From Haloterrigena alkaliphila (GTDB lineage Archaea; Halobacteriota; Halobacteria; Halobacteriales; Natrialbaceae), in assembly GCF_017352155.2 (NCBI RefSeq), contig NZ_CP071462.1, positions 992,001-1,056,000 of the forward strand: DNA of 64,000 nt. The letters are read 5' to 3'. The notes beneath the pieces were generated by a model, which had not been told where the DNA came from, did not search any database, and saw only the letters and a program-made list of their open reading frames with translations. The position numbers and the translations under genes are program-made. How positions within the stretch are numbered: the first letter of the stretch is position 1; each line of letters begins with the position of its first letter. Positions 1 to 64,000 of this stretch are shown here, in pieces.

Positions 1-200
1 GTCTCGTTGTAGACCGCGTCGCTGCCCGGATCGCTGATGATCTCGACGTCGGTATCGATCTGGTCCCTGACGTCGCCGCTGTAGGTATCGATCGACCCGC
101 TGATCTCGTTGACGTTGGTCACCAGCGTCCCGGCGACGCCGGCCGCGACGAGCATCGCCGCGATGAACAGGATCAGCGAGGAGACGGAATCACTGGCCAT
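1..200 (-). CDS. arlG: Archaellum stator protein ArlG (FlaG), partial
   Basis: Only the first 66 or so residues lie in the window; the gene runs off the left edge. The protein opens MASDSVSSLILFIAAMLVAA, one N-terminal membrane helix followed by an acidic extracytoplasmic stretch. This is typical of FlaG/ArlG, which forms the archaellum stator with ArlF in the pseudoperiplasm. It follows arlF by 3 bases in the same direction, in the usual haloarchaeal order arlCE-arlF-arlG-(arlH-arlI-arlJ). Identity rests on the helix type and gene order; the C-terminal beta-sandwich cannot be seen. Confidence 0.85.
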   Translation of the reverse strand, partial: MASDSVSSLILFIAAMLVAAGVAGTLVTNVNEISGSIDTYSGDVRDQIDTDVEIISDPGSDAVYNE

Positions 201-203
201 CGG

Positions 204-644
204 TCACACCTCCGTCTCCGTGACGGCGACGCCGTGTTCGGTCACGAGTTTGACCCTGTTCGGGCGGTCGGCGCTCGAGGCGACGATCGAGAGCGTCTCG
301 CCGGGTTGCCACAGGTCCCGACCGGTGGTCCCGTTGACGCGGGTCTCGAGCCAGTCGCCGTTGGGCTCGTAGACGCCGTCTATCAGCAGATCCGTCTCGG
401 AAACGGAGAGCGTCGTCGAGCCGGTGTTCGTCACGTTCACGGTGAGGTTGTCGGTAGTACCGTCGTAGCTCGTTTCGTTGAGTTCGATCGCGGTGTTGCG
501 GAGATCGAGCGTTCGATCGTCGCGGTCGTCGATCGCCGTCGTTCGGTCCTCGTGGGCCGTCTGGAGTACTGGATAGGCGATCCCGACGGCGACGAGCATC
601 CCGACGAAGATGATCGCCGTCGCACCACTGGTACTGAATCCCAC
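204..644 (-). CDS. arlF: Archaellum stator protein ArlF (FlaF)
   Basis: A 146-residue protein with a GTG start at 644, MGFSTSGATAIIFVGMLVAV, giving one N-terminal membrane helix (about residues 8-28). A short coiled region and a beta-rich extracellular domain follow (NLTVNVTNTGSTTLSVSETD, then IDGVYEPNG). That layout matches FlaF/ArlF, which caps ArlG and binds the S-layer. Several NxT/S sequons (NET, NLT, NVT, NGT) suggest N-glycosylation. It sits 23 bases after arlCE and 3 bases before arlG, so one operon is likely. Confidence 0.88.
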   Translation of the reverse strand: MGFSTSGATAIIFVGMLVAVGIAYPVLQTAHEDRTTAIDDRDDRTLDLRNTAIELNETSYDGTTDNLTVNVTNTGSTTLSVSETDLLIDGVYEPNGDWLETRVNGTTGRDLWQPGETLSIVASSADRPNRVKLVTEHGVAVTETEV

Positions 645-667
645 GCGTGATCACCTCGGTGGGCCGG

Positions 668-1825
668 TCACGGCCCTCGTTGCGGCGTCGATCGTTCGGG
701 TTCGACTTCGCGTTTCGTCTCGTGGATCTCCTGCAGTTTCATGATGTACGTGTAACTGTCGGCGTGATCCTCGGCGGTCAGTTCCTCCGGCGGCGATCCC
801 GGATCGACGTGAATATCGAGGTCCGGACCGCTGAGGACGCTCTCGAGGTGGTGCTTGACGTCCTTGCTGATCCATCCGATCTCGGCGTAGTAGGAGATCG
901 CCCGCAACGTCGCGGCCGACCCGCCCGTCCGGACGAGCTGGGTGAGCCACTCGAAGACGAGGATATCCGTCGCGTACGTGTCCGCGAGCGTCGCCAGCGT
1001 GACGTCGTCCGAATCGTCGTCGGTCGACTCGTCGGAACGGCCGGCAGCCGCGCCATCGGCGCTCGCCGACGCCTCGTCCGGTCCTTCGACGCTGCTAGTT
1101 GCCTGCACTTCGACGCGCGTGTCGTCTTCGTCGTCGGTCGCGGTCCCGTCGGCCGCGTCCTCGTCGAACGTGATCGTCTCGCCGCCCGACGACTGCGCCG
1201 CGGCAGCGTCTTCGATCACGCCTTTGAGATCGTCGAACGACACCGTCTCGTCGTCGGCCGTCGATTCGGCTCCGCCCCCGGCCTGGAGTCCGAACCCGTC
1301 CGTCGCGGTCTCCCGGGCCCCCGCCTCGTCCTCGCCGAAGACGCCGAAGCCGTTCTCCGCCTCGCCTTCGCCGGTGAACGGGTTCACGTCGTCCGTCACC
1401 CGATCGTAGACGCCCAGGAGCTGGCGGACCCGTTCGTTCATCTCCTCCATCTGTTCCGCGACCTGTTGCTGGGAGTCCTGTACGGTGCCCAGCTCGTTCT
1501 CCTTGTCCTCGAGTTGCTCCTCGAGTTCCTCGATCCGATAGAAGAGGTCGTCGAGGTCGTCCTCGTCGCCCTTCGAGGAGCCGCGGCCGAACAGGCCGCC
1601 ACCGGCGCTGCCGCCGTCGCTCTCGCCGTCGGACTCGTCGTCACCGTCGTCCGACTCGGTCGAGTCGGCTCCCGAATCCGGATCGGCGGCCGATCCGCCA
1701 CCGGATTCGCCGGCGAACCCGTCGTTGCTTTGCCGACGCTCCTCGCGCTGGCGGCCGCGACGACCGCCGCTACTGCTGAGGAAGTCTTCGATGAGTTCGC
1801 GGAATGTTGCGAGTCCGAAATTCAT
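668..1825 (-). CDS. arlCE: Fused archaellum protein ArlCE (FlaC/E)
   Basis: A 385-residue cytoplasmic protein. Residues 1-25 (MNFGLATFRELIEDFLSSSG) form a helix, then comes a Gly/Ser/Asp-rich linker. A coiled coil at about 90-135 (DLFYRIEELEEQLEDKENEL) resembles FlaC. After a long acidic linker, the C-terminal FlaD/E-like domain runs from about residue 275 (LATLADTYATDILVFEWLTQ, then ISYYAEIGWISKDVKHHLES). ArlC/D/E proteins ring the motor and link it to chemotaxis through CheF. A fused C-E form is the norm in haloarchaea. ATG at 1825 has GGAG just upstream. First gene of the minus-strand arl operon. Confidence 0.9.
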   Translation of the reverse strand: MNFGLATFRELIEDFLSSSGGRRGRQREERRQSNDGFAGESGGGSAADPDSGADSTESDDGDDESDGESDGGSAGGGLFGRGSSKGDEDDLDDLFYRIEELEEQLEDKENELGTVQDSQQQVAEQMEEMNERVRQLLGVYDRVTDDVNPFTGEGEAENGFGVFGEDEAGARETATDGFGLQAGGGAESTADDETVSFDDLKGVIEDAAAAQSSGGETITFDEDAADGTATDDEDDTRVEVQATSSVEGPDEASASADGAAAGRSDESTDDDSDDVTLATLADTYATDILVFEWLTQLVRTGGSAATLRAISYYAEIGWISKDVKHHLESVLSGPDLDIHVDPGSPPEELTAEDHADSYTYIMKLQEIHETKREVEPERSTPQRGP

Positions 1826-1831
1826 ATGCTC

Positions 1832-1942
1832 CTACACGAGATCCTGACGCGGCCGGGTGATCACTACGGTCGACTCGAGCGCGGGTATCGGCTCGAGGAC
1901 GCCGACGAGCGGCGTTTCCCCGGTCACACGTCGCAGACTCAT
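1832..1942 (-). CDS. Possible 36-residue leader ORF upstream of arlCE
   Basis: A short reading frame beginning MSLRRVTGETPLVGVLEPIP and ending ITRPRQDLV. Its stop lies 6 bases before the arlCE start, so the two could be translationally coupled. Codons end mostly in G or C, as in real genes here, and an ATG with good spacing is present. No family is recognised. The frame stays open upstream to about 2161, but that part has poor coding character. It may be a genuine small archaellum-operon protein or chance. Confidence 0.35.
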   Translation of the reverse strand: MSLRRVTGETPLVGVLEPIPALESTVVITRPRQDLV

Positions 1943-2291
1943 ACTACTCCTCAGTAGTGGGCAGGGTCCTAAAGGTGTACCCTCGAGTTCGCCCCGCGTT
2001 TCGAGTCGTGAGTCGAGTCTCGATACGCCGACTGAAGTGATACAGAGCTTGATAGTCCGACTATCCGTTGTCATCGACGGGGTGCATCCCCAATACTGTG
2101 ATGCCATCGAATTCGCCACACGTCGATCCTCGACGGGACACGACCGTTGTCCCGTCGCCACGCCCGCGGAGGGAGCGACGGGCTCGGCCCGTCAGGTCGG
2201 CGGTCGGCGTCCGCGACGACGTGGACGACCGGGCGCGTCACACGCGGTGTGACGCGTCGTGGGCGAGCACGGCACGCAGGGTGTACGCATT
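1943..2291. other. Divergent archaellum intergenic region
   Basis: About 350 bases between the minus-strand arl operon and the archaellin genes, with no convincing gene. It contains a 6-bp inverted repeat (ACTACT-CCTC-AGTAGT, 1943-1958) just upstream of the small ORF, and a relatively AT-rich stretch at 2030-2110. The 10-bp-arm hairpin at 2234-2256 lies near its right end. There is no TATA-like sequence 28 bases before the archaellin ATG, so the archaellin mRNA probably has a leader. Confidence 0.6.
2234..2256 (+). promoter_or_regulatory. Perfect inverted repeat before archaellin genes
   Basis: CGCGTCACAC - GCG - GTGTGACGCG, 10-bp perfect arms with a 3-base spacer, ending 35 bases before the first archaellin ATG at 2292. 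It could be an operator for archaellin expression or a stem-loop in the mRNA leader. Position and symmetry are seen; function is inferred. Confidence 0.55.
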
Positions 2292-2909
2292 ATGTTCGAA
2301 ACTATAACAGACAACGACAAACGTGGCCAGGTCGGTATCGGTACCCTCATCGTGTTCATCGCGATGGTCCTGGTTGCGGCGATTGCAGCAGGAGTACTAA
2401 TCAACACGGCCGGGACGCTTCAGAGCCAGGCATCCAACACTGGCTCCGAGACGCAGGAAGCCGTCGCGAACCAGATCGAAGTCATTCACGCGAGTGGTAC
2501 AGTCAGCACTGTTGACGTAGATAATGAAACTATAGACGTTGTCGATACAGTCAACCTGACGATCATGAAGTCCGCTGGATCGAACTCGATTGATCTGTCA
2601 GCGATGACGATCCAGTATACAAGTGACACGACCGATCAGACACTGACCTACAACGACACTGCGCCCGATAGCCAAAACTTCACGACTAAAAGTGTCGCTG
2701 GATCGACCGACAGCTCAACCTCGCTCATCAACACGGATGATCGCGTGAAAGTAACGCTCAATGTTACGGCCCTCGAAAGTAATGGTTTCAACGGACTCAA
2801 GGGTGGCTCGAGCGCAACAGTCAAACTCGTCGACCAGTCCGGTGCACAGTTCACGTACGGTGTGAGCGTGCCGTCGACGTTCGGTAACAAGAAGGTCGTC
2901 GAGGTCTAA
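2292..2909 (+). CDS. arlA1: Archaellin (flagellin), copy 1
   Basis: A 205-residue structural subunit of the archaellum filament. The N-terminus [20 protein letters not shown] carries a class III signal peptide cut by prearchaellin peptidase after KRG. The hydrophobic assembly helix ([20 protein letters not shown]) and a beta-rich outer domain follow. Sequons such as NLT, NDT, NFT and NVT are likely glycosylation sites. The ATG at 2292 is preferred over an in-frame ATG at 2259 because it places the signal peptide at the usual length. Followed after one base by a near-identical second copy. Lower-GC codons than its neighbours, typical of highly expressed archaellins. Confidence 0.95.
2334..2500 (+). 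repeat. 167-bp tract identical to 2953-3119
   Basis: The DNA encoding the assembly helix and following segment of archaellin 1 is identical base for base to that of archaellin 2, synonymous sites included. The middle portions of the two genes differ. This points to gene conversion or a very recent partial duplication. Confidence 0.85.
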
Positions 2910-2910
2910 C

Positions 2911-3516
2911 ATGTTCGAAGACTTAACTAGCGCGGACGACCGCGGTCAGGTGGGTATCGGTACCCTCATCGTGTTCATCGCGATGGTCCTGGTTGCGGCG
3001 ATTGCAGCAGGAGTACTAATCAACACGGCCGGGACGCTTCAGAGCCAGGCATCCAACACTGGCTCCGAGACGCAGGAAGCCGTCGCGAACCAGATCGAAG
3101 TCATTCACGCGAGTGGTACCGTCAACACTACGGAGGACCCAGACGTTGTCGATACAATCAACCTGACGATCATGAAGTCCGCTGGATCGAATGCGATAGA
3201 TCTGTCAGCGATGACGATCCAGTATACAAGTGACACGACTGATCAGACACTGACCTACAACCCCGATGCGGCCGATGGTCAGAACTTCACGACTGAAAGT
3301 GTCGCTGGATCGACCGCCAGCCCAACCTCGCTCATCAACACGGATGATCGAGTGAAAGTAACGCTCGATGTTGCGACTCTCGAAAGTAATGGTGACAACG
3401 GACTTAAGGGTGGCTCGAGCGCAACAGTCAAACTCGTCGACCAGTCCGGTGCACAGTTCACGTACGGTGTGAGTGTGCCATCGACGTTCGGTAACAAGGA
3501 CGTCGTCGAGGTCTAA
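2911..3516 (+). CDS. arlA2: Archaellin (flagellin), copy 2
   Basis: A 201-residue paralogue of the upstream archaellin, starting one base after its stop (TAA-C-ATG). The signal [17 protein letters not shown] differs from copy 1 before the cleavage site. The following 56 residues are identical, the middle has substitutions and a short deletion around residues 70-75 ([14 protein letters not shown]), and the C-terminus is nearly identical ([20 protein letters not shown]). The two are probably cotranscribed and may be major and minor filament subunits, as in other haloarchaea with multiple archaellins. Confidence 0.95.
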
Positions 3517-3541
3517 CCACCACACCACTCACTAACGTATC

Positions 3542-3979
3542 ATGACCCCCGACCCGACGCAGGACGACGGCGTACTCACCCCCGACGAGTTGGAGTTAGA
3601 CGACGACAACGTCGCCGACCTCGGTGAGAACCGCTATCTCGTTCGCTCGGACGGACCGACCGCTGCCGACGCAGCCACAGGAACTGCCGACGCGACGATC
3701 ACCGGAAGCGAGGACTCGAGTCACCTCACGCGACTCGAGTCCGAGCCGTCCGACCACGCACGCGAGACACAGCAGTGGCTCGCCGACGCGTCGGAGCCCC
3801 ACGGGGTCGATATCGCGCTGAAGACCGACGGCGAAATCGCACACCACCGCGCGACGTCACACGACGTCCGCGAGGTGTTCGTGGACCTCCTGACCTGGTA
3901 CGCCGGCCAACTCGACGACGACATGTCGCCCAGCGAAGCGCTGCAGGTGATGCTGGCCGCGTCCGATCTCGAGGTCTGA
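3542..3979 (+). CDS. Archaellum-linked conserved haloarchaeal protein
   Basis: A 145-residue acidic soluble protein 25 bases downstream of the second archaellin in the same direction. The N-terminal third (DDGVLTPDELELDDDNVADL, ENRYLVRSD) is low-complexity and acidic. The C-terminal half (about 85-145: THDVREVFVDLLTWYAGQL-like helices, then SPSEALQVMLAASDLEV) is helical and compact. I recall haloarchaeal proteins of this type beside archaellin genes (possibly DUF7500), but I assign no function. No signal peptide or membrane segment. Its position suggests a role in archaellum or chemotaxis regulation. Confidence 0.7.
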   Translation: MTPDPTQDDGVLTPDELELDDDNVADLGENRYLVRSDGPTAADAATGTADATITGSEDSSHLTRLESEPSDHARETQQWLADASEPHGVDIALKTDGEIAHHRATSHDVREVFVDLLTWYAGQLDDDMSPSEALQVMLAASDLEV

Positions 3980-4239
3980 CGTCCCGTCGACTCGCAGCAC
4001 ACCGAAATACAGGGACCGGCGTGTTTCATTTTTCGAGAACATCGAACGACGAGCGTTCGCACTGTCGTCCATCTCGCGAGCCGATTCGCTCGCGGTGAGG
4101 ACGACGGAACTGCGAGACGCACCGTAGCTCGATCTCTCGAGACGAATTCGATCTGAACGGGTTTCGTCTCGAGTGACGTCACGACTCAGCGTTCGATATC
4201 GTCCGGGTCTTTTTGCGGGTACCGCCGCGACGGAACGGT
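3980..4239. other. Intergenic region with candidate poly-T terminator
   Basis: About 260 bases after the archaellin operon with no recognisable gene. A T-rich run (TTTCATTTTTCG, near 4023-4034) could end the archaellin transcript, since archaeal termination uses T-tracts. TCTTTTTG at about 4208-4215 lies 28 bases before the next ATG and may be a TATA element. Confidence 0.45.
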
Positions 4240-4968
4240 ATGCAACGCGAGTCCTCCCCGTCCCGACGACAGTTCCTCGGCGCGGCCGCCGGAACCGTCG
4301 CGACGGTCGCGACCGCCGGCTGCCTCGGATCGCTGGTCGGCGCGTCGTCGACGAACCGTATCGAACCCGAAGAGCCCTCCGAACCCCGGAAGGGGTCACC
4401 CGGCGAGTTCTACTACTTCCTCGAGGAGAACGGCATCGAGGTCACGGAACTCCTCGAGGAGGACGACAAACTCTACCTGACCTACCGCTCCGAGGCCGAA
4501 ACCGTCGAGGAGTCGGACGAGGAAATCATGATCGTCTTCCAGGTGTATCGACAGGCGTTGATTCACCGCGGCTCGTCGATCGAGTTCCTCTACACCGAAA
4601 TCGCGAACCCGTTCGACGGTCAGGCCCACGGCTGGGGGATCAACTCCACGTGGATCCACGAACTCGACGGCGAGATGCAGGAGGATGGAACGTCCGCTGA
4701 GGACCCAGACGACGTCGACGCCGAGAACGAATCGATGGACTCCGACGCCAATGCGAACGACACGACCGGCGACGAGGTCGACATGGCCGAAGTGATGCTC
4801 TGGAGCAACATCATGAATTCGAAGGTCTACGGGGACGGCGGCGACGGCGGGAGCGACACTGGACTCGAGAACGGCCGTGACGATGGCACTGAACTCGAGG
4901 ACGGCGGTGACGACGGCACCGAATCCGAAGACGGCGGGGACAACGGTACCGAACCCGACGAGAGCTAA
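4240..4968 (+). CDS. Tat-exported lipoprotein, unknown function
   Basis: A 242-residue protein. The N-terminus SPSRRQFLGAAAGTVATVA then AGCLGS has a twin-arginine motif and a lipobox (AGC), so it should be folded before export and lipid-anchored outside the membrane. The globular part (about 50-150) contains GEFYYFLEENGIEVTELLEE and VFQVYRQALIHRGSSIEFLY, and resembles a family of haloarchaeal lipoproteins that I cannot name with certainty. The C-terminal 90 residues are acidic low complexity, ending in imperfect repeats of the type LEDGGDDGTE. Start 4240 places RR near residue 8. Confidence 0.75.
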   Translation: MQRESSPSRRQFLGAAAGTVATVATAGCLGSLVGASSTNRIEPEEPSEPRKGSPGEFYYFLEENGIEVTELLEEDDKLYLTYRSEAETVEESDEEIMIVFQVYRQALIHRGSSIEFLYTEIANPFDGQAHGWGINSTWIHELDGEMQEDGTSAEDPDDVDAENESMDSDANANDTTGDEVDMAEVMLWSNIMNSKVYGDGGDGGSDTGLENGRDDGTELEDGGDDGTESEDGGDNGTEPDES

Positions 4969-5061
4969 GCTACCGATACCGTCGGCGAGGGATGGGCGGT
5001 CCAGATCCGTTCGCTCCCCGATGACGGGTCCTTTTTCCACCTCGAGCGAGAATCTCGAGCC

Positions 5062-5490
5062 ATGACCGACCGACGCGAGGAGTTTCTGGCCGGCGAGCGG
5101 CCCGACGACGTAGCGTTGTTTCTGGCGGACTCGTACGTCTCCGACGACCGCCTCGAGGAGTTCGGCGAGCGCGTCGAGGACGGCGTGTTGATCGTCGTCG
5201 ACGGCGAGACCGGCCGCAACGCCTTCCAGGCGGCGACGGGGACCCAGGCGATGCAGTTCGCGAAGTCCGCGATGGAACTCGAGGGGATCGTCGACGACGA
5301 CCTCGCGGGCGGCCAGTGTCCCGAGGCGCCGACCGACGAGGACCACGCGGTCCAGTTCGTCTTCGCCTTCGCCGAGGAACAGAACGAGGACGTCGGCGGG
5401 ATCTACGCCGACGGCGACGTCGTCCACGCGTACGCGAAGTGTACGTGTGGGACGGCCTATTCGGACAAGTGGAACGTTCCCGAGGTCTGA
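5062..5490 (+). CDS. Conserved haloarchaeal protein, DUF5807-like
   Basis: A 142-residue soluble acidic protein beginning MTDRREEFLAGERPDDVALF. It has a compact alpha/beta region (DGVLIVVDGETGRNAFQAAT) and a C-terminal CTCGTAYSDKWNVPEV segment with a CxC pair plus one further upstream cysteine (GGQCPEAP), so metal binding is possible. I believe this is the haloarchaeal DUF5807 family; function unknown. Stand-alone gene between a lipoprotein and a convergent toxin-antitoxin pair. Confidence 0.75.
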   Translation: MTDRREEFLAGERPDDVALFLADSYVSDDRLEEFGERVEDGVLIVVDGETGRNAFQAATGTQAMQFAKSAMELEGIVDDDLAGGQCPEAPTDEDHAVQFVFAFAEEQNEDVGGIYADGDVVHAYAKCTCGTAYSDKWNVPEV

Positions 5491-5603
5491 GTTCGATACT
5501 CCTCGATTCGGTTCGTTCGACTGTTGGAGATCGCGTTTCGTCCCGATAACCGCCGAATAGACTCGTTTTGGTGTTTATCGCGGGGATAAGAGAGGTAACT
5601 GTG

Positions 5604-6017
5604 TTACTGGTCAGTCAGACGTTCGTAGAACGAGCGTGGAGTAACGATATCGATCCCGCGAAACGAATCGAGATCGAGCAGGTGTTGGTCGCCAGAGACG
5701 AGGTACTCCACGTCGCCCGCGACGGCAGCCTCGAGGAATTTGTCGTCGTCGGGGTCAGCGTCCACTGCCGTAATGTCTTCGTCCGGTTCGACGAACTCGG
5801 CGAAATACCGGATCGTTTCGACTTCCTCCTGAACGGCTTCCGCGTCCATCTGGAACCGATCAGGGTACTTGAGCAGGGTGTCTCGAAATTCCGTGAGCGT
5901 GGCCACGGAGACGACGATCTGATACTCCCCGTCGAGTCCTGCGACGACGACCTCGTGGGGCGTGCCAGTTGCGATTACCGACGAGATGAGGACGTTCGTG
6001 TCGAGGACCGCCCTCAT
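5604..6017 (-). CDS. PIN-domain toxin (VapC-like)
   Basis: A 137-residue PIN nuclease. The start MRAVLDTNVLISSVIATGTP gives the first catalytic Asp (residue 6). A conserved Glu lies in TLTEFRDTLL, and a C-terminal acidic cluster in DADPDDDKFLEAA then VEYLVSGDQHLL. This matches the COG1569-type PIN toxins that cleave RNA. The ATG overlaps the stop of the upstream AbrB-type antitoxin by 4 bases (6014-6017), a typical toxin-antitoxin arrangement. The enzymatic target is unknown. Confidence 0.88.
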   Translation of the reverse strand: MRAVLDTNVLISSVIATGTPHEVVVAGLDGEYQIVVSVATLTEFRDTLLKYPDRFQMDAEAVQEEVETIRYFAEFVEPDEDITAVDADPDDDKFLEAAVAGDVEYLVSGDQHLLDLDSFRGIDIVTPRSFYERLTDQ

Positions 6018-6274
6018 TCATCAGCGCCCCGCGCGTCGTGGACCAGCCGATCGACGTCCTCACTCGAGAGGTCGACGGTTTCAGCGCGTCTCTCGACTCG
6101 ACTCTGAAACTCCTCGACCGAGGGGAGATCGATCTTCTTCAGAACGAGGCCGTACTCGGTCGGCACGACCATCAGTTTCGTCCCCTTCTCGAGGCCGAAC
6201 TCCTCGCGCAGTCGGCTCGGGATCGTGATCTGCCCCTTCGAAGTAACCGTCGTCACTTCGGGATCGGTGCTCAT
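6014..6274 (-). CDS. AbrB/SpoVT-family antitoxin
   Basis: An 86-residue protein with a swapped-hairpin AbrB DNA-binding domain at about residues 6-50 (TTVTSKGQITIPSRLREEFG, KGTKLMVVPTEYGLVLKKID). The C-terminal helical tail (SVEEFQSRVERRAETVDLSS) probably wraps the PIN toxin. It is the first gene of the two-gene operon. A perfect 8-bp inverted repeat lies 2 bases upstream of its ATG, well placed for autorepression. Confidence 0.9.
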   Translation of the reverse strand: MSTDPEVTTVTSKGQITIPSRLREEFGLEKGTKLMVVPTEYGLVLKKIDLPSVEEFQSRVERRAETVDLSSEDVDRLVHDARGADE

Positions 6275-6276
6275 TG

Positions 6277-6297
6277 TGCGTAAGATTTCCTTACGCA
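6277..6297 (-). promoter_or_regulatory. Palindromic operator of the AbrB/PIN operon
   Basis: TGCGTAAG - ATTTC - CTTACGCA, perfect 8-bp arms with a 5-base spacer, two bases upstream of the antitoxin start. AbrB-type antitoxins normally bind such inverted repeats to repress their own operon. Sequence symmetry is seen; binding is inferred. Confidence 0.75.
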
Positions 6298-6474
6298 GAC
6301 GCTTGAACCCACCGGTTAGCAGACGGTCCGAGTGAACAGTCAGCGGACGTGTACGAGTCGAAACCGTCAGCAGGACGCAGAGTGCGATGAAATCGCAGTC
6401 GCATGAGAGAGCGTCGGACTGGACGAGTAATTAAAGGCGCACGCTTTTGCGACTGAATCGGCTATATTCGGTCG

Positions 6475-7170
6475 ATGAGTTCCGTCGAGACACCGCACGA
6501 AACCGGCCGTAGCTTCGGCCTCTCGAGTCGCGAGGCGCGGGTGATCGGCGGCGCGAGCGTCCTGATGGCGATCAACGTCCTGTTGATGTACGGTATCGTG
6601 TCGACGCCGCTGGCGCAGGTCAACGAGTACCTGTTCGTGACGCCGATCATCGGTGCGGTCGTCTACGGCGCCGCGATCATGGCCGGCCAGTACGTCGCCG
6701 AGCGGGGCGTCAAGGGGGGCGATATGGGAATCGCGTTCGTCGGGATGGTGCTCCTGCAACTCGCGTTCGGGATCTTCGGCGCGGGCGTGCTCCGCTTCGC
6801 GCCCCGCGAGAGCCACCTGACGATCCTCGGGACGACCGCCGTCGTCGTCGCCCTGATGACCGCCGGCATCTCAGGCTACGTCTACGCGCGCTCGAAGACG
6901 TTCGAGAGCTGGGGTCAGTACGCGACCTACGCGTTCCTGGGCGGCCTCGCCGCGATCCTGATCGGGTCGTTCGTCCAGCCCGTCCTGCTGGCGGGCTTCG
7001 TCCTGATCTTCCTCGGTTTCCTGCTCCGACTCGGCTACGAGATCTGGCAGGTGCGGGATCACCGCAACGCGTCCGTCGCGCTTCAGACGATCGGCGTCTA
7101 CATCGCCGTCGCCGGCGTCTTCGTCCACGTGCTGCAGCTCGTGATGCGATATATGGGTTCGCGGAGCTGA
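6475..7170 (+). CDS. Seven-helix membrane protein, Bax-inhibitor-1-like
   Basis: A 231-residue integral membrane protein with seven predicted helices at about residues 24-45, 54-76, 84-107, 117-140, 150-168, 170-192 and 202-226. The helix count, length and late-helix pattern resemble the Bax inhibitor-1/YccA (TMBIM) family, whose microbial members are putative calcium leak channels. No diagnostic acidic pair was verified, so the family call is tentative. AATTAAAGG (about 6429-6437) is a candidate TATA element. Confidence 0.6.
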   Translation: MSSVETPHETGRSFGLSSREARVIGGASVLMAINVLLMYGIVSTPLAQVNEYLFVTPIIGAVVYGAAIMAGQYVAERGVKGGDMGIAFVGMVLLQLAFGIFGAGVLRFAPRESHLTILGTTAVVVALMTAGISGYVYARSKTFESWGQYATYAFLGGLAAILIGSFVQPVLLAGFVLIFLGFLLRLGYEIWQVRDHRNASVALQTIGVYIAVAGVFVHVLQLVMRYMGSRS

Positions 7171-7183
7171 GAAGCAGACGGTT

Positions 7184-8449
7184 CTAATCGATCGATTGCG
7201 AATCCGTTTTCGCTGGAGACGCGACCGCATCGGAAGCGGAAGCGTCCGCCGTCGCCTCGGCAGGCGGGAGCGTGAACGAGAACGTCGATCCCTCGCCGGG
7301 TTCGGAGTCGACCCGGATCTCCCCCTCGTGCCGCTCGACGATCCGATGGCAGAGCGCTAATCCGATCCCCGATCCCGGCTGTTCCTCGCTCGAGTGCAGT
7401 CGCTCGAAGATTTCGAAGACCCGTTCGGTGTCGTCGGCTGCGATCCCGGACCCCTCGTCGCGGACCGAGATCCGCCACTCGGCTTCCTCGGCTGTTGCCG
7501 CGACGCGTATTCGCGGCGGCTCGTCGCCGCTGTACTCGGTCGCGTTCGAGAGGAGGTTCTGGAACACCTGTCGGAGCTGGCTCTCGTCGCCGCGGACGGT
7601 GGGCAACGGCTCCCGCGTGAGTTCGGCGTCGGACTCCTCGAGTTTGAACTGCAGGTCGGCGAGCACGTCGTCGAGAACGGCGTCGAGGTCGACGGCGTCG
7701 AACGCACCGCCCTGCGTTTCGACTCGCGAGTACTCGAGGAGCGCGTCGATCGTCGCGTCCATTCGCTCGGCGCCGTCGCGGGCGAACGCGAGAAACTCCG
7801 CGCCGTCGTCGTCGAACTCGTCGGCGTACCGCTGGTCGATGAGGTCGAGATAGCTCGTCACCATCCGCAGGGGTTCCCGCAGGTCGTGGGAGGCGGCGTA
7901 GGCGAACTGCTCGAGCTGTTCGTTCGACGCCTCGAGTTCCGCGACCGTCGCCTCGAGGCGCCGTTCGGTTCGCTTCAGCGTCTCGTTTTGCTCTTCGAGC
8001 GCGGCGGCCTGGATGAGCGCCTGCGCCTCGTGGACGCCGATCGCCAGTCCCGCGACGGAACCGATCGCTAAGAAAACGGCCTGGGTCCCGAACGTGAACT
8101 GGACCTCGACGCCGGGATGGAGGACGCGAAGACCGACGGCGATTCCCATGACGGTGACGCCGACGACGACCCACAGCAGGATCCGCGGATAGTACGCGGC
8201 GTCGATGGACGTCTTCGGCAGCCAGAGCCCGATATACAGCAGCACGATTCCGAAGGAACCGATCAGCAGTAGATCGAGAATCGCTTCCAGCAGGATCCCG
8301 CTCCCGGCCATCGTGACGATCGAGTTACCGACTGCGACGAGCACCAAAAGCGCGCCCAGCGCGGAGAGCCCTCGGAGCCAGTTATGCGTCTCTCCCAGCG
8401 ACGACTCGAGAATCGCGTCAAACCCGGATTCGATGGACTCCCCAACCAT
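7184..8449 (-). CDS. Membrane sensor histidine kinase
   Basis: A 421-residue protein with an N-terminal membrane region (about 30-140, four or five helices) that has no classic extracellular loop. A coiled-coil linker (150-180) follows, then the HisKA dimerisation domain with phospho-acceptor His at about 188 in AASHDLREPL. The HATPase domain has N box (QNLLSNATEYS), G1 (VRDEGSGIA) and G2 (GSGIGLAL) motifs. It autophosphorylates and passes phosphate to an unidentified response regulator; none is adjacent. A similar HisKA-HATPase core is common in the many orphan haloarchaeal kinases. Convergent with the upstream membrane protein, 13 bases apart. Confidence 0.9.
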   Translation of the reverse strand: MVGESIESGFDAILESSLGETHNWLRGLSALGALLVLVAVGNSIVTMAGSGILLEAILDLLLIGSFGIVLLYIGLWLPKTSIDAAYYPRILLWVVVGVTVMGIAVGLRVLHPGVEVQFTFGTQAVFLAIGSVAGLAIGVHEAQALIQAAALEEQNETLKRTERRLEATVAELEASNEQLEQFAYAASHDLREPLRMVTSYLDLIDQRYADEFDDDGAEFLAFARDGAERMDATIDALLEYSRVETQGGAFDAVDLDAVLDDVLADLQFKLEESDAELTREPLPTVRGDESQLRQVFQNLLSNATEYSGDEPPRIRVAATAEEAEWRISVRDEGSGIAADDTERVFEIFERLHSSEEQPGSGIGLALCHRIVERHEGEIRVDSEPGEGSTFSFTLPPAEATADASASDAVASPAKTDSQSID

Positions 8450-8609
8450 TACCGGTCATTTTGACGGCTTCGCCGTTCAGGTTACCTTTTTAGTATACAA
8501 CCTATTTAAGTATCCAGTCAGGATCGCTGCCAATCACAGCCCGTAGATACCGCTGGTCGTCCGCCCGTCACGGGTTCGAGCAAACGGCCGCCGCCGCTAT
8601 CGCTTCGAG
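8450..8609 (-). promoter_or_regulatory. AT-rich promoter region of the histidine kinase
   Basis: The 160 bases between the kinase and the DHH gene contain minus-strand TATA-like sequences: CTTAAATA (8503-8510) and a TACTAAAAA run (about 8487-8495). Either could direct the kinase with a short leader. Nothing else recognisable lies here. Confidence 0.4.
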
Positions 8610-9887
8610 TCAGTCGTCGCCGTCCTCGCTCCCGTCCGCGACGACCTCGCGGAACGCGTCGAGGATGACCTGCTTCGTCACGGCGCCCCGCGAGGTCCAG
8701 TGGGTCGCGAAGTCGAGCATGTCGTCGTAGATGTCGGGCTTGCAGCCGGCGGCTTTGGGGTGTCCGCCGCCGTTGACCTTGCCCGCGACCTCGTGGCACC
8801 GATCGAATTCGTCCGTTCCGCGGATCGAGGCGGAGCCGGCGGGTTTGACGACCACCGAGGCGTCGGCGCCCCGTTCGCGCATCCCCTCGGCGACCTCGTT
8901 CTGCGAACAACGGCCGTAGGTGACGCCGACCGTGTAGCCGCCGATCTCGCGGAACTCCGCGCGACCCAGCGCCTGATCGATCAGCGCCTGCTTCTCCTCG
9001 CGGCGCTCGGCGAGGAACTCCCGAACCCATTCGGGCAGGTCGACGCCGTACTCGCGGACCACTTCGACGTACTCCGCGGGGTCTGTCCAGTAGGCGTAAT
9101 CCGCCAGATCGTCGCTGCGCGGGTCCTCGCGCAGCCAGAGGTCGTGATCGCGAGTGACGGCGGCCAGTTCCTCGTACATCGGCGAGAAGTCGTACTCGAG
9201 CGAGCGGTAGACTACGTCGGCGGAACACTCCTCGTCGGAGTCGCCGACGACGAGGTCGACGCCGGCGTCCCGAACGGACTGGGCGACCTCGTCGTTCCAC
9301 TGGTGGTGGTCGTACCACGAGACGCGGTCGGCGGTCTCGAGCGCCGCCTCGAGCTCCTCCTCGACGTATTCGTACTTGTCGGGCGCGAGGTCACAAACGT
9401 AGAGGTCGATTCCCTCGTCACCGAACTCGGCGACGCGGGCCAGCGCGTCCTCGACGTCGTGGGGGCTGGCGGGGAGCAGCGCCACCTCGTGGGGCGTGGG
9501 TTCGGGCTCCTCGAGCGGGTCGACGGCCTCCGCCGCGAGCCCCGCGGCGACCGCATCGGCGTCGGCGTCGTCGACTGCATCGGCCGCGTCGGTGGCTTCG
9601 ATCGGCGTATCGGCCTCGTCTCCGTCGCTCTCGTCGTCCTCGTCCGCAGCGTCCGGCTCCGGGACGTTCCGCACGTCGTCGTAGGCCTCCCGGAGCAGGG
9701 CCACGCAGGCCAGTCCGTCCGCGTCGGGATCGGCGACGACGGCGACCTCGGCCCCCTCGAGGGCGGCCGCGGCCTGCTCGTCCTCGACGTCTTCCTCGAG
9801 CGTGTCGGGCAGGAAGAAGCCGGTTCCCGGCAGCACGGACTTGCGGGCGATCGACAGATCGCCGCTATCGATGAGTTCCTCGTCCAT
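8610..9887 (-). CDS. DHH-family phosphoesterase (RecJ-like)
   Basis: A 425-residue protein. Motif I is AVVADPDADGLACVALL (about residues 48-64), the DHH motif is in WYDHHQWND, and a C-terminal DHHA1 substrate-binding motif GGGHPKAAGCK lies near the end. An acidic insert of about 60 residues after residue 80 (ADEDDESDGDEAD) separates the first two motifs. The family includes RecJ-like exonucleases and nanoRNA or cyclic-dinucleotide phosphodiesterases. Haloarchaea carry several such paralogues, and I cannot say which substrate this one uses. Intact metal-binding motifs suggest activity. Confidence 0.85.
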   Translation of the reverse strand: MDEELIDSGDLSIARKSVLPGTGFFLPDTLEEDVEDEQAAAALEGAEVAVVADPDADGLACVALLREAYDDVRNVPEPDAADEDDESDGDEADTPIEATDAADAVDDADADAVAAGLAAEAVDPLEEPEPTPHEVALLPASPHDVEDALARVAEFGDEGIDLYVCDLAPDKYEYVEEELEAALETADRVSWYDHHQWNDEVAQSVRDAGVDLVVGDSDEECSADVVYRSLEYDFSPMYEELAAVTRDHDLWLREDPRSDDLADYAYWTDPAEYVEVVREYGVDLPEWVREFLAERREEKQALIDQALGRAEFREIGGYTVGVTYGRCSQNEVAEGMRERGADASVVVKPAGSASIRGTDEFDRCHEVAGKVNGGGHPKAAGCKPDIYDDMLDFATHWTSRGAVTKQVILDAFREVVADGSEDGDD

Positions 9888-9960
9888 GGGGGCGACTGCG
9901 TGACCGATCCGGAAGTAGTCGCCGGTCTCGGCCCTCGAGTCGGCTCCTCCCCGTCGCGAC

Positions 9961-10080
9961 GCGGACGGGAGTGGGCGGGCTCGGACGGGGTGGGCGTACT
10001 CGGATAGGAGTGGTCGGGCACGGACGGGAGTGGTCGGACTCGGACGGGAGTGGCCGCCCTCAGACGGAACTGGTCGCGTC
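9961..10080. repeat. 20-bp tandem repeat after uspA
   Basis: Five or six copies of a roughly 20-bp unit (consensus CGGACGGGAGTGGTCGGGCT) occupy the gap between the DHH gene and the uspA-type gene. The last unit covers the uspA stop codon at 10060-10062. One unit is a base short and others differ by a few bases. The unit length is not a multiple of three. Confidence 0.75.
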
Positions 10081-10545
10081 GGCGGCAGCGTCGTCCGCCG
10101 GGGCAGCGTCGTCGGTGGTCTCGAGTTGTCGCACCGTCAGCACGGGGACGGGCGAGGTCCGCACGATGCGTTCGGCGACGCTGCCCAGCAGGAGGCGGTT
10201 CTCGCCGTGGCGGCCGCGGGTGCCGGTCGCGATCAGGTCGGCGTCGATCTCGCGGGCGTACTCGCAGATCTCGCCCGCCGGTCGGCCCTCCCGGACGGCG
10301 GTGTCGATCTCGAGGCCCTCGTCGGCCCGCTCCTCGACGGTCGCGAGCGCGGCGTCGGCGGTGGTCTCGAGCGCGGTACGGAGTTCGTCCCGGAGCTGCT
10401 GGGGAGAGGCGTCGACCTCGCTGGCGTCGACGACCGAGAGGGCGTGCACCTCGGCGTCGAACCGGTCCGCGAGGTCGAGCGCGACGTCGACGGCCCGCTT
10501 GACGCTCTCCGAGCCGTCGGTGGCGACCACGACCGTATCGAACAT
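10060..10545 (-). CDS. UspA-family universal stress protein
   Basis: A 161-residue single Usp domain starting MFDTVVVATDGSESVKRAVD. The nucleotide-binding signature is in ATGTRGRHGENRLLLGSVAE (G2xG9G[S/T]-type), followed by VRTSPVPVLTVR, so ATP binding is expected. An Ala/Asp-rich tail ends the protein. The start at 10545 is supported by a TTTAAG TATA box centred 28 bases upstream (10571-10576), typical of a leaderless haloarchaeal transcript; a longer in-frame start at 10578 would lie upstream of that promoter. Confidence 0.9.
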   Translation of the reverse strand: MFDTVVVATDGSESVKRAVDVALDLADRFDAEVHALSVVDASEVDASPQQLRDELRTALETTADAALATVEERADEGLEIDTAVREGRPAGEICEYAREIDADLIATGTRGRHGENRLLLGSVAERIVRTSPVPVLTVRQLETTDDAAPADDAAADATSSV

Positions 10546-10684
10546 GCGCGACGGTTCACGCCGAGACGGCTTAAACACCGGCGGCTCAGCCTCTGCGCGA
10601 AGGGGCGTCGGATTCGGGCTTTCTCAGATCCCTGGCGGACGGCCGTGGGATGGCTTTTTTGCGACGGGCGACACACCACCGCGT

Positions 10685-11146
10685 ATGGTCGCCAGTGAGC
10701 CGGTTACCGTCGACACGGTCCTCGCGCCGGTCGACGGGAGCGAGGAGTCCGCCACCGCCGTCGAGTACGCCGTCGCCGTCGCCGACCGGTACGACGCCTC
10801 GGTCCACGCCCTGTACGTGCTCGGGCGGGGCGTCGTGCAGGGGATGAACGCCGGGACGCTCGAGGAAGATACCGTCGCGGAGGACACGCAGGGCTTCTTC
10901 GCGGACGTCGGCACGATCGCGGACGAGGCGGGCGTGTCGCTCGTGACCTCCGTCGACGACGGCTTCTCCCAGACGCGCAAGACGCGCCACCCCGGGAACG
11001 TCGTCCTCGACACCGCCGACGCCATCGACGCCGACTTCATCGTGCTGCCCAGAGAACCCGTCACCGAGACCGCCTCGGCCGAGGTGCTCGAGAAGGTCGC
11101 CGAGTACGTGCTTTCCTACGCGAGCCAACCCGTACTTTCGGTCTGA
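10685..11146 (+). CDS. UspA-family protein, divergent member
   Basis: A 153-residue Usp domain (VDTVLAPVDGSEESATAVEY; VLYV-type strand; C-terminal YASQPVLSV). The glycine-rich ATP signature seen in the neighbour is replaced by VLPREPVTETASAEVLEKVA, so ATP binding may be lost. Transcribed away from the neighbouring uspA, so the two genes share a 139-base promoter region. A T-run (CTTTTTT, about 10654-10660) lies near the expected TATA position. Confidence 0.85.
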   Translation: MVASEPVTVDTVLAPVDGSEESATAVEYAVAVADRYDASVHALYVLGRGVVQGMNAGTLEEDTVAEDTQGFFADVGTIADEAGVSLVTSVDDGFSQTRKTRHPGNVVLDTADAIDADFIVLPREPVTETASAEVLEKVAEYVLSYASQPVLSV

Positions 11147-11389
11147 TTCCGCGCTGTAAACGGATCCAGAGACTCGAGGAAGGCAGAAGCGAAGACAGTT
11201 CCTGCTATCGTGGACACTAGGGAATGCCACGCCCTCCCCAGCCGATTCGCTCTCTCGCTACGCTCGGTCGCTCATCCCTCGCGCGCTGTCATCGGCCGAC
11301 CTCGTTTTCACTCGGCCGGCCGACAGCGCGCGCCACCGCGATGCCGGTTCCAAGGATTCGGTGACGGAGAAGGGAGCCACTCCGGTCGA
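11147..11389. other. Gene-free gap carrying a dispersed repeat
   Basis: These 243 bases lie between convergent genes. No gene is recognised. Positions 11226-11337 form a solo copy of the element described at 41860-42312. Confidence 0.6.
11226..11337 (+). repeat. Solo copy of dispersed intergenic element
   Basis: Shares with 42202-42312 the blocks GCCACG(C/T)CCTCCCCA(G/A)CCGATTCGCTC, CGCTCATCCCTCGC and CAGCGCGCGCCACCGCG in the same order and spacing. The interior also contains an inverted repeat (CGGCCGAC .. TCGGCCG). Not coding in any convincing way. Confidence 0.65.
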
Positions 11390-11962
11390 TCAGTTCGAGT
11401 CCGACAGCCGAATCGCCATCTCCTGTTCGAAGCTCTCGGTGCCGGTCGACTCGAAGCCGACCCGCTCGTAGAGGGCGATCGCCGGGTTGTTCCAGCGCTC
11501 GACGGTCAGCCAGACGCGTTCGATCCCGACGTCGGCCGCGTGGCCCAGCAGGTGCTCGAGCAGTTGCGTCCCGATCCCGGCCCGCTGGTAGTCCTGCAGG
11601 ACGAAGATCGCGAGTTCCCACTCGATGTCGGCGTTGTCCTCGATCGCCGACGGGTCCTCGGTGTCGGGGACGAGCATCGCGTGACCGACGGCGGACTCGT
11701 CGTGATAAGCGACGACGTTGACGCTGTCGCCGCCGATCGTCTCGAGCCAGTTGCGGATGCGGTCTTCGCCGGTCGGGGGGATCCCCTGGGCCCGGTCCTC
11801 GGGACTGAACTGGACGTACATCTCGACGACGTCCTCGAGGGCGTCGTCGAACGCCTCGAGGGCCCGGATCTCGATCGAGCGCCCCTCCCGGTCCTCCCGG
11901 GTCGTCGGCGGCGAGGGGAACGGTCCGGACGGCTCGTCCGGATACTGTCGCGTTCCGACCAT
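11390..11962 (-). CDS. GNAT-family N-acetyltransferase
   Basis: A 190-residue protein. The acetyl-CoA binding motif A is in AIFVLQDYQRAGIGTQLLEH (Q/RxxGxG/A type: QRAGIG), followed by VWLTVERWNNPAIALYERVG, the typical GNAT motif B with FESTGTE. The N-terminal 30 residues are Pro/Glu-rich. It follows a UspA-type gene by 2 bases in the same direction, so cotranscription is likely. Substrate unknown; could be a protein or small-molecule acetylase. Confidence 0.88.
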   Translation of the reverse strand: MVGTRQYPDEPSGPFPSPPTTREDREGRSIEIRALEAFDDALEDVVEMYVQFSPEDRAQGIPPTGEDRIRNWLETIGGDSVNVVAYHDESAVGHAMLVPDTEDPSAIEDNADIEWELAIFVLQDYQRAGIGTQLLEHLLGHAADVGIERVWLTVERWNNPAIALYERVGFESTGTESFEQEMAIRLSDSN

Positions 11963-11964
11963 GG

Positions 11965-12333
11965 TTATCGCACCAGTTTGACGGTCGTCGGGGCGTTCAG
12001 CAGGACGAACTCGGTGATCGGCCCCAGCTGAATCTTTCCCATCGGGCTCAGGGTTCCGCCCCCGATGACCAGTTGATCGAACTCGCCTTGTTCGGCGTAG
12101 TCGACCAGCGCGCTCCCGGGGTCGCCCTCGAGCGTGACGGTCTCCGCCTCGACGTCGCCCTCCGAGAGCAGTTCGGCCGCTTTCGTCCGCATTTCCTCCT
12201 GCGAGCGTTTGGATTCGGGTTTCTCGACGATGGCGACGGTGAGGTCGTCGCCGACTTCGCGCGTGCGATCGATCGTCTGCCGGAGCGTTTTGAGCGATTC
12301 GTCGCTCCCGACGAGACCCACTAACACGTTCAT
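11965..12333 (-). CDS. Short UspA-like protein
   Basis: A 122-residue single Usp domain, MNVLVGLVGSDESLKTLRQT at the start and VIGGGTLSPMGKIQLGPITE followed by VLLNAPTTVKLVR at the end. The glycine-rich signature is partly kept (GGGTLSPMGKIQLG). An alternative ATG lies 6 bases upstream (12339). Paired with the GNAT gene downstream; this UspA-GNAT pair may link stress sensing with acetylation, which is inference only. Confidence 0.82.
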   Translation of the reverse strand: MNVLVGLVGSDESLKTLRQTIDRTREVGDDLTVAIVEKPESKRSQEEMRTKAAELLSEGDVEAETVTLEGDPGSALVDYAEQGEFDQLVIGGGTLSPMGKIQLGPITEFVLLNAPTTVKLVR

Positions 12334-12480
12334 ACGCATGCATGTGTACCGATAGACGAAAACGATTGTGCCGTTGACCGGTCCCGAACGGGTACTCGCC
12401 GTCGAGTCGTGGGGGCGAGTCCCACGCAGACGTTGCGCAGGACGACGACGTTAAGAACGTGTGGTGAGTACGTTGACCGA

Positions 12481-13896
12481 ATGAGTGATGCGGCGCTCGA
12501 TGTCGTGGAGTTCCTGCTCACGACGAGCATATATTCGGACGACAGGACGCTGGACGAGAACGATCTGCCGCCGTCGTACCGCCGCGTGTTCTGGACCGGC
12601 GGCGTCGAGGACGACGGCGACGGCGGCTCGGAGCGAAAACCGGCCGGCATCAGTCGCCCGCTCTCGGTGACGACCGGGACGGCCCGCGAGGCGACCGAAG
12701 TCGACCGCCCCTGGGAGGCCGTCTCGGATCTGATGTTCACCGAGCGCGACGAGTTCTCGGGGACGATCACCCTCGCCCAGCAGGAGATGGCCGAGCAGTG
12801 GTTCGCCGAGCGCGTCGACGACGAGCGACTGCGCGAGAACCCGACGCTGGCGAAACACTTCACGAACCACGAGGAGTTCGGCGAGCAGTTCGACGTCACC
12901 CACGAGGAAGCGCGGGAGGCGAACCGACCGATTCAGGCCGACCGGGTCTGGATCGACGGCCTGCTCGAGGAGTACTTCGACGAGGAGGACGACGAGGAGA
13001 TGCTCGACCTCGTCGAGGTCCGCGCGCCCGAGGAGGTCGAGATGTCCCTCGACGACCTCGTGCTCACCGAGGATCAGGAGAACGAACTCGACAAGATCGC
13101 GAAGGCGATCGAACACCGCGACTACCTCTCGAACATCGGCCTGCGCGAGATCGGCAAACTGCTGTTCGTCGGGCCGCCGGGCACCGGGAAGACCTCGACC
13201 GCGCAGGCGCTGGCCCAGGACATGGATCTGCCCTTCGTCGAGGTCAAACTCTCGATGATCACGAGCCAGTACTTAGGCGAGACGGCCAAAAACGTCGACA
13301 AGACCTTCGAGGTCGCCAAGCGGCTCTCGCCGTGCATTCTCTTTATCGACGAGTTCGACTTCGTCGCCAAGACCCGCAGCAGCGACGAACACGCCGCCTT
13401 GAAGCGGGCGGTCAACACCCTGCTCAAGAGCATCGACAACATCTCGCTCATCGAGGACGACGTCCTGCTGATCGGCGCGACGAACCACCCCGATCAACTG
13501 GACGACGCCGCCTGGCGGCGCTTCGACGAGATCATCAACTTCCCCAAACCCGACCACGGCATGCGGGCTGACATCCTCGACGTCATCACCCGGCGCATGG
13601 AGATCGACGAGTTCGATCCACAGCTCGTCGCCGAGGTCACCGAGGGGCTGACCGGCAGCGACCTCCGGATGGTGCTCCGGGAGGCCGTCCTCGAGGCGCT
13701 GACCGAGGACCGGACGACGCTGACCCAGCAGGATCTCCTCAACGCCGTCGAGGAGTTCGAGGAGCGGGACACGCTGAAGAACATGGACATGATGGGCGGC
13801 GACCACGACGCGCTGGTCGCGGGCGGTGATCTCGGGAAGGCCAGTGACGGGGGAGAGCCGAGCGGCCACGACCACGACCACGACCACGATCACTGA
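12481..13896 (+). CDS. AAA-family ATPase with histidine-rich tail
   Basis: A 471-residue protein. The N-terminal 190 residues are a family-specific domain without membrane helices. The AAA module follows: Walker A GPPGTGKTS at about 231, Walker B ILFIDEFDF at about 286, sensor-1 LLIGATNHPDQLD, and a C-terminal lid with arginines in AAWRRFDEI. It resembles proteasome-activator or spastin-like archaeal AAA proteins. The C-terminus ends GHDHDHDHDH, a potential metal-binding tail. TTAAG at 12451 is 28 bases upstream of the ATG, supporting this start. Confidence 0.88.
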   Translation: MSDAALDVVEFLLTTSIYSDDRTLDENDLPPSYRRVFWTGGVEDDGDGGSERKPAGISRPLSVTTGTAREATEVDRPWEAVSDLMFTERDEFSGTITLAQQEMAEQWFAERVDDERLRENPTLAKHFTNHEEFGEQFDVTHEEAREANRPIQADRVWIDGLLEEYFDEEDDEEMLDLVEVRAPEEVEMSLDDLVLTEDQENELDKIAKAIEHRDYLSNIGLREIGKLLFVGPPGTGKTSTAQALAQDMDLPFVEVKLSMITSQYLGETAKNVDKTFEVAKRLSPCILFIDEFDFVAKTRSSDEHAALKRAVNTLLKSIDNISLIEDDVLLIGATNHPDQLDDAAWRRFDEIINFPKPDHGMRADILDVITRRMEIDEFDPQLVAEVTEGLTGSDLRMVLREAVLEALTEDRTTLTQQDLLNAVEEFEERDTLKNMDMMGGDHDALVAGGDLGKASDGGEPSGHDHDHDHDH

Positions 13897-13958
13897 CGCG
13901 GGTCGAACCGCGGGCGTCCGAGCGAAACTGTCATCCGTCGGCCCGGTGTCGTCGGCGT

Positions 13959-14741
13959 ATGAGGGATTTCCACACGCACACGAACTACTCCGACGGGGGG
14001 TTTCTGAAGGGGATGGCCGACGCGGCCGGGGAGGCGGGCCTCGAGGGGATCGGCTTCACCGATCACTGTACGATCTCCGCTCGCGAGCAACCCGCGACCG
14101 TCCGGAGCGTCTACGGCTTCAATCTGGATCTGACCTACGAGCGCCGGCGGCGGGCGATCGAGACCCAGCGCGAGCGCGAGGACGTCTCGGTCGAGATCTA
14201 CGACGGCGTCGAGATGGACTACGACCCCCGCGACGAGGCCGAGATTCGGGAGTTCCTCGAGGAAGCGAACTTCGACTACGCGATCGGCAGCGTCCACGCC
14301 GTCGACGGACTGAACGTGCAGGTGCCGAGCAATTTCGCGGACATGACCGACGCGGAACTGGACGCGATCGTCGACGGCTACTTCGAAAATCTCGTCTCGC
14401 TCGTCGAGTCGGACCTGTTCGACGTCGCGGCCCACCTCGATCTGATCGAGCGGACGCCGCCGCTCCGCGGCCGGGCGACGACGGACCACTACGAACGCGT
14501 GGCCAGAGCGCTGGCCGACTCGCGGACGATTCCCGAGATCAACGCCGGCCGAGCGATCGCCGACACGGCGATCGTCCACCCCGTCGAATCCTTCCTCGAG
14601 ACGCTGCGGGAGTACGACGTCCCCGTCACCGTCGGCTCGGACTCCCACCGGCCGAGCGAGATCGGTGATCGCGTGGAATTCCTCGAGGAGTACCTCGCGA
14701 AGCGGGGCCTCGAACCGGTGACGCCGCCGGGACTCGAGTGA
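13959..14741 (+). CDS. PHP-domain phosphoesterase (histidinol-phosphatase-like)
   Basis: A 260-residue metal-dependent hydrolase. The N-terminus MRDFHTHTNYSDGG has the PHP HxH motif. Further metal ligands are in GFTDHC, GVEMDY, AIGSVHAVDG, AAHLDLI and VGSDSHRPSEIG. Members are histidinol phosphatases (HisK type) or other phosphoesterases. No histidine-biosynthesis gene is adjacent, so the substrate stays open. Upstream AAA gene ends 62 bases away. Confidence 0.85.
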   Translation: MRDFHTHTNYSDGGFLKGMADAAGEAGLEGIGFTDHCTISAREQPATVRSVYGFNLDLTYERRRRAIETQREREDVSVEIYDGVEMDYDPRDEAEIREFLEEANFDYAIGSVHAVDGLNVQVPSNFADMTDAELDAIVDGYFENLVSLVESDLFDVAAHLDLIERTPPLRGRATTDHYERVARALADSRTIPEINAGRAIADTAIVHPVESFLETLREYDVPVTVGSDSHRPSEIGDRVEFLEEYLAKRGLEPVTPPGLE

Positions 14742-14791
14742 GTGGGCTCGTCGGGGAACATCCATATGTGACGACTCCCAACTACCCAGTA

Positions 14792-15112
14792 ATGAGTGAG
14801 GCCACTCCGCACGAACGCGCGTCGGACGTGTTCGCGACGCGGGCACAGGAGCGCCACGGGGATACGATTCGACGACTCGTGGTTTTCGGCAGTACCGCTC
14901 GCGGCGATACGCACGGCGACTCTGACGTCGACGTGTTCCTGGTCCTCGAAAACGAGGAGTGTGAAGCGCAACTCAGGAACCTCGCGTACGATATCGGTCT
15001 CGAGTACGACGTCGTTTTCTCGGTTCACGCGCTCTCCGTCGAGCAGTTCGAATCGCGCAACGATCACCCGTTCATCCGAACGGTACTCGAAGAAGGACGA
15101 GCGTATGCGTGA
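14792..15112 (+). CDS. MNT-type nucleotidyltransferase antitoxin
   Basis: A 106-residue minimal nucleotidyltransferase. The pol-beta signature GSx10DxD is clear in VFGSTARGDTHGDSDVDVFL. A short C-terminal helical region follows. In MntA/HepT systems this partner AMPylates and silences the HEPN toxin. It overlaps the next gene by 8 bases. ATG at 14792 is chosen because upstream in-frame codons overlap the PHP gene and lie before the conserved domain. Confidence 0.88.
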   Translation: MSEATPHERASDVFATRAQERHGDTIRRLVVFGSTARGDTHGDSDVDVFLVLENEECEAQLRNLAYDIGLEYDVVFSVHALSVEQFESRNDHPFIRTVLEEGRAYA

Positions 15113-15503
15113 ATACGCGGCCGAGGAAATCGAAAAAGCGACTGTAGCGCTTTCCGATGCGCAGGTCCTGATGAAAGGAAATGGCACCGATACTGCGGTC
15201 GTCAATCGATTGTACTGTGCGTGCTTTCACGCGGCAACGGGGGCATTGTACGCGTTCGGCGAGGATCCGAACTCTCATCGCGGGACGATCGCGTTGTTCG
15301 GATCCCAGCTCGTCGTGGACGGTCCCGCGACCAGAGATGACGGACGATTTCTGAATCGAATGAAGGACTATCGAGAACAGGCGGATTACGGATACGACGA
15401 CATCACTGCGGATACTGACGCCCTGTATACGCGCACCGAGGCTTTCGTCGATTCGATGAAAACGATCGTCGAACAGCGAGGTGACGGCGAACCGTGCGCG
15501 TAA
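15105..15503 (+). CDS. HEPN-domain toxin (HepT-like)
   Basis: A 132-residue helical protein, MREYAAEEIEKATVALSDAQ. The RNase motif R-x6-H appears as NRLYCACFHAATGALYAF. The C-terminal part (FLNRMKDYREQADYGYDD) matches the second HEPN helix pair. HEPN toxins cleave RNA or are silenced by polyAMPylation from the MNT partner. The gene overlaps MNT by 8 bases upstream and the MBL hydrolase by 10 bases downstream, so all three may be one transcript. Confidence 0.87.
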   Translation: MREYAAEEIEKATVALSDAQVLMKGNGTDTAVVNRLYCACFHAATGALYAFGEDPNSHRGTIALFGSQLVVDGPATRDDGRFLNRMKDYREQADYGYDDITADTDALYTRTEAFVDSMKTIVEQRGDGEPCA

Positions 15504-16318
15504 CCCTCCTCGGCACCGGCGACACCACCGGCACGCCGACCGTCGGCTGCGACTGCGACACCTGCGAGGCCGCCCGCGAGCGCGGCGTCGAGCGCACCCG
15601 CTTTTCCGTCCACGTCGAGAACGAGCGGCTCGACGAGTCGCTGCTGATCGACTTCAGCCCCGACTTCCGCTACCAGTTCCTCCGCGAGGAGGTTCCGCTG
15701 CCGGACGCCGCCGTCATCACGCACATCCACTTCGACCACCTCGACGGACTGGGCAACGTCTTCCGCATCCTCGACTCGCTGGACGTGTACGCGGCCGACG
15801 AGACCGACCCCGAAACGGGCAAGAGCGTCGCCGAGACGGTCCGCGACGACTACCACTACCTCGAGCCCCTCGAGGTCCACCCGACGACGCCCCGCGAGAC
15901 GATTTCGGTCTGCGGGCTGGAGGTGACGCTGGTCCCTGTCGAACACCCGCCGCTGGTCTGTTACGGCCTCGCGGTCGAGGACCCCGTGACGGGCGCGAAA
16001 CTGTCGCTCACCGGCGATACGAGCTACAACGTACCCGAGGCGTCCCGCGAGGTGCTGGCCGATCCCGACCTGCTGCTGGCCGACGCCATCGTGCCCGCCC
16101 ACCTCTGTGAGTACCACCCCATCGGCGGCCGCCACGAGACCGACGACGGCGTTCCGCGGACGTTCGGGACCAAACACATGACTCGAGAGGGGGCGCTCGA
16201 GTTGGCCGACGAGTTGCGCGCCGACCGGACGCGACTGGTCCACCTCGCGCACTACTATCCGGCCGACGAGGCGTTCGAGGAGCCGCTGGCAGTCGACGGC
16301 GAGACGTACGTCCTGTAG
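15494..16318 (+). CDS. Metallo-beta-lactamase-fold hydrolase (PhnP/RNase Z-like)
   Basis: A 274-residue protein with a GTG start inside the end of the HEPN gene. MRVTLLGTGDTTGTPTVGCD is followed by CDTCEAARERG, a cysteine pattern shared with PhnP-type enzymes. The metal motif THIHFDHLDG (HxHxDH), then SLTGDTSYN and LVHLAHY supply later ligands. PhnP hydrolyses cyclic ribose phosphates; other members process RNA ends or small esters. Function here is not determined. The 10-base overlap with the toxin gene is unusual for an unrelated enzyme. Confidence 0.85.
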   Translation: MRVTLLGTGDTTGTPTVGCDCDTCEAARERGVERTRFSVHVENERLDESLLIDFSPDFRYQFLREEVPLPDAAVITHIHFDHLDGLGNVFRILDSLDVYAADETDPETGKSVAETVRDDYHYLEPLEVHPTTPRETISVCGLEVTLVPVEHPPLVCYGLAVEDPVTGAKLSLTGDTSYNVPEASREVLADPDLLLADAIVPAHLCEYHPIGGRHETDDGVPRTFGTKHMTREGALELADELRADRTRLVHLAHYYPADEAFEEPLAVDGETYVL

Positions 16319-16488
16319 GCGCGACAGTCCGGATCGGGGGGCGACGGCATCGGCCATCGATCCCGATGACCGGGAGCGGCTCTTCGAGGTACTGCAGTCG
16401 GCCGTCTCGTCCGGTTCGGCGCGCGACTCGAGTCGAACCCCGTCCGCAGGACACCGCCACTCAAGAGCTTCGAGCCCCGATTGTCTCC

Positions 16489-17022
16489 ATGAACTGGACC
16501 AGACGACGGCTCGCCGGCGCGGCGCTGGCGACGGCCGGCCTCGCGGGCTGTCTCGGCAACGACGGCTCGAGCGGGAACGGCGGCGACGGCGACGGTGGCG
16601 ACTCCGACGACGGGTCGGGCGGCCACGACGCCGAAGCGGCCCTCGAGGACGCCGACGTAACGGACTTCGTGGGCGAGGAGGAGATCGAGATCACGGTCGA
16701 CCCGGACGGCAACAGCTTCGTCCCCGAGGCGTTCGAGATCGACAGGCGGACCGTCGTCAACTGGGTCTGGGAGGGCTCGAGCGTCGGCCTCTACCCGCTC
16801 GACCTCCCGCCGGAGTGCATGTGGGACGAGGAGGACAACGAGGACGACGAGTGGGCGGCCGGCGACCAGTTCGATCGCCTCTTCTGGGCGCCGGGTGCGT
16901 ATCTCTACGCCAGCCGCAACGACGACGGCGAGGAGTTCACCGGCGCGTTCCGCGTCGTCGAGACCGACGGGGAAGGGGACGGTGGAAACGAGAGCACGGA
17001 GGGTGGAAACGAGAGCGCGTAG
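16489..17022 (+). CDS. Cupredoxin-like Tat lipoprotein lacking copper histidines
   Basis: A 177-residue protein. MNWTRRRLAGAALATAGLAG then C gives a Tat/lipobox signal. After a Gly/Asp-rich linker, residues about 60-160 look like a halocyanin/plastocyanin fold (ITVDPDGNSFVPEAFEIDRR, TVVNWVWEG, then FWAPGAYLYASRNDDGEEFT and GAFRVVE). Halocyanins bind copper with His-Cys-His-Met. Here the domain has no histidine, and its one cysteine lies in PPECMWDEED, away from the usual place. It is probably not an electron carrier. A Gly/Asn/Glu-rich tail ends it. Confidence 0.75.
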   Translation: MNWTRRRLAGAALATAGLAGCLGNDGSSGNGGDGDGGDSDDGSGGHDAEAALEDADVTDFVGEEEIEITVDPDGNSFVPEAFEIDRRTVVNWVWEGSSVGLYPLDLPPECMWDEEDNEDDEWAAGDQFDRLFWAPGAYLYASRNDDGEEFTGAFRVVETDGEGDGGNESTEGGNESA

Positions 17023-17119
17023 GCGCGACCGACCGTCCGTGACGAGGTGCGGGCTGAACGCGGGGCGGAGGGCTGACCGCGGCGCTCATGGCTGCATCAG
17101 GTGCGCGTCGAGACCCCGG

Positions 17120-18112
17120 TTAGCGGAATTGATCGAGTCCGGATTGCCGGCGTCGCGTGCCGGCCGGATCGGCCACCCAGGCCGTCCGGCGGGCGCGCTC
17201 GGCCTCGAGGTCGACGTCCGCTTCCGAGTCGGGATCGTAGCCCGGACAGGACGGCCCGCACTCCGAACCGGCGTCGACGACGCGCTCCTTCCACTCGCAG
17301 TAGGGCAGCGTGGCGCCGGTCCCGTCGGCCGGCCGGCAGGCCTCGCAGTCGGGGAACGCGTAGGTTCGCCACCCCTTGCCGTAGGCGCGTTCGGCGAGGC
17401 GTCGCCGCGCCCGGGCCTTCGCGTCGCGGTCGACGACGGCGACGTCGGTCCGACCGGGGTGAAATTCACGGGGTTCGATTCCGGGGTCGTCGACGGACAG
17501 TTGCGTCGGTTCGCGGACGACTTCGATCTCCGGCGCCGCGTCCGCGTCCGTCGGATCGGTCGGACGGTGGACGCGCCAGACGCCGACCGCATCGGGGATT
17601 CGATTCAGGTGCGCGCGCGTGACGTAGCTCTCGGTCGCCAGCACGACCTCGTCGACCAGCGCGAGGCTGGCGTCGGTCCGTAACTGCGCCTCGAGGTCCC
17701 CCGGCCGGCCGAGGTCGGGTTTGTTCTCGATGCCGACGATACGGCCGTACCAGTCGGGGTAGCGGGCGACCTGCCGGACGTACTCCCGGCTCTTGTGGCG
17801 TTCGCGCTCGAAGAAGCCGATCTCGCAGGCCCGTTCGGTGACCCGCCGAGCGTGATCGGGGTGGCAGTCGAAGGCGTCCTTCCAGTAGCGGGCGCGGCCG
17901 GTTCCCACGTCGGCGTCGATCGCCGCGTCGGGGATCGATTCGCCCGTGATCGCGACGCGGTCGTCGAACTCGGGACCGGGCTCGACGCAGACGACGTCGA
18001 GAATCCGACCGCCCGGATCGGCGACGCTCGCGCCGAGTTGACGGGCGACGACGCCCTCCTGGCGCTCCTCGAGGCGGGCGCACAGTTCGAGTTCGAACGC
18101 GAACTCAGACAC
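17120..18112 (-). CDS. DUF5787-like protein with nuclease-like and cysteine-rich motifs
   Basis: A 330-residue haloarchaeal protein beginning MSEFAFELELCARLEERQEG. I recognise it as a DUF5787-like family. The centre (DWYGRIVGIENKPDLGRPGD) contains an E-x-K after hydrophobic strands, similar to a PD-(D/E)xK nuclease core, with an acidic residue in the strand before. The C-terminal part has five or six cysteines (PDCEAC, PYC, ECGPSC) that could hold zinc or an iron-sulfur cluster. Nuclease function is inference from these motifs only. Confidence 0.75.
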   Translation of the reverse strand: MSEFAFELELCARLEERQEGVVARQLGASVADPGGRILDVVCVEPGPEFDDRVAITGESIPDAAIDADVGTGRARYWKDAFDCHPDHARRVTERACEIGFFERERHKSREYVRQVARYPDWYGRIVGIENKPDLGRPGDLEAQLRTDASLALVDEVVLATESYVTRAHLNRIPDAVGVWRVHRPTDPTDADAAPEIEVVREPTQLSVDDPGIEPREFHPGRTDVAVVDRDAKARARRRLAERAYGKGWRTYAFPDCEACRPADGTGATLPYCEWKERVVDAGSECGPSCPGYDPDSEADVDLEAERARRTAWVADPAGTRRRQSGLDQFR

Positions 18113-18197
18113 GGCCGTCGAGAGGGGTGCGCTCGAGAAAAGGGCGTCGGGTGACTCCGGTTCGCCGCGTTCGTCCGGGGCGGTCGCGTCCGATTCG

Positions 18198-18479
18198 CTA
18201 CTCCATCCACGCGCCGGCGTGCGAACAGGTGCGATCGGGAGCTAACCACCGAACGAACCGTCGCGCGCCGACGGCGCCAACGGTGACGGTCGCGGTTCCG
18301 ACGAGCAGTACAACGACGGCGGTCGCCGACGGATCGTCGCGGACGGTCGACGCCGCGAGGAGGGCGAGGAGCGTCGACGCGACGAACAGAAACGTGACGC
18401 CGATCGCGAGGAGTGCGGTCTCGAGGACGCTGCGGTCGTCGATCGCCGGGATTCGTCGAGGGGATCTTGGGTCGTTCAT
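18198..18479 (-). CDS. Small two-helix membrane protein
   Basis: A 93-residue protein with hydrophobic helices at about residues 20-43 (LETALLAIGVTFLFVASTLL) and 50-74 (ATAVVVLLVGTATVTVGAVG), and charged ends. No family is recognised. Good codon use and a clear ATG support expression. Same direction as the DUF5787-like gene downstream. Confidence 0.6.
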   Translation of the reverse strand: MNDPRSPRRIPAIDDRSVLETALLAIGVTFLFVASTLLALLAASTVRDDPSATAVVVLLVGTATVTVGAVGARRFVRWLAPDRTCSHAGAWME

Positions 18480-18722
18480 CGTAGGTGGATCGACGGCCCA
18501 GCGGCGAATAAGTATAATCTGAAAATCATTTCTGTAACCGACGATACTGAAATTCGTTTCAGTGCCGACACCGGCGACTGTCGGGACGAAGCGCGAGGTG
18601 ACCGGCCGACGGCTCCAAGACGGAGGCGGGACTGACGGTCAGCGAACGAATTGGGACGTACTTCGCCGCCAGAACACGGGAAAGACGAGACGGCTGCGGT
18701 GGACTCGAGCGACGGTCCGGAA
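18480..18722. other. Intergenic gap, nothing recognised
   Basis: 243 bases between two minus-strand genes. The left end (18508-18560) is AT-rich (AAGTATAATCTGAAAATCATT), and minus-strand reading gives candidate TATA elements for the small membrane protein. The rest shows no gene or repeat. Confidence 0.5.
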
Positions 18723-19676
18723 TCAGACGTCGTCGACGCGCGTCTCGAGGACGGTCAACTCCTCGTCGAGCGTCGCGCGGAGTTCGTCGCCGGCGAGGGG
18801 GATCCGCACCTCGAGCCGGAGCGGGTCGCGCGCGGTGATCCGCGTGTACTCGTCGGAGACGCACCACGGGAGGGTCCAGTAGGGGCGCTCGTCGAGCGAG
18901 ACGCCGCGCTCGCGGTGGAAGCTGACGACCTCGGCGTGGTCGAGCAGCCGCAGGCCGACCGCAGAGCAGAGCGTGTGCTCACACTGGGCGCACTCGTGAT
19001 CGACGCGGATTCCCACGCCGAGACAGCAGTGGCCATCTTCGACGACGGTCGTCTCCATCCGGCCGTTGCACTCCGGACAGACGCCGTCGGCGGCCAGACA
19101 GTGGAGGTGGCGGACCCGCTGGTCGAACGCCGCCGCGACCTCCTCCCGGGTCCGGTCGTTCAGCCCGCCCGGCGGGAACGCGTACTCGCCGTGGCCGTGG
19201 CCGCAGTCGGTGCAGTCGATGGCCAGCTGTTCGTCCTCGTAGCTGGCCGCGAGGGAGCCGCCGCAGGCGTAGCAGCTCCCTTCGACGGGGAACGGCTCGA
19301 TCGACGGGTCCTCGGTGATCGAGCCCGCGATCACCGAGCGGACGATCTTCTCGCCGGCGTGTCTGAACGCGTAGCCGCCGTCGGACCGACCGTCAGACGA
19401 GCCACCGCTCTCCTCGTCCGCGGCGGACCCCTCGACCCGCGTGACGAAGTGATCGGTCAGCTGCTGGAGGTGGTAGTTGAACTGGGCCGAATCGCGCATC
19501 CCGACCTCGCGGCGCAGTTCGGAGAACGCCACGACCTCCTCGTCGGCGGCCCACAGCGCCTCGAGGATCGACAGCCGCGTCTCGTTGCCGACCAGCGCGA
19601 ACGCGTCGGCGGGGTCCAGACAGTCCGTACACTCGAGCGGGCTCTCGCGCTCGCTCGAGGCGTCCGTCTTGCTCAT
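18723..19676 (-). CDS. ArsR-like winged-helix regulator with zinc-ribbon domain
   Basis: A 317-residue protein. The winged helix spans about residues 25-95 (DAFALVGNETRLSILEALWA, then SELRREVGMRDSAQFNYHLQ QLTDHF). The C-terminal 200 residues contain four or more CxxC-type pairs (CYACGG, CTDCGH, CPECNG, CAQCEH), a metal-binding domain of the haloarchaeal DUF7351 type as far as I recall. A Ser/Gly-rich linker joins the parts. Start 19676 is chosen because the ArsR domain needs only a short N-terminus. Ligand and targets are unknown; genes on either side do not suggest one. Confidence 0.82.
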   Translation of the reverse strand: MSKTDASSERESPLECTDCLDPADAFALVGNETRLSILEALWAADEEVVAFSELRREVGMRDSAQFNYHLQQLTDHFVTRVEGSAADEESGGSSDGRSDGGYAFRHAGEKIVRSVIAGSITEDPSIEPFPVEGSCYACGGSLAASYEDEQLAIDCTDCGHGHGEYAFPPGGLNDRTREEVAAAFDQRVRHLHCLAADGVCPECNGRMETTVVEDGHCCLGVGIRVDHECAQCEHTLCSAVGLRLLDHAEVVSFHRERGVSLDERPYWTLPWCVSDEYTRITARDPLRLEVRIPLAGDELRATLDEELTVLETRVDDV

Positions 19677-19771
19677 ACCTGCAGAGAGACGGTCGAGTGT
19701 CAAAATAGTTCCCTGAACGGCGTTTTGGTAATCAGTCTGACATCCATGGGGCGACGAGCGGCCGCGAGCTA

Positions 19772-20767
19772 TCAGGGACGGGGTGCCGCCTTCTGCAGCG
19801 CCGTCTCGGCGATGTTCCCGCCGTAGTCGGCGCTTCGAGAGAGCGAGTCGACGATCAAGCCGAGCGACTGGGCCTGCACGGGTTCGAGGTCGCGGAGCAT
19901 GTCGTCGATCGTCCGGGTGTGTTCGTCGATCTCGAGGACTGCCTCGAGGGCTGCGTGACCGAGATCGGTCGCCTCGTCGGGATCCTCGGCGAACAGCGCG
20001 TCCATCGACTGCTCGAGGATCGTCGCGACGTCGGCGTGGACCTCGAGTAACGCTCCCGCGACGTCGTCGGGGATCGCCTCGAGTTTGCCAGCGAGCTGGC
20101 TGATCTTGACGGCGTGGTCGGCGACGCGCTCGAGCTGGCGGGCGCTCGAGTGGAAGTCGAAGCAGTCCTCGCGGGAGACGCCCAGTCCCTCGGCGGCCCG
20201 CGGCGAGCGAAGCGTCGCCCGGAAGATCCGCGAGACGACGAGGAAGAGCCGGTCGACGTCGTCGTCGCGCTCGATGACGTCCTGGGCGATGTCGTCGTCG
20301 TTCTCGACCAGGGCCGTGACCGCGTCTTCGAGCATCGACGTCGCGATCAGGCGCATACGGGTGACCGCGTTGACGATCGACAGCTCCGAGGAGTCGAGCA
20401 AGTCCTGAATGACGACGCTCTCGGCCCCCTCCTCGACGACTTCGACGCCGACCAGCCCCTGCACCGCGCTGCGGATCGCCCGCCGCTGGTCGGTCGTGAT
20501 CCGGCTGGCCTCGAGGCGAATGACGTCGAATCCGCTGACGTACATCGTCAGGACGGCGCGGACGAGTTGCTCGTCCGCGAGCGAGGAGACGTCGAGCGAG
20601 CCTTCCTGGCGGTCGGTCTCGCTCTGGGGCGTGACCAGCAGGGTGTCGTCCTCCGAGTAGATTTCCACGGTCGACCCGCTACTGACGCCGTTCTCGGTCG
20701 CCCATCCCTTCGGAAGCGACACCGTGTACGTCGATCCACCGGTCACCTGGACCTTGCGTGTCTCCAT
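19772..20767 (-). CDS. AbrB-PhoU phosphate regulator
   Basis: A 331-residue protein. Residues 1-50 (METRKVQVTGGSTYTVSLPK, GWATENGVSSGSTVEIYSED) are a SpoVT/AbrB DNA-binding domain, and about 110-325 hold a two-repeat PhoU helical bundle (RQLERVADHAVKISQLAGKL; SRSADYGGNIAETAL). It is therefore a likely transcription regulator that senses Pst status. Divergent from pstB with a 206-base shared promoter region. A minus-strand TATA (GATTTATGT, 20791-20799) centred 28 bases before the ATG supports the start. Confidence 0.9.
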   Translation of the reverse strand: METRKVQVTGGSTYTVSLPKGWATENGVSSGSTVEIYSEDDTLLVTPQSETDRQEGSLDVSSLADEQLVRAVLTMYVSGFDVIRLEASRITTDQRRAIRSAVQGLVGVEVVEEGAESVVIQDLLDSSELSIVNAVTRMRLIATSMLEDAVTALVENDDDIAQDVIERDDDVDRLFLVVSRIFRATLRSPRAAEGLGVSREDCFDFHSSARQLERVADHAVKISQLAGKLEAIPDDVAGALLEVHADVATILEQSMDALFAEDPDEATDLGHAALEAVLEIDEHTRTIDDMLRDLEPVQAQSLGLIVDSLSRSADYGGNIAETALQKAAPRP

Positions 20768-20973
20768 ACGACGCGTTTTCTATGGAGGGAACATAAATCT
20801 ACCCGAATCTATAGAGTGAATTCTACAGTCGCGTATTTGCCGTCAGTAGCGGTATAGAGCGCGATTAGTCCCGTAGACCGGAACGTACACGTATACCCAT
20901 AACAGTACCCAAACGTATACCTATATAGTTAACATAGCGTATTATTTAGCCGATCCGTTCGTGTGAGAATCCA
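20768..20973 (+). promoter_or_regulatory. Divergent Pho promoter region with repeated operator-like motif
   Basis: AT-rich, 206 bases. A TATA box ATTATTTA (20941-20948) lies about 30 bases before the pstB ATG. Two direct copies of ACGTATAC, 24 bases apart (20889-20896 and 20913-20920), lie just upstream. The second is followed by CTATATAG. Read on the other strand this gives TATATAGGTATACGT, which shares its core with the pstS promoter element at 25279-25300. Candidate Pho-box. Confidence 0.6.
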
Positions 20974-21816
20974 ATGGGAGTCGACGCACGGACCGACCGG
21001 AGCGAATCCGGCGGCCAGCGGGGCGTGGAGACGATGGACGGTTCAAGCACGCGATCGGTCTCGGAGTCGATCGCGCTCGAATCGCGCGATTTCGACGTCT
21101 ACTACGGGGAGGATCAGGCGCTGCGGAGTATTGACATGAAGATTCCCGAAGGGGAGGTGACGGCGCTCATCGGCCCCTCGGGCTGTGGCAAGTCGACGTT
21201 CCTGCGGTCGATCAACCGGATGAACGACCTCATCGACGTCGCTCGCATCGACGGGGAACTGTACTTCAACGGGAAGAACGTCTACGACGACGACGTCGAC
21301 CCGATCGCGCTGCGCCGACGGATCGGGATGGTGTTTCAGACCCCGAACCCCTTCCCCAAGAGTATCCGCGACAACGTCGCCTTCGGACTCCGGGTCCAGG
21401 ACAAGGACGAGGACGTCGACGAACAGGTCGAGCGCGCGCTGAAGCGGGCCGCGCTCTGGGACGAGGTTCAGGACCAACTGGACTCGAGCGGGCTGGACCT
21501 CTCGGGGGGGCAGCAACAGCGCCTCTGCATCGCCCGCGCGATCGCGCCCGACCCCGAGGTGCTCCTGATGGACGAGCCGGCCTCGGCGCTCGACCCGATC
21601 GCCACCTCGAAGATCGAGGACCTGATCGAAGAGTTGGCCGAGGAGTACACGGTCGTCATCGTCACCCACAACATGCAACAGGCCGCGCGCATCTCCGACA
21701 AGACCGCCGTCTTCCTCACCGGCGGCGAACTCGTCGAGTTCGACGACACCGACAAAATCTTCGAGAACCCCGAACACGACCGCGTCGAGGACTACATCTC
21801 CGGCAAGTTCGGCTGA
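20974..21816 (+). CDS. pstB: Phosphate ABC transporter ATP-binding protein PstB
   Basis: A 280-residue ABC ATPase. Walker [10 protein letters not shown] at about residue 68, Q-loop in [14 protein letters not shown] (the NPFP motif is typical of PstB), signature [12 protein letters not shown], Walker [13 protein letters not shown], and H-loop [13 protein letters not shown]. It drives phosphate import with PstSAC. ATG 20974 fits the upstream TATA; an internal Met at about residue 21 is the alternative. phoU follows after 7 bases. Unusually, pstSCA lie 3.6 kb downstream rather than adjacent. Confidence 0.97.
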
Positions 21817-21823
21817 TCTGCCG

Positions 21824-22501
21824 ATGCCTCGAGACGCGTACCAGCGACAGCTCGAACGACTGCGCGCGGACGTCCTCGAGATGAGCGACCGCGTCTGCGA
21901 GCGACTCGAGCGCGCGCTGACGGCCCTCGAGACGCAGGACGAGACCCTCGCCGCGGCCGTGATCACGGGCGACCACGGGATCAACGAGCGCTACCTCGAG
22001 ATCGAGCAGCGATGCATCAAGTTGCTCGCACTCCAGCAACCCGTCGCGAGCGACCTCCGGTTCGTCGCCGCCTCGTTCAAGATCATCACCGACCTCGAAC
22101 GGATCGCCGATCTCGCCGTCAACCTCGCGGAGTACGCCAAGCGGGCCTCGAGACGCCGCTACGCGGACATCGACATCGGCTACATCGGCGAGCGCATCGT
22201 CGAGCTGGTCGAGACGGCGATGGCGGCGTACGCCGCCGACGACGCGGAGCGCACCCGCGACATCGCGGCCGAGGACGACGAGATCGACCGCCTCTGTGAG
22301 AACGCCAGCGAGTTCGTCGTTCGGGACCTCCTCGAGACCGAACTCGAGGCCGAGATCGGGCTCACGCCCGACGCGCTCTTCGACGAGGTCTCGCGGATGT
22401 TGTTGACGATCCGGGATCTCGAGCGGGTCGGCGACCACGCGGTCAACATCGCTGCCCGGACGCTGTACATGGTCGAGAGCGACGACGAACTGATCTACTG
22501 A
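21824..22501 (+). CDS. phoU: PhoU phosphate signalling protein
   Basis: A 225-residue all-helical protein with two three-helix PhoU repeats. Each has the metal-binding E/DxxxD pattern: FKIITDLERIADLAVNLAEY in the first and LTIRDLERVGDHAVNIAART in the second. It moderates PstB activity and phosphate signalling. It starts 7 bases after the pstB stop and is surely in the same operon. Length and both motifs are normal. Confidence 0.95.
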   Translation: MPRDAYQRQLERLRADVLEMSDRVCERLERALTALETQDETLAAAVITGDHGINERYLEIEQRCIKLLALQQPVASDLRFVAASFKIITDLERIADLAVNLAEYAKRASRRRYADIDIGYIGERIVELVETAMAAYAADDAERTRDIAAEDDEIDRLCENASEFVVRDLLETELEAEIGLTPDALFDEVSRMLLTIRDLERVGDHAVNIAARTLYMVESDDELIY

Positions 22502-22521
22502 GCCGTGTAGCGGAGCGTCGG

Positions 22522-22956
22522 TTACTCGATCGCGACAACCGCATCGACGGTCACGGCCGCACCGCCGAGGAGGTCGCAGACGCCGACGGTGGTCCGTGCC
22601 GGACGGGTCTCGTCGAAGTACGCCCGGTAGATCTCGTCGACAGCCTCGTAGGCGTCCATCTCCGCGAAGTAGAGCGTGAGCTTGAGCACGTCGTCCGTCG
22701 TGCGTCCGCGTCGCTCCAGTTCCGACTCGAGGTTCGTCAGACAGCGCTCGAGCTGCCGGGACGGCGATTCGTCGGTTCGGAGTCGGCCGTCGGACTCCGG
22801 GAGTTGCCCCTCGACGAAGAGGAGATCGGAACTCCCAGTCTTCTTGCCGAACGCACCGGTAAACGCCGTTCCTTCTCGTTGCCGTCGGCCGCTCTCGCTC
22901 GTACGCGCGGGAGTCGTTCGAACGGAACGCGGTTCCTCGGTTTGGTCTGCTTCCAT
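22522..22956 (-). CDS. RidA/YjgF-family protein
   Basis: A 144-residue protein. The YjgF fold is recognisable from LFVEGQLPESDGRL, QLERCLTNLESELERRG, TTDDVLKLTLYFAEMDAYEA and VDEIYRAYFDETRPARTTVG VCDLLGG. The conserved Arg in PARTTVG matches the enamine/imine deaminase residue of RidA. A basic, disordered 30-residue N-terminus is unusual. It is transcribed against phoU, lying between phoU and arsR, with its promoter facing arsR. Substrate not known. Confidence 0.85.
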   Translation of the reverse strand: MEADQTEEPRSVRTTPARTSESGRRQREGTAFTGAFGKKTGSSDLLFVEGQLPESDGRLRTDESPSRQLERCLTNLESELERRGRTTDDVLKLTLYFAEMDAYEAVDEIYRAYFDETRPARTTVGVCDLLGGAAVTVDAVVAIE

Positions 22957-23069
22957 AGTACGATTTAGAGATTAATCAAGTAAAGTCCTTTCTCCGACAC
23001 CAACTATCTGGGTACTTAGCCTGAAGATTGAACTGAAGGGTGAGAAGGGAACCGAATCGGAATAGTTAA

Positions 23070-23090
23070 TTGAATTGCTGCTCAACTCAA
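23070..23090 (+). promoter_or_regulatory. Candidate ArsR operator
   Basis: TTGAATTG - CTGCT - CAACTCAA is an inverted repeat matching at 7 of 8 positions with a 5-base spacer. It lies 5 bases upstream of the arsR ATG and just downstream of the likely TATA (TAGTTAAT, 23063-23070). A repressor bound here would block transcription initiation of arsR-acr3-arsC. Confidence 0.7.
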
Positions 23091-23095
23091 CTCCG

Positions 23096-23518
23096 ATGGC
23101 ACAAGCGACGGACCGACTACAGCGCTATCTCGAGGACGAGCTCGGCGAGTGTCGAGACGAAGACCTCGAGTGTCGTCTCGGAGAACTCGACGCGCTCGAG
23201 GAGACGATCGGGACGACTCGAGTCGAAACGGAACTGGACGTGCTCTCGGCGCTGGCCAACGAGACCCGCTATACCCTCGTCCGGGTCCTCGTGGCGGCCG
23301 GGGCGGAACTGTGCGTCTGCGAGTTGAACGCCGTCGTCGACGTCAGCGAGAGCGGGCTCAGCCACGCCCTCTCGGCGCTGGTCGACGCGGGCCTCGTCGA
23401 CGGCCGAAAGGACGGCCGCTGGAAGAAGTACCGCGCGACCAACCGCGCCGTCGCGCTCGTGACGGTTCTCGAGGGGAGCGTGAGCGACGAGGCCGTACGG
23501 AGCGTGAGCGATGAGTAA
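23096..23518 (+). CDS. arsR: Arsenic-responsive ArsR repressor
   Basis: A 140-residue winged-helix regulator. After an acidic N-terminal coil (about 45 residues), the ArsR domain runs LSALANETRYTLVRVLVAAG, then ELCVCELNAVVDVSESGLSH with the CxC arsenite-binding motif on the recognition-region helix, and DAGLVDGRKDGRWKKYRATN. Arsenite binding releases the repressor from DNA. It overlaps acr3 by 8 bases. ATG 23096 is chosen over 23075 because the operator lies between them. Confidence 0.93.
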   Translation: MAQATDRLQRYLEDELGECRDEDLECRLGELDALEETIGTTRVETELDVLSALANETRYTLVRVLVAAGAELCVCELNAVVDVSESGLSHALSALVDAGLVDGRKDGRWKKYRATNRAVALVTVLEGSVSDEAVRSVSDE

Positions 23519-24671
23519 CGCGACCCACGAACACGGCCCGGACTGCGGCTGCGAGGCCTGCGGCGACCCGCGGTCGATGGACTTCCTCGACAGGTACCTG
23601 ACCGTCTGGATCTTCGCCGCGATGGCCGTCGGCGTCGGCCTCGGCCACGTCGCCCCGTCGGTGACCGAACCGATCGGGGAGCTCCACCTCGTGGAGATCG
23701 GCCTGATCCTGATGATGTACCCGCCGCTGGCGAAGGCCGACTACGGGCGGCTGCCGACGGTGTTTCGCAACTGGCGCGTGCTCGGACTGAGCCTCGTCCA
23801 GAACTGGCTCATCGGCCCGACGCTGATGTTCGGGCTCGCGGTGTTCTTCTTCAGCGGGCTCGTCCCCGGCCTCCCGGCGCGTCCCGAGTACTTCCTCGGA
23901 CTCGTGTTCATCGGGATGGCCCGCTGTATCGCGATGGTGCTCGTCTGGAACGAGCTCGCCGAGGGGTCGACCGAGTACGTGACCGGACTCGTGGCCTTTA
24001 ACAGCCTGTTCCAGATCGTCACCTACGGGGTGTACGTCTGGTTCTTCGCGCTGTTTCTGCCGCCGCTACTCGGTATGGAAGCGCTCGCTGCCGAGATTAC
24101 GACGTTCAATATCTCGCCGGAACAGGTGTTCTACGCCATCGCGGTCTTCCTCGGCATCCCCTTCGCGGGCGGCATCCTCACCCGCTACGTCGGCACCCGG
24201 ACCAAGGGTGAGGAGTGGTACGAGGACGAGTTCGTTCCGAAGATCGATCCCGTGACGCTGGTCGCGCTGCTGTTCACCGTCGTGGTCATGTTCGCCACCC
24301 AGGGCGAGAACATCGTCGCCGCGCCGGCGGACGTCCTGCTGATCGCCGTCCCGCTCACGATCTACTTCGTCGTCATGTTCCTCGTGAGCTTCGGCATGGG
24401 CCGGGGCGTCGGCGCCGACTACTCGACGACGACGGCCATCGGCTTCACCGCGGCCTCGAACAACTTCGAACTCGCAATCGCCGTCGCGGTCGCCGTCTTC
24501 GGCGTCGGCTCCAGCGTCGCCTTCGCGACCGTCGTCGGCCCGCTCATCGAGGTGCCCGTCCTGCTCGCGCTTGTCAACGTCGCGCTGTACTTCCAGCGGA
24601 AACTGGACTGGGGCGGGCGCGACGCCGACGCGCTGGGCGCATCGACGCGAGAGACACCGACCGACGATTAA
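23511..24671 (+). CDS. acr3: Arsenite efflux permease Acr3
   Basis: A 386-residue membrane protein of the bile-acid:Na symporter superfamily with about ten helices. The Acr3 hallmark MARCIAMVLVWNELAEGS, containing the essential Cys, is present, as is AIGFTAASNNFELAIAVAVA in a later helix. A cysteine-rich N-terminal tail (GPDCGCEACGDP) precedes helix 1 and could bind arsenite. Overlaps arsR by 8 bases, so translational coupling is likely. Exports As(III) after reduction by ArsC. Confidence 0.95.
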   Translation: MSNATHEHGPDCGCEACGDPRSMDFLDRYLTVWIFAAMAVGVGLGHVAPSVTEPIGELHLVEIGLILMMYPPLAKADYGRLPTVFRNWRVLGLSLVQNWLIGPTLMFGLAVFFFSGLVPGLPARPEYFLGLVFIGMARCIAMVLVWNELAEGSTEYVTGLVAFNSLFQIVTYGVYVWFFALFLPPLLGMEALAAEITTFNISPEQVFYAIAVFLGIPFAGGILTRYVGTRTKGEEWYEDEFVPKIDPVTLVALLFTVVVMFATQGENIVAAPADVLLIAVPLTIYFVVMFLVSFGMGRGVGADYSTTTAIGFTAASNNFELAIAVAVAVFGVGSSVAFATVVGPLIEVPVLLALVNVALYFQRKLDWGGRDADALGASTRETPTDD

Positions 24672-24705
24672 CCGACCTCACACACCCACATACCCACGAC
24701 CACCG

Positions 24706-25152
24706 ATGCCACCAACCACCGATTCCACCGACACGACCCGTATCGCATTCATGTGCGTCCGCAACGCCGGGCGCTCCCAGATGGCCACCGCCTTCGCCGA
24801 GCGCGAACGTGAGGAGCGCGGCCTCGAGGACAGCGTCGAGATCCTGACCGGCGGTACCGACCCCGCCGATGCGGTTCACGACGGCGTGCTCGAGGCGATG
24901 GCCGGCGCCGGCTTCGACCTCTCGGACCGGACGCCCCGCGAGATCACGGTCGAGGAACTGCGCTCCTGTGACTACGTCGCGACGATGGGCTGTTCGACGC
25001 TCGACGTCGGCACCGTCGGCGACGACGTCGACGTCCGCGACTGGGCGCTCGAGGACCCCGGCGAAGCCGATCCCGAGCGGGTCCGCGAGATCCGCGACGA
25101 GGTCGAACGGCGGGTCGTGGCGCTGTTCGACGAACTCGAGGCGACCGGCTGA
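24706..25152 (+). CDS. arsC: Arsenate reductase ArsC (LMW phosphatase type)
   Basis: A 148-residue protein with the CX5R active-site loop FMCVRNAGRSQMATAF (Cys at 17) and a downstream cysteine pair SCDYVATMGC that fits the relay cysteines of thioredoxin-linked ArsC. A C-terminal DWALEDPGEADPE gives the conserved Asp of the LMW protein tyrosine phosphatase fold. It converts As(V) to As(III), the substrate of Acr3. Third gene of the ars cassette, 34 bases after acr3. Confidence 0.92.
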   Translation: MPPTTDSTDTTRIAFMCVRNAGRSQMATAFAEREREERGLEDSVEILTGGTDPADAVHDGVLEAMAGAGFDLSDRTPREITVEELRSCDYVATMGCSTLDVGTVGDDVDVRDWALEDPGEADPERVREIRDEVERRVVALFDELEATG

Positions 25153-25407
25153 TCTGCGTCCGAAGAGTTCCCGAGACGCGCTCGAGTACGCTATATAGAA
25201 GTCGAGTGTCGCCCGGTGCCAGCGACGGAATCGCAGTCGGTTCAGAAATCCATTCGAACGCTATTGTGCAGTTATCAGCGTATATAGGCCCTATACTTAC
25301 GGATCGTTCCGACCTCCAATAGAGGCCAGTATCTAGATGTACTGGAACGTACGAATATATACCGCTCATAGCATCGCTTTTCTATCAACTGTGGCTCCCT
25401 TCTGGTG
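25153..25407 (+). promoter_or_regulatory. pstS promoter region with two inverted repeats
   Basis: 255 AT-rich bases. GTATATAGGCCCTATAC (25280-25296) is a near-perfect inverted repeat sharing TATATAGG with the pstB promoter. CCAGTA - N8 - TACTGG (25326-25345) is a perfect 6-bp inverted repeat around TCTAGA. The TATA is probably AATATATA (25354-25361), placing the start of transcription near 25387, about 20 bases before the ATG. Likely binding sites for a phosphate regulator. Confidence 0.6.
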
Positions 25408-26370
25408 ATGGCAGACAACCAGTTCGGACGCGACGCGGTATCGCGACGGAAGTTCATCGCCGCGACAGGTGCTATGGGTACGGCCGCTATCGCGGGTTGC
25501 AGTGAAATGACCGGCGAGGACGGCGGCGGAGAAGTCATCGTGAAGGGGTCGAGCACCGTCTTCCCGATCTCGGACGAGATGGCCCAGCGGTTCATGGACG
25601 AGAACGGGAGCGTCAACGTCACGGTCGACTCGACCGGGAGCGGTGGCGGCTTCGAGAACCACTTCTGTCCGGGCAACGCCGACATCAACGGCTCATCGCG
25701 GCAGATCAAGTCGGAAGAGGAGGACCACTGTGCGGAGAACGACGTCACGCCGATCGAGATGCACATCGCGGGCGACGCGCTCACGGTGGCCGTCAGCCCC
25801 GATAACGACTGGGTCGATAGCATGACCTTCGACGAACTGTCGCAGATCTGGGCCGACGACAGCGTCACCACGTGGGCCGACGTCAACTCAGACTGGCCCG
25901 ACGAGGAAATCGAGCTCTACGGCCCCGCCACGACCTCAGGGACCTACGACTGGTTCACCGAGAACGTCAACGGCGGCAGCCACCGGACCGAGTACGAGGG
26001 CACCGAGGACGACAACACCATCATTCAGGGCCTCGAGAACAGCCAGTACGCGATGGGGTACTTCGGCTACGCGTACTACGCCGAAAACGAGGACCGCGTC
26101 AAGGCGCTCGAGATCGCAGAGAGCGACGGCGACGAGCCGTCCGCCCCGAGCCTGCAGGCGGCCAGCGAGGGAACGTATCCGCTGGCCCGACCGCTGTTCG
26201 TCTACCCCTCCGAGGAGGCGCTCCAGCGCGAGGAGGTCTACGATTTCATGGAGTTCTACCTCGAGAACTCCAACGCCGACTGGATCGCGGACGAGGTCGG
26301 CTACGTCCCCGCGAACCAGGATATGGTCGACGAAAACAGGAGCAAACTCGAGGACGCGGCGGGCGAGTAA
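25408..26370 (+). CDS. pstS: Phosphate-binding lipoprotein PstS
   Basis: A 320-residue solute-binding protein. The N-terminus (VSRRKFIAATGAMGTAAIAG then CSE) carries a Tat motif and lipobox. The mature part has the PstS pattern VKGSSTVFPISDEMAQRFMD, STGSGGGFENHFCPGNADIN GSSRQI and YGPATTSGTYDWFTE, which form the phosphate pocket. It delivers phosphate to PstCA and, like other PstS proteins, may also bind arsenate. A GTG at 25405 is an alternative start. Confidence 0.95.
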   Translation: MADNQFGRDAVSRRKFIAATGAMGTAAIAGCSEMTGEDGGGEVIVKGSSTVFPISDEMAQRFMDENGSVNVTVDSTGSGGGFENHFCPGNADINGSSRQIKSEEEDHCAENDVTPIEMHIAGDALTVAVSPDNDWVDSMTFDELSQIWADDSVTTWADVNSDWPDEEIELYGPATTSGTYDWFTENVNGGSHRTEYEGTEDDNTIIQGLENSQYAMGYFGYAYYAENEDRVKALEIAESDGDEPSAPSLQAASEGTYPLARPLFVYPSEEALQREEVYDFMEFYLENSNADWIADEVGYVPANQDMVDENRSKLEDAAGE

Positions 26371-26415
26371 GGCGGACCACAGATTCGATTTTTCGGGAGG
26401 AAAACCGGATAGAAA

Positions 26416-27357
26416 ATGAGTGATACATCACTAGAAGCCGATCTCACGCGATCGGCGAACGGACGAATCGCAAAGGAACGGCTGTACCACGGGCTGTTGT
26501 TCTGCTGTGCGGCGCTGACGGTCTTCGTGACGGTCAGCATCGTCGCCACGCTGGCGATCGACGCCCTCGAATTCTTCGGGCGCGTCGACCCGTACGCGTT
26601 CTTCACCGGAACGGAGTGGGTCCTGCGGGGCGATAACCCGATTCTCGGTATCCTGCCGCTACTGTCCGCCACGCTCGTCGTGACGATCGTCTCGGCGCTC
26701 GTCGCGATCCCGATCGGCACGGCGGCCGCGGTCTATCTGAGCGAATACGCGAGCGATCGGATGCGGTCGGTGCTGAAGCCGGCGCTCGAGATCCTCGCGG
26801 GGATTCCGACCGTCGTGTACGGATTCTTCGCGCTCGTGTACCTGACGCCGTGGCTTCAGGGACTGGGACTCGAGGTGAGCCTGTTCAACCTGCTCTCCGC
26901 GTCGATCATGGTCGGGATCATGATCATCCCGATGGTCTCCTCGATCAGCGAGGACGCGATGAGCGCCGTTCCGGACTCGCTGCGACAGGCGGGGTACGGC
27001 CTCGGTGCCACGAAGTTCGAGGTCTCGACGAAGATCGTCATCCCCGCGTCGATCTCGGGGATCTTCTCCTCGTACATTCTGGCGCTCTCGCGAGCGATCG
27101 GCGAGACGATGATCGTCGTGGTGGCCGGCGGCAGCCGGGCCCGAATGTTCAACCCGTCCGAGCCGTTCGCGAATCTCCTCAACTCCGGACAGACGATGAC
27201 CGCCGCCATGGTGCAGGCGGTGACGACGGATCTGGCCGGCGGAACCGACGGCTACTACTCGATGTTCGCGATCGGATTGACGCTGTTCGCCATCACCTTC
27301 AGTATGAACCTGCTCAGCAACCGTATCGCCGCACGCTACCGGGAGGAGTACCAATGA
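26416..27357 (+). CDS. pstC: Phosphate ABC permease PstC
   Basis: A 313-residue permease with six helices. The EAA-like coupling loop is in VPDSLRQAGYGLGATKFEVS TKIVIPASISGIF, and ALSRAIGETMIVVVAGG is typical of PstC. A GGGAGGAAAA ribosome-binding site lies upstream. 45 bases after pstS, and followed by a 17-codon mini-ORF before pstA. Confidence 0.95.
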   Translation: MSDTSLEADLTRSANGRIAKERLYHGLLFCCAALTVFVTVSIVATLAIDALEFFGRVDPYAFFTGTEWVLRGDNPILGILPLLSATLVVTIVSALVAIPIGTAAAVYLSEYASDRMRSVLKPALEILAGIPTVVYGFFALVYLTPWLQGLGLEVSLFNLLSASIMVGIMIIPMVSSISEDAMSAVPDSLRQAGYGLGATKFEVSTKIVIPASISGIFSSYILALSRAIGETMIVVVAGGSRARMFNPSEPFANLLNSGQTMTAAMVQAVTTDLAGGTDGYYSMFAIGLTLFAITFSMNLLSNRIAARYREEYQ

Positions 27358-27407
27358 ACCGAGCGACCACCGCGAACGTCACGTTCACAACGGAGGTGGA
27401 TCGCTGA
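27354..27407 (+). CDS. Possible 17-codon coupling ORF between pstC and pstA
   Basis: ATG at 27354 overlaps the pstC stop (ATGA). The frame encodes MNRATTANVTFTTEVDR and its TGA overlaps the pstA ATG (TGATG). Such chained overlaps would carry ribosomes across the gap. The pstA ribosome-binding site GGAGGTGG lies inside the ORF. It may be chance. Confidence 0.3.
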   Translation: MNRATTANVTFTTEVDR

Positions 27408-29044
27408 TGGCGACGACCGACGAGCCGACGGACTCCTGGTTCGGCGCGGACGGGCAGGTGAGCCAGCTCCGCGGTGTGCTGTTCAAAGCCGGCTGCCTCG
27501 GCGCGACGCTGCTCGCGCTGTTCCTCGTGTTCGTCTTCCTCGTCTACGTGGCGGTCGACGCGATCGAACCGGGAACGGCCGACCCGGCCTGGTGGGCGAC
27601 GGTCGTCGCGACCGTCGCTGTTCCGGGGGCCACCCTCGCGATCTACTACTACCGCTTCGATCCACGGGCGGGTGAAGTCGCGTACACGGCGCTCGGACTG
27701 CCCGTCGCCGCGACGCTGCTCGCCGGCGGCGTCGGCATCGTTTTCAGACACATCGTCAGCCCGTACGAGTGGCTCGCGCTCGTCGTCGCGGCGCTCGTCG
27801 CGTACGGCGCGCTCGAGGCCCACGAACGAGTTCGGAGGGCCGGCGCGTTCGAGCGGGCCGCAGTTGCCGTTGTCGTGCTCGCGCTCACGATCGTCGGACT
27901 CCCGGGACTCGTCCCGAGCCTTCGAGGGATGATACTGTCGCTCCCGGTCCTTCCGACGGCATCGCTATCGCTGCTGGGTACGTTCGTCGCACCGATCGCG
28001 CTGGCTGCCGGCTGGTACGTCCGTCGCGTCCGCGAGAGCGAGCGCGCGGGCCTGATCGCCGGCGGCGCGACGTTCGCCGCGGCCGCTCTGGGCGTCGCCG
28101 CCGAACCGATCGCGGGCGTCTCCTGGACGACGTGGATCATCCTGACGACGGTCATTGGCGTTCCCGTCGGTCTGTACGTTGAGGGCGTTCTCAGACGCGG
28201 CGAGGGCATCTCCGGACTCGCGTTACCCGTCGTACTCGCGGCCGGCGCGGTCGTCTGCGCCGTCGTCGTCGAAACGGCCGGGTTCACCGGGCCCGACGTC
28301 TGGCTCGATTGGGAGTTCCTGACTACCGCTCACAACCGGACACCGCGTGAAGCCGGGATCTATCCCGCGCTCGTCGGATCGGTGATGATGATCATCGTCG
28401 TGGCCGTCGCGGCGTTCCCCGTGGGCGTCGGCGCCGCGATCTACCTCGAGGAGTACGCGCCGAACGAGGGACTACTCGGATCGTTCGTCGAACTCATCGA
28501 GGTCAATATCGCGAACCTCGCCGGGGTGCCGTCGGTGGTCTACGGACTGCTCGGGCTGGCTCTGTTCGTCAAATCGGGCGGGTTGCAACCCGGCATCGTT
28601 ATCGTGGGCGGCCTGACGGTCGCGCTGCTCATTCTACCGATCGTCATCGTCTCCGCCCAGGAGGCGATCCGAGCGGTCCCCGACTCCCAGCGAGAGGCGG
28701 CCTACGGCATGGGCGCGACGAGGTGGCAGACGGTCCGGAGCGTCGTCCTGCCGCGGGCGATGCCCGGCATCATGACCGGAACGATCCTCGCGCTCGGCCG
28801 CGCGATCGGCGAGACGGCGCCGCTGCTGATGGTCGGCGTCGCGGCGGTCGTCCGGATCTCGCCGGATTCGTTCTACGGGCTGTTCAACGCGATGCCGCGA
28901 CAGCTCTACTCGTGGGCGCAGTTAGCGAAGCCCGACTTCTATCACGGCGTCCTGGCAGCTGGCGTCCTCGTGCTGCTCGTCGTCCTCCTGATGATGAACG
29001 GCACCGCGATCCTCCTTCGCAACAAGTATCAACGAAGCGACTGA
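27407..29044 (+). CDS. pstA: Phosphate ABC permease PstA with long N-terminal membrane extension
   Basis: A 545-residue protein. The C-terminal 230 residues are a normal PstA: ALVGSVMMIIVVAVAAFPVG, YLEEYAPNEGLLGSF, the coupling loop VPDSQREAAYGMGATRWQTV, and LGRAIGETAPLLMVG. The first 300 residues add about eight extra hydrophobic helices before it. Long PstA proteins are known in haloarchaea. There is no pstB next to it, so the ATPase must come from the pstB gene 6 kb upstream. Confidence 0.93.
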   Translation: MATTDEPTDSWFGADGQVSQLRGVLFKAGCLGATLLALFLVFVFLVYVAVDAIEPGTADPAWWATVVATVAVPGATLAIYYYRFDPRAGEVAYTALGLPVAATLLAGGVGIVFRHIVSPYEWLALVVAALVAYGALEAHERVRRAGAFERAAVAVVVLALTIVGLPGLVPSLRGMILSLPVLPTASLSLLGTFVAPIALAAGWYVRRVRESERAGLIAGGATFAAAALGVAAEPIAGVSWTTWIILTTVIGVPVGLYVEGVLRRGEGISGLALPVVLAAGAVVCAVVVETAGFTGPDVWLDWEFLTTAHNRTPREAGIYPALVGSVMMIIVVAVAAFPVGVGAAIYLEEYAPNEGLLGSFVELIEVNIANLAGVPSVVYGLLGLALFVKSGGLQPGIVIVGGLTVALLILPIVIVSAQEAIRAVPDSQREAAYGMGATRWQTVRSVVLPRAMPGIMTGTILALGRAIGETAPLLMVGVAAVVRISPDSFYGLFNAMPRQLYSWAQLAKPDFYHGVLAAGVLVLLVVLLMMNGTAILLRNKYQRSD

Positions 29045-29277
29045 CCGTTTCCGCTTCTCATTCTTGACGGACGGGCTCGGAATCGTTCCGTCTCGAACCC
29101 GCGGGATGACCCCGCTCGAGCGAGTCACACGCCGCCGGTTTAGCGACGGCGCGCGGAGTTCGGGACGCCGTCGACTACGACTCCGACCCGCTCACACAGT
29201 ACTCCTACAGTCGTCACGGGACCGGTCCGTACCCCTCCTAGCAATCGTCTTGTGTCGATCCGTCGTCGGTTCCGGTG
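29045..29277. other. Intergenic gap after pstA, no feature recognised
   Basis: 233 bases between pstA and a small zinc-finger gene. A T-containing stretch just after the pstA stop (CCGTTTCCGCTTCTCATTCTTG, near 29045-29066) could serve as a terminator. No gene or repeat recognised. Confidence 0.4.
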
Positions 29278-29427
29278 ATGGCCAACGATCCCCAGACCTG
29301 CCCGATCTGCGAGTTCAGTAGCGACGCCGAGACGGACGTTTACACGCACCTGCTGACCAGTCACCGGAAGCGCGCGATCACCGAGACGTTACTCGAGGTC
29401 CGGCCCGCGCACGCGCCGCAACGATAA
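29278..29427 (+). CDS. C2H2 zinc-finger microprotein
   Basis: A 49-residue protein, MANDPQTCPICEFSSDAETD then VYTHLLTSHRKRAITETLLE. The spacing CPIC-x12-HLLTSH gives a C2H2 zinc knuckle, followed by a basic helix. Small haloarchaeal zinc-finger proteins of this size are common and some regulate transcription or biofilm traits. ATG at 29278 and TAA at 29425-29427; codon use is typical. Confidence 0.75.
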   Translation: MANDPQTCPICEFSSDAETDVYTHLLTSHRKRAITETLLEVRPAHAPQR

Positions 29428-30042
29428 ACGCGGCGAGCGGCGTCCCGTTTTCACTCCTCCCCGAAGCGACCCGGGCTCGACCGAACGCGACCCGAGCCCG
29501 ACGGCGGCCGAAACGACCTGTACGAAAGAGCGCTGCCGGGTCCGCGCCGCGCGCCGCGTCGGGAGTCGCCGCCAGGTCGGTGTGATGATGGCACGCACTC
29601 GGTCGGACGGCGACGGGGATCGATCGCACGTGCGATTCCTCGAGGATGACGAGGGTAACTGGCTGGGGGTGCGGCTTCGAGTCGGCGCACGCGCTCGCGA
29701 ACCCGCTCGACGGCCCGTCGGTCGGCGTCCGGCCGGCGGCAGCCGTCCCTCGAGCCCGGGATCGGCGGCTCGAGGCGGAATCGATGGCGCGGATCTGACA
29801 GCGTGGGTTGGTCGCCGCGGACGTCCCATAACGGTTGCTAGTAGGGGTCTTTGGGCGATCCGTCCGCTATGAGCCACACTGAGCACTATATATCGCTCCG
29901 TTCGATACCGGAGTCCGGGCCGACGACCGGTACCGGTCGGTACGGACCGACGGGGACCGGTAGTGAGCGCTCCATACGACAACTAGAAGCGGCTTTGTAC
30001 GGCTCCGGATTCCCCGTAGATACGGAGTCGTTCGAGACCCAT
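29428..30042. other. 615-base stretch without a recognised gene
   Basis: Several long open frames cross this stretch but look like chance frames in GC-rich DNA (Arg-, Ser- and Pro-rich translations). The right part (29878-30000) has a TATA-like ACTATATATCG (29884-29894) and many CCGGTACCGG-type short inverted repeats, perhaps the promoter and leader of the next gene. Confidence 0.5.
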
Positions 30043-30276
30043 ATGAGCGAATCTTCAGGCGGATACGACGACCGGACCGTCGGGCGGCGACTAGCGGACG
30101 CGGCGGACGAGACGGACGGCGACCGGCCGACCGATCTCGAGTGTATCGTCGTCCAGTATCGGGATCGGCCGGACCGCTGTACGATCACGCCCCGGGAGTG
30201 CTCGGAGGGAGATCAGCTGACCCACTGGCTGTCGGTGGACGTGTCGGCGACCGTCGATCTCGACGAGGTTCGGTGA
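30043..30276 (+). CDS. DUF7511-like small haloarchaeal protein
   Basis: A 77-residue protein, MSESSGGYDDRTVGRRLADA. The core LECIVVQYRDRPDRCTITPR then LTHWLSVDVSATVDLDEVR matches a small haloarchaeal family that I recall as DUF7511 (function unknown). ATG 30043 is preferred because the conserved core starts about 25 residues later; in-frame ATGs at 29851 and 29869 would add a region of unlike composition. Confidence 0.7.
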   Translation: MSESSGGYDDRTVGRRLADAADETDGDRPTDLECIVVQYRDRPDRCTITPRECSEGDQLTHWLSVDVSATVDLDEVR

Positions 30277-30435
30277 TCGCTGGCGGCGCCCGCCGCGGGA
30301 CCGTCGCCGCACCCGTCACCTGTCAGTGTCGCTGACGTCCACCGTCGGCGGGGAATCGCCAGCCCCGAGCCGGCCCAGAACAGTACCTTTATCAATCGCA
30401 CGGGGATAGGCCTACCTAAGATTACTCATCGTCTT

Positions 30436-31668
30436 ATGGCAGGAACTCAACAACCGGAGGTGAACATCGGGCTCGTCGGTCACGTCGACCACGGCAAGAC
30501 GACGCTGGTGCAAGCCCTCAGCGGCTCGTGGACGGACCAGCACAGCGAGGAGATGAAACGCGGGATCTCCATCCGGCTGGGCTACGCGGACGCGACGTTC
30601 CGTTACTGCGAGGGCCTCGAGGAACCCGAGTGTTACACCGTCGAGGAGGAGTGTCCGGACGGCTCCGAGAGCGAGCCGCTACGAACCGTGTCGTTCGTCG
30701 ACGCCCCGGGCCACGAGACCCTGATGGCGACGATGCTGTCGGGCGCCTCGCTGATGGACGGCGCGGTGCTGGTCGTCAGCGCCAACGAACCCGTCCCCCA
30801 GCCCCAGACCGAGGAGCACCTGATGGCGCTGGACATCATCGGCATCGACAACATCGTCATCGCCCAGAACAAGGTCGACCTCGTCAGCGGCGATCAGGCG
30901 CGCCAGAACTACGAGGAGATCCAGGAGTTCGTCGAGGGGACCGTCGCGGAGGGGGCCCCCGTCGTCCCGGTCTCGGCGGGCCAGGAGGTCAACATGGACC
31001 TGCTGATCCAGGCGATCGAGGAGGAGATCCCCACGCCCGAGCGGGATCCCGACGCCGATCCGCGGATGCACGTCGCCCGCAGTTTCGACATCAACAAGCC
31101 GGGGACCAGGGCTTCGGAGCTCGCCGGCGGCGTCCTCGGCGGCAGCCTCGTGCAGGGCGAACTCGAGGTCGACGACGAGATCGAGATCCGACCCGGCCGC
31201 GAGATCGAGGAGGGCGGCCAGACCGAGTACGTCCCGATCGAGACGACGGTCCGCTCCCTGCAGGCCGGCGGCGAGTCGGTCGATACGGTCACGCCGGGCG
31301 GCCTGCTCGGCGTCGGGACCGGCCTCGACCCCTCGCTGACGAAGGGCGACGCGCTGGCCGGCCGGCTGGCCGGGCCGCCGGGCTCGCTCCCGCCGACGTG
31401 GGACGGCTTCACGATGGACGTCGACCTGCTCGACCGCGTCGTCGGCGCCGAGAGCGGCGAGACGGTCGACGAGATCAGCACCGGCGAACCGCTGATGATG
31501 ACCGTCGGCACCGCGACCACCGTGGGCGCCGTCACCAGCGCCCGCGAGGGCGAGTGCGAGGTCAACTTGAAGCGGCCCGTCGCCGCCGAACCGGGCGCGA
31601 AGATCGCCATCAACCGCCGCATCGGCGCGCGCTGGCGGCTGATCGGGCTCGGAACGCTCAAGGAGTAG
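30436..31668 (+). CDS. eif2g: Translation initiation factor aIF2 subunit gamma
   Basis: A 410-residue GTPase. G1 is [19 protein letters not shown] (residues 12-30), the switch region is [10 protein letters not shown]3 is [11 protein letters not shown], and G4 is AQNKVDLV. An aIF2-gamma zinc knuckle is present near residues 57-74 ([16 protein letters not shown]). Domains II and III follow with [10 protein letters not shown] and [13 protein letters not shown]. With alpha and beta subunits it brings Met-tRNAi to the ribosome. First gene of a five-gene operon. CTTTATCAA near 30386 is the likely TATA. Confidence 0.97.
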
Positions 31669-31690
31669 CGACGAGGACGACGAGAGACGA

Positions 31691-32083
31691 ATGACCACGT
31701 CGACGCGAGCGGCCCTCGATACGAGCGCGCTCATGATGCCCGTCGAACTCGACGTTCGCCTGTTCGACGAACTCGAGCGACTCCTCGACGACTTCGAGCC
31801 GACGGCCCCGCAGGCCGTCCTCGAAGAACTGCGCCGCCTCTCGGAGAAAGGCGGTCAGGAGGGGACGGCCGCGAACGTCGGCCACGATCTGGCGACCGAA
31901 CGCTGTCTCGTCGTCGACACGGAGGCGTCGTACGCCGACGACGCGCTGGTCGAACTCGCTCGCGGGGGCGGCGTCGACTACGTCGTCACGAACGATCGCC
32001 CGCTGCGCGACCGGGTGCTCGAGGCGAGTGTACCGGTAATTGCATTACGCGGGAGAAACAAGTTAGCGATCACTCAACCATAG
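31691..32083 (+). CDS. PIN-domain protein linked to aIF2-gamma and rpo7
   Basis: A 130-residue PIN nuclease fold. RAALDTSALMMPVELDVRLF gives the first Asp, with AVLEELRRLSEKG for the conserved Glu and VDYVVTNDRPLRDRVLEASV PVIALRG for later acidic residues. The type resembles archaeal Fcf1-like or VapC9 rRNA-processing proteins. There is no antitoxin partner, and the position between aIF2-gamma and rpo7 is conserved in archaea, which argues for a housekeeping RNase role. Confidence 0.88.
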   Translation: MTTSTRAALDTSALMMPVELDVRLFDELERLLDDFEPTAPQAVLEELRRLSEKGGQEGTAANVGHDLATERCLVVDTEASYADDALVELARGGGVDYVVTNDRPLRDRVLEASVPVIALRGRNKLAITQP

Positions 32084-32659
32084 ATGTACAAACGGGTCAG
32101 ACTGAAAGACACGGTAGAAGTACCGCCGGAGGAGCTCGGCGACGTCTCGCCGGACCTCGTGAAGCGACTGCTGCAGGACAAACTCGAGGGGCGCATGGAC
32201 GAGGAGGTCGGCAGCGTCGTCTCGGTCACCGAGGTCCACGACATCGGTGAGGGGACGGTGTTGCCCAACCACCCGGGCGTCTACTACGAGGCCGATTTCG
32301 ACGCCGTCACCTTCGATCCGCAGATGCAGGAAGTCGTCGACGGCACCGTCGTCGAGGTCGTCGAGTTCGGCGCCTTCGTCGGCATCGGCCCCGTCGACGG
32401 CCTGCTGCACGTCTCGCAGATCAGCGACGAGTACCTCGCGTTCGACGGCGAGAACCAGCGGCTCTCCTCGAACGAATCCGACCGCGCGCTCGGCGTCGAC
32501 GACGCCGTCCGCGCCCGCATCGTCACCAAGAGCATCGACGAGCGCAACCCCCGGGACTCGAAGATCGGGCTCACCGCGAAACAGCCCGGCCTGGGCAAGC
32601 ACGGTTGGCTCGAGGAAGAGCACGAGAAACGCGAAGCGACGACGGCCGAGGGTGAGTAA
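32084..32659 (+). CDS. rpo7: RNA polymerase subunit Rpo7 (RpoE')
   Basis: A 191-residue subunit of the polymerase stalk. The N-terminal RNP domain (MYKRVRLKDTVEVPPEELGD, ILPNHPGVYYEADFDAVTF-type region) is followed by an S1 domain at about residues 82-165 (GTVVEVVEFGAFVGIGPVDG LLHVSQISD). The start codon directly follows the PIN gene stop. Partners Rpo4 elsewhere in the genome. Last 10 residues are acidic. Confidence 0.97.
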   Translation: MYKRVRLKDTVEVPPEELGDVSPDLVKRLLQDKLEGRMDEEVGSVVSVTEVHDIGEGTVLPNHPGVYYEADFDAVTFDPQMQEVVDGTVVEVVEFGAFVGIGPVDGLLHVSQISDEYLAFDGENQRLSSNESDRALGVDDAVRARIVTKSIDERNPRDSKIGLTAKQPGLGKHGWLEEEHEKREATTAEGE

Positions 32660-32661
32660 CC

Positions 32662-32859
32662 GTGGCATCGGATCGCCTCGTCTGTCGCGAGTGTCACCGG
32701 GTCAACGAACCGGACAACGACACCTGCGAGAGCTGTAACTCCTCGTCGCTGACCGAAGACTGGGCCGGCTACGTCGTCATCGCTCACCCGGAGGACAGCG
32801 ACATCGCCACCGAGATGCAGGTCACCGAACCCGGCGCGTACGCGCTGAAGGTCCGCTGA
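32662..32859 (+). CDS. spt4: Transcription elongation factor Spt4 (RpoE'')
   Basis: A 65-residue zinc protein with a GTG start. Cys pairs are CREC and CESC with 14 residues between the pairs, followed by WAGYVVIAHPEDSDIA. It pairs with Spt5 to raise RNA polymerase processivity. Two bases after rpo7. Confidence 0.96.
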   Translation: MASDRLVCRECHRVNEPDNDTCESCNSSSLTEDWAGYVVIAHPEDSDIATEMQVTEPGAYALKVR

Positions 32860-32866
32860 GGGAGCC

Positions 32867-33517
32867 GTGACTGGCGATAATTCTCCTCCGGAGCCGAACG
32901 CGGACGACGTCGCCGACCCGGAGACGGAGTCGGCCGCGGATGCGAAGGCCGAAGCGGACGTCACCGACGTCGACGAGCAGCTGCTGGTCCTGCCAGACGA
33001 CCTCCGCCACGAACTCAAGGAGCCGATGGGACCCATCGAGACCGACGCCGACCGGCTCCTCGCGGACGTCGACGGGCCGCTGATCGCCGTCGGCGACGTC
33101 GTCACCTACCACTTCCTGACGGCGGGCCGCCCGCCGGACGTCGCCCTCGTCGACGAGCGGACGAAGCGGTCGGCCGTCGACGAGGAGATCCGCGCGGCCG
33201 TCACCGAAGCGACGCACCTCGAGGCCGTGAACCCGCCCGCGGAGATTTCCCAGGCCGTCGTGGAGGCGCTCCTCGAGGGGTTGGCCCGCGACGAGCCGAC
33301 CACGATTCTGGTCGAGGGTGAGGAGGACCTCGTCGCGCTGCCGGCGATCGTCGCCGCGCCCGAGGGCGCGAGCGTCGTCTACGGCCAGCCCGACGAGGGG
33401 ATGGTCCACGTGAAAGTGACCGACGACCACCGCGCGGCGATGCGCGACCTGCTCGACCGCTTCGAGGGCGACACCGAGCGGTTCTGGCGGTTGCTCGAGT
33501 CCGAACCCGGCGAGTAA
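32867..33517 (+). CDS. GTP-dependent dephospho-CoA kinase (DPCK, DUF359)
   Basis: A 216-residue protein with a GTG start. Following an acidic 40-residue tail, the DUF359 core runs LLVLPDDLRHELKEPMGPIE, VGDVVTYHFL, DVALVDERTKRSAV, and VEGEEDLVALPAIVAAPEGA SVVYGQPDEGMVHV. This family phosphorylates dephospho-CoA with GTP to finish CoA biosynthesis in archaea. Last gene of the aIF2-gamma operon, 7 bases after spt4. Confidence 0.92.
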   Translation: MTGDNSPPEPNADDVADPETESAADAKAEADVTDVDEQLLVLPDDLRHELKEPMGPIETDADRLLADVDGPLIAVGDVVTYHFLTAGRPPDVALVDERTKRSAVDEEIRAAVTEATHLEAVNPPAEISQAVVEALLEGLARDEPTTILVEGEEDLVALPAIVAAPEGASVVYGQPDEGMVHVKVTDDHRAAMRDLLDRFEGDTERFWRLLESEPGE

Positions 33518-33684
33518 GTGCTCCGAACGGCAGTCGATCAGTGACGGCCCCGAACGTCGCCGGCGGCGGTCGGTTCGGCGACGAGAAGCGCGACAGTAAA
33601 GCGCAGTGTTCTCGAGACGGTCAGTCGATCAGTAAAAGTATCAGCCGTGTCGACACCGGGTCGATCGTCGTTCGACTGAATCGG

Positions 33685-34317
33685 CTACGCCGTCGAGCTA
33701 GTTCCAGACGTACACGTCGGTTTCGGCGCGTCGAGTCCCCCGTCCTCGGGGTTCTGGATCAGTTCGACGTCGAGCTCGTCGAGCGACAGCTGGGAGATGA
33801 ACTGGCTGTCGGTCGTGATCTCGCCGTTCCGGATCGTGACGCTCGAGGACGAAATTCGCATCGTATCCACCTCGCCGCTGGTGTCGTACTCGGTGGTCTG
33901 CTCCCCGTCGAACGCGATGTCGCCCTCGAGGTGCGTGAACTGCTGGTCGAGTTGTCGGAAGGTTGCGTCGTCAGCCTCGATCGACACTCTGACCGTGTTT
34001 CCGGTCGCCGGCATCTCGACGTCCTTGAACAGGTGCAGTCCCTGAATCGTTCCGCTGTCGATCCGCGCGACGCTGGCCGGGTACTCCCCACAGCCCGCGG
34101 AACTGTCGAGCGTCGAGCGCTGCTCGAACCCGTTCCCCTCTAATTCGTCGAACGCGATCGCGAACGTCCCGACGCCGCTGAGCGGGACGGCTGTCGCAAC
34201 GCCGGCCGAAACCATCCCGACGAGGACGCCGGCCAGAACGACGTTCGAGACGAGAAACCCGACGACGAACCGTTTGCGATCGATTGGCACGAGTGTCCGG
34301 TAGTCCAACAAAGGCAT
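33685..34317 (-). CDS. DUF6230-like membrane-anchored surface protein
   Basis: A 210-residue protein with one N-terminal membrane helix (about 20-45, VVGFLVSNVVLAGVLVGMVS) and a large outer domain (GVGTFAIAFDELEGNGFEQR, IDSGTIQGLHLFKDVEMPAT, SQLSLDELDVELIQ). The pattern recalls the DUF6230 family known from actinobacteria, where such proteins are cell-surface linked. The match is from memory and needs a profile search. A minus-strand TATA (GGATAAATAC, about 34349-34358) lies upstream. Same direction as the glyco-repeat gene behind it. Confidence 0.65.
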   Translation of the reverse strand: MPLLDYRTLVPIDRKRFVVGFLVSNVVLAGVLVGMVSAGVATAVPLSGVGTFAIAFDELEGNGFEQRSTLDSSAGCGEYPASVARIDSGTIQGLHLFKDVEMPATGNTVRVSIEADDATFRQLDQQFTHLEGDIAFDGEQTTEYDTSGEVDTMRISSSSVTIRNGEITTDSQFISQLSLDELDVELIQNPEDGGLDAPKPTCTSGTSSTA

Positions 34318-34631
34318 AGTTATAGATTGGGACGGTCATCACGGGGAGTATTTATCCGCGAGCGGTAGCTACAGGTATCGAACTGGTCGCGACAGTCGCT
34401 CGATCGCGGTGAACGAGACGGGTGGACGAGTCCGTCGGGTCGATCGATAATGCAGAGAAATAGCGCGACGACGATCGCCGACCGCGCCGAATAGGGACGG
34501 TTCCGAACCCCGCGGCTCCGTCACTGCTCTCGAGCAACGCACCAGAAAACGGGGCTCGAGCGAAGCGAGATCGAAACGAGTGAGACCGAAGCGAGATCGA
34601 CCCCCTCGTCCGCGCCGTCACGACCGGTCCG
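34318..34631. other. Intergenic region between two surface-protein genes
   Basis: 314 bases. Its left end has the promoter of the DUF6230-like gene. Its right part contains short direct repeats of the type GAAGCGAGATCGA (34563-34600) of unknown meaning. No gene seen. Confidence 0.45.
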
Positions 34632-35741
34632 CTACCCGATTCGCAGGAGATCGGTCGTCGTATCTAGGGTGTCCTCGACGGCGTCCGTCGTATTATCGAC
34701 CGTTTCTTCGACGGCGTCCGTCGTGTTGTCGACCGTATCGTCGACCACATCGGTCGTGTTGTCGGCCGTGTCGTCGACCGTATCCGTCGTATTGTCCACC
34801 GCATCAGTCGTCTCGTCGACCGTATCCGTCGTGTTATCGATCGTGTCGTCGACGGCGTCCGTCGTATCGTCGACAGCGTCCGTCGTGTTATCAACGGTAT
34901 CGTCGACCACGTCGGTCGTATTGTCGACCGTGTCGTCGACGGCATCCGTCGAATTGCCGAGGGTGCCCTCGACCACATCGGTCGTGTTATCGATGGTGTC
35001 GTTGACCGCGTCCGTCGTGTTCTCGAGTGGATCGTCGACGATATCGGTCGTATTATCGTCGGATTCGTTTCGCTCCGCCTCGGTCTCGCCCTCGTCCTCG
35101 ATCCCGAACGCGTCCCTGATCGTGTCGATCATATCGATCGAGTCGGGGACCTGCGCCAGGAGGGTCAGCACCTCCTCCGGCGGGAGCACGACCGTCAGCG
35201 TGTCCGCCTCGCCCTGGGCGAACGCGACGTCGGTTCGCGGGCCGAGGAGCGTCGTCTCCTCGAACTCGACGCCGTTCATCCGGAGGCGAACCCCGCCGCT
35301 CTCTTCCGCCGCCCCGTCGATACAGAGCGTATCGGCGGCGATGTATCCGGATTCGATTCGGAACGTTGCTTCCACCTCGGTCCGTCGGTGCTCGCGCGAC
35401 GTCACGGTCGACGACTGCGTCTCGAGGTTCGTCGACTCCTGCTGGTAGGCGTTCATCGAGATGTCCCTGAGCGACGGCGCCGGAAGACAGCCCAGGGAAT
35501 CGAGGAGACTCGCGTCCTCCAGTTGCGGCGTCTCATTTGAGTCCGTCTCGGATCCCGTCAGGTTTCCCGTTACGGTCCCAGTCACGTTTTCCGTCGCGGT
35601 TCCGGTCACGTTTTCCGTCACGTTCCCCGTCTCGGTTCCCGTGACCTCCTGTGCCGCCGCGGTTACGGCGACGCCGGCCGGGAGGCTCGCGACGAGGACG
35701 ACGACGAGGGTCGCGGTCGCCAGCGAAGATCGATCGATCAT
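34632..35741 (-). CDS. Secreted glyco-repeat protein with 11-residue NTTDAVDDT repeats
   Basis: A 369-residue protein. Residues 1-30 (MIDRSSLATATLVVVLVASL PAGVAVTAAAQ) are a Sec signal. A second segment (about 32-70) repeats NVTGT-type sequons. A globular part spans about 75-210 (TEVEATFRIESGYIAADTLC, LRMNGVEFEETTLLGPRTDV). Residues 229-369 are 11 units of the pattern DNTTD-A/V-V-D-D-T-V/I, each with an N-T-T or N-S-T sequon, plus short 7-residue inserts. No membrane anchor or sorting signal is seen. Probably a heavily N-glycosylated, extended cell-surface or secreted protein. Confidence 0.75.
   Translation of the reverse strand: MIDRSSLATATLVVVLVASLPAGVAVTAAAQEVTGTETGNVTENVTGTATENVTGTVTGNLTGSETDSNETPQLEDASLLDSLGCLPAPSLRDISMNAYQQESTNLETQSSTVTSREHRRTEVEATFRIESGYIAADTLCIDGAAEESGGVRLRMNGVEFEETTLLGPRTDVAFAQGEADTLTVVLPPEEVLTLLAQVPDSIDMIDTIRDAFGIEDEGETEAERNESDDNTTDIVDDPLENTTDAVNDTIDNTTDVVEGTLGNSTDAVDDTVDNTTDVVDDTVDNTTDAVDDTTDAVDDTIDNTTDTVDETTDAVDNTTDTVDDTADNTTDVVDDTVDNTTDAVEETVDNTTDAVEDTLDTTTDLLRIG
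34635..35057 (-). repeat. 33-bp coding repeat of the glyco-repeat protein
   Basis: The DNA of this part repeats with a 33-bp period (one 11-residue unit), with two shorter partial units. Unit bases vary at many third positions, so the repeat is old or diversified. The units carry a valine/isoleucine at regular places, consistent with an 11-residue coiled coil. Confidence 0.85.
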
Positions 35742-36119
35742 TGTCAGGTACGGTATCACGCGACCCAATGTCACACGCACTAATAGATATTGACGACGTT
35801 ATCACTGGCTGTTTATATCAGTCCGTCCTGATCGTCCCGACGAGCGACTGCTCCGACGTCGCCAGAAGCAACTCTTCGCGGCCCAAATCTTCCCCCTCGC
35901 TGACGGCCCCTGTACGGTGATCGCTCCCCGCTCGAGTAACTCGGACTCGAATCGATCAGCCGGGAGCGTCACTCGACGGTCGGTGGGTCGGTCACAGTCA
36001 CTCACCGCACGTCCGCGTGGAACCGCGAGGACAGCGATGACGGCAGGAACAATGGGGACAGCGACCGTCATCGTCAACGTGTCACGGAAATATTATCAGT
36101 AGAAGTTGTTGGTTCAGAT
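35742..36119. other. Divergent intergenic region, possible gene remnant
   Basis: 378 bases between the glyco-repeat gene and a small membrane gene. Left part contains likely minus-strand TATA (ATATAAAC, near 35813-35820). The right end has AAATATTA (36088-36095) 28 bases before the next ATG. A minus-strand frame across 35802-36077 contains RVTLPADRFESELLERGAIT, which has some protein-like character, but the rest looks random. Confidence 0.45.
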
Positions 36120-36476
36120 ATGAATTGGCCCATCGTCGCGGGAGGCGGAGCCGGATTGATCGCCGGCGGTGCGCTGCGCGTCGCGTTCGGTTCGAACTGG
36201 TTTCTGGTCGTCGCCGTGATCGCAGTGTACGCAGGCTGGGGGTACTTCGCCGCCCGATATCACCGACTCCTCCTGCGGGAGTTCCCCGCGTTCGATCGGT
36301 CGACGGACCGACTCGGCTACGCGATCGGCCTGTTCGGCGTCAGTATCGGTCCCGTCGCCTTCGGCCGGCAGTACACCGCGGCCGACGTCAGCCTCGAGTT
36401 CCTCGTCGCCTACCTCGGCGTCATCGGCTTCCTGCTCGCCTCGAGCGCAGCGAGCGCGGACGCCGACCGCGACTGA
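36120..36476 (+). CDS. Small membrane protein, three helices
   Basis: A 118-residue protein with hydrophobic segments at about 5-20 (IVAGGGAGLIAGGALRVAF), 25-45 (NWFLVVAVIAVYAGWGYFAA) and 70-108 (AIGLFGVSIGPVAFG; FLVAYLGVIGFLLASS). No family recognised. A TATA 28 bases upstream supports the start. Transcribed away from the glyco-repeat protein. Confidence 0.65.
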   Translation: MNWPIVAGGGAGLIAGGALRVAFGSNWFLVVAVIAVYAGWGYFAARYHRLLLREFPAFDRSTDRLGYAIGLFGVSIGPVAFGRQYTAADVSLEFLVAYLGVIGFLLASSAASADADRD

Positions 36477-36509
36477 GACGGGGCCGACGGCCGTTCGGTC
36501 GACGCGCCG

Positions 36510-37514
36510 TCACTCCACGACCGTGTGCTCGAGCGTGCCGATCCCCTCGATCTCGAGTTCGACCGTCGATCCGTCCTCGAGGAACTGGCCCAACTCGAGG
36601 CCACAGCCCCCACCGACGGTGCCGCTGCCGACGACGTCGCCCGGATGGAGCGTCTCGGACTGGGAGACGTGTTCGACGATGTCGGCGAAGGAGTGGTACA
36701 TCTCGTCAACGGTGCCCTCGGACCAGACCTCGCCGTCGACCCGGGCGGTCATGGGGGCCTCGAGGACGTCGATGTCGTCGGCGGGCACGAAGTACGGACC
36801 GAGGCCGTTCGCGAAGTCCTTCCCCTTCGCCGGCCCGAGTCGGCCCTCCATCTCCCGGCCCTGAATGTCGCGGGCGCTGAAATCGTTGAACACGGTGTAG
36901 CCCGCGATGTACTCCTCGGCGTCCGCGGCCGGGATATCGCGGCCCCGCTTCCCGATCACGGCCGCGATCTCGAGTTCGTAGTCCATGATCTGCGAGTAGT
37001 CGGGCCACCGGATCGTCTCGCCGGGCGCGACGACGCTGTCGGCGTTGCCCTTGTAGTAGACCGGGAGTTCGTACCAGACGTCGGCGATGTCTCCGTCCAT
37101 GCTGTTCTGTACGTGCTCCTCGATGGCCATGAAGTCCCGCAGCGAGTTGGGGCGAGGAAGCGGTGCGAGCAGGTCGTACTCCCCGGATTCGTACCGCAGT
37201 TTCGCGCCGCCGGGACCGCGCTCGGCGTCGGTCTCGGCCGCGTACTCCAGCGCCTCGCGGGCGTCGTCGATCGCCCGATCGCCGCGCTCGAGGAAGGCGA
37301 TCATCTCCGGCGGGACGTGGGCTCGCGCGAGGTCGGCCGGGGCGGGTTCGCCCTCGGCCTCGAGGGCGGCGCCGTAGGCGGCGGTGAGGTCGACGAGCGT
37401 GGCCTCGCCCGCGGCGGCTTCCTCCGTTCCGTCCGCCCCGGTCGCTTCGGAGACGGCACCGATGCGCTCGACGGGACCGACGGGGGTTTCGACTTCGAAG
37501 GTGGCGAATTTCAT
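36510..37514 (-). CDS. Fumarylacetoacetate-hydrolase-family protein
   Basis: A 334-residue protein. The FAH fold motifs are FMAIEEHVQNSMDGDI, then KGNADSVVAPGETIRWPDYS, MDYELEIAAVIGKRGRDIPA (metal Glu), GYTVFNDFSARDIQGREMEG and GSGTVGGGCGLELGQFLEDG. Such enzymes split C-C bonds of 2-oxo acids or catechol-meta-cleavage products. The start at 37514 overlaps the stop of the cyclase gene by 4 bases, so the two probably act in one pathway, perhaps aromatic or tryptophan breakdown. Confidence 0.88.
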   Translation of the reverse strand: MKFATFEVETPVGPVERIGAVSEATGADGTEEAAAGEATLVDLTAAYGAALEAEGEPAPADLARAHVPPEMIAFLERGDRAIDDAREALEYAAETDAERGPGGAKLRYESGEYDLLAPLPRPNSLRDFMAIEEHVQNSMDGDIADVWYELPVYYKGNADSVVAPGETIRWPDYSQIMDYELEIAAVIGKRGRDIPAADAEEYIAGYTVFNDFSARDIQGREMEGRLGPAKGKDFANGLGPYFVPADDIDVLEAPMTARVDGEVWSEGTVDEMYHSFADIVEHVSQSETLHPGDVVGSGTVGGGCGLELGQFLEDGSTVELEIEGIGTLEHTVVE

Positions 37515-38335
37515 GCCTCTCCCTCCATTTCCCGCTCCTCGACGAAAGCGACAGGGCGAACCCAGCCCGCGCTCCCGTCCTCGATTGTGATGGGGAAGGC
37601 GACAACCGGGATATCCGTCTTGCGGGGCAGGGCATCGAGGTTCGCCATCTTCTCGATCTGGCAGTACTCGACCTCCCGGCCGGCGAAGTGGGCCGGCCAC
37701 AACTCGGACTCGTCGCCGGTCTCGACGTAGCGCTCGCCCATCGCGGCGAAGGGCTTGTCGAAGCCGTAGGCGTCCGTTCCGATCACCTTGATTCCCTTCT
37801 CGACGAGGAATTTCGTCCCCTCGGCGCTCATCCCCGGGAACTGGGTGAGATACTCCGGCGTTCCCCACAGCTCGTCGGCCCCGGTCTGGATCAGGACGAT
37901 CTCGCCGGGGGAGAGCTCGTGGTTCAGGTCCGCGAGGGCGGCCTCGAGATCGCTCGCCGAAATCTCCTCACCGGGCACCATCTCGCGGAAATCGAGGACG
38001 ACGGCGTTCCCACGACACCACTCGAGGGGTATTTCCTCGATCGTCTTCGCCGGTTCGCCGTCGACCTCGGGGCCGTAGTGCCACGGCGCGTCGAGGTGGG
38101 TCCCCGCGTGGGGGATGACCTCGAGGTCCTCCCAGGCCAGCCCCATCCCGTCGGGGAAGTCGTCGGCCTCGACGTCGTGGCCGAGTTGGCGGAGGTTCTT
38201 CGCGAGGCGTTCCGCACCGGCCTCGTGGTCGAAGGCGTCGATTTTCGGCGGGGTCGGCTCGCTCGGAGCCCCGTCCTCGAGGCCGATGCTCAGGTCGATC
38301 AGCGCGGTATCGTCGGATGTCAACAAGTCACTCAT
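37511..38335 (-). CDS. Cyclase-family hydrolase (kynurenine-formamidase-like)
   Basis: A 274-residue metal hydrolase. The signature HAGTHLDAPWHYGPEVDGEP gives the HxGTHxDxPxH metal site, with AEGTKFLVEKGIKVIGTDAY and GREVEYCQIEKMANLDALPR later. The superfamily includes arylformamidases and isatin hydrolases. ATG at 38335 is preferred; a second ATG at 38344 is possible. First gene of a pair with the FAH-family enzyme. Confidence 0.85.
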   Translation of the reverse strand: MSDLLTSDDTALIDLSIGLEDGAPSEPTPPKIDAFDHEAGAERLAKNLRQLGHDVEADDFPDGMGLAWEDLEVIPHAGTHLDAPWHYGPEVDGEPAKTIEEIPLEWCRGNAVVLDFREMVPGEEISASDLEAALADLNHELSPGEIVLIQTGADELWGTPEYLTQFPGMSAEGTKFLVEKGIKVIGTDAYGFDKPFAAMGERYVETGDESELWPAHFAGREVEYCQIEKMANLDALPRKTDIPVVAFPITIEDGSAGWVRPVAFVEEREMEGEA

Positions 38336-38431
38336 GGTAGCCACGATCAGGGGCGAACATTTGAATGTGATCGAAGCGGTGGCCAGCGACGCGGCGGTCC
38401 CGCGTTCGGATCGCGGCAGCGAGCGGTCGCC

Positions 38432-40414
38432 TCAGAGCCCCCAGATGAGGACGATACCGACCGTCGTGACGACCGCGAGCAGCAACTGGAGGGGGCCGCC
38501 GACTTTCAGAAAGTCGGTGAACTCGTAGCCGCCGGGGCCGTAGACCATCAGGTTCGTCTGGTAGCCGACCGGCGTCATGAACGAGGTCGCGGAGGCGAAC
38601 ATCACCGCGAGGAGGAACGAGAACGGCGCGGCGCCGAGGCTCGTCGCGGCGTCGATCGCGACGGGGATCATCAACACGACCGTCGCGACCGGCGTGATGA
38701 CGTTCGCCAGCAGCCCCGTCACGACGGTAAACAGCAACAGGACCGCCACGAGCGGCAGGTACTCCGCCGTCGACACCAGCGCCGCGGCGATAACCGCCGA
38801 ACCGCCGGTGGCCTCGAGGGCGATCCCGAGCGGAATGACGCCCGCCAGCAGGAAGACGACGTTCCACGAGACGGCGTCGTAGGCGTCGTCGATCGAGAGA
38901 CAGCCGCTGACGACCATCAGGAAGACGCCGGCGAACGCCGCGATCACGATCGAGACGATATCCAGCGCGGCCGCGCCGACGACGCCGGCCATGATCCCGA
39001 TTGCGATCGGCGTCTTCGGCGAGAGCGGCGCCAGTTCCTCGGGATCGGCGTCGGCCAGTCGGTCGAAGGCGTCGTCGTCGACGACGACCAAGTCGTTCGA
39101 CGCGGTGAAGTGGTCGATGGCGTCGTCGTCCGTCTGGATCAGGAGGAGATCGCCTGCGGCGAGGCGCACGTCTGCGAGGCCGGTCCGGAGCAGGTCGCCC
39201 TCGCGGCGGATCGCCAGGACGGTCGTATCGAAGAACTCCCGAAGGGGAGTCTCGCCGAGCCGCTCGCCGACGAAGGCCGACCGCTCGGGGACGACGGCTT
39301 TGGCGAGGCCGTTCTCGCTGGCTGACTCGTCGAACGTCTCCTCGGTCACCTGTTCCCGGACGACCTGGTGTACTCCCTGCTGCTCGACGAAGCGATTGAC
39401 CGCCTGCAGGGAGCCGTGGACCGTGAGCAGATCGCCCTCGCGGATCGGCCGGTCGGCGGCGACCGCGACGAGGGACTCCCCCTCGGCGTGGGTCCCCGCC
39501 TCGCTCGTCTCGAGGTTCGTTCGGCCGTCACGAGGTCGCTGTCCGTCGGGAGCCGCCTCGAGTGCCGCCTCGTCGTCGCCGTCGTACGTGAGGGTCCGAC
39601 CCGTCGTCTCGGCGTCGGCCTCGCGACGGAGTTGCAACACGCGAACGTTCGCGTCCGTGCGGGCCTCGAGGTCATCGATCGTGCGGCCGACCGGCGCGGA
39701 GTCCGCCCGGACGCGGACCGTCACGAGGTGGTTCTCGAGTTCGAACTCCTCGACGAGGTCGGCGTCGACGGGGATCCGCGCGGGCGTCAGCCACCGTCCG
39801 ACGGTGGCGAGGTACGCGAGGCCGACGAGGAGAACGACCACGCCGAGCGCCGAGAACTCGAACATCCCGATCGGCTGGCGACCGAGCAGTTCGACGGCGA
39901 ACTCGCTGGCGAGTAAGTTCGTCGACGTCCCGATGAGCGTCAGCGTCCCCCCGAGGATCGCGGCGTACGACAGCGGCAAGAGCAGTTTGGACGGCGAGAC
40001 GCCGGTCTTCTCCGCGAGGTCCGAAATCATCGGCACGAAGATCGCCACGATCGGCGTGTTGTTGATGAAGCCGGCGAGCGGCCCCGTCGTACAGATCGTC
40101 GCCAGCAGCGCTCGCTTCTCGCTGCCGTTCGTGATCGAGGCGAGGGAGACCCCCAGCCGCTGCACCAGGCCCGTCCCCTGAATGGCCGCGCTGAGCATGT
40201 ACATGGCGACGATCGTGATCGTCGCGGTGTTGGCGAAGCCGGAAATCGCACCGCGCGGACCGACGCCGGTCACCGGCTCGAGGGCCGCCAGCGAGACGAT
40301 GATCCCGATCGCGGTCACGTCGGTCGGGATCGCTTCGGTGACGAACAGGACGAGCGCGACGGCGATGAGGGCGAAGACGACCAGCGCGCCCGTCGACAGC
40401 GTTCCGGCGATCAT
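38432..40414 (-). CDS. SLC13/DASS-type permease with TrkA-C domains
   Basis: A 660-residue transporter. Helices at both ends (MIAGTLSTGALVVFALIAVA, TNLLASEFAVELLG, VAVLLLFTVVTGLLANVITP, TSFMTPVGYQTNLMVYGPGG) match the divalent anion:Na symporter family, including the SNT-like motifs STNLLA and YQTNLM. The middle (about 215-445) contains two RCK-C/TrkA-C regulatory domains. Likely substrates are dicarboxylates or sulfate. Same direction as the cyclase-FAH pair but 96 bases upstream of it, so it could supply their substrate. Confidence 0.88.
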   Translation of the reverse strand: MIAGTLSTGALVVFALIAVALVLFVTEAIPTDVTAIGIIVSLAALEPVTGVGPRGAISGFANTATITIVAMYMLSAAIQGTGLVQRLGVSLASITNGSEKRALLATICTTGPLAGFINNTPIVAIFVPMISDLAEKTGVSPSKLLLPLSYAAILGGTLTLIGTSTNLLASEFAVELLGRQPIGMFEFSALGVVVLLVGLAYLATVGRWLTPARIPVDADLVEEFELENHLVTVRVRADSAPVGRTIDDLEARTDANVRVLQLRREADAETTGRTLTYDGDDEAALEAAPDGQRPRDGRTNLETSEAGTHAEGESLVAVAADRPIREGDLLTVHGSLQAVNRFVEQQGVHQVVREQVTEETFDESASENGLAKAVVPERSAFVGERLGETPLREFFDTTVLAIRREGDLLRTGLADVRLAAGDLLLIQTDDDAIDHFTASNDLVVVDDDAFDRLADADPEELAPLSPKTPIAIGIMAGVVGAAALDIVSIVIAAFAGVFLMVVSGCLSIDDAYDAVSWNVVFLLAGVIPLGIALEATGGSAVIAAALVSTAEYLPLVAVLLLFTVVTGLLANVITPVATVVLMIPVAIDAATSLGAAPFSFLLAVMFASATSFMTPVGYQTNLMVYGPGGYEFTDFLKVGGPLQLLLAVVTTVGIVLIWGL

Positions 40415-40694
40415 CGTGCGATCACCACCGAATCACCGGGGGTTCGGGGCGGCTGGGTGGTCCGGCGTCGAGACGATCGCTGTGAGGAGTGCGTGCACAC
40501 TGAACTGAGTTCAGTGAATACACAAAATAATGACTGTTCGGACGACCACTATATTCGCTGTCGGCTCGCGCTGGAACGCCCACCGGAACGAACCGAACCG
40601 AGGCGACGGAGCGGGCCGAGACGACAGAGTGGGCCACGACGACGGCCAGCGAATCTCGAGAAACTATTTACCGCCCGCCGTGAACGTGGCGGAC

Positions 40695-41783
40695 ATGTAC
40701 GATTTCGTCGTCGTCGGCGTCGGTCCGCCGGGAGCCCGCTTCGCTCGCCGGGCCGCCGAGGCGGGGTACGACGTGCTCGCCCTCGAGAAGGGGACGGTCG
40801 GCGAACCGCTGGCCTGCTCGGGGCACGTGAGCACCGACATCTGGGAGTTCACGGGGGAGGGCGCCCGCGAGGAACTGTTCCAGAACGAGATCTACGGGGC
40901 GCGCTTCCACGTCGGCGGGCCGGGCAGCGACGCCTACCCGTTCTACAAGCGCGAGGTCGCGTCGAACGTCATCGACCGCGTCGGGCTGGATCGCCACCTC
41001 GCCGACCTCGCACGCGAGGCGGGCGCGGACGTCCGCGAGGAGCACACGGTCACGGAGGTCACCGAGCACCGCGACCGCGTCGCGGTCGTCGCCAGCGGCC
41101 CCGACGGAACCGTCGAATTCGAGGCGAAGATGCTCGCCGGCTGCGACGGCCCGCGCTCGCGGGTTCGAGACGAACTCGAGTTGCCCGAACCCGACGAACT
41201 GCTCCACGGGGTGCTGGCGTTCTCCGACGAGACCGACCACCAGGACTTCGTCGACGTCCACCTGACCGCGCCGACGTTCTTCGCGTGGCGCATTCCCCGC
41301 GGCGACGCCGGCGTCGAGTACGGACTGGCCGCGCCGCCGGGCGTCCAGGTCACCAGACACTTCGCGGAGTTGATCGACGGCTACGAGATCGACGTCTCCC
41401 ACCGGTGCTCGGGCGCTATTCCGATCGGGCCGCCGGATCGCGTGACCTCGCGCCGCGCATTCTTACTCGGCGACGCGGCCGCCCAGACCAAGCCCTTCAC
41501 CGGCGGCGGCATCCTCTACAGCATGACCTGCGCCGACCACGCAGTCCGCGAGATCGATCCCGACCGGCCGACGACGCTGGCGGCCTACGAACGCGCCTGG
41601 CGGACGGACCTCGAGCGCGAACAGGCGCTCGGCCACTGGCTCCGCCGAGCGTACTCCCTGCCGGAACCCGTCCAGCGCCTTGGCCTCGGCGCGCTCTCGG
41701 GCGAGATCGGCGTCCACATGGATCGGCCGACGTCGCTCGTCTCGCCGTCACATCTGCGGGCGGTGCTCTCGGGGCTTCGGTGA
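40695..41783 (+). CDS. FAD-dependent oxidoreductase (geranylgeranyl-reductase-like)
   Basis: A 362-residue flavoprotein. The dinucleotide motif VVVGVGPPGARFARRAAEAG (GxGxxGxxxA variant), then ACSGHVSTDIWEF (geranylgeranyl-reductase-type CSG motif), LAGCDGPRSRVR, and FLLGDAAAQTKPFTGGGILY at the FAD ribityl site. Members saturate the isoprenoid chains of archaeal lipids or related quinones. The start is set by TATTTA (40665-40670), 28 bases upstream, giving a leaderless mRNA. Confidence 0.87.
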   Translation: MYDFVVVGVGPPGARFARRAAEAGYDVLALEKGTVGEPLACSGHVSTDIWEFTGEGAREELFQNEIYGARFHVGGPGSDAYPFYKREVASNVIDRVGLDRHLADLAREAGADVREEHTVTEVTEHRDRVAVVASGPDGTVEFEAKMLAGCDGPRSRVRDELELPEPDELLHGVLAFSDETDHQDFVDVHLTAPTFFAWRIPRGDAGVEYGLAAPPGVQVTRHFAELIDGYEIDVSHRCSGAIPIGPPDRVTSRRAFLLGDAAAQTKPFTGGGILYSMTCADHAVREIDPDRPTTLAAYERAWRTDLEREQALGHWLRRAYSLPEPVQRLGLGALSGEIGVHMDRPTSLVSPSHLRAVLSGLR

Positions 41784-42458
41784 GTCGCGGGCGTCGTTCA
41801 TCCGTTCACGTCGCGGTTTTCAGTTTTCTCGAATTGCTCGAGACGATGCAACCGCATGCGGTGGCGCGCGCTGTCGACGGTCCGAGCGAATGCGAGGCGC
41901 GTCGACGATACTGTGCGAGGTCTTCGCGAGTTATACGAGCGAAGGCTTGTCAGAGCTTGCTCTGACAGTGGATGAGCGACCGAAGGGAGCGTTAGCGCTG
42001 AACCGAAGGTTCCGCGGCGAACCATGCGAACGGGCGCGCAGCGCCCGTGAGCAGAAATCGGTTGGGGAGGGTGTGGAAATCCCCGTTGCCACGGTAGCAG
42101 AACGCTCGCCTTTAGTTACACTCCTTCAACTACGGTACTCAGCTGCTGTGCTTATCGATTAGACTCGAGGAGTCCTCTGCTAATCCTGGCAACGGGGGAT
42201 CGCCACGTCCTCCCCAACCGATTCGCTCGTTCCCACCAGTCACTCGCTCATCCCTCGCACGACTTCAGACCGCGGTTCGCTCATCGCTCACCGCGGTCCA
42301 GCGCGCGCCACCGCGCGCCGGGTGGTCGTTCCGAGAATTGTAACCGCGTCACTGAGCGAGTCCGATCGTCTAAACGGAATTTCTGAGAGCGGAACCACCT
42401 ACCGGAGTGAGTGCCGGAGCCGACAGACCGAAGGCGACCCTCACGAAACGCCACGTAG
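41784..42458. other. 675-base gene-free stretch with nested inverted repeats
   Basis: No gene is supported on either strand. Holds the element at 41860-42312, several hairpins and a local AT-rich centre (42100-42190). The promoter of the MATE gene must lie in the right end. Confidence 0.65.
41860..42312. mobile_element. MITE-like long inverted-repeat element
   Basis: Ends are perfect 14-bp inverted repeats, GGTGGCGCGCGCTG (41860-41873) and CAGCGCGCGCCACC (42299-42312). Inner arms also match: AATCGGTTGGGGAGG (42056-42070) with CCTCCCCAACCGATT (42209-42223), and CCCCGTTGCC (42081-42090) with GGCAACGGGG (42187-42196), around an AT-rich centre. Further hairpins lie in the left half (TGTCAGAGC-TT-GCTCTGACA, 41948-41967; CGGGCGC-GCA-GCGCCCG, 42030-42046). 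No transposase is encoded. The right half matches the solo copy at 11226-11337. Confidence 0.55.
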
Positions 42459-43889
42459 ATGGCCGGACGGCAGACGAGGATCGTCGAGTTCGTCGCTCGG
42501 ACGCTCGAGCGACTCGGGATCATCGAGACCGAGCGGTTCCACCCGACGGTCGATCTCGCGTGGCCCCGGGTCGTGACGGGCTTCGCAATTATGTCGAAGC
42601 AGACGGCCGACCTCGCGATGGTCGGCATCGCCGTCGGGACGGCAGGTACCGCGGGGCTGGCCTACGCCCTCGCGTTCTGGCAGATGGTGACGATGCTGGG
42701 GCTGGGACTGGCGGGCGGGACCGTCAGTCTCGTCTCGCAGAACTACGGCGGCGAGGAGACCGGGCGCGCCTCGCAGGTGGTCAAACAGAGCGTGCTGCTG
42801 GCCGTCGCCCTCGCGGTCCCGATCCTGCTCGCCTTCTTCGCCTTCGCCGACTCGTTGATCGGTCTGTTCGACGCCGGTCCGGCGCCGCTCGCCCACGGCA
42901 GCACCTATCTCGCGTTCGTCGCGCCGGCGGTGCTCTTCGAACTGCTGAGCCTGATCGCCAGCCGAACCTACACGGGCGTCGGCGACACGTTCACGGAGAT
43001 GGTCGCCCGCGCGGGCGGCGCGGCGCTCAACATCCTGCTCAGCGGCGTCCTCATCTTCGGGTTCGGGATGGGCGTCGCCGGCGCGGCGATCGGGACGACC
43101 CTCTCGACGGGGTTCGTGACGGGCGTCCTCGCGTGGGGGATGGTCGGGAAGTCCTACGGCGTCCTCGGTATGGAACCCAGTCCCGTCCCGCTGACCCGGT
43201 CGGGACCGTGGCTCGAGCCGACGCTGCTCCGACAGGTGATCGAGATCTCGACGCCCGAGATCGGCCGCCGGCTGGCTCAGGGACTCGTCGTCTTCCCCCT
43301 GCTGTGGGTCGCCGGCACCTTCGGCCCGGTGGTCGTCACCGCCCTCGAGGTCGGCCGCCGGGTGCGCAGCCTCATCAACAGCGTCAACTGGGGGCTGTCG
43401 CTGGCCGCGAGTTCGCTCGTCGGGCAACAGCTCGGAGCGGGCGACGAGGCGGAAGCGGGCGCCTACGGCGCGGCGATCATCCGGCTCTCGACGGTGCTCT
43501 ACACCGGGCTGGCGGTGCTGGTGATCGCCTTCGCCGAACCGATCGCCGGACTCTTCGGCGGCGGGCCGGCGGCGGTCGCGCAGGCGGCGACGTTCGTGGC
43601 CGTCGGCGCGGTCAGTTCGATCGGATACGGCATCGACGGCACCGCGGCGGGGGCGCTGCTGGGCGCCGGCGACACCCGTCTGCCCTTCGTCGCCTCGCTG
43701 GTCGGCCGGTACGGGTTCGCGCTTCCGGCCGCGGCGCTGGGGCTGTTCACGCCGCTCGGCATCGGCGGACTCTACCTCGCGCTGGTGCTCGAGACCGCGG
43801 TGCCGGGCGGGATCAACTACTGGTTGTTCCACCGCGGGCGCTGGAAGGTCGTGAGTCGGCGGTATCGGCCCGATTCGGACGCCGAATAA
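42459..43889 (+). CDS. MATE-family multidrug/toxin efflux protein
   Basis: A 476-residue transporter with 12 predicted helices in two six-helix halves. MATE patterns include FAIMSKQTADLAMVGIAVGT, GTVSLVSQNYGGEETGRASQ and, in the second half, AASSLVGQQLGAGDEAEAGA YGAA. It likely exports cationic compounds in exchange for Na+ or H+. No regulator is adjacent. Lies immediately to the right of the inverted-repeat element. Confidence 0.92.
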   Translation: MAGRQTRIVEFVARTLERLGIIETERFHPTVDLAWPRVVTGFAIMSKQTADLAMVGIAVGTAGTAGLAYALAFWQMVTMLGLGLAGGTVSLVSQNYGGEETGRASQVVKQSVLLAVALAVPILLAFFAFADSLIGLFDAGPAPLAHGSTYLAFVAPAVLFELLSLIASRTYTGVGDTFTEMVARAGGAALNILLSGVLIFGFGMGVAGAAIGTTLSTGFVTGVLAWGMVGKSYGVLGMEPSPVPLTRSGPWLEPTLLRQVIEISTPEIGRRLAQGLVVFPLLWVAGTFGPVVVTALEVGRRVRSLINSVNWGLSLAASSLVGQQLGAGDEAEAGAYGAAIIRLSTVLYTGLAVLVIAFAEPIAGLFGGGPAAVAQAATFVAVGAVSSIGYGIDGTAAGALLGAGDTRLPFVASLVGRYGFALPAAALGLFTPLGIGGLYLALVLETAVPGGINYWLFHRGRWKVVSRRYRPDSDAE

Positions 43890-43937
43890 CGCGCGGTCGC
43901 AGAAGGATCGGGGCTCGAGCGGCGGCGCTCCGTCGTA

Positions 43938-44189
43938 CTACTCGAGCGACGGCAGTCCGTTTCGTTCGAAGTGGACGAAGAGCCGAACGAGCGCGAGACC
44001 TAGCGCGATGGTGCCGACGGTGACGAGTCCGATCGCGGCCACGTCCTCGGGCATTCCCATCGACGCGACCAGTACCGACGCCGCGGCCGCGAGAATCGCG
44101 ACGGACGTCAGCAGCGCCAACGCCCGACAGCTCAACGTCGTCCACGTCGACCGGGAAACGTATCGATTCCGTACGGTGGAACAGGGCAT
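43938..44189 (-). CDS. Small two-helix membrane protein
   Basis: An 83-residue protein, MPCSTVRNRYVSRSTWTTLS at the start, hydrophobic helices at about 22-46 (ALALLTSVAILAAAASVLVA) and 50-73 (EDVAAIGLVTVGTIALGLAL). No family recognised. An upstream ATG at 44216 would add nine residues and would place the hairpin at 44195-44214 inside the gene. Confidence 0.55.
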   Translation of the reverse strand: MPCSTVRNRYVSRSTWTTLSCRALALLTSVAILAAAASVLVASMGMPEDVAAIGLVTVGTIALGLALVRLFVHFERNGLPSLE

Positions 44190-44194
44190 GTGAA

Positions 44195-44214
44195 GGTGTT
44201 GTATCCCCAACACC
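44195..44214. promoter_or_regulatory. Inverted repeat upstream of small membrane gene
   Basis: GGTGTTG - TATCCC - CAACACC, perfect 7-bp arms, 5 bases before the minus-strand start at 44189. Could be an operator or leader stem-loop. Confidence 0.45.
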
Positions 44215-44363
44215 ATGATAGTTGTCAGTCCATCAATTCGGGAGGGGCAAATCTCGAGGCGCGAGCCCGTGAACGGCACTCGCCTCCTCGCAGCGCCGTT
44301 CTCCAGCGCCAGCCGCTCCACTCCGATACCGGTGAAAGCTAGTATCCCGCCCACTACCGGTGT

Positions 44364-44557
44364 ATGGCGGACCACGACACGGGACGGGCGGGTGATCGGG
44401 ACGACGATACTGACGGCGAGAAACTCGGAGTGGGAATCGCGGTCGGCATATCCTCGGGGTCGTCATCGGTACCACGACCGACAACCTGGCGCTCTGGCTG
44501 CCGATCGGCGTCGCCATCGGCGTCACGATCGGGGTGGGATGGAGCGAGCGCGAGTAA
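44364..44557 (+). pseudogene. Frameshifted small glycine-zipper membrane protein gene
   Basis: The ATG frame encodes MADHDTGRAGDRDDDTDGEK LGVGIAVG and then loses sense. The -1 frame from about 44450 continues ILGVVIGTTTDNLALWLPIG VAIGVTIGVGWSERE and stops at 44555-44557. The total span of 194 bases is one short of a multiple of three, so a single-base deletion around 44447-44455 explains it. Intact it would be a 64-residue two-helix protein. It may be a true pseudogene or a sequencing error. Confidence 0.75.
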
Positions 44558-45907
44558 TTACGTCCCGTCGGCGGTCCGAATCGTCACGCGCTGTGCATCC
44601 GTCTCGTCGCCGTCGCCACGCTCTTCGGCAACGACGTACTGGACCTCGACGATCAGCGATTCGTCGCTGTGCGGCTGGATCGCCTCGTAGAGCCGATCGG
44701 CCAGCCCCGACTCCGGGCTCGGGTCCTGCCCGGAGACCGTGACGACGACCCGTTCGACCGATTGGATCGGATAGTTGCCGTCGAGTTCCACCGCGACGTC
44801 GTCGACTTCGCGGTCGTCGTACTCGGGTTCCGCGAGCACCGCTTCGACCTCCGCTTCGGCCGACGACTCGAGTTCGGTCGTGTGGAACTCGAGCAGGGTG
44901 ACGCCCGCCAGCGGCGCGGCCAGCACCAGCAGGCCGACCCCGAAGATCGCCGCGTAGGTGTAGGTCGGCGTCCGGGTCGGCGACACCTCGAACAGCCCCT
45001 GCGGACGGTAGCCGGCGACCCACAGCGTCGCCAGCGCGGCGAGGTTGATCGACAGGAGGTTGACGATCACGAGGACCGCGGCGCCGATCGCCGCGCCGGA
45101 CATCCCCCAGGCGACCGTGATCCCGACCGCCGCCGACGGCGGAATGAGCGCCGCGGCGATCATGACGCCGACGATGGCCTCGGAGAACCCTCGTGTGAGA
45201 CTCAGGATACCGGCGATCCCGGCGCCCAGCGCGACGGCCAGCGAGAACAGGTTGGGCGCGACCCGCTCCTCGAGTTCCGTCGCGACGACGATGTCGACTC
45301 CGCCGGGCTCGAGGCCGGCGAACCGGGCGAGCGTCGCGAGCCCGATCGAGGCGAGGACGACTATCGCCACGCCGATCAGTTGGTAGCGGAAACCCGTCGA
45401 CTTGAGCCGGTCGTCGCCGGTGACGATGCCGACGTTGGCGGCGAGCGCGGGCCCCAGCAGGGGCGCGATGACCATGGCGCCGATCACGACCGCAGGCGAG
45501 TCGGCCAGCAACCCGGCCGTGGCGACGACGGCGCTGATCAGCAGCATGACCGCGTAGATCGTAAACGGCGGCGTGAGTTCGTCGGCCTTCGTGCGCAACA
45601 CCTGCCTCGAGGTGCGAGCGCCGAGCTGACCGCCCCGACTGTACCGATCCCGGAGCGACGAGAACTGCTCGGAGAGGACGGTCTCCGCGTTGATCACGAC
45701 GACGCTCGCCTCGTCGCCGATGCCGGCCCGCTTCAGCCGATCGAGGAGCGGCTCGACCGCCCGCGTCGGAACGGGAAACCGAACGACGGCGGCGTACCCT
45801 CGCCCGCTGGTCTCGTCGCTGACGACGTAGTTGATTCCCTCCTCCTCGAGGATGTCGAGCACGGCCCGTCGCTTCCCCTCGGGCACCGTGACCTCCAGAT
45901 AGCGCAT
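44558..45907 (-). CDS. DUF389/TIGR00341-family membrane protein
   Basis: A 449-residue protein. The N-terminal 100 residues are a soluble ACT-like domain (MRYLEVTVPEGKRRAVLDIL). The DUF389 membrane domain follows with the motifs SPAVVIGAMVIAPLLGPALA and MIAAALIPPSAAVGITVAWG. The C-terminal 100 residues are soluble again. Function is unknown. Its stop directly abuts the end of the frameshifted gene. Confidence 0.88.
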   Translation of the reverse strand: MRYLEVTVPEGKRRAVLDILEEEGINYVVSDETSGRGYAAVVRFPVPTRAVEPLLDRLKRAGIGDEASVVVINAETVLSEQFSSLRDRYSRGGQLGARTSRQVLRTKADELTPPFTIYAVMLLISAVVATAGLLADSPAVVIGAMVIAPLLGPALAANVGIVTGDDRLKSTGFRYQLIGVAIVVLASIGLATLARFAGLEPGGVDIVVATELEERVAPNLFSLAVALGAGIAGILSLTRGFSEAIVGVMIAAALIPPSAAVGITVAWGMSGAAIGAAVLVIVNLLSINLAALATLWVAGYRPQGLFEVSPTRTPTYTYAAIFGVGLLVLAAPLAGVTLLEFHTTELESSAEAEVEAVLAEPEYDDREVDDVAVELDGNYPIQSVERVVVTVSGQDPSPESGLADRLYEAIQPHSDESLIVEVQYVVAEERGDGDETDAQRVTIRTADGT

Positions 45908-46009
45908 ACTGTGGTGACAATCGATCCGCGGATAGTACCGGGGGTGGCAGTGGACGGGGTGATGCGGGGGACGGGCGTGGGATCGACGGCAGCTCGCGAC
46001 GGGAATCCG

Positions 46010-46429
46010 TCAGTGGTCGGTGCCGACGATCCCGCAGGCGATGGCGTCGGGGTCGTCGATCGCCTCGCCGTCGACCGCGTCCGGGTCCAGCAGCAGGATC
46101 GTGTCGTCGGGCATCTCGTCTTCGACCTGGACTGCCCGCCCCAGCACGTCCTCGAGTTCGTCGACGTCGTCGACGTCGAACTCCCGCTCGACGAGCAGTT
46201 CGGCGTTGGCCCGCGAGAGGACGAAGACGAGCTCACCGGGCGCGGTACCCTCGCTCTCCTCCGCCTCGAGCAACTCCGACAGCGCGTCGGCGTCGACCGC
46301 CTCGAGCGACCGGATCGTCACGCGTTCGGTGTCCGAACCGGGGGCGTTGTCCGACTGCGTGCGGAGGCGGGCGGCCAGTTCCTCGAAGTCGGTGGTCGAA
46401 TCTATCGGGGTGTCGCTACGCGAGCCCAT
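46010..46429 (-). CDS. Conserved acidic protein of unknown function
   Basis: A 139-residue protein beginning MGSRSDTPIDSTTDFEELAA. Contains ERVTIRSLEAVDADALSELL, LVFVLSRANAELLVEREFDV and DDTILLLDPDAVDGEAIDDP DAIACGIVGTDH. No motif tells its function. No membrane helix or signal. Good codon use supports a real gene, probably haloarchaea-specific. Confidence 0.65.
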   Translation of the reverse strand: MGSRSDTPIDSTTDFEELAARLRTQSDNAPGSDTERVTIRSLEAVDADALSELLEAEESEGTAPGELVFVLSRANAELLVEREFDVDDVDELEDVLGRAVQVEDEMPDDTILLLDPDAVDGEAIDDPDAIACGIVGTDH

Positions 46430-46521
46430 ATCGGAGATCCAGTAGCGCCGGCCTTGAGGATGTGGCTGGCCAGTTCCGGTGGCGCTCGAGTCCCGGCGGC
46501 CGCCCCGAACAGCGGGGCGCG

Positions 46522-47709
46522 TCAGCCGGGCCGGGTGCCGACGGTGATCAAGCAGAACGAGGCGACGGTGACGGCGAACGTGAGCGCCACGGCGACGGCG
46601 TAGCCGTCGGTGTACGCGACGCTCGCGGTCCCGAGGGGCGGCATGGCCAGCGCGCTGATTCCCGCCGCGACGTTGAAGAGGCCGACGATCGCGGTGTCCT
46701 TGTCGGTGCCGTAGATCCCCATCAGGAGCGGGATGTACAGCGTCGCGGTGCCGCCCAGCCCGAGGCCGAGCAGGAAGACGCCGACGGCGAGCACCGACAG
46801 CTGCGAGGCGAACAGAAGTACCACGCCGGCGACCGAACAGCCGAGCGAGGCGAGGAACGCCCGTCTGGCGCCGACCTCGTCGGCGATGTAGCCGCCGCCG
46901 ATCCGCGAGATGATGCTCACGCCGCCGACGAGGCCGAACGCGGTCGAGGCGGCCGACGCGGACAGCCCGCGGGCGGCGAAGAGGTCGATCGCGAACGCGG
47001 CGAGCAGCTGGTACCACGAGAACGCGAGCGCGATGCCGACGAACAGCAGTTTGAACGTTCGCGTTCCGGCCAGTTCACCGACCCACTCGAGCAGTTCGCC
47101 GGTCGTCGCGGTCGAGCCGTCCGCCCACCGCGGGCGCCGGCACGCGAGTCCCGCGAGGAGGAAGGCGACTGCGGTCACCGACATGACGAGGAGAAACCCC
47201 CGGCGGACGCCGAAGCGCGCGATGACGGACTGCCAGATCGGCGGCAGGAGAAAGAGGCCGAGCCCGTTACCCACGAAGATCAGTCCCGTCGCGGCGCCGC
47301 GGCGCTCGTCGAACCATCGCGGCACGATCGACGCGAGCAACACGTACACCGTCCCGAGCGCGAGGCCGAGCAGCGCGAACACGACGGTCAGCCCGAGGTA
47401 CGACTCCGCGACGTACAGCGACGGGGCGATCAGCCCCGCGGTCGCGGCACAGGTGACGATCACCGCCCGCGCCGGGATCCGCGCGGCGAAGACGCCAACC
47501 GCCCCGGAACCGATGAAGAAGGTGAACAGCATGACGGAGAACACGCTCGAGAGGGTGACCGGCGCGATGCCGAACGCCTCGCTGAACGGCTCCCGGAAAA
47601 TGCCGTAGGAGAGCGGCGTCCCGAACGTGAACACCATGCCGAGCGCACCGACGAGCGCCACGAGCCAACTCCGTCGGCTATCGGGCCGCTCCGGGGAATC
47701 GGTCGTCAC
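46522..47709 (-). CDS. Major facilitator superfamily transporter
   Basis: A 395-residue protein with 12 helices. MFS signatures include VGNGLGLFLLPPIWQSVIAR, PRWFDERRGAATGLIFVGNG (loop 2-3-like) and ISRIGGGYIADEVGARRAFL in loop 8-9. The family resembles oxalate/formate or monocarboxylate carriers (FGTPLSYGIFREPFSEAFG). GTG at 47709 gives a short N-terminus, VTTDSPERPDSRRSWLVALV; an ATG at 47763 is the alternative. Substrate unknown. Confidence 0.87.
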   Translation of the reverse strand: MTTDSPERPDSRRSWLVALVGALGMVFTFGTPLSYGIFREPFSEAFGIAPVTLSSVFSVMLFTFFIGSGAVGVFAARIPARAVIVTCAATAGLIAPSLYVAESYLGLTVVFALLGLALGTVYVLLASIVPRWFDERRGAATGLIFVGNGLGLFLLPPIWQSVIARFGVRRGFLLVMSVTAVAFLLAGLACRRPRWADGSTATTGELLEWVGELAGTRTFKLLFVGIALAFSWYQLLAAFAIDLFAARGLSASAASTAFGLVGGVSIISRIGGGYIADEVGARRAFLASLGCSVAGVVLLFASQLSVLAVGVFLLGLGLGGTATLYIPLLMGIYGTDKDTAIVGLFNVAAGISALAMPPLGTASVAYTDGYAVAVALTFAVTVASFCLITVGTRPG

Positions 47710-47832
47710 GACGGGGCGTACCCCACACCGCGGCGAAAGCGTTTCGACTCGAAACTCGATCACGCGAGGGGACGACCGTCGACTCTGCGCTCGAGTTCGA
47801 ACGCAGCGCGCTACTGGCCCGCTGCTGATCCG

Positions 47833-48948
47833 CTACTGGTACTGCGGCAGTCGATCCGACCGATCCGATCCCTCGATGAACGGCAGTTCGGTTACCGTCG
47901 CGGGGACCTCCTCGCCGCCGACGCGGACCGTCAGCGCCTCGCTCTCGAGGCCGTAGTCGACGAGCGCGAGCGCGATGACGTCCTCGAGCAGCGGGCTCTC
48001 GCCGGCGCGGGTCACGTCGCCGACAGACGCGTCGCCGTCGAAAACGGCCGCGCCGGCGTCGGGGACCGCTGACGATTCGGTCTCGCCGCCCGCACCGGTC
48101 TCGAGGGTCAACCCCACCAGTTTCCGGCTGGGTTGGCCGCGGTTCTCGACGCGGGAGACGACCTCCTGCCCGACGTAACAGCCCTTCTCCCAGTCGAGCG
48201 CGTTGCGCAGGCCGAGCACGTTGGGGAGCGTCCCCTCGAGTTCGGTCTCGAAGAGGGGCGACCCGGCCTCGAGCGCGAGGCTCTCGAAGGTCCGGTAGCC
48301 GAAGGGGGCGGCGTTGAGCCCCTGCGTCTCGAGGGTGTCGTGGACGGCTTCGGCGTCGTCGGCCGCGCAGATCACCTCGTAGCTCTCCTCGCCGGTCAGC
48401 GCGTCGGTGCGGACGACGGTCACGCCCTCGTCGCCCATCGTCCCCCGGACGAAGGTGTAGCGCTCGTCGGGCGATGCGGCGCCGTTGAGCACGCTGGCGA
48501 CCTTCTCGGTGGCCGTCGGCCCGTGGACGCCGAAGATGGCGTAGTCGTCGGTCGCGACGCGGATCTCGACGTCCTGAATGAACACCTTCTCGGACCAGTC
48601 CTCGGCCAGCGGGTCGGCCTTCGAGGGCGGCGTGAAGAGGAGGAGGCGCTCGCCCGCGTTGTAAATGTAGAGTTCGACCTCGATACCGCCCTGCGGGTCG
48701 AGGACGAGCGCGTAACAGCCTCGCCCGTCCTCGTCGGGCACGCGATTCGAGACGACGTTGTCGACGTACTCCAGTCGGTCCTCGCCCTCGACGACGATCA
48801 CGCCGTAGGCCATCTCGATCAGGCCTACGCCGTTACGGACCGCGCGGTGGGTGCGTTCGGGCCGTCCGAAGTGTTCGACGATCCTGCGCCCGTCCCGCTC
48901 GCCGAACGTGGCCCCGTGATCCGCGTGAATGGACTCGATGACGGTCAT
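47833..48948 (-). CDS. YgfZ/GcvT-like folate-binding protein
   Basis: A 371-residue protein of the aminomethyltransferase fold. The hallmark KGCYVGQEVVSRVENRGQPS (K-G-C-x-x-G-Q-E) identifies a YgfZ/IBA57-type protein, which helps iron-sulfur enzymes through tetrahydrofolate. The N-terminal GcvT domain (HGATFGERDGRRIVEHFGRP) and C-terminal barrel (TRAGESPLLEDVIALALVD) are complete. No other glycine-cleavage gene is next to it, in keeping with the YgfZ role. Confidence 0.85.
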   Translation of the reverse strand: MTVIESIHADHGATFGERDGRRIVEHFGRPERTHRAVRNGVGLIEMAYGVIVVEGEDRLEYVDNVVSNRVPDEDGRGCYALVLDPQGGIEVELYIYNAGERLLLFTPPSKADPLAEDWSEKVFIQDVEIRVATDDYAIFGVHGPTATEKVASVLNGAASPDERYTFVRGTMGDEGVTVVRTDALTGEESYEVICAADDAEAVHDTLETQGLNAAPFGYRTFESLALEAGSPLFETELEGTLPNVLGLRNALDWEKGCYVGQEVVSRVENRGQPSRKLVGLTLETGAGGETESSAVPDAGAAVFDGDASVGDVTRAGESPLLEDVIALALVDYGLESEALTVRVGGEEVPATVTELPFIEGSDRSDRLPQYQ

Positions 48949-48987
48949 GCGTATGCAGTGTGCCCTGAGCGTATCAGGCGTTTCGAT

Positions 48988-49287
48988 TCAAAAGGGAAGC
49001 CGCTCGCGGAGCCAGTCGACGATCGACTGGTCGTCGGGCTCGTCGGTCGGTGCCTCGGGAATGACCCTGTCGTCGGGTTTGATCACCGTGTCGCTCCCCC
49101 CGGACTCGACGACGATCAGGCCGTCGTCCTTCAGCGTCGACAGGGCGTCCTCGAGTTCGTCGATGTCGACCTCGACGGCCGCGCGGAGTTCGAAGACGCT
49201 CATTCCTTCCTCGGTCCGGTCGACGAGCGCGTCGAGTACCGCCACCTCCGTCTCGGCCCGGTCCCGGTACTCCCGCTTTGCTCTCAT
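48988..49287 (-). CDS. Winged-helix protein, DUF6432-like
   Basis: A 99-residue protein, MRAKREYRDRAETEVAVLDA LVDRTEEG, with a winged-helix pattern MSVFELRAAVEVDIDELEDA LSTLKDDGLIVVESGG. Probably DNA-binding. I recall a haloarchaeal DUF6432 family with this start. An alternative ATG lies 12 bases upstream (49299). Same direction as the YgfZ-like gene, 39 bases upstream of it. Confidence 0.78.
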   Translation of the reverse strand: MRAKREYRDRAETEVAVLDALVDRTEEGMSVFELRAAVEVDIDELEDALSTLKDDGLIVVESGGSDTVIKPDDRVIPEAPTDEPDDQSIVDWLRERLPF

Positions 49288-49417
49288 CCGTCTCCCCATT
49301 CGACGACCGGGGATTTGACGTTTGTCGTTCGATCGGTCGCCGGGGTCGGTCGAACCGTCGGCGTCGCGGCGACTGGTCGACGCGACCGGACGTCTCGAGA
49401 GGCAGTACGTTTTTTAT

Positions 49418-49441
49418 GGTGTGACTGGGTACGGTGTGACT
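49418..49441 (+). promoter_or_regulatory. Direct repeat at the transcription start
   Basis: GGTGTGACT occurs twice with a 15-bp period (49418-49426 and 49433-49441), ending at the first base before the ATG codon proper and overlapping the TATA-to-start region. Could be a repressor site. Confidence 0.4.
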
Positions 49442-50407
49442 ATGGCCCTTCGATGTTCGCTGCTCGGACACGACTACGGGGAGACCGAAGTCGACCGCGA
49501 GCGCGAGGAACGGGGCAGCGAAGTCGTCGTAACCGTCCAGGAGTACGAGGAGTGTGACCGCTGTGGTGACCGCAACGTCATCAGCGAGAACACCGAAGTA
49601 ACGAGCCTCTCTGCCGGAACGGACGCCGATTTGCGCCCCGACGAACCCGAACTCGAGTCCACGACCGACGGCGATGCGGACGCCGTCGAATCAGCCGCCG
49701 ACGCCGCGGACGGCGAACCCGACGCCGACACCGACGAGGATGCCGAATTCATCGACGCCGACGAGGCGGCTCCGGCGACCGCCGCCGCGGCCGATACGGA
49801 CGACGAGGAGTTCGACGTCCCGACCGACGAGAACGGCGACCCGGTGACCGACGACGGCGAGATCCTCGAAGACGACGACGAGGATCCGAAGCCGGACCGC
49901 GACCGCGACCACGGCGAGTGGCCCGACTCCGACGACGTCGGTCCGCCGGTCGGCAGCGAGAACGAACCGACCGACTGGCCCGACGACGACGCCCCGGCCG
50001 ACGCCCCCACCGACGACCCGGTCGACGACGACCCGGACCCGGCCACTGACGACGCGGTGGTCCTCGAGGACGACTCGAATCCGATCGGGAACTCGGGCGA
50101 GTCCCCCGCGGCGGCCGACGCCAGATCGGTGACCGCGGATCCGTCGACCACGACCGAACCCGCAGCGAGCGGAAGCGAGCCAGCACGGACCGGGTCGACC
50201 GACGGCACGGGTGCCGGAAGCGGAATCGAGCGTGCGACGTCGGCGACGCCGCCCGGCCAGGGCGACGGCCCGCGCGACGACGTGCCCACCGAGTTCTACT
50301 GCCCGCGGTGTGAGTACGTCGCGGCCGGCGACCGCGGTTCGCTGCGCGCCGGCGACATCTGTCCCGAGTGCCGGAAGGGCTACCTCGGCGAGCGCGAACG
50401 GCGCTGA
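49442..50407 (+). CDS. Zinc-ribbon protein with long acidic linker (DUF7093-like)
   Basis: A 321-residue protein. N-terminal zinc-ribbon half MALRCSLLGHDYGETEVDRE, then EYEECDRCGDRNVISENTEV. A 200-residue Asp/Pro/Glu-rich disordered linker follows. The C-terminal zinc ribbon is EFYCPRCEYVAAGDRGSLRA GDICPECRKGYLG. I recall the N-terminal part as haloarchaeal DUF7093. The start fits a TATA (TTTTTATGG, 49411-49419) 28 bases upstream. Role unknown. Confidence 0.8.
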   Translation: MALRCSLLGHDYGETEVDREREERGSEVVVTVQEYEECDRCGDRNVISENTEVTSLSAGTDADLRPDEPELESTTDGDADAVESAADAADGEPDADTDEDAEFIDADEAAPATAAAADTDDEEFDVPTDENGDPVTDDGEILEDDDEDPKPDRDRDHGEWPDSDDVGPPVGSENEPTDWPDDDAPADAPTDDPVDDDPDPATDDAVVLEDDSNPIGNSGESPAAADARSVTADPSTTTEPAASGSEPARTGSTDGTGAGSGIERATSATPPGQGDGPRDDVPTEFYCPRCEYVAAGDRGSLRAGDICPECRKGYLGERERR

Positions 50408-50579
50408 CGCCGTCTCGCGACCGTCACCGGCTCCGATTCGGTGCCGTGAAAATTCGCTTCGGCCGGCCGCGAATCGACCGTCTCCTCGAGTCGACGCTCT
50501 CGATTCGAGCGCCGACTGTCGAATCTCCGGAACGTTAGCTATGAAAAGAGGTAAACCGGCCGCCGTGCATCACCAATCC

Positions 50580-50963
50580 ATGAAGGAGTACAAGATGCGT
50601 CGCGGTGAGTACCTCGAGGAGCGAATCCCCGATATGGAGGCCACTGTCCAGGATTACTTCGGCCCCATCACCGATACGGAGGAGTTCAAGGGGAGCGACC
50701 TCTTCGTGATCGGCGAACCCGACAACCCCGTCTTCGAGAAGGTCGTCGTCGGGACGGTCGAGTACTCCGGCAAGAAGGACAAACTCGCCGTCGAGTTCTA
50801 CGAACGCGACCCGACCGAACTCGGTCCGGACGAACTCGAGGCCGCCGGCGAGGCCGTCGACGCCAAGAACGACTTCCTGCTCGAGGCGACCGGCCGTGAC
50901 GCCAAGTCCCGTCGCGAGTCGATGAAACGCGCCGTCGAGGACGACCCCGACCACGACTTCTGA
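50580..50963 (+). CDS. DUF5611-family protein
   Basis: A 127-residue soluble protein, MKEYKMRRGEYLEERIPDME ATVQDYFGP, with VFEKVVVGTVEYSGKKDKLA VEFYERDP. This is a conserved haloarchaeal/archaeal DUF5611 protein of unknown function. It has no cysteine or membrane segment, and a highly charged C-terminus (KSRRESMKRAVEDDPDHDF). 172 bases of non-coding DNA precede it. Confidence 0.85.
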   Translation: MKEYKMRRGEYLEERIPDMEATVQDYFGPITDTEEFKGSDLFVIGEPDNPVFEKVVVGTVEYSGKKDKLAVEFYERDPTELGPDELEAAGEAVDAKNDFLLEATGRDAKSRRESMKRAVEDDPDHDF

Positions 50964-51120
50964 CGACCCCGTTTGTACTCGGTCAGGCTCCGCCAGCGCG
51001 GAGCGGAATCGCCGCGTCAGCACGTAGCGGAATCGCCGCGATTCGGTGACGGTACGCCGGACGCTACCGACGGCGTATCGATCGGTGTGCGGATCGACGG
51101 CACTGCCGGGACAGCGACGA

Positions 51121-51567
51121 CTAGTCGCGATCGGCGCGGCGTTCGTGGACCTCGACCAGCCGCGCGCCGGAACTCCGGGAGACGAGATCGATGATATCGC
51201 CGACTTCGACCTCGTTGAAGTCCAACCGGGCGACCGTCGTCAGTCGGCAGTCGTCGCTCCCGGGTTCGCAGACGCTGATCCGATACTCGACGCCCTCGAA
51301 GTGGGCCTCGAGTTTCTCGGCGAGCGAGTCGGAGATGACGAGGGGCTCGTCGGGATCGATCTCGAGGTCGTCGTGGAGTTCGAGGTAGAACGGGCCGTCG
51401 GCGGGATCGTACCGGCGAACTGCCACGTCTGCCGGTTCGTCGTCGCCACGCGGATAGAGCCGGATCGCCTTCTCCGCGACCTCGACGCGGTCGGCGATAC
51501 CGAGTCGGGCCGCACAGCCCGCGAGCAGGAGCGACGGCACGGTAGCGAGAAACCCACGTCGGTTCAC
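51121..51567 (-). CDS. Tat-exported lipoprotein, unknown function
   Basis: A 148-residue protein, MNRRGFLATVPSLLLAGCAA, with twin arginines and a lipobox. The mature domain (EVAEKAIRLYPRGDDEPADV, FYLELHDDLEIDPDEPLVIS, EYRISVCEPGSDDCRLTTVA) is beta-rich and contains two cysteines that could form a disulfide outside the cell. No family recognised. Confidence 0.72.
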   Translation of the reverse strand: MNRRGFLATVPSLLLAGCAARLGIADRVEVAEKAIRLYPRGDDEPADVAVRRYDPADGPFYLELHDDLEIDPDEPLVISDSLAEKLEAHFEGVEYRISVCEPGSDDCRLTTVARLDFNEVEVGDIIDLVSRSSGARLVEVHERRADRD

Positions 51568-51672
51568 TACTGGAGTCCTTCGATGACGGTAGTGGTGTAC
51601 TTTTCCCCAGCAAGAATCGACCGACGAATGAGTCCGAAACGGCTTTCACCGGGCCGCGAGAGTCCATGGACG

Positions 51673-51843
51673 ATGGAACTGACCGCGTTCCTCGCCGCGA
51701 CGCTGGTCGCCCACGTCTGCTTCGCGATATTCGTCACCGGCCACGCCGTGGTGACCGATCGGGACGCCGGGAACTGGCCGTACGTCACGCTCGCGCTGGG
51801 AATCGCGGGCGTCGCTGCGTACTTCTTCTACGACGAACCGTAG
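51673..51843 (+). CDS. Small two-helix membrane protein
   Basis: A 56-residue protein, MELTAFLAATLVAHVCFAIF, with a second helix NWPYVTLALGIAGVAAYFFY. Typical codon use and a clear stop. Such short haloarchaeal membrane proteins are widespread and of unknown role. Divergent from the Tat lipoprotein, 106 bases apart. Confidence 0.65.
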   Translation: MELTAFLAATLVAHVCFAIFVTGHAVVTDRDAGNWPYVTLALGIAGVAAYFFYDEP

Positions 51844-51899
51844 GTTCGGGTCACGGAACCGAACGGGAGGGAGCGACGAGGAAAACGCGTTGCATCCGC

Positions 51900-53489
51900 T
51901 CAGGCGAGGAAGACGTGTCTCGGCCGGTCGGCGAGGACGTCGCGGCCGAACTCGACGGCCTCCGAGAAGGCGTCGCTGCGGAAGAACTGCATCGCGTCCT
52001 CGCGGGCGTCCCAGCGGCTGGCGATGAACATGTCGTTCTCGTCCTCGCGGTTCACGAGGAGGTCGGTCTTTCGGTGACCGTCCATCCCCGCGAGGAGGTC
52101 GGCGGCGTCCTCGAAGGCGCCGACGAAGTCCCCGCGGTGCTCGGGCTTGACCGTGTAGAACATGCCCATCGTCCCCCAGGAGTCGCCCTCGTCATCGCCC
52201 GCCTGACGAACGATATCGGGCAGTTCGGCGAGGAAGCCGGCGGCCGTGTTCGCGGCGCGCTCGGTCTCCCAGAGGCTGACGATCGCCGTCTCCGCGTCGT
52301 CGTCGCGCTCGCGGGTTCCCCGCTCGCCATTCCGAGGCGGCTCCGCCGCCTCGCTCGCCTCGTAGACGGCCGTCTTCTCGTGCGTGTCGTAGTGGTCGAA
52401 GTTCCCCCGGAGGCCGTCGACCTCCTCGGACAGTTCGTCGGGGTCGGCAGCGGAGTAGAGCACGACCGCGTGGACGTCCTCGCCGTGGGGCTGGCCCGCG
52501 TAGACGCCCAGTTCCTCGAGTTCGCTGCGGACGTCTCCGTCGTCGCCGCTTTCATTACCGGAGTCGGCGCCGTGGTGGCCGTCGCCCGACCCGCCGTGGG
52601 CGTGTCCGCTCGAGTCACCGTGCGCGTGGTCGTCGGAGCCGTGGTGGTGACCGCCGTGCTCGCTGCCCGCGTGGGGGTGCCCGCCGTGGGCGTCCTCGCC
52701 CTCGTGCGGGACGGGGTCGCCGGCGAGGAACGCGCGGAGGTCCGCCGGCGGGAACCGGCGGGCCGAGAGGAACCGGCCGAACTCGGCGTAGCGCGAACTC
52801 GAGGGGTCGAAGCGCATCTCGTAGAGCAGGTCCTTCACGTCGGTCGGATCGTCGCCGAAGAGCGTGACGCCCCACTCGAAGTCGTCGAGGCCGATGCTGC
52901 CGGAGATGATCTGGGTAACTTTCCCGGCGTAGTCCCGGCCGATGTCGCCGTGGCTCGAGAGGTGTTCGGCGCGCTCATCGAAGGACAGGTCGTACCAGTT
53001 GTCCTCGGGGTCGCGGCGCTTGTTCATCGGGTAGAAACTGCAGAACTCGGCGTCCGGAATCGACGGGGTGAGTCGCGACTCGATGTAGCGGGCCATGCTG
53101 GCGTCTTCGACCTCCGAGTCGTCCTCGAAGAACTCCTGGGACATGTAGCCCGAGACCTCCGTGACGGAGAGGTAGGAGTCGGCCCGTTCGGTGAACTCGG
53201 CCAGCGCAGTTTGCTCGAACCGGCGCTCGAGCGCGTCGAGGTCGCCGAGCGTCGGCCGCAGGTGCAAGACGAGCAGGTCGGCCTTGTGGCCCAGCACCGA
53301 GAACGTCGCCGAGTCCCCCTCGTCGGCGTCGGTGACGGACTCGGCGCCGGTCAGGAAGTCGACGCCCTCCTCGATCGCCTGCGACCGACGACGCTCCGGC
53401 GCGTCGCGCCAGGCGTCCCAGTCGATCGACCGGAAATCGTGCAGGACGTACCAGCCCTCTTCGGTCTGTGGCGGCTGTCGTCGTTCCAT
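51900..53489 (-). CDS. pitA: PitA: chlorite-dismutase-like / monooxygenase fusion
   Basis: A 529-residue protein. The N-terminal half (about 10-235, EGWYVLHDFRSIDWDAWRDA, FSVLGHKADLLVLHLRPTLG, EFCSFYPMNKRRDPEDNWYD) is a heme-binding chlorite-dismutase/HemQ-like domain. A linker of about 50 residues is rich in histidine (GGHPHAGSEHGGHHHGSDDH). The C-terminal part (about 440-520) is an antibiotic-biosynthesis-monooxygenase domain (GTMGMFYTVKPEHRGDFVGA). This is the fusion named PitA in Haloferax volcanii. It may act in heme synthesis or oxidant defence. Divergent from a PadR regulator. Confidence 0.92.
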   Translation of the reverse strand: MERRQPPQTEEGWYVLHDFRSIDWDAWRDAPERRRSQAIEEGVDFLTGAESVTDADEGDSATFSVLGHKADLLVLHLRPTLGDLDALERRFEQTALAEFTERADSYLSVTEVSGYMSQEFFEDDSEVEDASMARYIESRLTPSIPDAEFCSFYPMNKRRDPEDNWYDLSFDERAEHLSSHGDIGRDYAGKVTQIISGSIGLDDFEWGVTLFGDDPTDVKDLLYEMRFDPSSSRYAEFGRFLSARRFPPADLRAFLAGDPVPHEGEDAHGGHPHAGSEHGGHHHGSDDHAHGDSSGHAHGGSGDGHHGADSGNESGDDGDVRSELEELGVYAGQPHGEDVHAVVLYSAADPDELSEEVDGLRGNFDHYDTHEKTAVYEASEAAEPPRNGERGTRERDDDAETAIVSLWETERAANTAAGFLAELPDIVRQAGDDEGDSWGTMGMFYTVKPEHRGDFVGAFEDAADLLAGMDGHRKTDLLVNREDENDMFIASRWDAREDAMQFFRSDAFSEAVEFGRDVLADRPRHVFLA

Positions 53490-53647
53490 ACTCGCGGGTT
53501 GGGGTGGAGACGCCAAGAAGGACCGGGTTTCGCGCCAGCACCGATCGCACCCCGGCCGCCGGTTCTCGCGACGACCCGCACGACGGCGCCGGCGGCGAAT
53601 TCCGGCGACCGAAACCATTTACGTACGCCCGGTCAAACGGCGTCCAC

Positions 53648-54211
53648 ATGCGGAAAAGTGGGCCGCCGAAAGGACTCATCGCCTATCTCGTCCTCGAGTT
53701 ACTCGAGGAGAAGCCCCGGTACGGCTACGAGATCCTGAAAGAGATCCGAGAGATCAGCGGCGGTCACTGGGAGCCCTCCTACGGCTCGGTCTACCCCATC
53801 CTCTACAAGTTCGAGGAGAAGGGGTGGACCGAACGGATCGAACGCGAGGACGAACCCGATCGGAAGTACTTCGAACTCACCGACGACGGTCACGCGGAAC
53901 TCGCGGACCGCCGGGAGAACTGTACCGAGAAGGCCCGGGACTTCGCCGACGTCATCCTCGGCTTCTTCCACGTCTACGCGGCGTTCTCGACGGACGAGCG
54001 GTTCGAGATTCCCGACCACGACGGCGAGTGGCGCTTCGACGAGACGTTCAGCGCGTGGATCGTCGAACAGATGGTCCGCCACCACGAACACTACTTCGAC
54101 AGCGAGTTCGAGCGCGTCGAGGCGACGCCGGACGAGTTCTACGAGCGCCACGGGGTCGACGCGGACCGAGAGGACGACGACGCGGAGGCGGCGGTCGACG
54201 GCGACTCCTGA
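53648..54211 (+). CDS. PadR-family transcription regulator
   Basis: A 187-residue protein. The PadR winged helix spans about residues 8-80 (GLIAYLVLELLEEKPRYGYE ILKEI, YGSVYPILYKFEEKGWTERI). The C-terminal helical domain (CTEKARDFADVILGFFHVYA AFST) mediates dimerisation. TTTACGT (53618-53624) 28 bases upstream supports the start. Shares a 158-base promoter region with pitA and may regulate it. Confidence 0.9.
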   Translation: MRKSGPPKGLIAYLVLELLEEKPRYGYEILKEIREISGGHWEPSYGSVYPILYKFEEKGWTERIEREDEPDRKYFELTDDGHAELADRRENCTEKARDFADVILGFFHVYAAFSTDERFEIPDHDGEWRFDETFSAWIVEQMVRHHEHYFDSEFERVEATPDEFYERHGVDADREDDDAEAAVDGDS

Positions 54212-54519
54212 TCGCCGGCGCTCGAGCGATGGTCCGCCCGTTCGGCGCTCGTCCAGCGGACCGACACGCCGCGGGCGACGTCGATCAGCGCCTTGACGGC
54301 GATGGCGTCGAGGAGCTGTTTGAACCCGACCACCAGCAGCGGCGCGTGCAGGAGGAGTCGCCGGTCGTTCCCGCCGACGGAAAGCGCGACGGCGGCAGCG
54401 AGAGTCTGTATCGCGAGGAACGCGGCGAAGAAGACGGCGAGTTCGGCGACCAGCCCGCCCGCGATTGCGAGCGCGATCGCCGCCAGGACGACGACGCCGG
54501 CCAGCGGGAGGAACGTCAT
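54139..54519 (-). pseudogene. C-terminal remnant of a family 2 glycosyltransferase
   Basis: The open frame MTFLPLAGVVVLAAIALAIA ... FKQLLDAIAVKALIDVARGV SVRWTSAERAD resembles the last two membrane helices and amphipathic tail of haloarchaeal GT2 membrane glycosyltransferases. The catalytic domain is missing: the frame upstream opens only to 54696, the stop of the site-2 protease gene, and has degenerate sequence. The end overlaps padR on the other strand. A gene fragment is likely; a functional small membrane protein cannot be excluded. Confidence 0.5.
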
Positions 54520-54693
54520 CGAGAGCGCGAACGGCGGGAGGACGAGCGGTTGGTGACCGCGACGGCCGAGGTCGCGGCCCCGGCGTCGGGGTCGTCGACC
54601 AGCGTGGGACGAGGATGGCAGCGACGCGGCCTCGACGCGGGTCGGTTCGCGGACGGTCCCGGCGATGCGGTCCCCCGCTTGCCGGGATCGGAG
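54520..54693. other. Degenerate stretch upstream of the glycosyltransferase remnant
   Basis: Between the remnant and the site-2 protease. It continues the same open frame (DRIAGTVREPTRVEAASLPS) but with Arg/Pro-rich, non-protein-like sequence. Probably decayed coding DNA. Confidence 0.4.
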
Positions 54694-56517
54694 CTAGCGG
54701 AGGAACGGCAGGAACAGCACGGCGAGGAAACTGACGAGCATCGTCAGCCCGATGGTCGTCGTCACCGAGCGGACGTGGCCGCGGGTGGTCTCGAAGGGGA
54801 GCCGCGAGACGATCGCTTCGGTACTCGTTCGGAGGATGTGACCCCCGTCGAGCGGGAACGCCGGAATGCAGTTGAAGAAGCCGAGTTGCACGTTGATCCA
54901 GCCGGTCCAGAACAGCAGGTTCGCGAGGAAGAAGACCGTGCTATCGCCCAGTGGAGCGAGCGCCCCACCGACCTCGTAGAAGTTCTCCACGCCGCCGGTG
55001 AAGCCGGCGAAGTTGAACGGCAGGAAGCCGGCGACGCCGCTCACCGGGAGCATGACCGCCACGCCGATCTTTCCGAGGAAGGAGTCGGTCAAGGCGGTGG
55101 ACGATCCTCCGTCGCCGCCGAGGACCGACAGGTACGTCCCGGCGGGATACAACTGCACGCCGATCGGGTCGAGTTCGAAGCCGGACGTGCCGGGGTTCTG
55201 AAAGACGCCGAGGAAGCCGCTGTCCTGATTCGGGTGCTCACCGAGGGTCACCGCGTACTCGACGCGTTCGCCGTTCATGACTCCCGCGACGGAAACCTCC
55301 GCGCCCGGTTCGCTCTCCGTGAGCAGCGCGTCGAGGTCGTCGTTGGAGTAGACGCGCTCGCCGTCGAAGCGCGTGACGACGAGCGTGTCGTCGGTCGGAC
55401 CGGTCGCTTCCTCGAGCGGACCGTCCTCGGCGACGTCGACGGCGGCGCCGATCGGCACCTCGCGCTCGAGTTCGTCGCCGTCGCGCTCGATCGTCAGCGA
55501 GACGGTGGCGTCGTCGCCGACGGCCTCGAAGAAGGCGGCTTCGGTGCCGACACGCTCGCCGTTCACCGCGACGATTTTGTCGCCGGCGGCCAGTCCGCCG
55601 GGTCCGTCCTCCATCGCCGTGGTGACGAGCAGCGTTCGCTCGACGGTGGCGGTTCGCTCGCCGTTGATCTCGACCTCGAGTTGCTCGCCGTTGGCGGTCC
55701 CGACGGCCTCCTCGAGGTCGTCGTTCGTTTCGACGGGCGTTCCGCCGACGGCGGTGATTCGATCGTTCGGTTCGATGCCGGCTGTCTCGGCGGGGGAGCC
55801 GGGTGCGACGCCGCCGACGGCGGCGCCGGATGCGACCCCGATCGAGCCGGCGATCGGGCCGAATAGCAGGGCGAAAGCGATGATCGTCACCGCGAAGTTG
55901 TTGGTGACGCCGGCCGCGAACATCCGCGTCTGGCCCCCTCGGGAGGCGTTCTTGCTCTCCTCCTGATCGGGTTCGACGAACGCGCCCATCGGGATGATCG
56001 CGAGCATCGCGACGCCCATCGACTCGATCTCGATGTCCTCGACGCGACAGAGCAGGCCGTGACCCCCCTCGTGGACGACCAGCCCGACCAGCAGCCCGAA
56101 GACGATTCCGGGCGTCGCGGACAGCGGCAGGAAGTCGTTGACGCCGGGGAAGGGGACGATATTGCGCGGTTGCTGGACGTCGCTTGGCGGCTGCGGCGAG
56201 AGGATCGCCGAGATCCCCGCGAAGAGGAACATGACGAACATCGCCACCATGACGACGATGGCGATGCCGACGCCGACGTTCGCCCACGCGCGCCAGAACC
56301 GCGTCGGTCCCGCGAGACGGTCGAGAAACGCCCGCCCGCGCTTGGTGTGAAAGGTCAGAATCGGCCCCTGCGTGCCGACGTACTCCGGGAGGAGATCCGC
56401 GCGCTGGAGCGCGACGATGGCGAACCAGTAGACGAGCAGGCCGACGGCGACCCACGTCAGCGTCTCCGAACCGGCGAGTTCGGGAACCGAAACGACAGCG
56501 AGGAAACCGTGATCCAT
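54694..56517 (-). CDS. Site-2 protease with PDZ domains
   Basis: A 607-residue intramembrane metalloprotease. The zinc motif HEGGH is at 149-153 in a membrane helix, and the second motif FPLDGGHILRTSTEAIVSRL lies near residue 550 (NCIPAFPLDGG). Between them are tandem PDZ domains (VAPGSPAETAGIEPNDRITA VGG; GDKIVAVNGERVGTEAAFFE). It would cleave membrane-bound regulators. It follows lysS in the same direction by 96 bases. A second site-2 protease lies at 61021. Confidence 0.93.
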   Translation of the reverse strand: MDHGFLAVVSVPELAGSETLTWVAVGLLVYWFAIVALQRADLLPEYVGTQGPILTFHTKRGRAFLDRLAGPTRFWRAWANVGVGIAIVVMVAMFVMFLFAGISAILSPQPPSDVQQPRNIVPFPGVNDFLPLSATPGIVFGLLVGLVVHEGGHGLLCRVEDIEIESMGVAMLAIIPMGAFVEPDQEESKNASRGGQTRMFAAGVTNNFAVTIIAFALLFGPIAGSIGVASGAAVGGVAPGSPAETAGIEPNDRITAVGGTPVETNDDLEEAVGTANGEQLEVEINGERTATVERTLLVTTAMEDGPGGLAAGDKIVAVNGERVGTEAAFFEAVGDDATVSLTIERDGDELEREVPIGAAVDVAEDGPLEEATGPTDDTLVVTRFDGERVYSNDDLDALLTESEPGAEVSVAGVMNGERVEYAVTLGEHPNQDSGFLGVFQNPGTSGFELDPIGVQLYPAGTYLSVLGGDGGSSTALTDSFLGKIGVAVMLPVSGVAGFLPFNFAGFTGGVENFYEVGGALAPLGDSTVFFLANLLFWTGWINVQLGFFNCIPAFPLDGGHILRTSTEAIVSRLPFETTRGHVRSVTTTIGLTMLVSFLAVLFLPFLR

Positions 56518-56613
56518 CGCTCGTATCTCCGGGAGGCGTTCTCAAAGGGCTTTTGACTGTGCCGTCGCCCGCGTATCGGGTCGCGCGGTCGCCTCGAGGC
56601 GGTCCGCGTCGCC

Positions 56614-58329
56614 TCAGCGTTCGCGGCGCAGGCGGGCGACGACGAACTCGCGGTCGACCTTCGCGAGGAACGGGCCGAGCTTCGGCCCCTGTTCCTCGTC
56701 GAAAAACAGGCGGTAGCCCGCGCCGAAGAAGTCGCCGACGTCGACGTCGTGGCGCTTGGCCGTCTCGTAGATCTCGCCCTGGAGTTCGTCGGGGTCGACG
56801 GGGACGGCCGACTCGACGAAGTCGGCGAGGTCATCGAGGGCCGCCTCGGTGGCCGCGTCGAACTCGTGATCCGGAATCTCCGTGCGCTTGAGTTCGTAGT
56901 CGAACTCGTTTCCGGTTCGGCGCGCCCAGTTGCGGGCCTGCTCGACGCGCTCGAGGGCCTGGTCGACCGCCCATTCGGGCGCGTCGTCGGAGATGTGACC
57001 CTCCTTGCGGGCGACTTCCTCGCGAAGGTCGGGATCGTCGAACATCCCGAGGACGGCGGCGAAGGTGTAGGGGAGACGGATGCGTTCTTCTCTCGGTTCC
57101 TCGACTACGAGTGGATACACCCGCTTCGCGAAGGCCGTCTCGTCCTCGCTGGCCTCGATCTCGTCGAAGTAGATCGCCTCGAGGCGGTCGAACTCGTCGA
57201 CCAGCTGATCGAGGCGCTCGATGCTGAAGTCCCGCGCCTTCGCGGGGTCCTTCGCGAAGAAGTACCGCAGCACTTCGGGCTCGAGCAGTTCGAGGACGTC
57301 CGAGACCAGAATCACGTTCCCTTCCGAAGAGGAGAACGGCTCGCCCTCGAGGGTGAACCACTCGTAGACCATCGGAACGGGTGGTTCGATCTCGAGAACG
57401 TTGCGGGCGACGTCCTGGCCGCTGGGCCAGGAGCCCTCGGCGTGGTCCTTGCCGAAGGGCTCGAAGTCGACGCCCAGCACCTGCCACTGGGCGGGCCACT
57501 CGAAGCGCCAGGGAAGTTTCCCCTCCCGCAGCGTGGCGGTGCCCTCGTGGCCGCAGCCGTCGATGGTCCGGTCGCCGGCGTCCATATCGGTACAGCGGTA
57601 GTCGACGGTACCGGCCTCGCCGGCGTCGAGGTCGACGCTCGTCACCGTCTCGGTGATCTTGCCACAGTCCTCGCAGATCGGATTGAAGGGAACGTAGTCG
57701 CCGTCCGCGTCGACCTTGTCCTGGTACTGCGAGAGGACCTCGCGTGCGCGCTCGCGGTGCTCGAGGACGAAGCGCGTGACGGCCTCGAACTCGCCGGATT
57801 CGTACATCTCCGTGTTCGAGACGAGGTCGATCGGCACGTCGACGGCGTCGGCGCTGTCCTGGATGATGGTCGAGAAGTGGTCGCCGTAGGAGTCACAGCA
57901 GCCGAACGGATCCGGGATGTCGGTGTAGGGAGCGCCGAGGTTGCGCCCGAGCGCACCCGCGTCGACCTCGCCGAGATCGACGAGGGTGCCCTCGAGGTCA
58001 CAGAGGGTGCGGGGCAGCTTGCGCAGCGGGTCCCGGTCGTCGGCGGTGAAGACCTGGCGGACCTCGTGACCGCGCTCGCGCAGGACTTCCGCGACGTAGT
58101 AGCCGCGCATGATCTCGTTGACGTTCCCGAGGTGGGGAACGCCGGAAGGCGAGATGCCGCCCTTGACGACGATCGGTTCGTCAGGCTCTCGCGCTTCGAC
58201 GCGGTCCGCGACCGTATCGGCCCAGAAGGCGTGTCGTGCGTCGTCGCCATCCTCGTGCTGGAGGGTATAGGGACTCTCCGCGTCCGCGCCGGCATCGGGC
58301 TCCGTCGCGTCATCGTGTTCGGTGCTCAT
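56614..58329 (-). CDS. lysS: Lysyl-tRNA synthetase, class I
   Basis: A 571-residue class I synthetase. The HIGH-like motif is PSGVPHLGNVNEIMRGYYVA, and the KMSKS-like motif is in EPFSSSEGNVILVSDVLELL, a variant form. A zinc region with paired cysteines is CEDCGKITETVTSVD then CTDMDAGDRTIDGCG. Class I LysRS is normal in archaea. Its ATG overlaps the pyrH stop by 4 bases. The C-terminal domain is helical and complete. Confidence 0.95.
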   Translation of the reverse strand: MSTEHDDATEPDAGADAESPYTLQHEDGDDARHAFWADTVADRVEAREPDEPIVVKGGISPSGVPHLGNVNEIMRGYYVAEVLRERGHEVRQVFTADDRDPLRKLPRTLCDLEGTLVDLGEVDAGALGRNLGAPYTDIPDPFGCCDSYGDHFSTIIQDSADAVDVPIDLVSNTEMYESGEFEAVTRFVLEHRERAREVLSQYQDKVDADGDYVPFNPICEDCGKITETVTSVDLDAGEAGTVDYRCTDMDAGDRTIDGCGHEGTATLREGKLPWRFEWPAQWQVLGVDFEPFGKDHAEGSWPSGQDVARNVLEIEPPVPMVYEWFTLEGEPFSSSEGNVILVSDVLELLEPEVLRYFFAKDPAKARDFSIERLDQLVDEFDRLEAIYFDEIEASEDETAFAKRVYPLVVEEPREERIRLPYTFAAVLGMFDDPDLREEVARKEGHISDDAPEWAVDQALERVEQARNWARRTGNEFDYELKRTEIPDHEFDAATEAALDDLADFVESAVPVDPDELQGEIYETAKRHDVDVGDFFGAGYRLFFDEEQGPKLGPFLAKVDREFVVARLRRER

Positions 58330-59051
58330 CGTTCGTCGCTGGCCCAGTAGGTCGGTTCCTCGCCGGCGCCCTCGGGGATGATGTCGGTCCCGTCGTGGTC
58401 GCCGTACCGGACGGCGCGGGCGATCCGGTCGGGATCGGTGCCGTCTAAGACGATCGTGCGCATTCCCGAGCGCTCGATGATCTTCGCCGCCAGCAGGTCG
58501 ACGGGCGCCGAGGCGCCGGCGTTCATCTCGAGGCCGGCGATCACGTCGACCAGTTCCGTCGCGGAGAGGGAGTCGTACTTGGTCGCCTCGGGGTTCTCGT
58601 TCGGATCGTCGCTGTAGACGCCGGGGACGCTCGTCGCGTAGACGAGGAGGTCGGCGTCGATGTACTCCGCGAGCGCGGCGCCGACGGCGTCGGTCGTCTG
58701 GGCCGGCGCGACGCCGCCCATGACGCAGACGTCGTCCCGACGGAGCGCCTCGCTGGCCTCCTCGTAATCGAGGGCCGGCGCGGTGACGGACTCCTCGCCG
58801 AGCGCGGCGATCAGCAGGCGCGCGTTGAGTCGGGTGACGTCGATACCCAGTTGATCGAGTTCGATCTCGTTGGCCCCCAGATCGCGAGCGGCCGAGATGT
58901 ACTCCCGGGCGACGCCGCCGCCCCCGACGACGGCGCCGACGCGACAGCCGTCCGCGACGAGGTCTTCGACGACGGCCGCGTGTTCGGCTACCCGATCCGC
59001 GCCCGGTTCGGGCACGAGCACGCTCCCGCCGATAGAGACGACCACTTTCAT
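58326..59051 (-). CDS. pyrH: UMP kinase
   Basis: A 241-residue amino-acid-kinase-fold enzyme. Motifs are MKVVVSIGGSVLVPEPGADR, VVGGGGVAREYISAARDLGA, VMGGVAPAQTTDAVGAALAE, LVYATSVPGVYSDDPNENPE and AAKIIERSGMRTIVLDG. It phosphorylates UMP in pyrimidine synthesis. Start at 59051 is set by the conserved first strand; upstream in-frame ATG at 59126 would add non-conserved residues. Overlaps lysS by 4 bases. Confidence 0.95.
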   Translation of the reverse strand: MKVVVSIGGSVLVPEPGADRVAEHAAVVEDLVADGCRVGAVVGGGGVAREYISAARDLGANEIELDQLGIDVTRLNARLLIAALGEESVTAPALDYEEASEALRRDDVCVMGGVAPAQTTDAVGAALAEYIDADLLVYATSVPGVYSDDPNENPEATKYDSLSATELVDVIAGLEMNAGASAPVDLLAAKIIERSGMRTIVLDGTDPDRIARAVRYGDHDGTDIIPEGAGEEPTYWASDER

Positions 59052-59292
59052 ACTACCCCGGTGTAACCGGGTTGCTATCTTAAGGGTTGCCAACTCCGGA
59101 CCGGCGCGCGTGTCCCCCTCCAACACGCGGGGCGGTCTCGAGGCCGTCGGAATCGAAGCGACACCGTGCGCGACGGCTCCTCGAGCACGGTGGTGGTCAC
59201 TGAGCGCAACAGCTACCGTCGAGAGAACTGGTTGTCACTGCGCGCGAGGGCGGCCCGACGACTCGAGCGACACCACGAGCGCCGCCCGATTC

Positions 59293-59351
59293 CGGCTCCG
59301 TGCATAGCTGACCGGGTGCGGCTCCGTGCATAGCTGACTGGCCGCGGCTCC
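59293..59351 (+). repeat. 26-bp direct repeat
   Basis: CGGCTCCGTGCATAGCTGAC followed by six variable bases occurs at 59293-59318 and 59319-59344. A third copy begins with CGGCTCC at 59345-59351. Purpose unknown. Confidence 0.7.
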
Positions 59352-59370
59352 CGGGCGGGACTGAAAGGGG

Positions 59371-59402
59371 CGACTCGCTGCGCGCGAGCGCGCAGCGAGT
59401 CG
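59371..59402. promoter_or_regulatory. Perfect 15-bp-arm hairpin upstream of moaE
   Basis: CGACTCGCTGCGCGC - GA - GCGCGCAGCGAGTCG, arms perfect over 15 bp with a 2-base loop, flanked by AAAGGGG and GGGGCTTT. It is 47 bases upstream of moaE and far from any gene end in a divergent gap, so it is not a terminator of a neighbour. Could be a leader structure, operator or part of a small repeat. Confidence 0.7.
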
Positions 59403-59449
59403 GGGCTTTCGTCGACAGCTACAAAGTCCGACGCCCCCATGAGTCGTGC

Positions 59450-60277
59450 ATGCACGTACTCGGCGTTCTCGATCGCGGGGCCGGCGGCGATGCCCTCGAG
59501 CGGGTCCTCGACCGCCTCGTCGATCGACTCGAGCGGGAGGGACGGGTGGGCGTCGTCAAGTACGACGCGACGATCGCGGACGGGACGGCCGTCCACGACT
59601 CGACGACGGTCGGCGGCGACGTCAGCTACGATCTCGGCGCCGACGGCGACTGGACCGCCTCCGGGACGGGAATGACGGTCGGCGACGCCCTCGATCAATT
59701 GGCGACCGACTGCGAGTACGCCGTCGTGGTCGGCATCGACGATCTCAGACATCCGACGGTCGTCGTGGGCGCGGCCGACGCCGACGGCGAGGACGTCCTC
59801 GCGGCCGCCGAGGCGCCCGGCGACCTCGACCCGGACGCCGTCGCGGCCGAACTCGCGGCGCGAGAGCCCTACGAGACCCTCGAGTCGCTGGTCGAGCGCG
59901 TCAAGCGGTCGCCGGCGGCCGACCGCGCGGGTGCGATCGCCACGTTCACCGGCCGCGTCCGCGCGAAAGACGACGCGGACGACGCGCGCACCCAGTACCT
60001 CGAGTTCGAGAAGTACGAGGGCGTCGCCGACGAGCGCATGGCGGCCCTCGAGACGGATCTCGAAGCCCGCGACGGCGTTCTCGAGGTCGAACTCTACCAC
60101 CGCACGGGCATCGTCGAGGACGGCGAGGACATCGTCTTCGTCGTCGTGCTCGCGGGGCACCGCGAGGAGGCGTTTCGGACCGTCGAGGACGGGATCAACC
60201 GGTTGAAAGACGAGGTTCCGCTGTTCAAGAAGGAGGTGACGGTCGAGGACGAGTTCTGGGTCCACGAGCGATCGTAA
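59450..60277 (+). CDS. moaE: Molybdopterin synthase large subunit MoaE with N-terminal domain
   Basis: A 275-residue protein. The C-terminal half (about 130-275) is MoaE: AIATFTGRVRAKDDADDART, LEFEKYEGVADERMAALETD, EVELYHRTGIVEDGEDIVFV and EVPLFKKEVTVEDEFWVHER. It joins with sulfurated MoaD to build molybdopterin. The N-terminal half (MHVLGVLDRGAGGDALERVL) has a MobB-like start without a clear P-loop, a haloarchaeal addition. Divergent from pyrH-lysS. Confidence 0.9.
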   Translation: MHVLGVLDRGAGGDALERVLDRLVDRLEREGRVGVVKYDATIADGTAVHDSTTVGGDVSYDLGADGDWTASGTGMTVGDALDQLATDCEYAVVVGIDDLRHPTVVVGAADADGEDVLAAAEAPGDLDPDAVAAELAAREPYETLESLVERVKRSPAADRAGAIATFTGRVRAKDDADDARTQYLEFEKYEGVADERMAALETDLEARDGVLEVELYHRTGIVEDGEDIVFVVVLAGHREEAFRTVEDGINRLKDEVPLFKKEVTVEDEFWVHERS

Positions 60278-60526
60278 TACTTGATTTCGTGAATATTTCG
60301 TTCAAAATAGGTCAACCGTCTCGGAACGCGACGTTCTATGAATCTGGATTATTCGGGGCACGATAATAGGTTAGAGACGGTTATAAAACGTCTAGGTCAC
60401 TCTCAGCGTTCAATAAATATTCAATGATTCGAGAATAAAACGTCGATTACCCCCCAGATCGTTGAACACAAACGAAATGCCGCTAACCATCCGCCCTTTA
60501 TAACATCTATACCCAACAACGGATGG
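60278..60526. other. AT-rich island with multiple TATA-like motifs
   Basis: 249 bases, much lower in GC than the surroundings. It contains two GGTTATAAAACG/GAATAAAACG-type direct repeats (60378-60390 and 60432-60441), an inverted repeat AGACG-GTTATAAAA-CGTCT (60375-60393), and TTCAATAAATATTCAA (60409-60424). The right end has the TTTATAA promoter of the next gene (60497-60503). No gene of convincing length. Confidence 0.55.
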
Positions 60527-60772
60527 ATGTCGATGAGCACGACAGCCCAACCCTCCACGGAAAGCAAAGAACGCCGCCTGAAGCGCTACCTTCGCGAACG
60601 TGCCGAAGACGGAGAGCTGTACTTCAAAGGCAAGTTCATCGCGGACGACGTCGGGATGTCCCCCAAAGAGATCGGCGCGTTGATGGTCAAACTCTCGGAC
60701 TCGGTCACCGACCTCGAGATCGAGAAGTGGTCGTACACGAGCGCGACCACGTGGCGCGTCGCTCCGGCCTGA
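60527..60772 (+). CDS. DUF7123-like helix-turn-helix small protein
   Basis: An 81-residue protein, ERRLKRYLRERAEDGELYFK GKFIADDVGMSPKEIGALMV with KLSDSVTDLEIEKWSYTSAT TWRVAPA. A winged-helix-like family present across haloarchaea that I recall as DUF7123. TTTATAA centred 27 bases before 60527 fixes the start; 60533 is a second ATG. Strong promoter suggests abundant expression. Confidence 0.85.
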   Translation: MSMSTTAQPSTESKERRLKRYLRERAEDGELYFKGKFIADDVGMSPKEIGALMVKLSDSVTDLEIEKWSYTSATTWRVAPA

Positions 60773-61020
60773 ACGCGACACCGCGGACACCCTGCGGTCG
60801 CAGCCGCCGGTCCTCCTGACCTCCGACTCGGCGGCGCCTCCCGACCGTCCGCCCTGCGTGCCGGCGCGTCACCGACGCTACCCGGCCACACGCGGCGGTA
60901 TCCCCGCTTCCTCCCCGTTTTTGCTGCCGGTCCCATCGGGACCGCTACCGTTCTGTATCGGAGATAGTCACGCCCGCCGACAGCAGTCGATTTATACGAC
61001 GCGGCCCTGAATCACCGGTG
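60773..61020. other. Intergenic gap
   Basis: 248 bases with no gene seen. CCTCCCCGTTTTTGCTGCCG (60911-60930) holds a T-run that may end the DUF7123-like transcript. TTTATAC at 60991-60997 is the TATA of the next gene. Confidence 0.45.
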
Positions 61021-62184
61021 ATGGACGACGCCGAATCGCCCCGGTTCGGACCCTCGCGGACCGACGAGTCGGCCCCGCGGGACGGCCCGTCACTCGAGCG
61101 TATCGAGTCGGTGTTTCGGGTCTACGAGACGCGAACCGAGGACGATCAGCTGGTGTACTACGGCGATCCCCGGATCCATCCGGAGCGGGCGATCCGGGAG
61201 CTGTGGCCCGCCTTCAGGAAGGCAGGATACGAGCCCGAGTTGACCACCCGGCACGGCGAGTACGTCATCGTCGCCGAGCCGATCAGCGTCGGGATCGACG
61301 GCATTCCGTGGACGAACATCCTGCTGCTGCTCGCGACGATCTGTTCGACGCTGTTCGTCGGCGCGTTCTGGTGGTATCCGGCGATCGATCCGATCGGCAA
61401 TCCGGCCGACATCGTTCGCGCGTGGCCCTTCTCCGCCGCGGTGCTGACGGTGCTCGGCGTCCACGAACTGGGACACTACGTGATGAGCCGCTACCACCAG
61501 GTCGACGCCTCGCTGCCGTACTTCATTCCGGTCCCGACGATCATCGGGACGATGGGCGCGGTGATCAAACTGAAGGGGCGCATGCCGGATCGACGGGCGC
61601 TGTTCGACATCGGCGTCGCCGGGCCGCTGGCCGGGTTGGCCGCGACGGTCGCCGTCGCCATCGTGGGCCTCCACATGCCGCCCGTGATCGTTCCCGAGCC
61701 GCTCGTCCCGGACGGCGACGAGACCGCGTTTCAGCTGGGGATCCCGCCGCTGCTCGAGTTCCTCGCGGTGGCGCTCGATCGGCCGCTGTACGGCGACGAC
61801 CCGACGCGGAACGTCAATCCCGTCGTCATCGGCGCCTGGGTCGGCATGTTCGTCACCTTCCTCAACCTGATCCCGGTCGGCCAACTCGACGGCGGTCACA
61901 TCCTCCGGGCGATGGCCGGCGACCTCCACGAGACGATCAGCGCCCTCGTTCCGGGCGCGCTGTTCGCCCTCGCCGGCTACCTCTACTACGTCGGCGGCTA
62001 CGGCGTCCAGACGGTGTTCATCTGGGTCTTCTGGGGCGTTCTGGCCGTCATCCTCGCGTCGGCGGGCGCGGCCCATCCGATCACCGACGATCGGCTCGGC
62101 ACCTGGCGGTTCGCCGTCGGCGTCGTCACGTTCGGCCTCGGGCTGCTCTGTTTCATGCCGGTTCCGATCTCGATCGTCCAGTAA
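61021..62184 (+). CDS. Site-2 protease family protein
   Basis: A 387-residue membrane protein. The zinc site HELGH is at 148-152 in VLTVLGVHELGHYVMSRYHQ, and the later motif is NLIPVGQLDGGHILRAMAGD. It lacks PDZ domains, unlike the relative at 54694. Residues 1-90 form a soluble cytoplasmic part (ERIESVFRVYETRTEDDQLV). Leaderless start: TATA centred 27 bases before the ATG. Confidence 0.92.
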   Translation: MDDAESPRFGPSRTDESAPRDGPSLERIESVFRVYETRTEDDQLVYYGDPRIHPERAIRELWPAFRKAGYEPELTTRHGEYVIVAEPISVGIDGIPWTNILLLLATICSTLFVGAFWWYPAIDPIGNPADIVRAWPFSAAVLTVLGVHELGHYVMSRYHQVDASLPYFIPVPTIIGTMGAVIKLKGRMPDRRALFDIGVAGPLAGLAATVAVAIVGLHMPPVIVPEPLVPDGDETAFQLGIPPLLEFLAVALDRPLYGDDPTRNVNPVVIGAWVGMFVTFLNLIPVGQLDGGHILRAMAGDLHETISALVPGALFALAGYLYYVGGYGVQTVFIWVFWGVLAVILASAGAAHPITDDRLGTWRFAVGVVTFGLGLLCFMPVPISIVQ

Positions 62185-62238
62185 CCCGTCGGTCCGGCCC
62201 CGTCGTCGCGTTCGTCGTCGTTCACTGCGGAACCGGGC

Positions 62239-63153
62239 TCAGTGCGTGTAGCCGCGGTCCGCGAGTCGGTCGCCGTCCACCGTGATCCCCGCCGCGGGTT
62301 CGGTCACCGAACCGATCACCGAGAGTTCGACGTCGGTCGCGTCTCGAGTCGCCTCGAGCGCCGCGTCGGGTACCGTCGCGACGAGTTCGAAGTCCTCGCC
62401 GAAGGTGAGCGCCCGCTCGAGGACGTCCTCGCCGTCGGCGACGTCGAGCAGCGCGTCGGCGACCGGGATCCGCTCCGCCTCGACGGCGAACCCGCAGTCG
62501 CTGGCCTCCGCTAACTGGTGTAACGACCGGGCGAGGCCGTCGCTCGAGTCCATCATCGCCGTCGCGTGGGGTTCGAGTACTCGGCCTGCGGCGACGCGGG
62601 GTTCGAACCGGAACAGTTCGTTCGCGCGCTCGAGGGTCTCCTCGTCGATATCGTCGGCTTCGCTTCCGTCCGCTCGAGCGCCGCGCTCGAACAACTCGAG
62701 TGCGGCCGCGCTCCGGCCCAGCGTGCCGGTGACGACGACGCGGTCGCCGGGCCGGGCGCCGCTCCGGCGAACGGGGTCGTCGGCGCGGCCGACGGCAGTC
62801 GTCGACACGGTGAACTCGTCGTGGTTGTCGAGATCGCCGCCGACGTACTCGGCGTCGACGCGCTCGCAGACGTCTCGGGCGCCGCCGACGAAGGCGAGCA
62901 GTTCGTCGGGATCGAACTCGGGGGCCGCGTAGGCCGCCACGGCGGCCGTCGCCTCGGCGCCCATCGCCGCCACGTCCGACAGCGACGCGCCGACGGCCCG
63001 CCAGCCCGCCGTGTAGCGGGTCGTTCCCGGCGGGAAGTCCGTCCGCTCGTGGAGCATGTCCGTCGTGAGCACGAGCCCGTCGACGACGGCGGCGTCGTCG
63101 CCGGCGGCCTCGAGTTCGCCCTCGAGCAGCGTCAGGGCGGCGCGCTCGTCCAT
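62239..63153 (-). CDS. thiL: Thiamine-monophosphate kinase
   Basis: A 304-residue PurM-like ATPase. Motifs are DDAAVVDGLVLTTDMLHERT DFP, GWRAVGASLSDVAAMGAEAT, GDLDNHDEFTVSTTAVGRAD, GDRVVVTGTLGRSAAALELF, MMDSSDGLARSLHQLAEASD and FGEDFELVATVPDAAL. It phosphorylates thiamine monophosphate to the diphosphate. The start at 63153 (MDERAALTLLEGELEAAGDD) matches archaeal ThiL. Divergent from rps19e. Confidence 0.93.
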   Translation of the reverse strand: MDERAALTLLEGELEAAGDDAAVVDGLVLTTDMLHERTDFPPGTTRYTAGWRAVGASLSDVAAMGAEATAAVAAYAAPEFDPDELLAFVGGARDVCERVDAEYVGGDLDNHDEFTVSTTAVGRADDPVRRSGARPGDRVVVTGTLGRSAAALELFERGARADGSEADDIDEETLERANELFRFEPRVAAGRVLEPHATAMMDSSDGLARSLHQLAEASDCGFAVEAERIPVADALLDVADGEDVLERALTFGEDFELVATVPDAALEATRDATDVELSVIGSVTEPAAGITVDGDRLADRGYTH

Positions 63154-63321
63154 GCCTCTCCGTTTCGGGCCCAAGACGAAAAACGGACCGGACCGAGGCG
63201 CCTCCGCGTCTCGAGACGGCGCTGTGCTCGCCCGTCGCTGAAACCCCTGCGAACGATCGGCACGCCCCCGCTGCGCGGGACAACGATGGCCTTAAATGCC
63301 GCGGACGGAAACCACACGCCA

Positions 63322-63777
63322 ATGGCTACGATGTACGACGTTCCGGCGGACGACCTCATCGAGGCGGTCGCCGACGATCTCGAGGAACGGCTCGACGAAC
63401 CCGACTGGGGCAAGTTCGCAAAGAGCGGCGTCAGCCGCGAACTGCCGCCCGAACAGGAGAAGTTCTGGGCGCGACGCGCCGCGAGCCTCCTGCGGAAGGT
63501 CTCCGACCGCGGACCGATCGGCGTCGAGCGACTGTCGACGGAGTACGGCGGCTCGAAGGGCGGTTCCAACCGCTACCAGGTCGCCCCCGCCAAGCGCGCC
63601 GACGGCTCGAAGAACCTCATTCGAACGATCCTCCAGCAACTCGAGGAGGAAGACCTCGTCGAGACCGCTGAGGGCGAGGGGCGACGCATCACCCCCGAGG
63701 GACAGAGCCTCCTCGACGACACCGCCGGCGCCGTCCTCGAAGACCTCGACCGTCCGGAACTCGAGCGCTACGCGTAA
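63322..63777 (+). CDS. rps19e: 30S ribosomal protein S19e
   Basis: A 151-residue ribosomal protein. Characteristic segments are MATMYDVPADDLIEAVADDL, DWGKFAKSGVSRELPPEQEK FWARRAASLLRKVSDRGPIG and GSKGGSNRYQVAPAKRADGS KNLIRTILQQLEEEDLVE. Part of the small subunit of archaea and eukaryotes. TTAAAT (63292-63297) sits 27 bases upstream of the ATG. Followed by a PDCD5-family gene, as in many archaea. Confidence 0.96.
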   Translation: MATMYDVPADDLIEAVADDLEERLDEPDWGKFAKSGVSRELPPEQEKFWARRAASLLRKVSDRGPIGVERLSTEYGGSKGGSNRYQVAPAKRADGSKNLIRTILQQLEEEDLVETAEGEGRRITPEGQSLLDDTAGAVLEDLDRPELERYA

Positions 63778-63881
63778 CGCGGGATCGATTCCAGTTTTCC
63801 CGAAACACCCCCTCCAGCGACGGCAGTCTCGACGACCGTCCGAAATCATTTTCCGCTCCGCAACCGAACACGTCGATAGCT

Positions 63882-64000
63882 ATGAGTGGCTCACCCGACG
63901 AGGAGAAACTCGAGGAGCTGCGACAGCAGAAGATGGAACAGCTACAGGAGCAAGCCCAGGGCCAGCAGGGCGACGCCGGACAGGAGGCGGCCCAGCAACA
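63882..64000 (+). CDS. PDCD5-family DNA-binding protein, partial
   Basis: The first 39 residues, MSGSPDEEKLEELRQQKMEQ LQEQAQGQQ, end at the window edge. Acidic/glutamine-rich start and placement after rps19e match archaeal PDCD5/TFAR19 proteins, which bind DNA or the translation machinery. The conserved core is outside the window. Confidence 0.75.
   Translation, partial: MSGSPDEEKLEELRQQKMEQLQEQAQGQQGDAGQEAAQQ

Follow-up and report, generated by a model that had tools for sequence, protein, structure and literature searches.

The target gene of this study, located in a 64,000-nucleotide stretch of the Haloterrigena alkaliphila genome (the window), encodes a secreted repeat protein, which we read, at about even confidence, as the glycosylated, conditionally helical stalk member of an uncharacterised DUF6230/DUF6114 surface module. 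Computational evidence supports the repeat and its helical phase, the export signal, the excess of sequons, the conservation of the units and the gene association, and we infer from the overall picture that the tail of the protein could be induced to form a helix and could act as a spacer. The original prediction had described an extended, glycan-coated fibre of 11-residue units; the observation itself was confirmed, and its interpretation was partly supported.

Table 1 Features of the target gene and its downstream neighbour in the window.
Feature	Position	Strand	Basis
Whole gene, 369-aa secreted repeat protein (P0001)	34632..35741	minus	ORF, translation, orthologs
Sec-type signal peptide, residues 1-30	35652..35741	minus	lone hydrophobic stretch, no lipobox, no RR
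Thr/Asn-rich linker, residues 31-74, 5 sequons	35520..35651	minus	sequons at 40, 44, 52, 60, 69
Conserved beta domain, residues ~77-215	35097..35513	minus	alignments and AlphaFold2
11-residue amphipathic repeat tail, residues 228-366	34644..35060	minus	14 units, 12 sequons, three 7-residue steps
DUF6230 family protein, downstream neighbour	33685..34317	minus	PF19741 over cut-off

Domain layout and orthologs of the target protein

Translation of the minus-strand ORF, from an ATG at 35741 to its end at 34632, gave the target protein (Table 1); the long plus-strand ORF at 34669-35448 over the repeat array is an antisense shadow of this gene. The protein has one hydrophobic stretch only (residues 1-33), and its sequence contains no later segment at the transmembrane level and no lipobox, twin arginine or PGF-CTERM. 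A Sec-type signal peptide with no second membrane segment agrees with the original view of a secreted protein without an anchor, and the sequence suggests that signal peptidase likely cuts between TAAA and QE, before Gln31. The sequons of the linker are mostly missing in the aligned orthologs.

The conserved part of the protein is the N-terminal beta domain, which, like the gene module with DUF6230 and DUF6114, had been overlooked in the original prediction. Cys85 and Cys140 of this domain are invariant in alignments across three haloarchaeal families, and an AlphaFold2 run on the target monomer, using an alignment of 11 orthologous sequences, gave a confident model of it (block pLDDT mostly 82-94), consisting of beta structure with short helices at the ends. 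Searches of Pfam and of PDB sequences gave no match to the domain, and those of PDB folds no convincing one. A known fold was rejected because Foldseek gave no match under E 1e-3 and VIA Z was at most 3.4, and the hotdog and LptC/LptF chains that were intermixed among the best fold matches represent noise level. The assignment of the domain as a divergent DUF6230 (PF19741) was also rejected, given no Pfam match and an hhalign probability of 0.5-1.5%. For the DUF6230 neighbour, the predicted model was poor, and a fold search with it yielded nothing.

In a Pfam profile search, the target showed no named family above its cut-off, in agreement with the original statement that it matched no family known to its author, and a PDB sequence search gave weak chemoreceptor or peptide matches only. 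Below the Pfam cut-offs, the tail was matched best by apolipoprotein, ApoO, ApoLp-III and phasin; perilipin ranked lower. The scores against the curated cut-offs were 22.3 vs 90 bits for PF01442 and 11.2 vs 33 bits for PF03036, and the likeness to both families is one of periodicity only. A phage origin was rejected because the PHROGs matches were only to tape-measure regions and confined to the tail, and a plasmid origin because there were zero plasmid matches to the beta domain.

The window derives from Natrialbaceae, the family that includes Natrinema, and ten genomes of genus g15 (Natrinema) have orthologs of the beta domain, with the gene order of the window preserved: IF2-gamma, PIN, RpoE, DUF359 ... 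DUF6230, target, FAH hydrolase, cyclase and FAD oxidoreductase, with individual flank genes missing from some loci. An eleventh g15 genome (G054) retains a decayed copy of the target (L030:8189-8785), with DUF6230 gone and DUF6114 present only as a fragment. The beta domain is missing from the other five species of the genus to which the window belongs, and in the three own-genus genomes examined the interval from DUF359 to the FAH gene contains neither the target nor DUF6230. A profile search with the beta domain added four genomes from two other families of the order (L092-L095), whose proteins combine the same domain with long NTT-hendecad tails; their units include VDNTTGTVGDTVNNTTGTVGDV (L093) and NTTDGVKDGVE (L095), and the Gly content is higher in these distant tails than in the target tail.

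Sequons and helical phase of the repeat tail

The tail of about 140 residues is built from units typified by DNTTDAVDDTV and contains hardly any Lys or Arg. The anchor [TS]-D-x-[VL] divides it into 14 units with spacings of 11, 11, 11, 11, 11, 7, 11, 7, 7, 11, 11, 11 and 11, and an in-register sequon is present in 11 of the 14 units (ten NTT and one NST) but not in the 7-residue steps or the last unit (DTTTDLL); the eleven sequon-bearing 11-residue units with 7-residue inserts of the original prediction were thus counted correctly. One extra NDT brings the tail to 12 sequons; with six more outside it, at residues 40-69 and 225, the whole protein has 18. All 12 Asn residues of the tail are within sequons, whereas shuffling at constant composition gave 3.4 ± 1.5 and none of 20,000 shuffles reached 12, and a sequon excess was detected at p ≤ 0.001 in seven of ten orthologous tails and at p = 0.015 in one more. 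The same genome encodes an STT3/AglB-family oligosaccharyltransferase; with its export signal and N-X-S/T sequons, the target has the sequence features of N-glycosylated secreted haloarchaeal proteins. This is in line with expectation from Haloferax, where the N-glycoproteins of the main data set were by prediction secreted or transmembrane proteins (PMC8241124). Judging from these features, the target would be glycosylated at its predicted sequons and located at the cell surface.

Between the tail units, pS was 0.56 and pN was 0.17 (ratio 0.19; dN/dS about 0.19), which indicates purifying selection on the units. The units diverge mainly at synonymous sites, and the array is therefore not the product of a recent tandem-repeat DNA expansion, which this divergence rules out. 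Identity at lag 11 was 0.58, with peaks also at 7, 18, 22, 25 and 29, and the hydrophobicity spectrum of the tail peaked at 99° per residue on three scales, so that the 11-residue periodicity proposed at the outset was recovered in both measures. About 1% of the orderings of the 11 column means match the helical harmonic of the unit. On an 11/3 wheel, D8, D1, D5 and D9 cluster with N2 at the border, and A6, T10, T3, V7, V11 and T4 form the opposite half; V7, T10, V11 and T3 fall in the canonical hendecad core positions a, d, e and h, and the target thus combines 11-residue periodicity with a phase-locked stripe in a/d/e/h, as expected of a hendecad coiled-coil sequence. The nonpolar face covers approximately half of the wheel and consists nearly entirely of Thr, Val and Ala, and such a face is typical of weak surface-seeking 11/3 helices as much as of coiled coils.

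The spacings between units were analysed in the target and the L093-L095 tails. The helical phase was preserved in 31 of 40 non-11 spacings against 23% expected (naive p = 4e-13) and, counted by distinct lengths, in 7 of 11 (p = 0.004), although these p-values are only approximate, since inserts of equal length may have a common origin, such as repeated 7s from duplication. The three L093-L095 tails have their own hydrophobicity peak at 98-99°, with T3, T4, V7 and V11 conserved and the polar positions changed to Gly, Lys or Asn. The 99° peak and the phase-keeping spacings together suggest that an amphipathic 11/3 helix of the tail is probably under selection.

Structure prediction, which the original prediction had set as its refuting test, went against a standing helix: in the AlphaFold2 monomer, the tail was disordered (pLDDT 36-47) with zero helix, a result with which an induced or oligomeric helix is still compatible. 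A conditional helix or a glycan brush fits this disordered tail better than a permanent fibre, and because the helical phase appears to be selected, the conditional helix is the best reading that accommodates both observations. In that reading, a low mean helix propensity (0.61 kcal/mol), a Thr content of 28%, the higher Gly content of the distant tails and the lack of an AlphaFold2 helix would favour an induced helix over a standing one.

Under another explanation, which we regard as somewhat unlikely, the tail is a disordered, mucin-like acidic spacer in which sequon density and charge alone were selected and the 11-mer pattern is a by-product of duplication. The predicted disorder agrees with this, as do the orthologs with non-periodic sequon-rich tails, the Pro/Gly units of the closest relatives, which hold the 11-residue sequon spacing and lose the hydrophobic positions, and the NTTDPGDETGG units of a secreted protein from elsewhere in the family (L050). 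However, the hydrophobic stripe is conserved in two other families despite polar changes to Gly, Lys and Asn, it continues across inserts and in units without a sequon, and a phase kept over 320 residues is not expected of a duplication by-product.

The orthologs also bear on the claim that each turn carries a glycan. Hendecad tails were found in three of the ten g15 orthologs (G070, G073 and G078), and the other seven have shorter sequon-rich tails without hendecads. At the start of the three hendecad tails, units such as DNTTDPDDDTG retain the sequon and have Pro, Asp and Gly at the hydrophobic positions; at the end, units such as DGTTDVVDETV retain the stripe and have lost the Asn. These sequences indicate that sequon and hendecad are separable and not obligately coupled. 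One glycan per turn is therefore not obligatory, although a predicted sequon is present in most units of the window protein.

It is improbable, in our estimation, that several tails are wound into a glycan-coated stalk as a right-handed hendecad coiled coil, like the tetrabrachion stalk of the Staphylothermus S-layer. The residues in the core positions and the coiled-coil-compatible steps of 11 and 7 would allow such a structure, and profile matches to ZorA and to tape-measure regions, weak as they are, point in the same direction; the target shares the hendecad core spacing with the tetrabrachion stalk and trimeric adhesin undecads, and an extracellular archaeal stalk as a concept. By contrast, its core is made of Thr, Val and Ala with few Leu or Ile, so that it differs from right-handed hendecad coiled coils in having no strong hydrophobic core, no predicted helix and a sequon per unit, and the distant tails are Gly-rich. 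The PDB sequence search found no relation to such coiled coils. The hendecad stripe of the originally proposed coiled coil was upheld, whereas the half-nonpolar wheel and the missing AlphaFold2 helix speak against the coil itself.

Haloarchaeal membrane lipids are diphytanyl ethers, and haloarchaeal membranes are acidic. The 11-mer helix of perilipin 4 (Plin4) is Thr/Val-rich with almost no aromatics and is unfolded in solution; among the liposomes tested it bound only methyl-branched diphytanoyl ones, reaching approximately 70% helix, and its droplet targeting was lost when the net charge turned negative (PMC5889406). The target resembles the 11-mers of perilipin 4, alpha-synuclein and apolipoprotein in its 11-residue units, weak Thr/Val/Ala face and low intrinsic helicity, but unlike Plin4, which is cytosolic, slightly basic and without inserts between its 33-mers, it is secreted, strongly acidic, archaeal and equipped with a sequon in most units. 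As an extracellular counterpart of perilipin-4 and alpha-synuclein, the tail could form an amphipathic helix that lies on the outer phytanyl-lipid face with its glycans on the solvent side. Such a helix is worth testing given the lipid preference of Plin4, and the sub-cut-off Pfam matches, a muH of 0.44 and an aromatic content of 0 in the tail agree with it. The heavy negative charge of the tail (about -47) on acidic membranes argues against it, as does the effect of negative charge on Plin4, and Asn2 lies merely 33° from Ala6, near the interface. We give this reading little chance. An equally small chance is given to its fuller form, an N-glycosylated perilipin-like 11/3 helix tuned to phytanyl membranes that would coat the outer face with spaced glycans within the DUF6230-DUF6114 module.

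Association with DUF6230 and DUF6114 genes

The DUF6230 neighbour, with a hydrophobic N-terminus forming a membrane helix and a beta ectodomain, is proposed as the partner of the target. The two genes are separated by 314 bp, and co-transcription is therefore not certain. A strong DUF6230 ortholog occurs in exactly the genomes with an intact target (11 of 11 Natrialbaceae), and the domain, the sequon-rich tail and the downstream DUF6230 gene were found together in all 11. The loci vary in their further content: six g15 loci contain the target, DUF6230, DUF6114 and then a convergent HTH regulator; the window and its three closest relatives contain the target and DUF6230 only; and in the four distant genomes from two other families the target homolog is accompanied by DUF6230, DUF6114 and an HTH regulator. 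DUF6114 (PF19609), a 4-TM protein, is not in the window locus and is encoded elsewhere in the same genome. An HVO_0513-like HTH_10 regulator lies between DUF6230/DUF6114 and DUF359, convergent to the target genes, in L023-L029; a copy remains in L030, and the window locus has none.

Many Natrialbaceae possess a second locus encoding an HVO_0513-type HTH protein, DUF6230, DUF6114 and a 4-TM protein, and in several genera also a secreted protein with NDTVDHTEETV hendecads. The domain of this protein matched the target domain in hhalign with E 2e-4 and 46% probability and is probably a remote relative of it, and its list of sub-cut-off Pfam matches was similar. These "class III" proteins (L063, L064, L065, L069, L070, L044, L049, L052, L054 and L056) have a signal peptide, a two-Cys domain, a sequon-bearing hendecad tail and a DUF6230 neighbourhood in common with the target; they differ in that homology is seen by profile comparison only, in their repeat unit and in the additional 4-TM protein of their locus. 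In the window's own genome, the second DUF6230-DUF6114-4TM locus (L062:4881-6704) has no hendecad protein between the DUF6114 and 4-TM genes, unlike its relatives, and the target is thus the only such partner found at the two DUF6230 loci of this genome.

Among 30 DUF6114 regions sampled irrespective of repeats, seven contained a clear same-strand hendecad ORF and one more a weak one. By the same criterion, the 152 ORFs of the window gave nothing besides the target and its antisense shadows; the controls, three own-genus loci and one unrelated own-genome locus, gave 0 of 85. Other DUF6114 loci have sequon-rich non-periodic or PKD-like partners; together with the hendecad-free orthologs, they indicate that the module can do without the helix. 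The target adjoins DUF6230, its homologs adjoin DUF6230-DUF6114, and it is not itself a DUF6230 protein. Adjacency to and co-occurrence with DUF6230 are conserved (11 of 11 Natrialbaceae and four genomes in two other families), and related tails turn up again in distant haloarchaea, where their neighbours are the same two or three uncharacterised genes. The target therefore probably belongs to a hitherto undescribed cell-surface module, in which it may physically contact DUF6230 and DUF6114. No functional study of either family was found in the literature searched, which contained one passing mention of DUF6230 and no mention of DUF6114.

Proposed role and other 11-residue repeat proteins

In the mechanism that we propose, the module would comprise the secreted glycan-bearing target, a membrane-anchored DUF6230 beta protein, the 4-TM DUF6114 and often an HVO_0513/HTH_10 regulator. 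The target, exported by Sec, would present the beta domain as a constant head and the acidic tail as a variable stalk, and AglB would N-glycosylate most of the approximately 12 regularly spaced tail sequons. The free tail would be extended and largely unfolded; on meeting a hydrophobic partner, which may be another copy of the protein, another member of the module or the membrane, its units could fold as an 11/3 amphipathic helix. Thr, Val and Ala would then form one face, with Asp and the glycan-bearing Asn opposite or at the border. Charged and coated with glycans, the stalk may thereby act as a spacer that keeps the head at the S-layer or beyond it.

The background of tail-like repeats was about 38 places in 125 genomes. 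Several loci (L035-L038, L040-L043, L045, L048 and L057) encode tandem winged-helix regulators (HVO_0163-type HTH) that are anchored in the membrane and bear long hendecad regions outside the cell, with 2 to 15 sequons, which suggests a family of surface-sensing transcription factors. Like the target, they carry extracellular 11-mers (NETTDAIEGTT-type) with sequons on the polar side; they differ in an A/G-rich hydrophobic segment followed by the tandem wHTH, and several members are sequon-poor. A secreted protein adjoining DUF6230-DUF6114 (L116:3790-4986, minus strand) has a near-perfect 11-mer, NTTNETLTNAT, with up to three sequons per unit and 26 counted. In the secreted L050 protein, the repeated NTTDPGDETGG units place a sequon every 11 residues among Pro and Gly, where a helix is unlikely. 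In several g15 genomes, small Gly-rich proteins with one hydrophobic segment (L046, L047, L051, L053 and L055) have 11-residue amphipathic repeats that are practically sequon-free, and they possibly derive from integrated elements. A protein on an own-genus contig (L039), with no evident signal peptide, has Lys/Asp hendecads (TVDKVDDTVDK) and resembles LEA-type 11-mers.

No paper on haloarchaeal hendecad or 11-residue repeats was found in the literature searched. The 11-residue amphipathic repeat as such is of a known kind; new here are the sequon built into it, the domain without a named family and the undescribed DUF6230/DUF6114 module. The location of DUF6230 and DUF6114 beside a secreted, predicted glyco-stalk protein in haloarchaea provides a first functional handle on both families. 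Amphipathic 11-residue units with a built-in N-glycan site, present in at least three protein architectures, constitute a recurrent archaeal design. The coupling of glycan spacing to helix geometry thereby becomes testable, as does the binding of weak Thr/Val helices to archaeal branched-lipid membranes, as seen for Plin4 on diphytanoyl liposomes.
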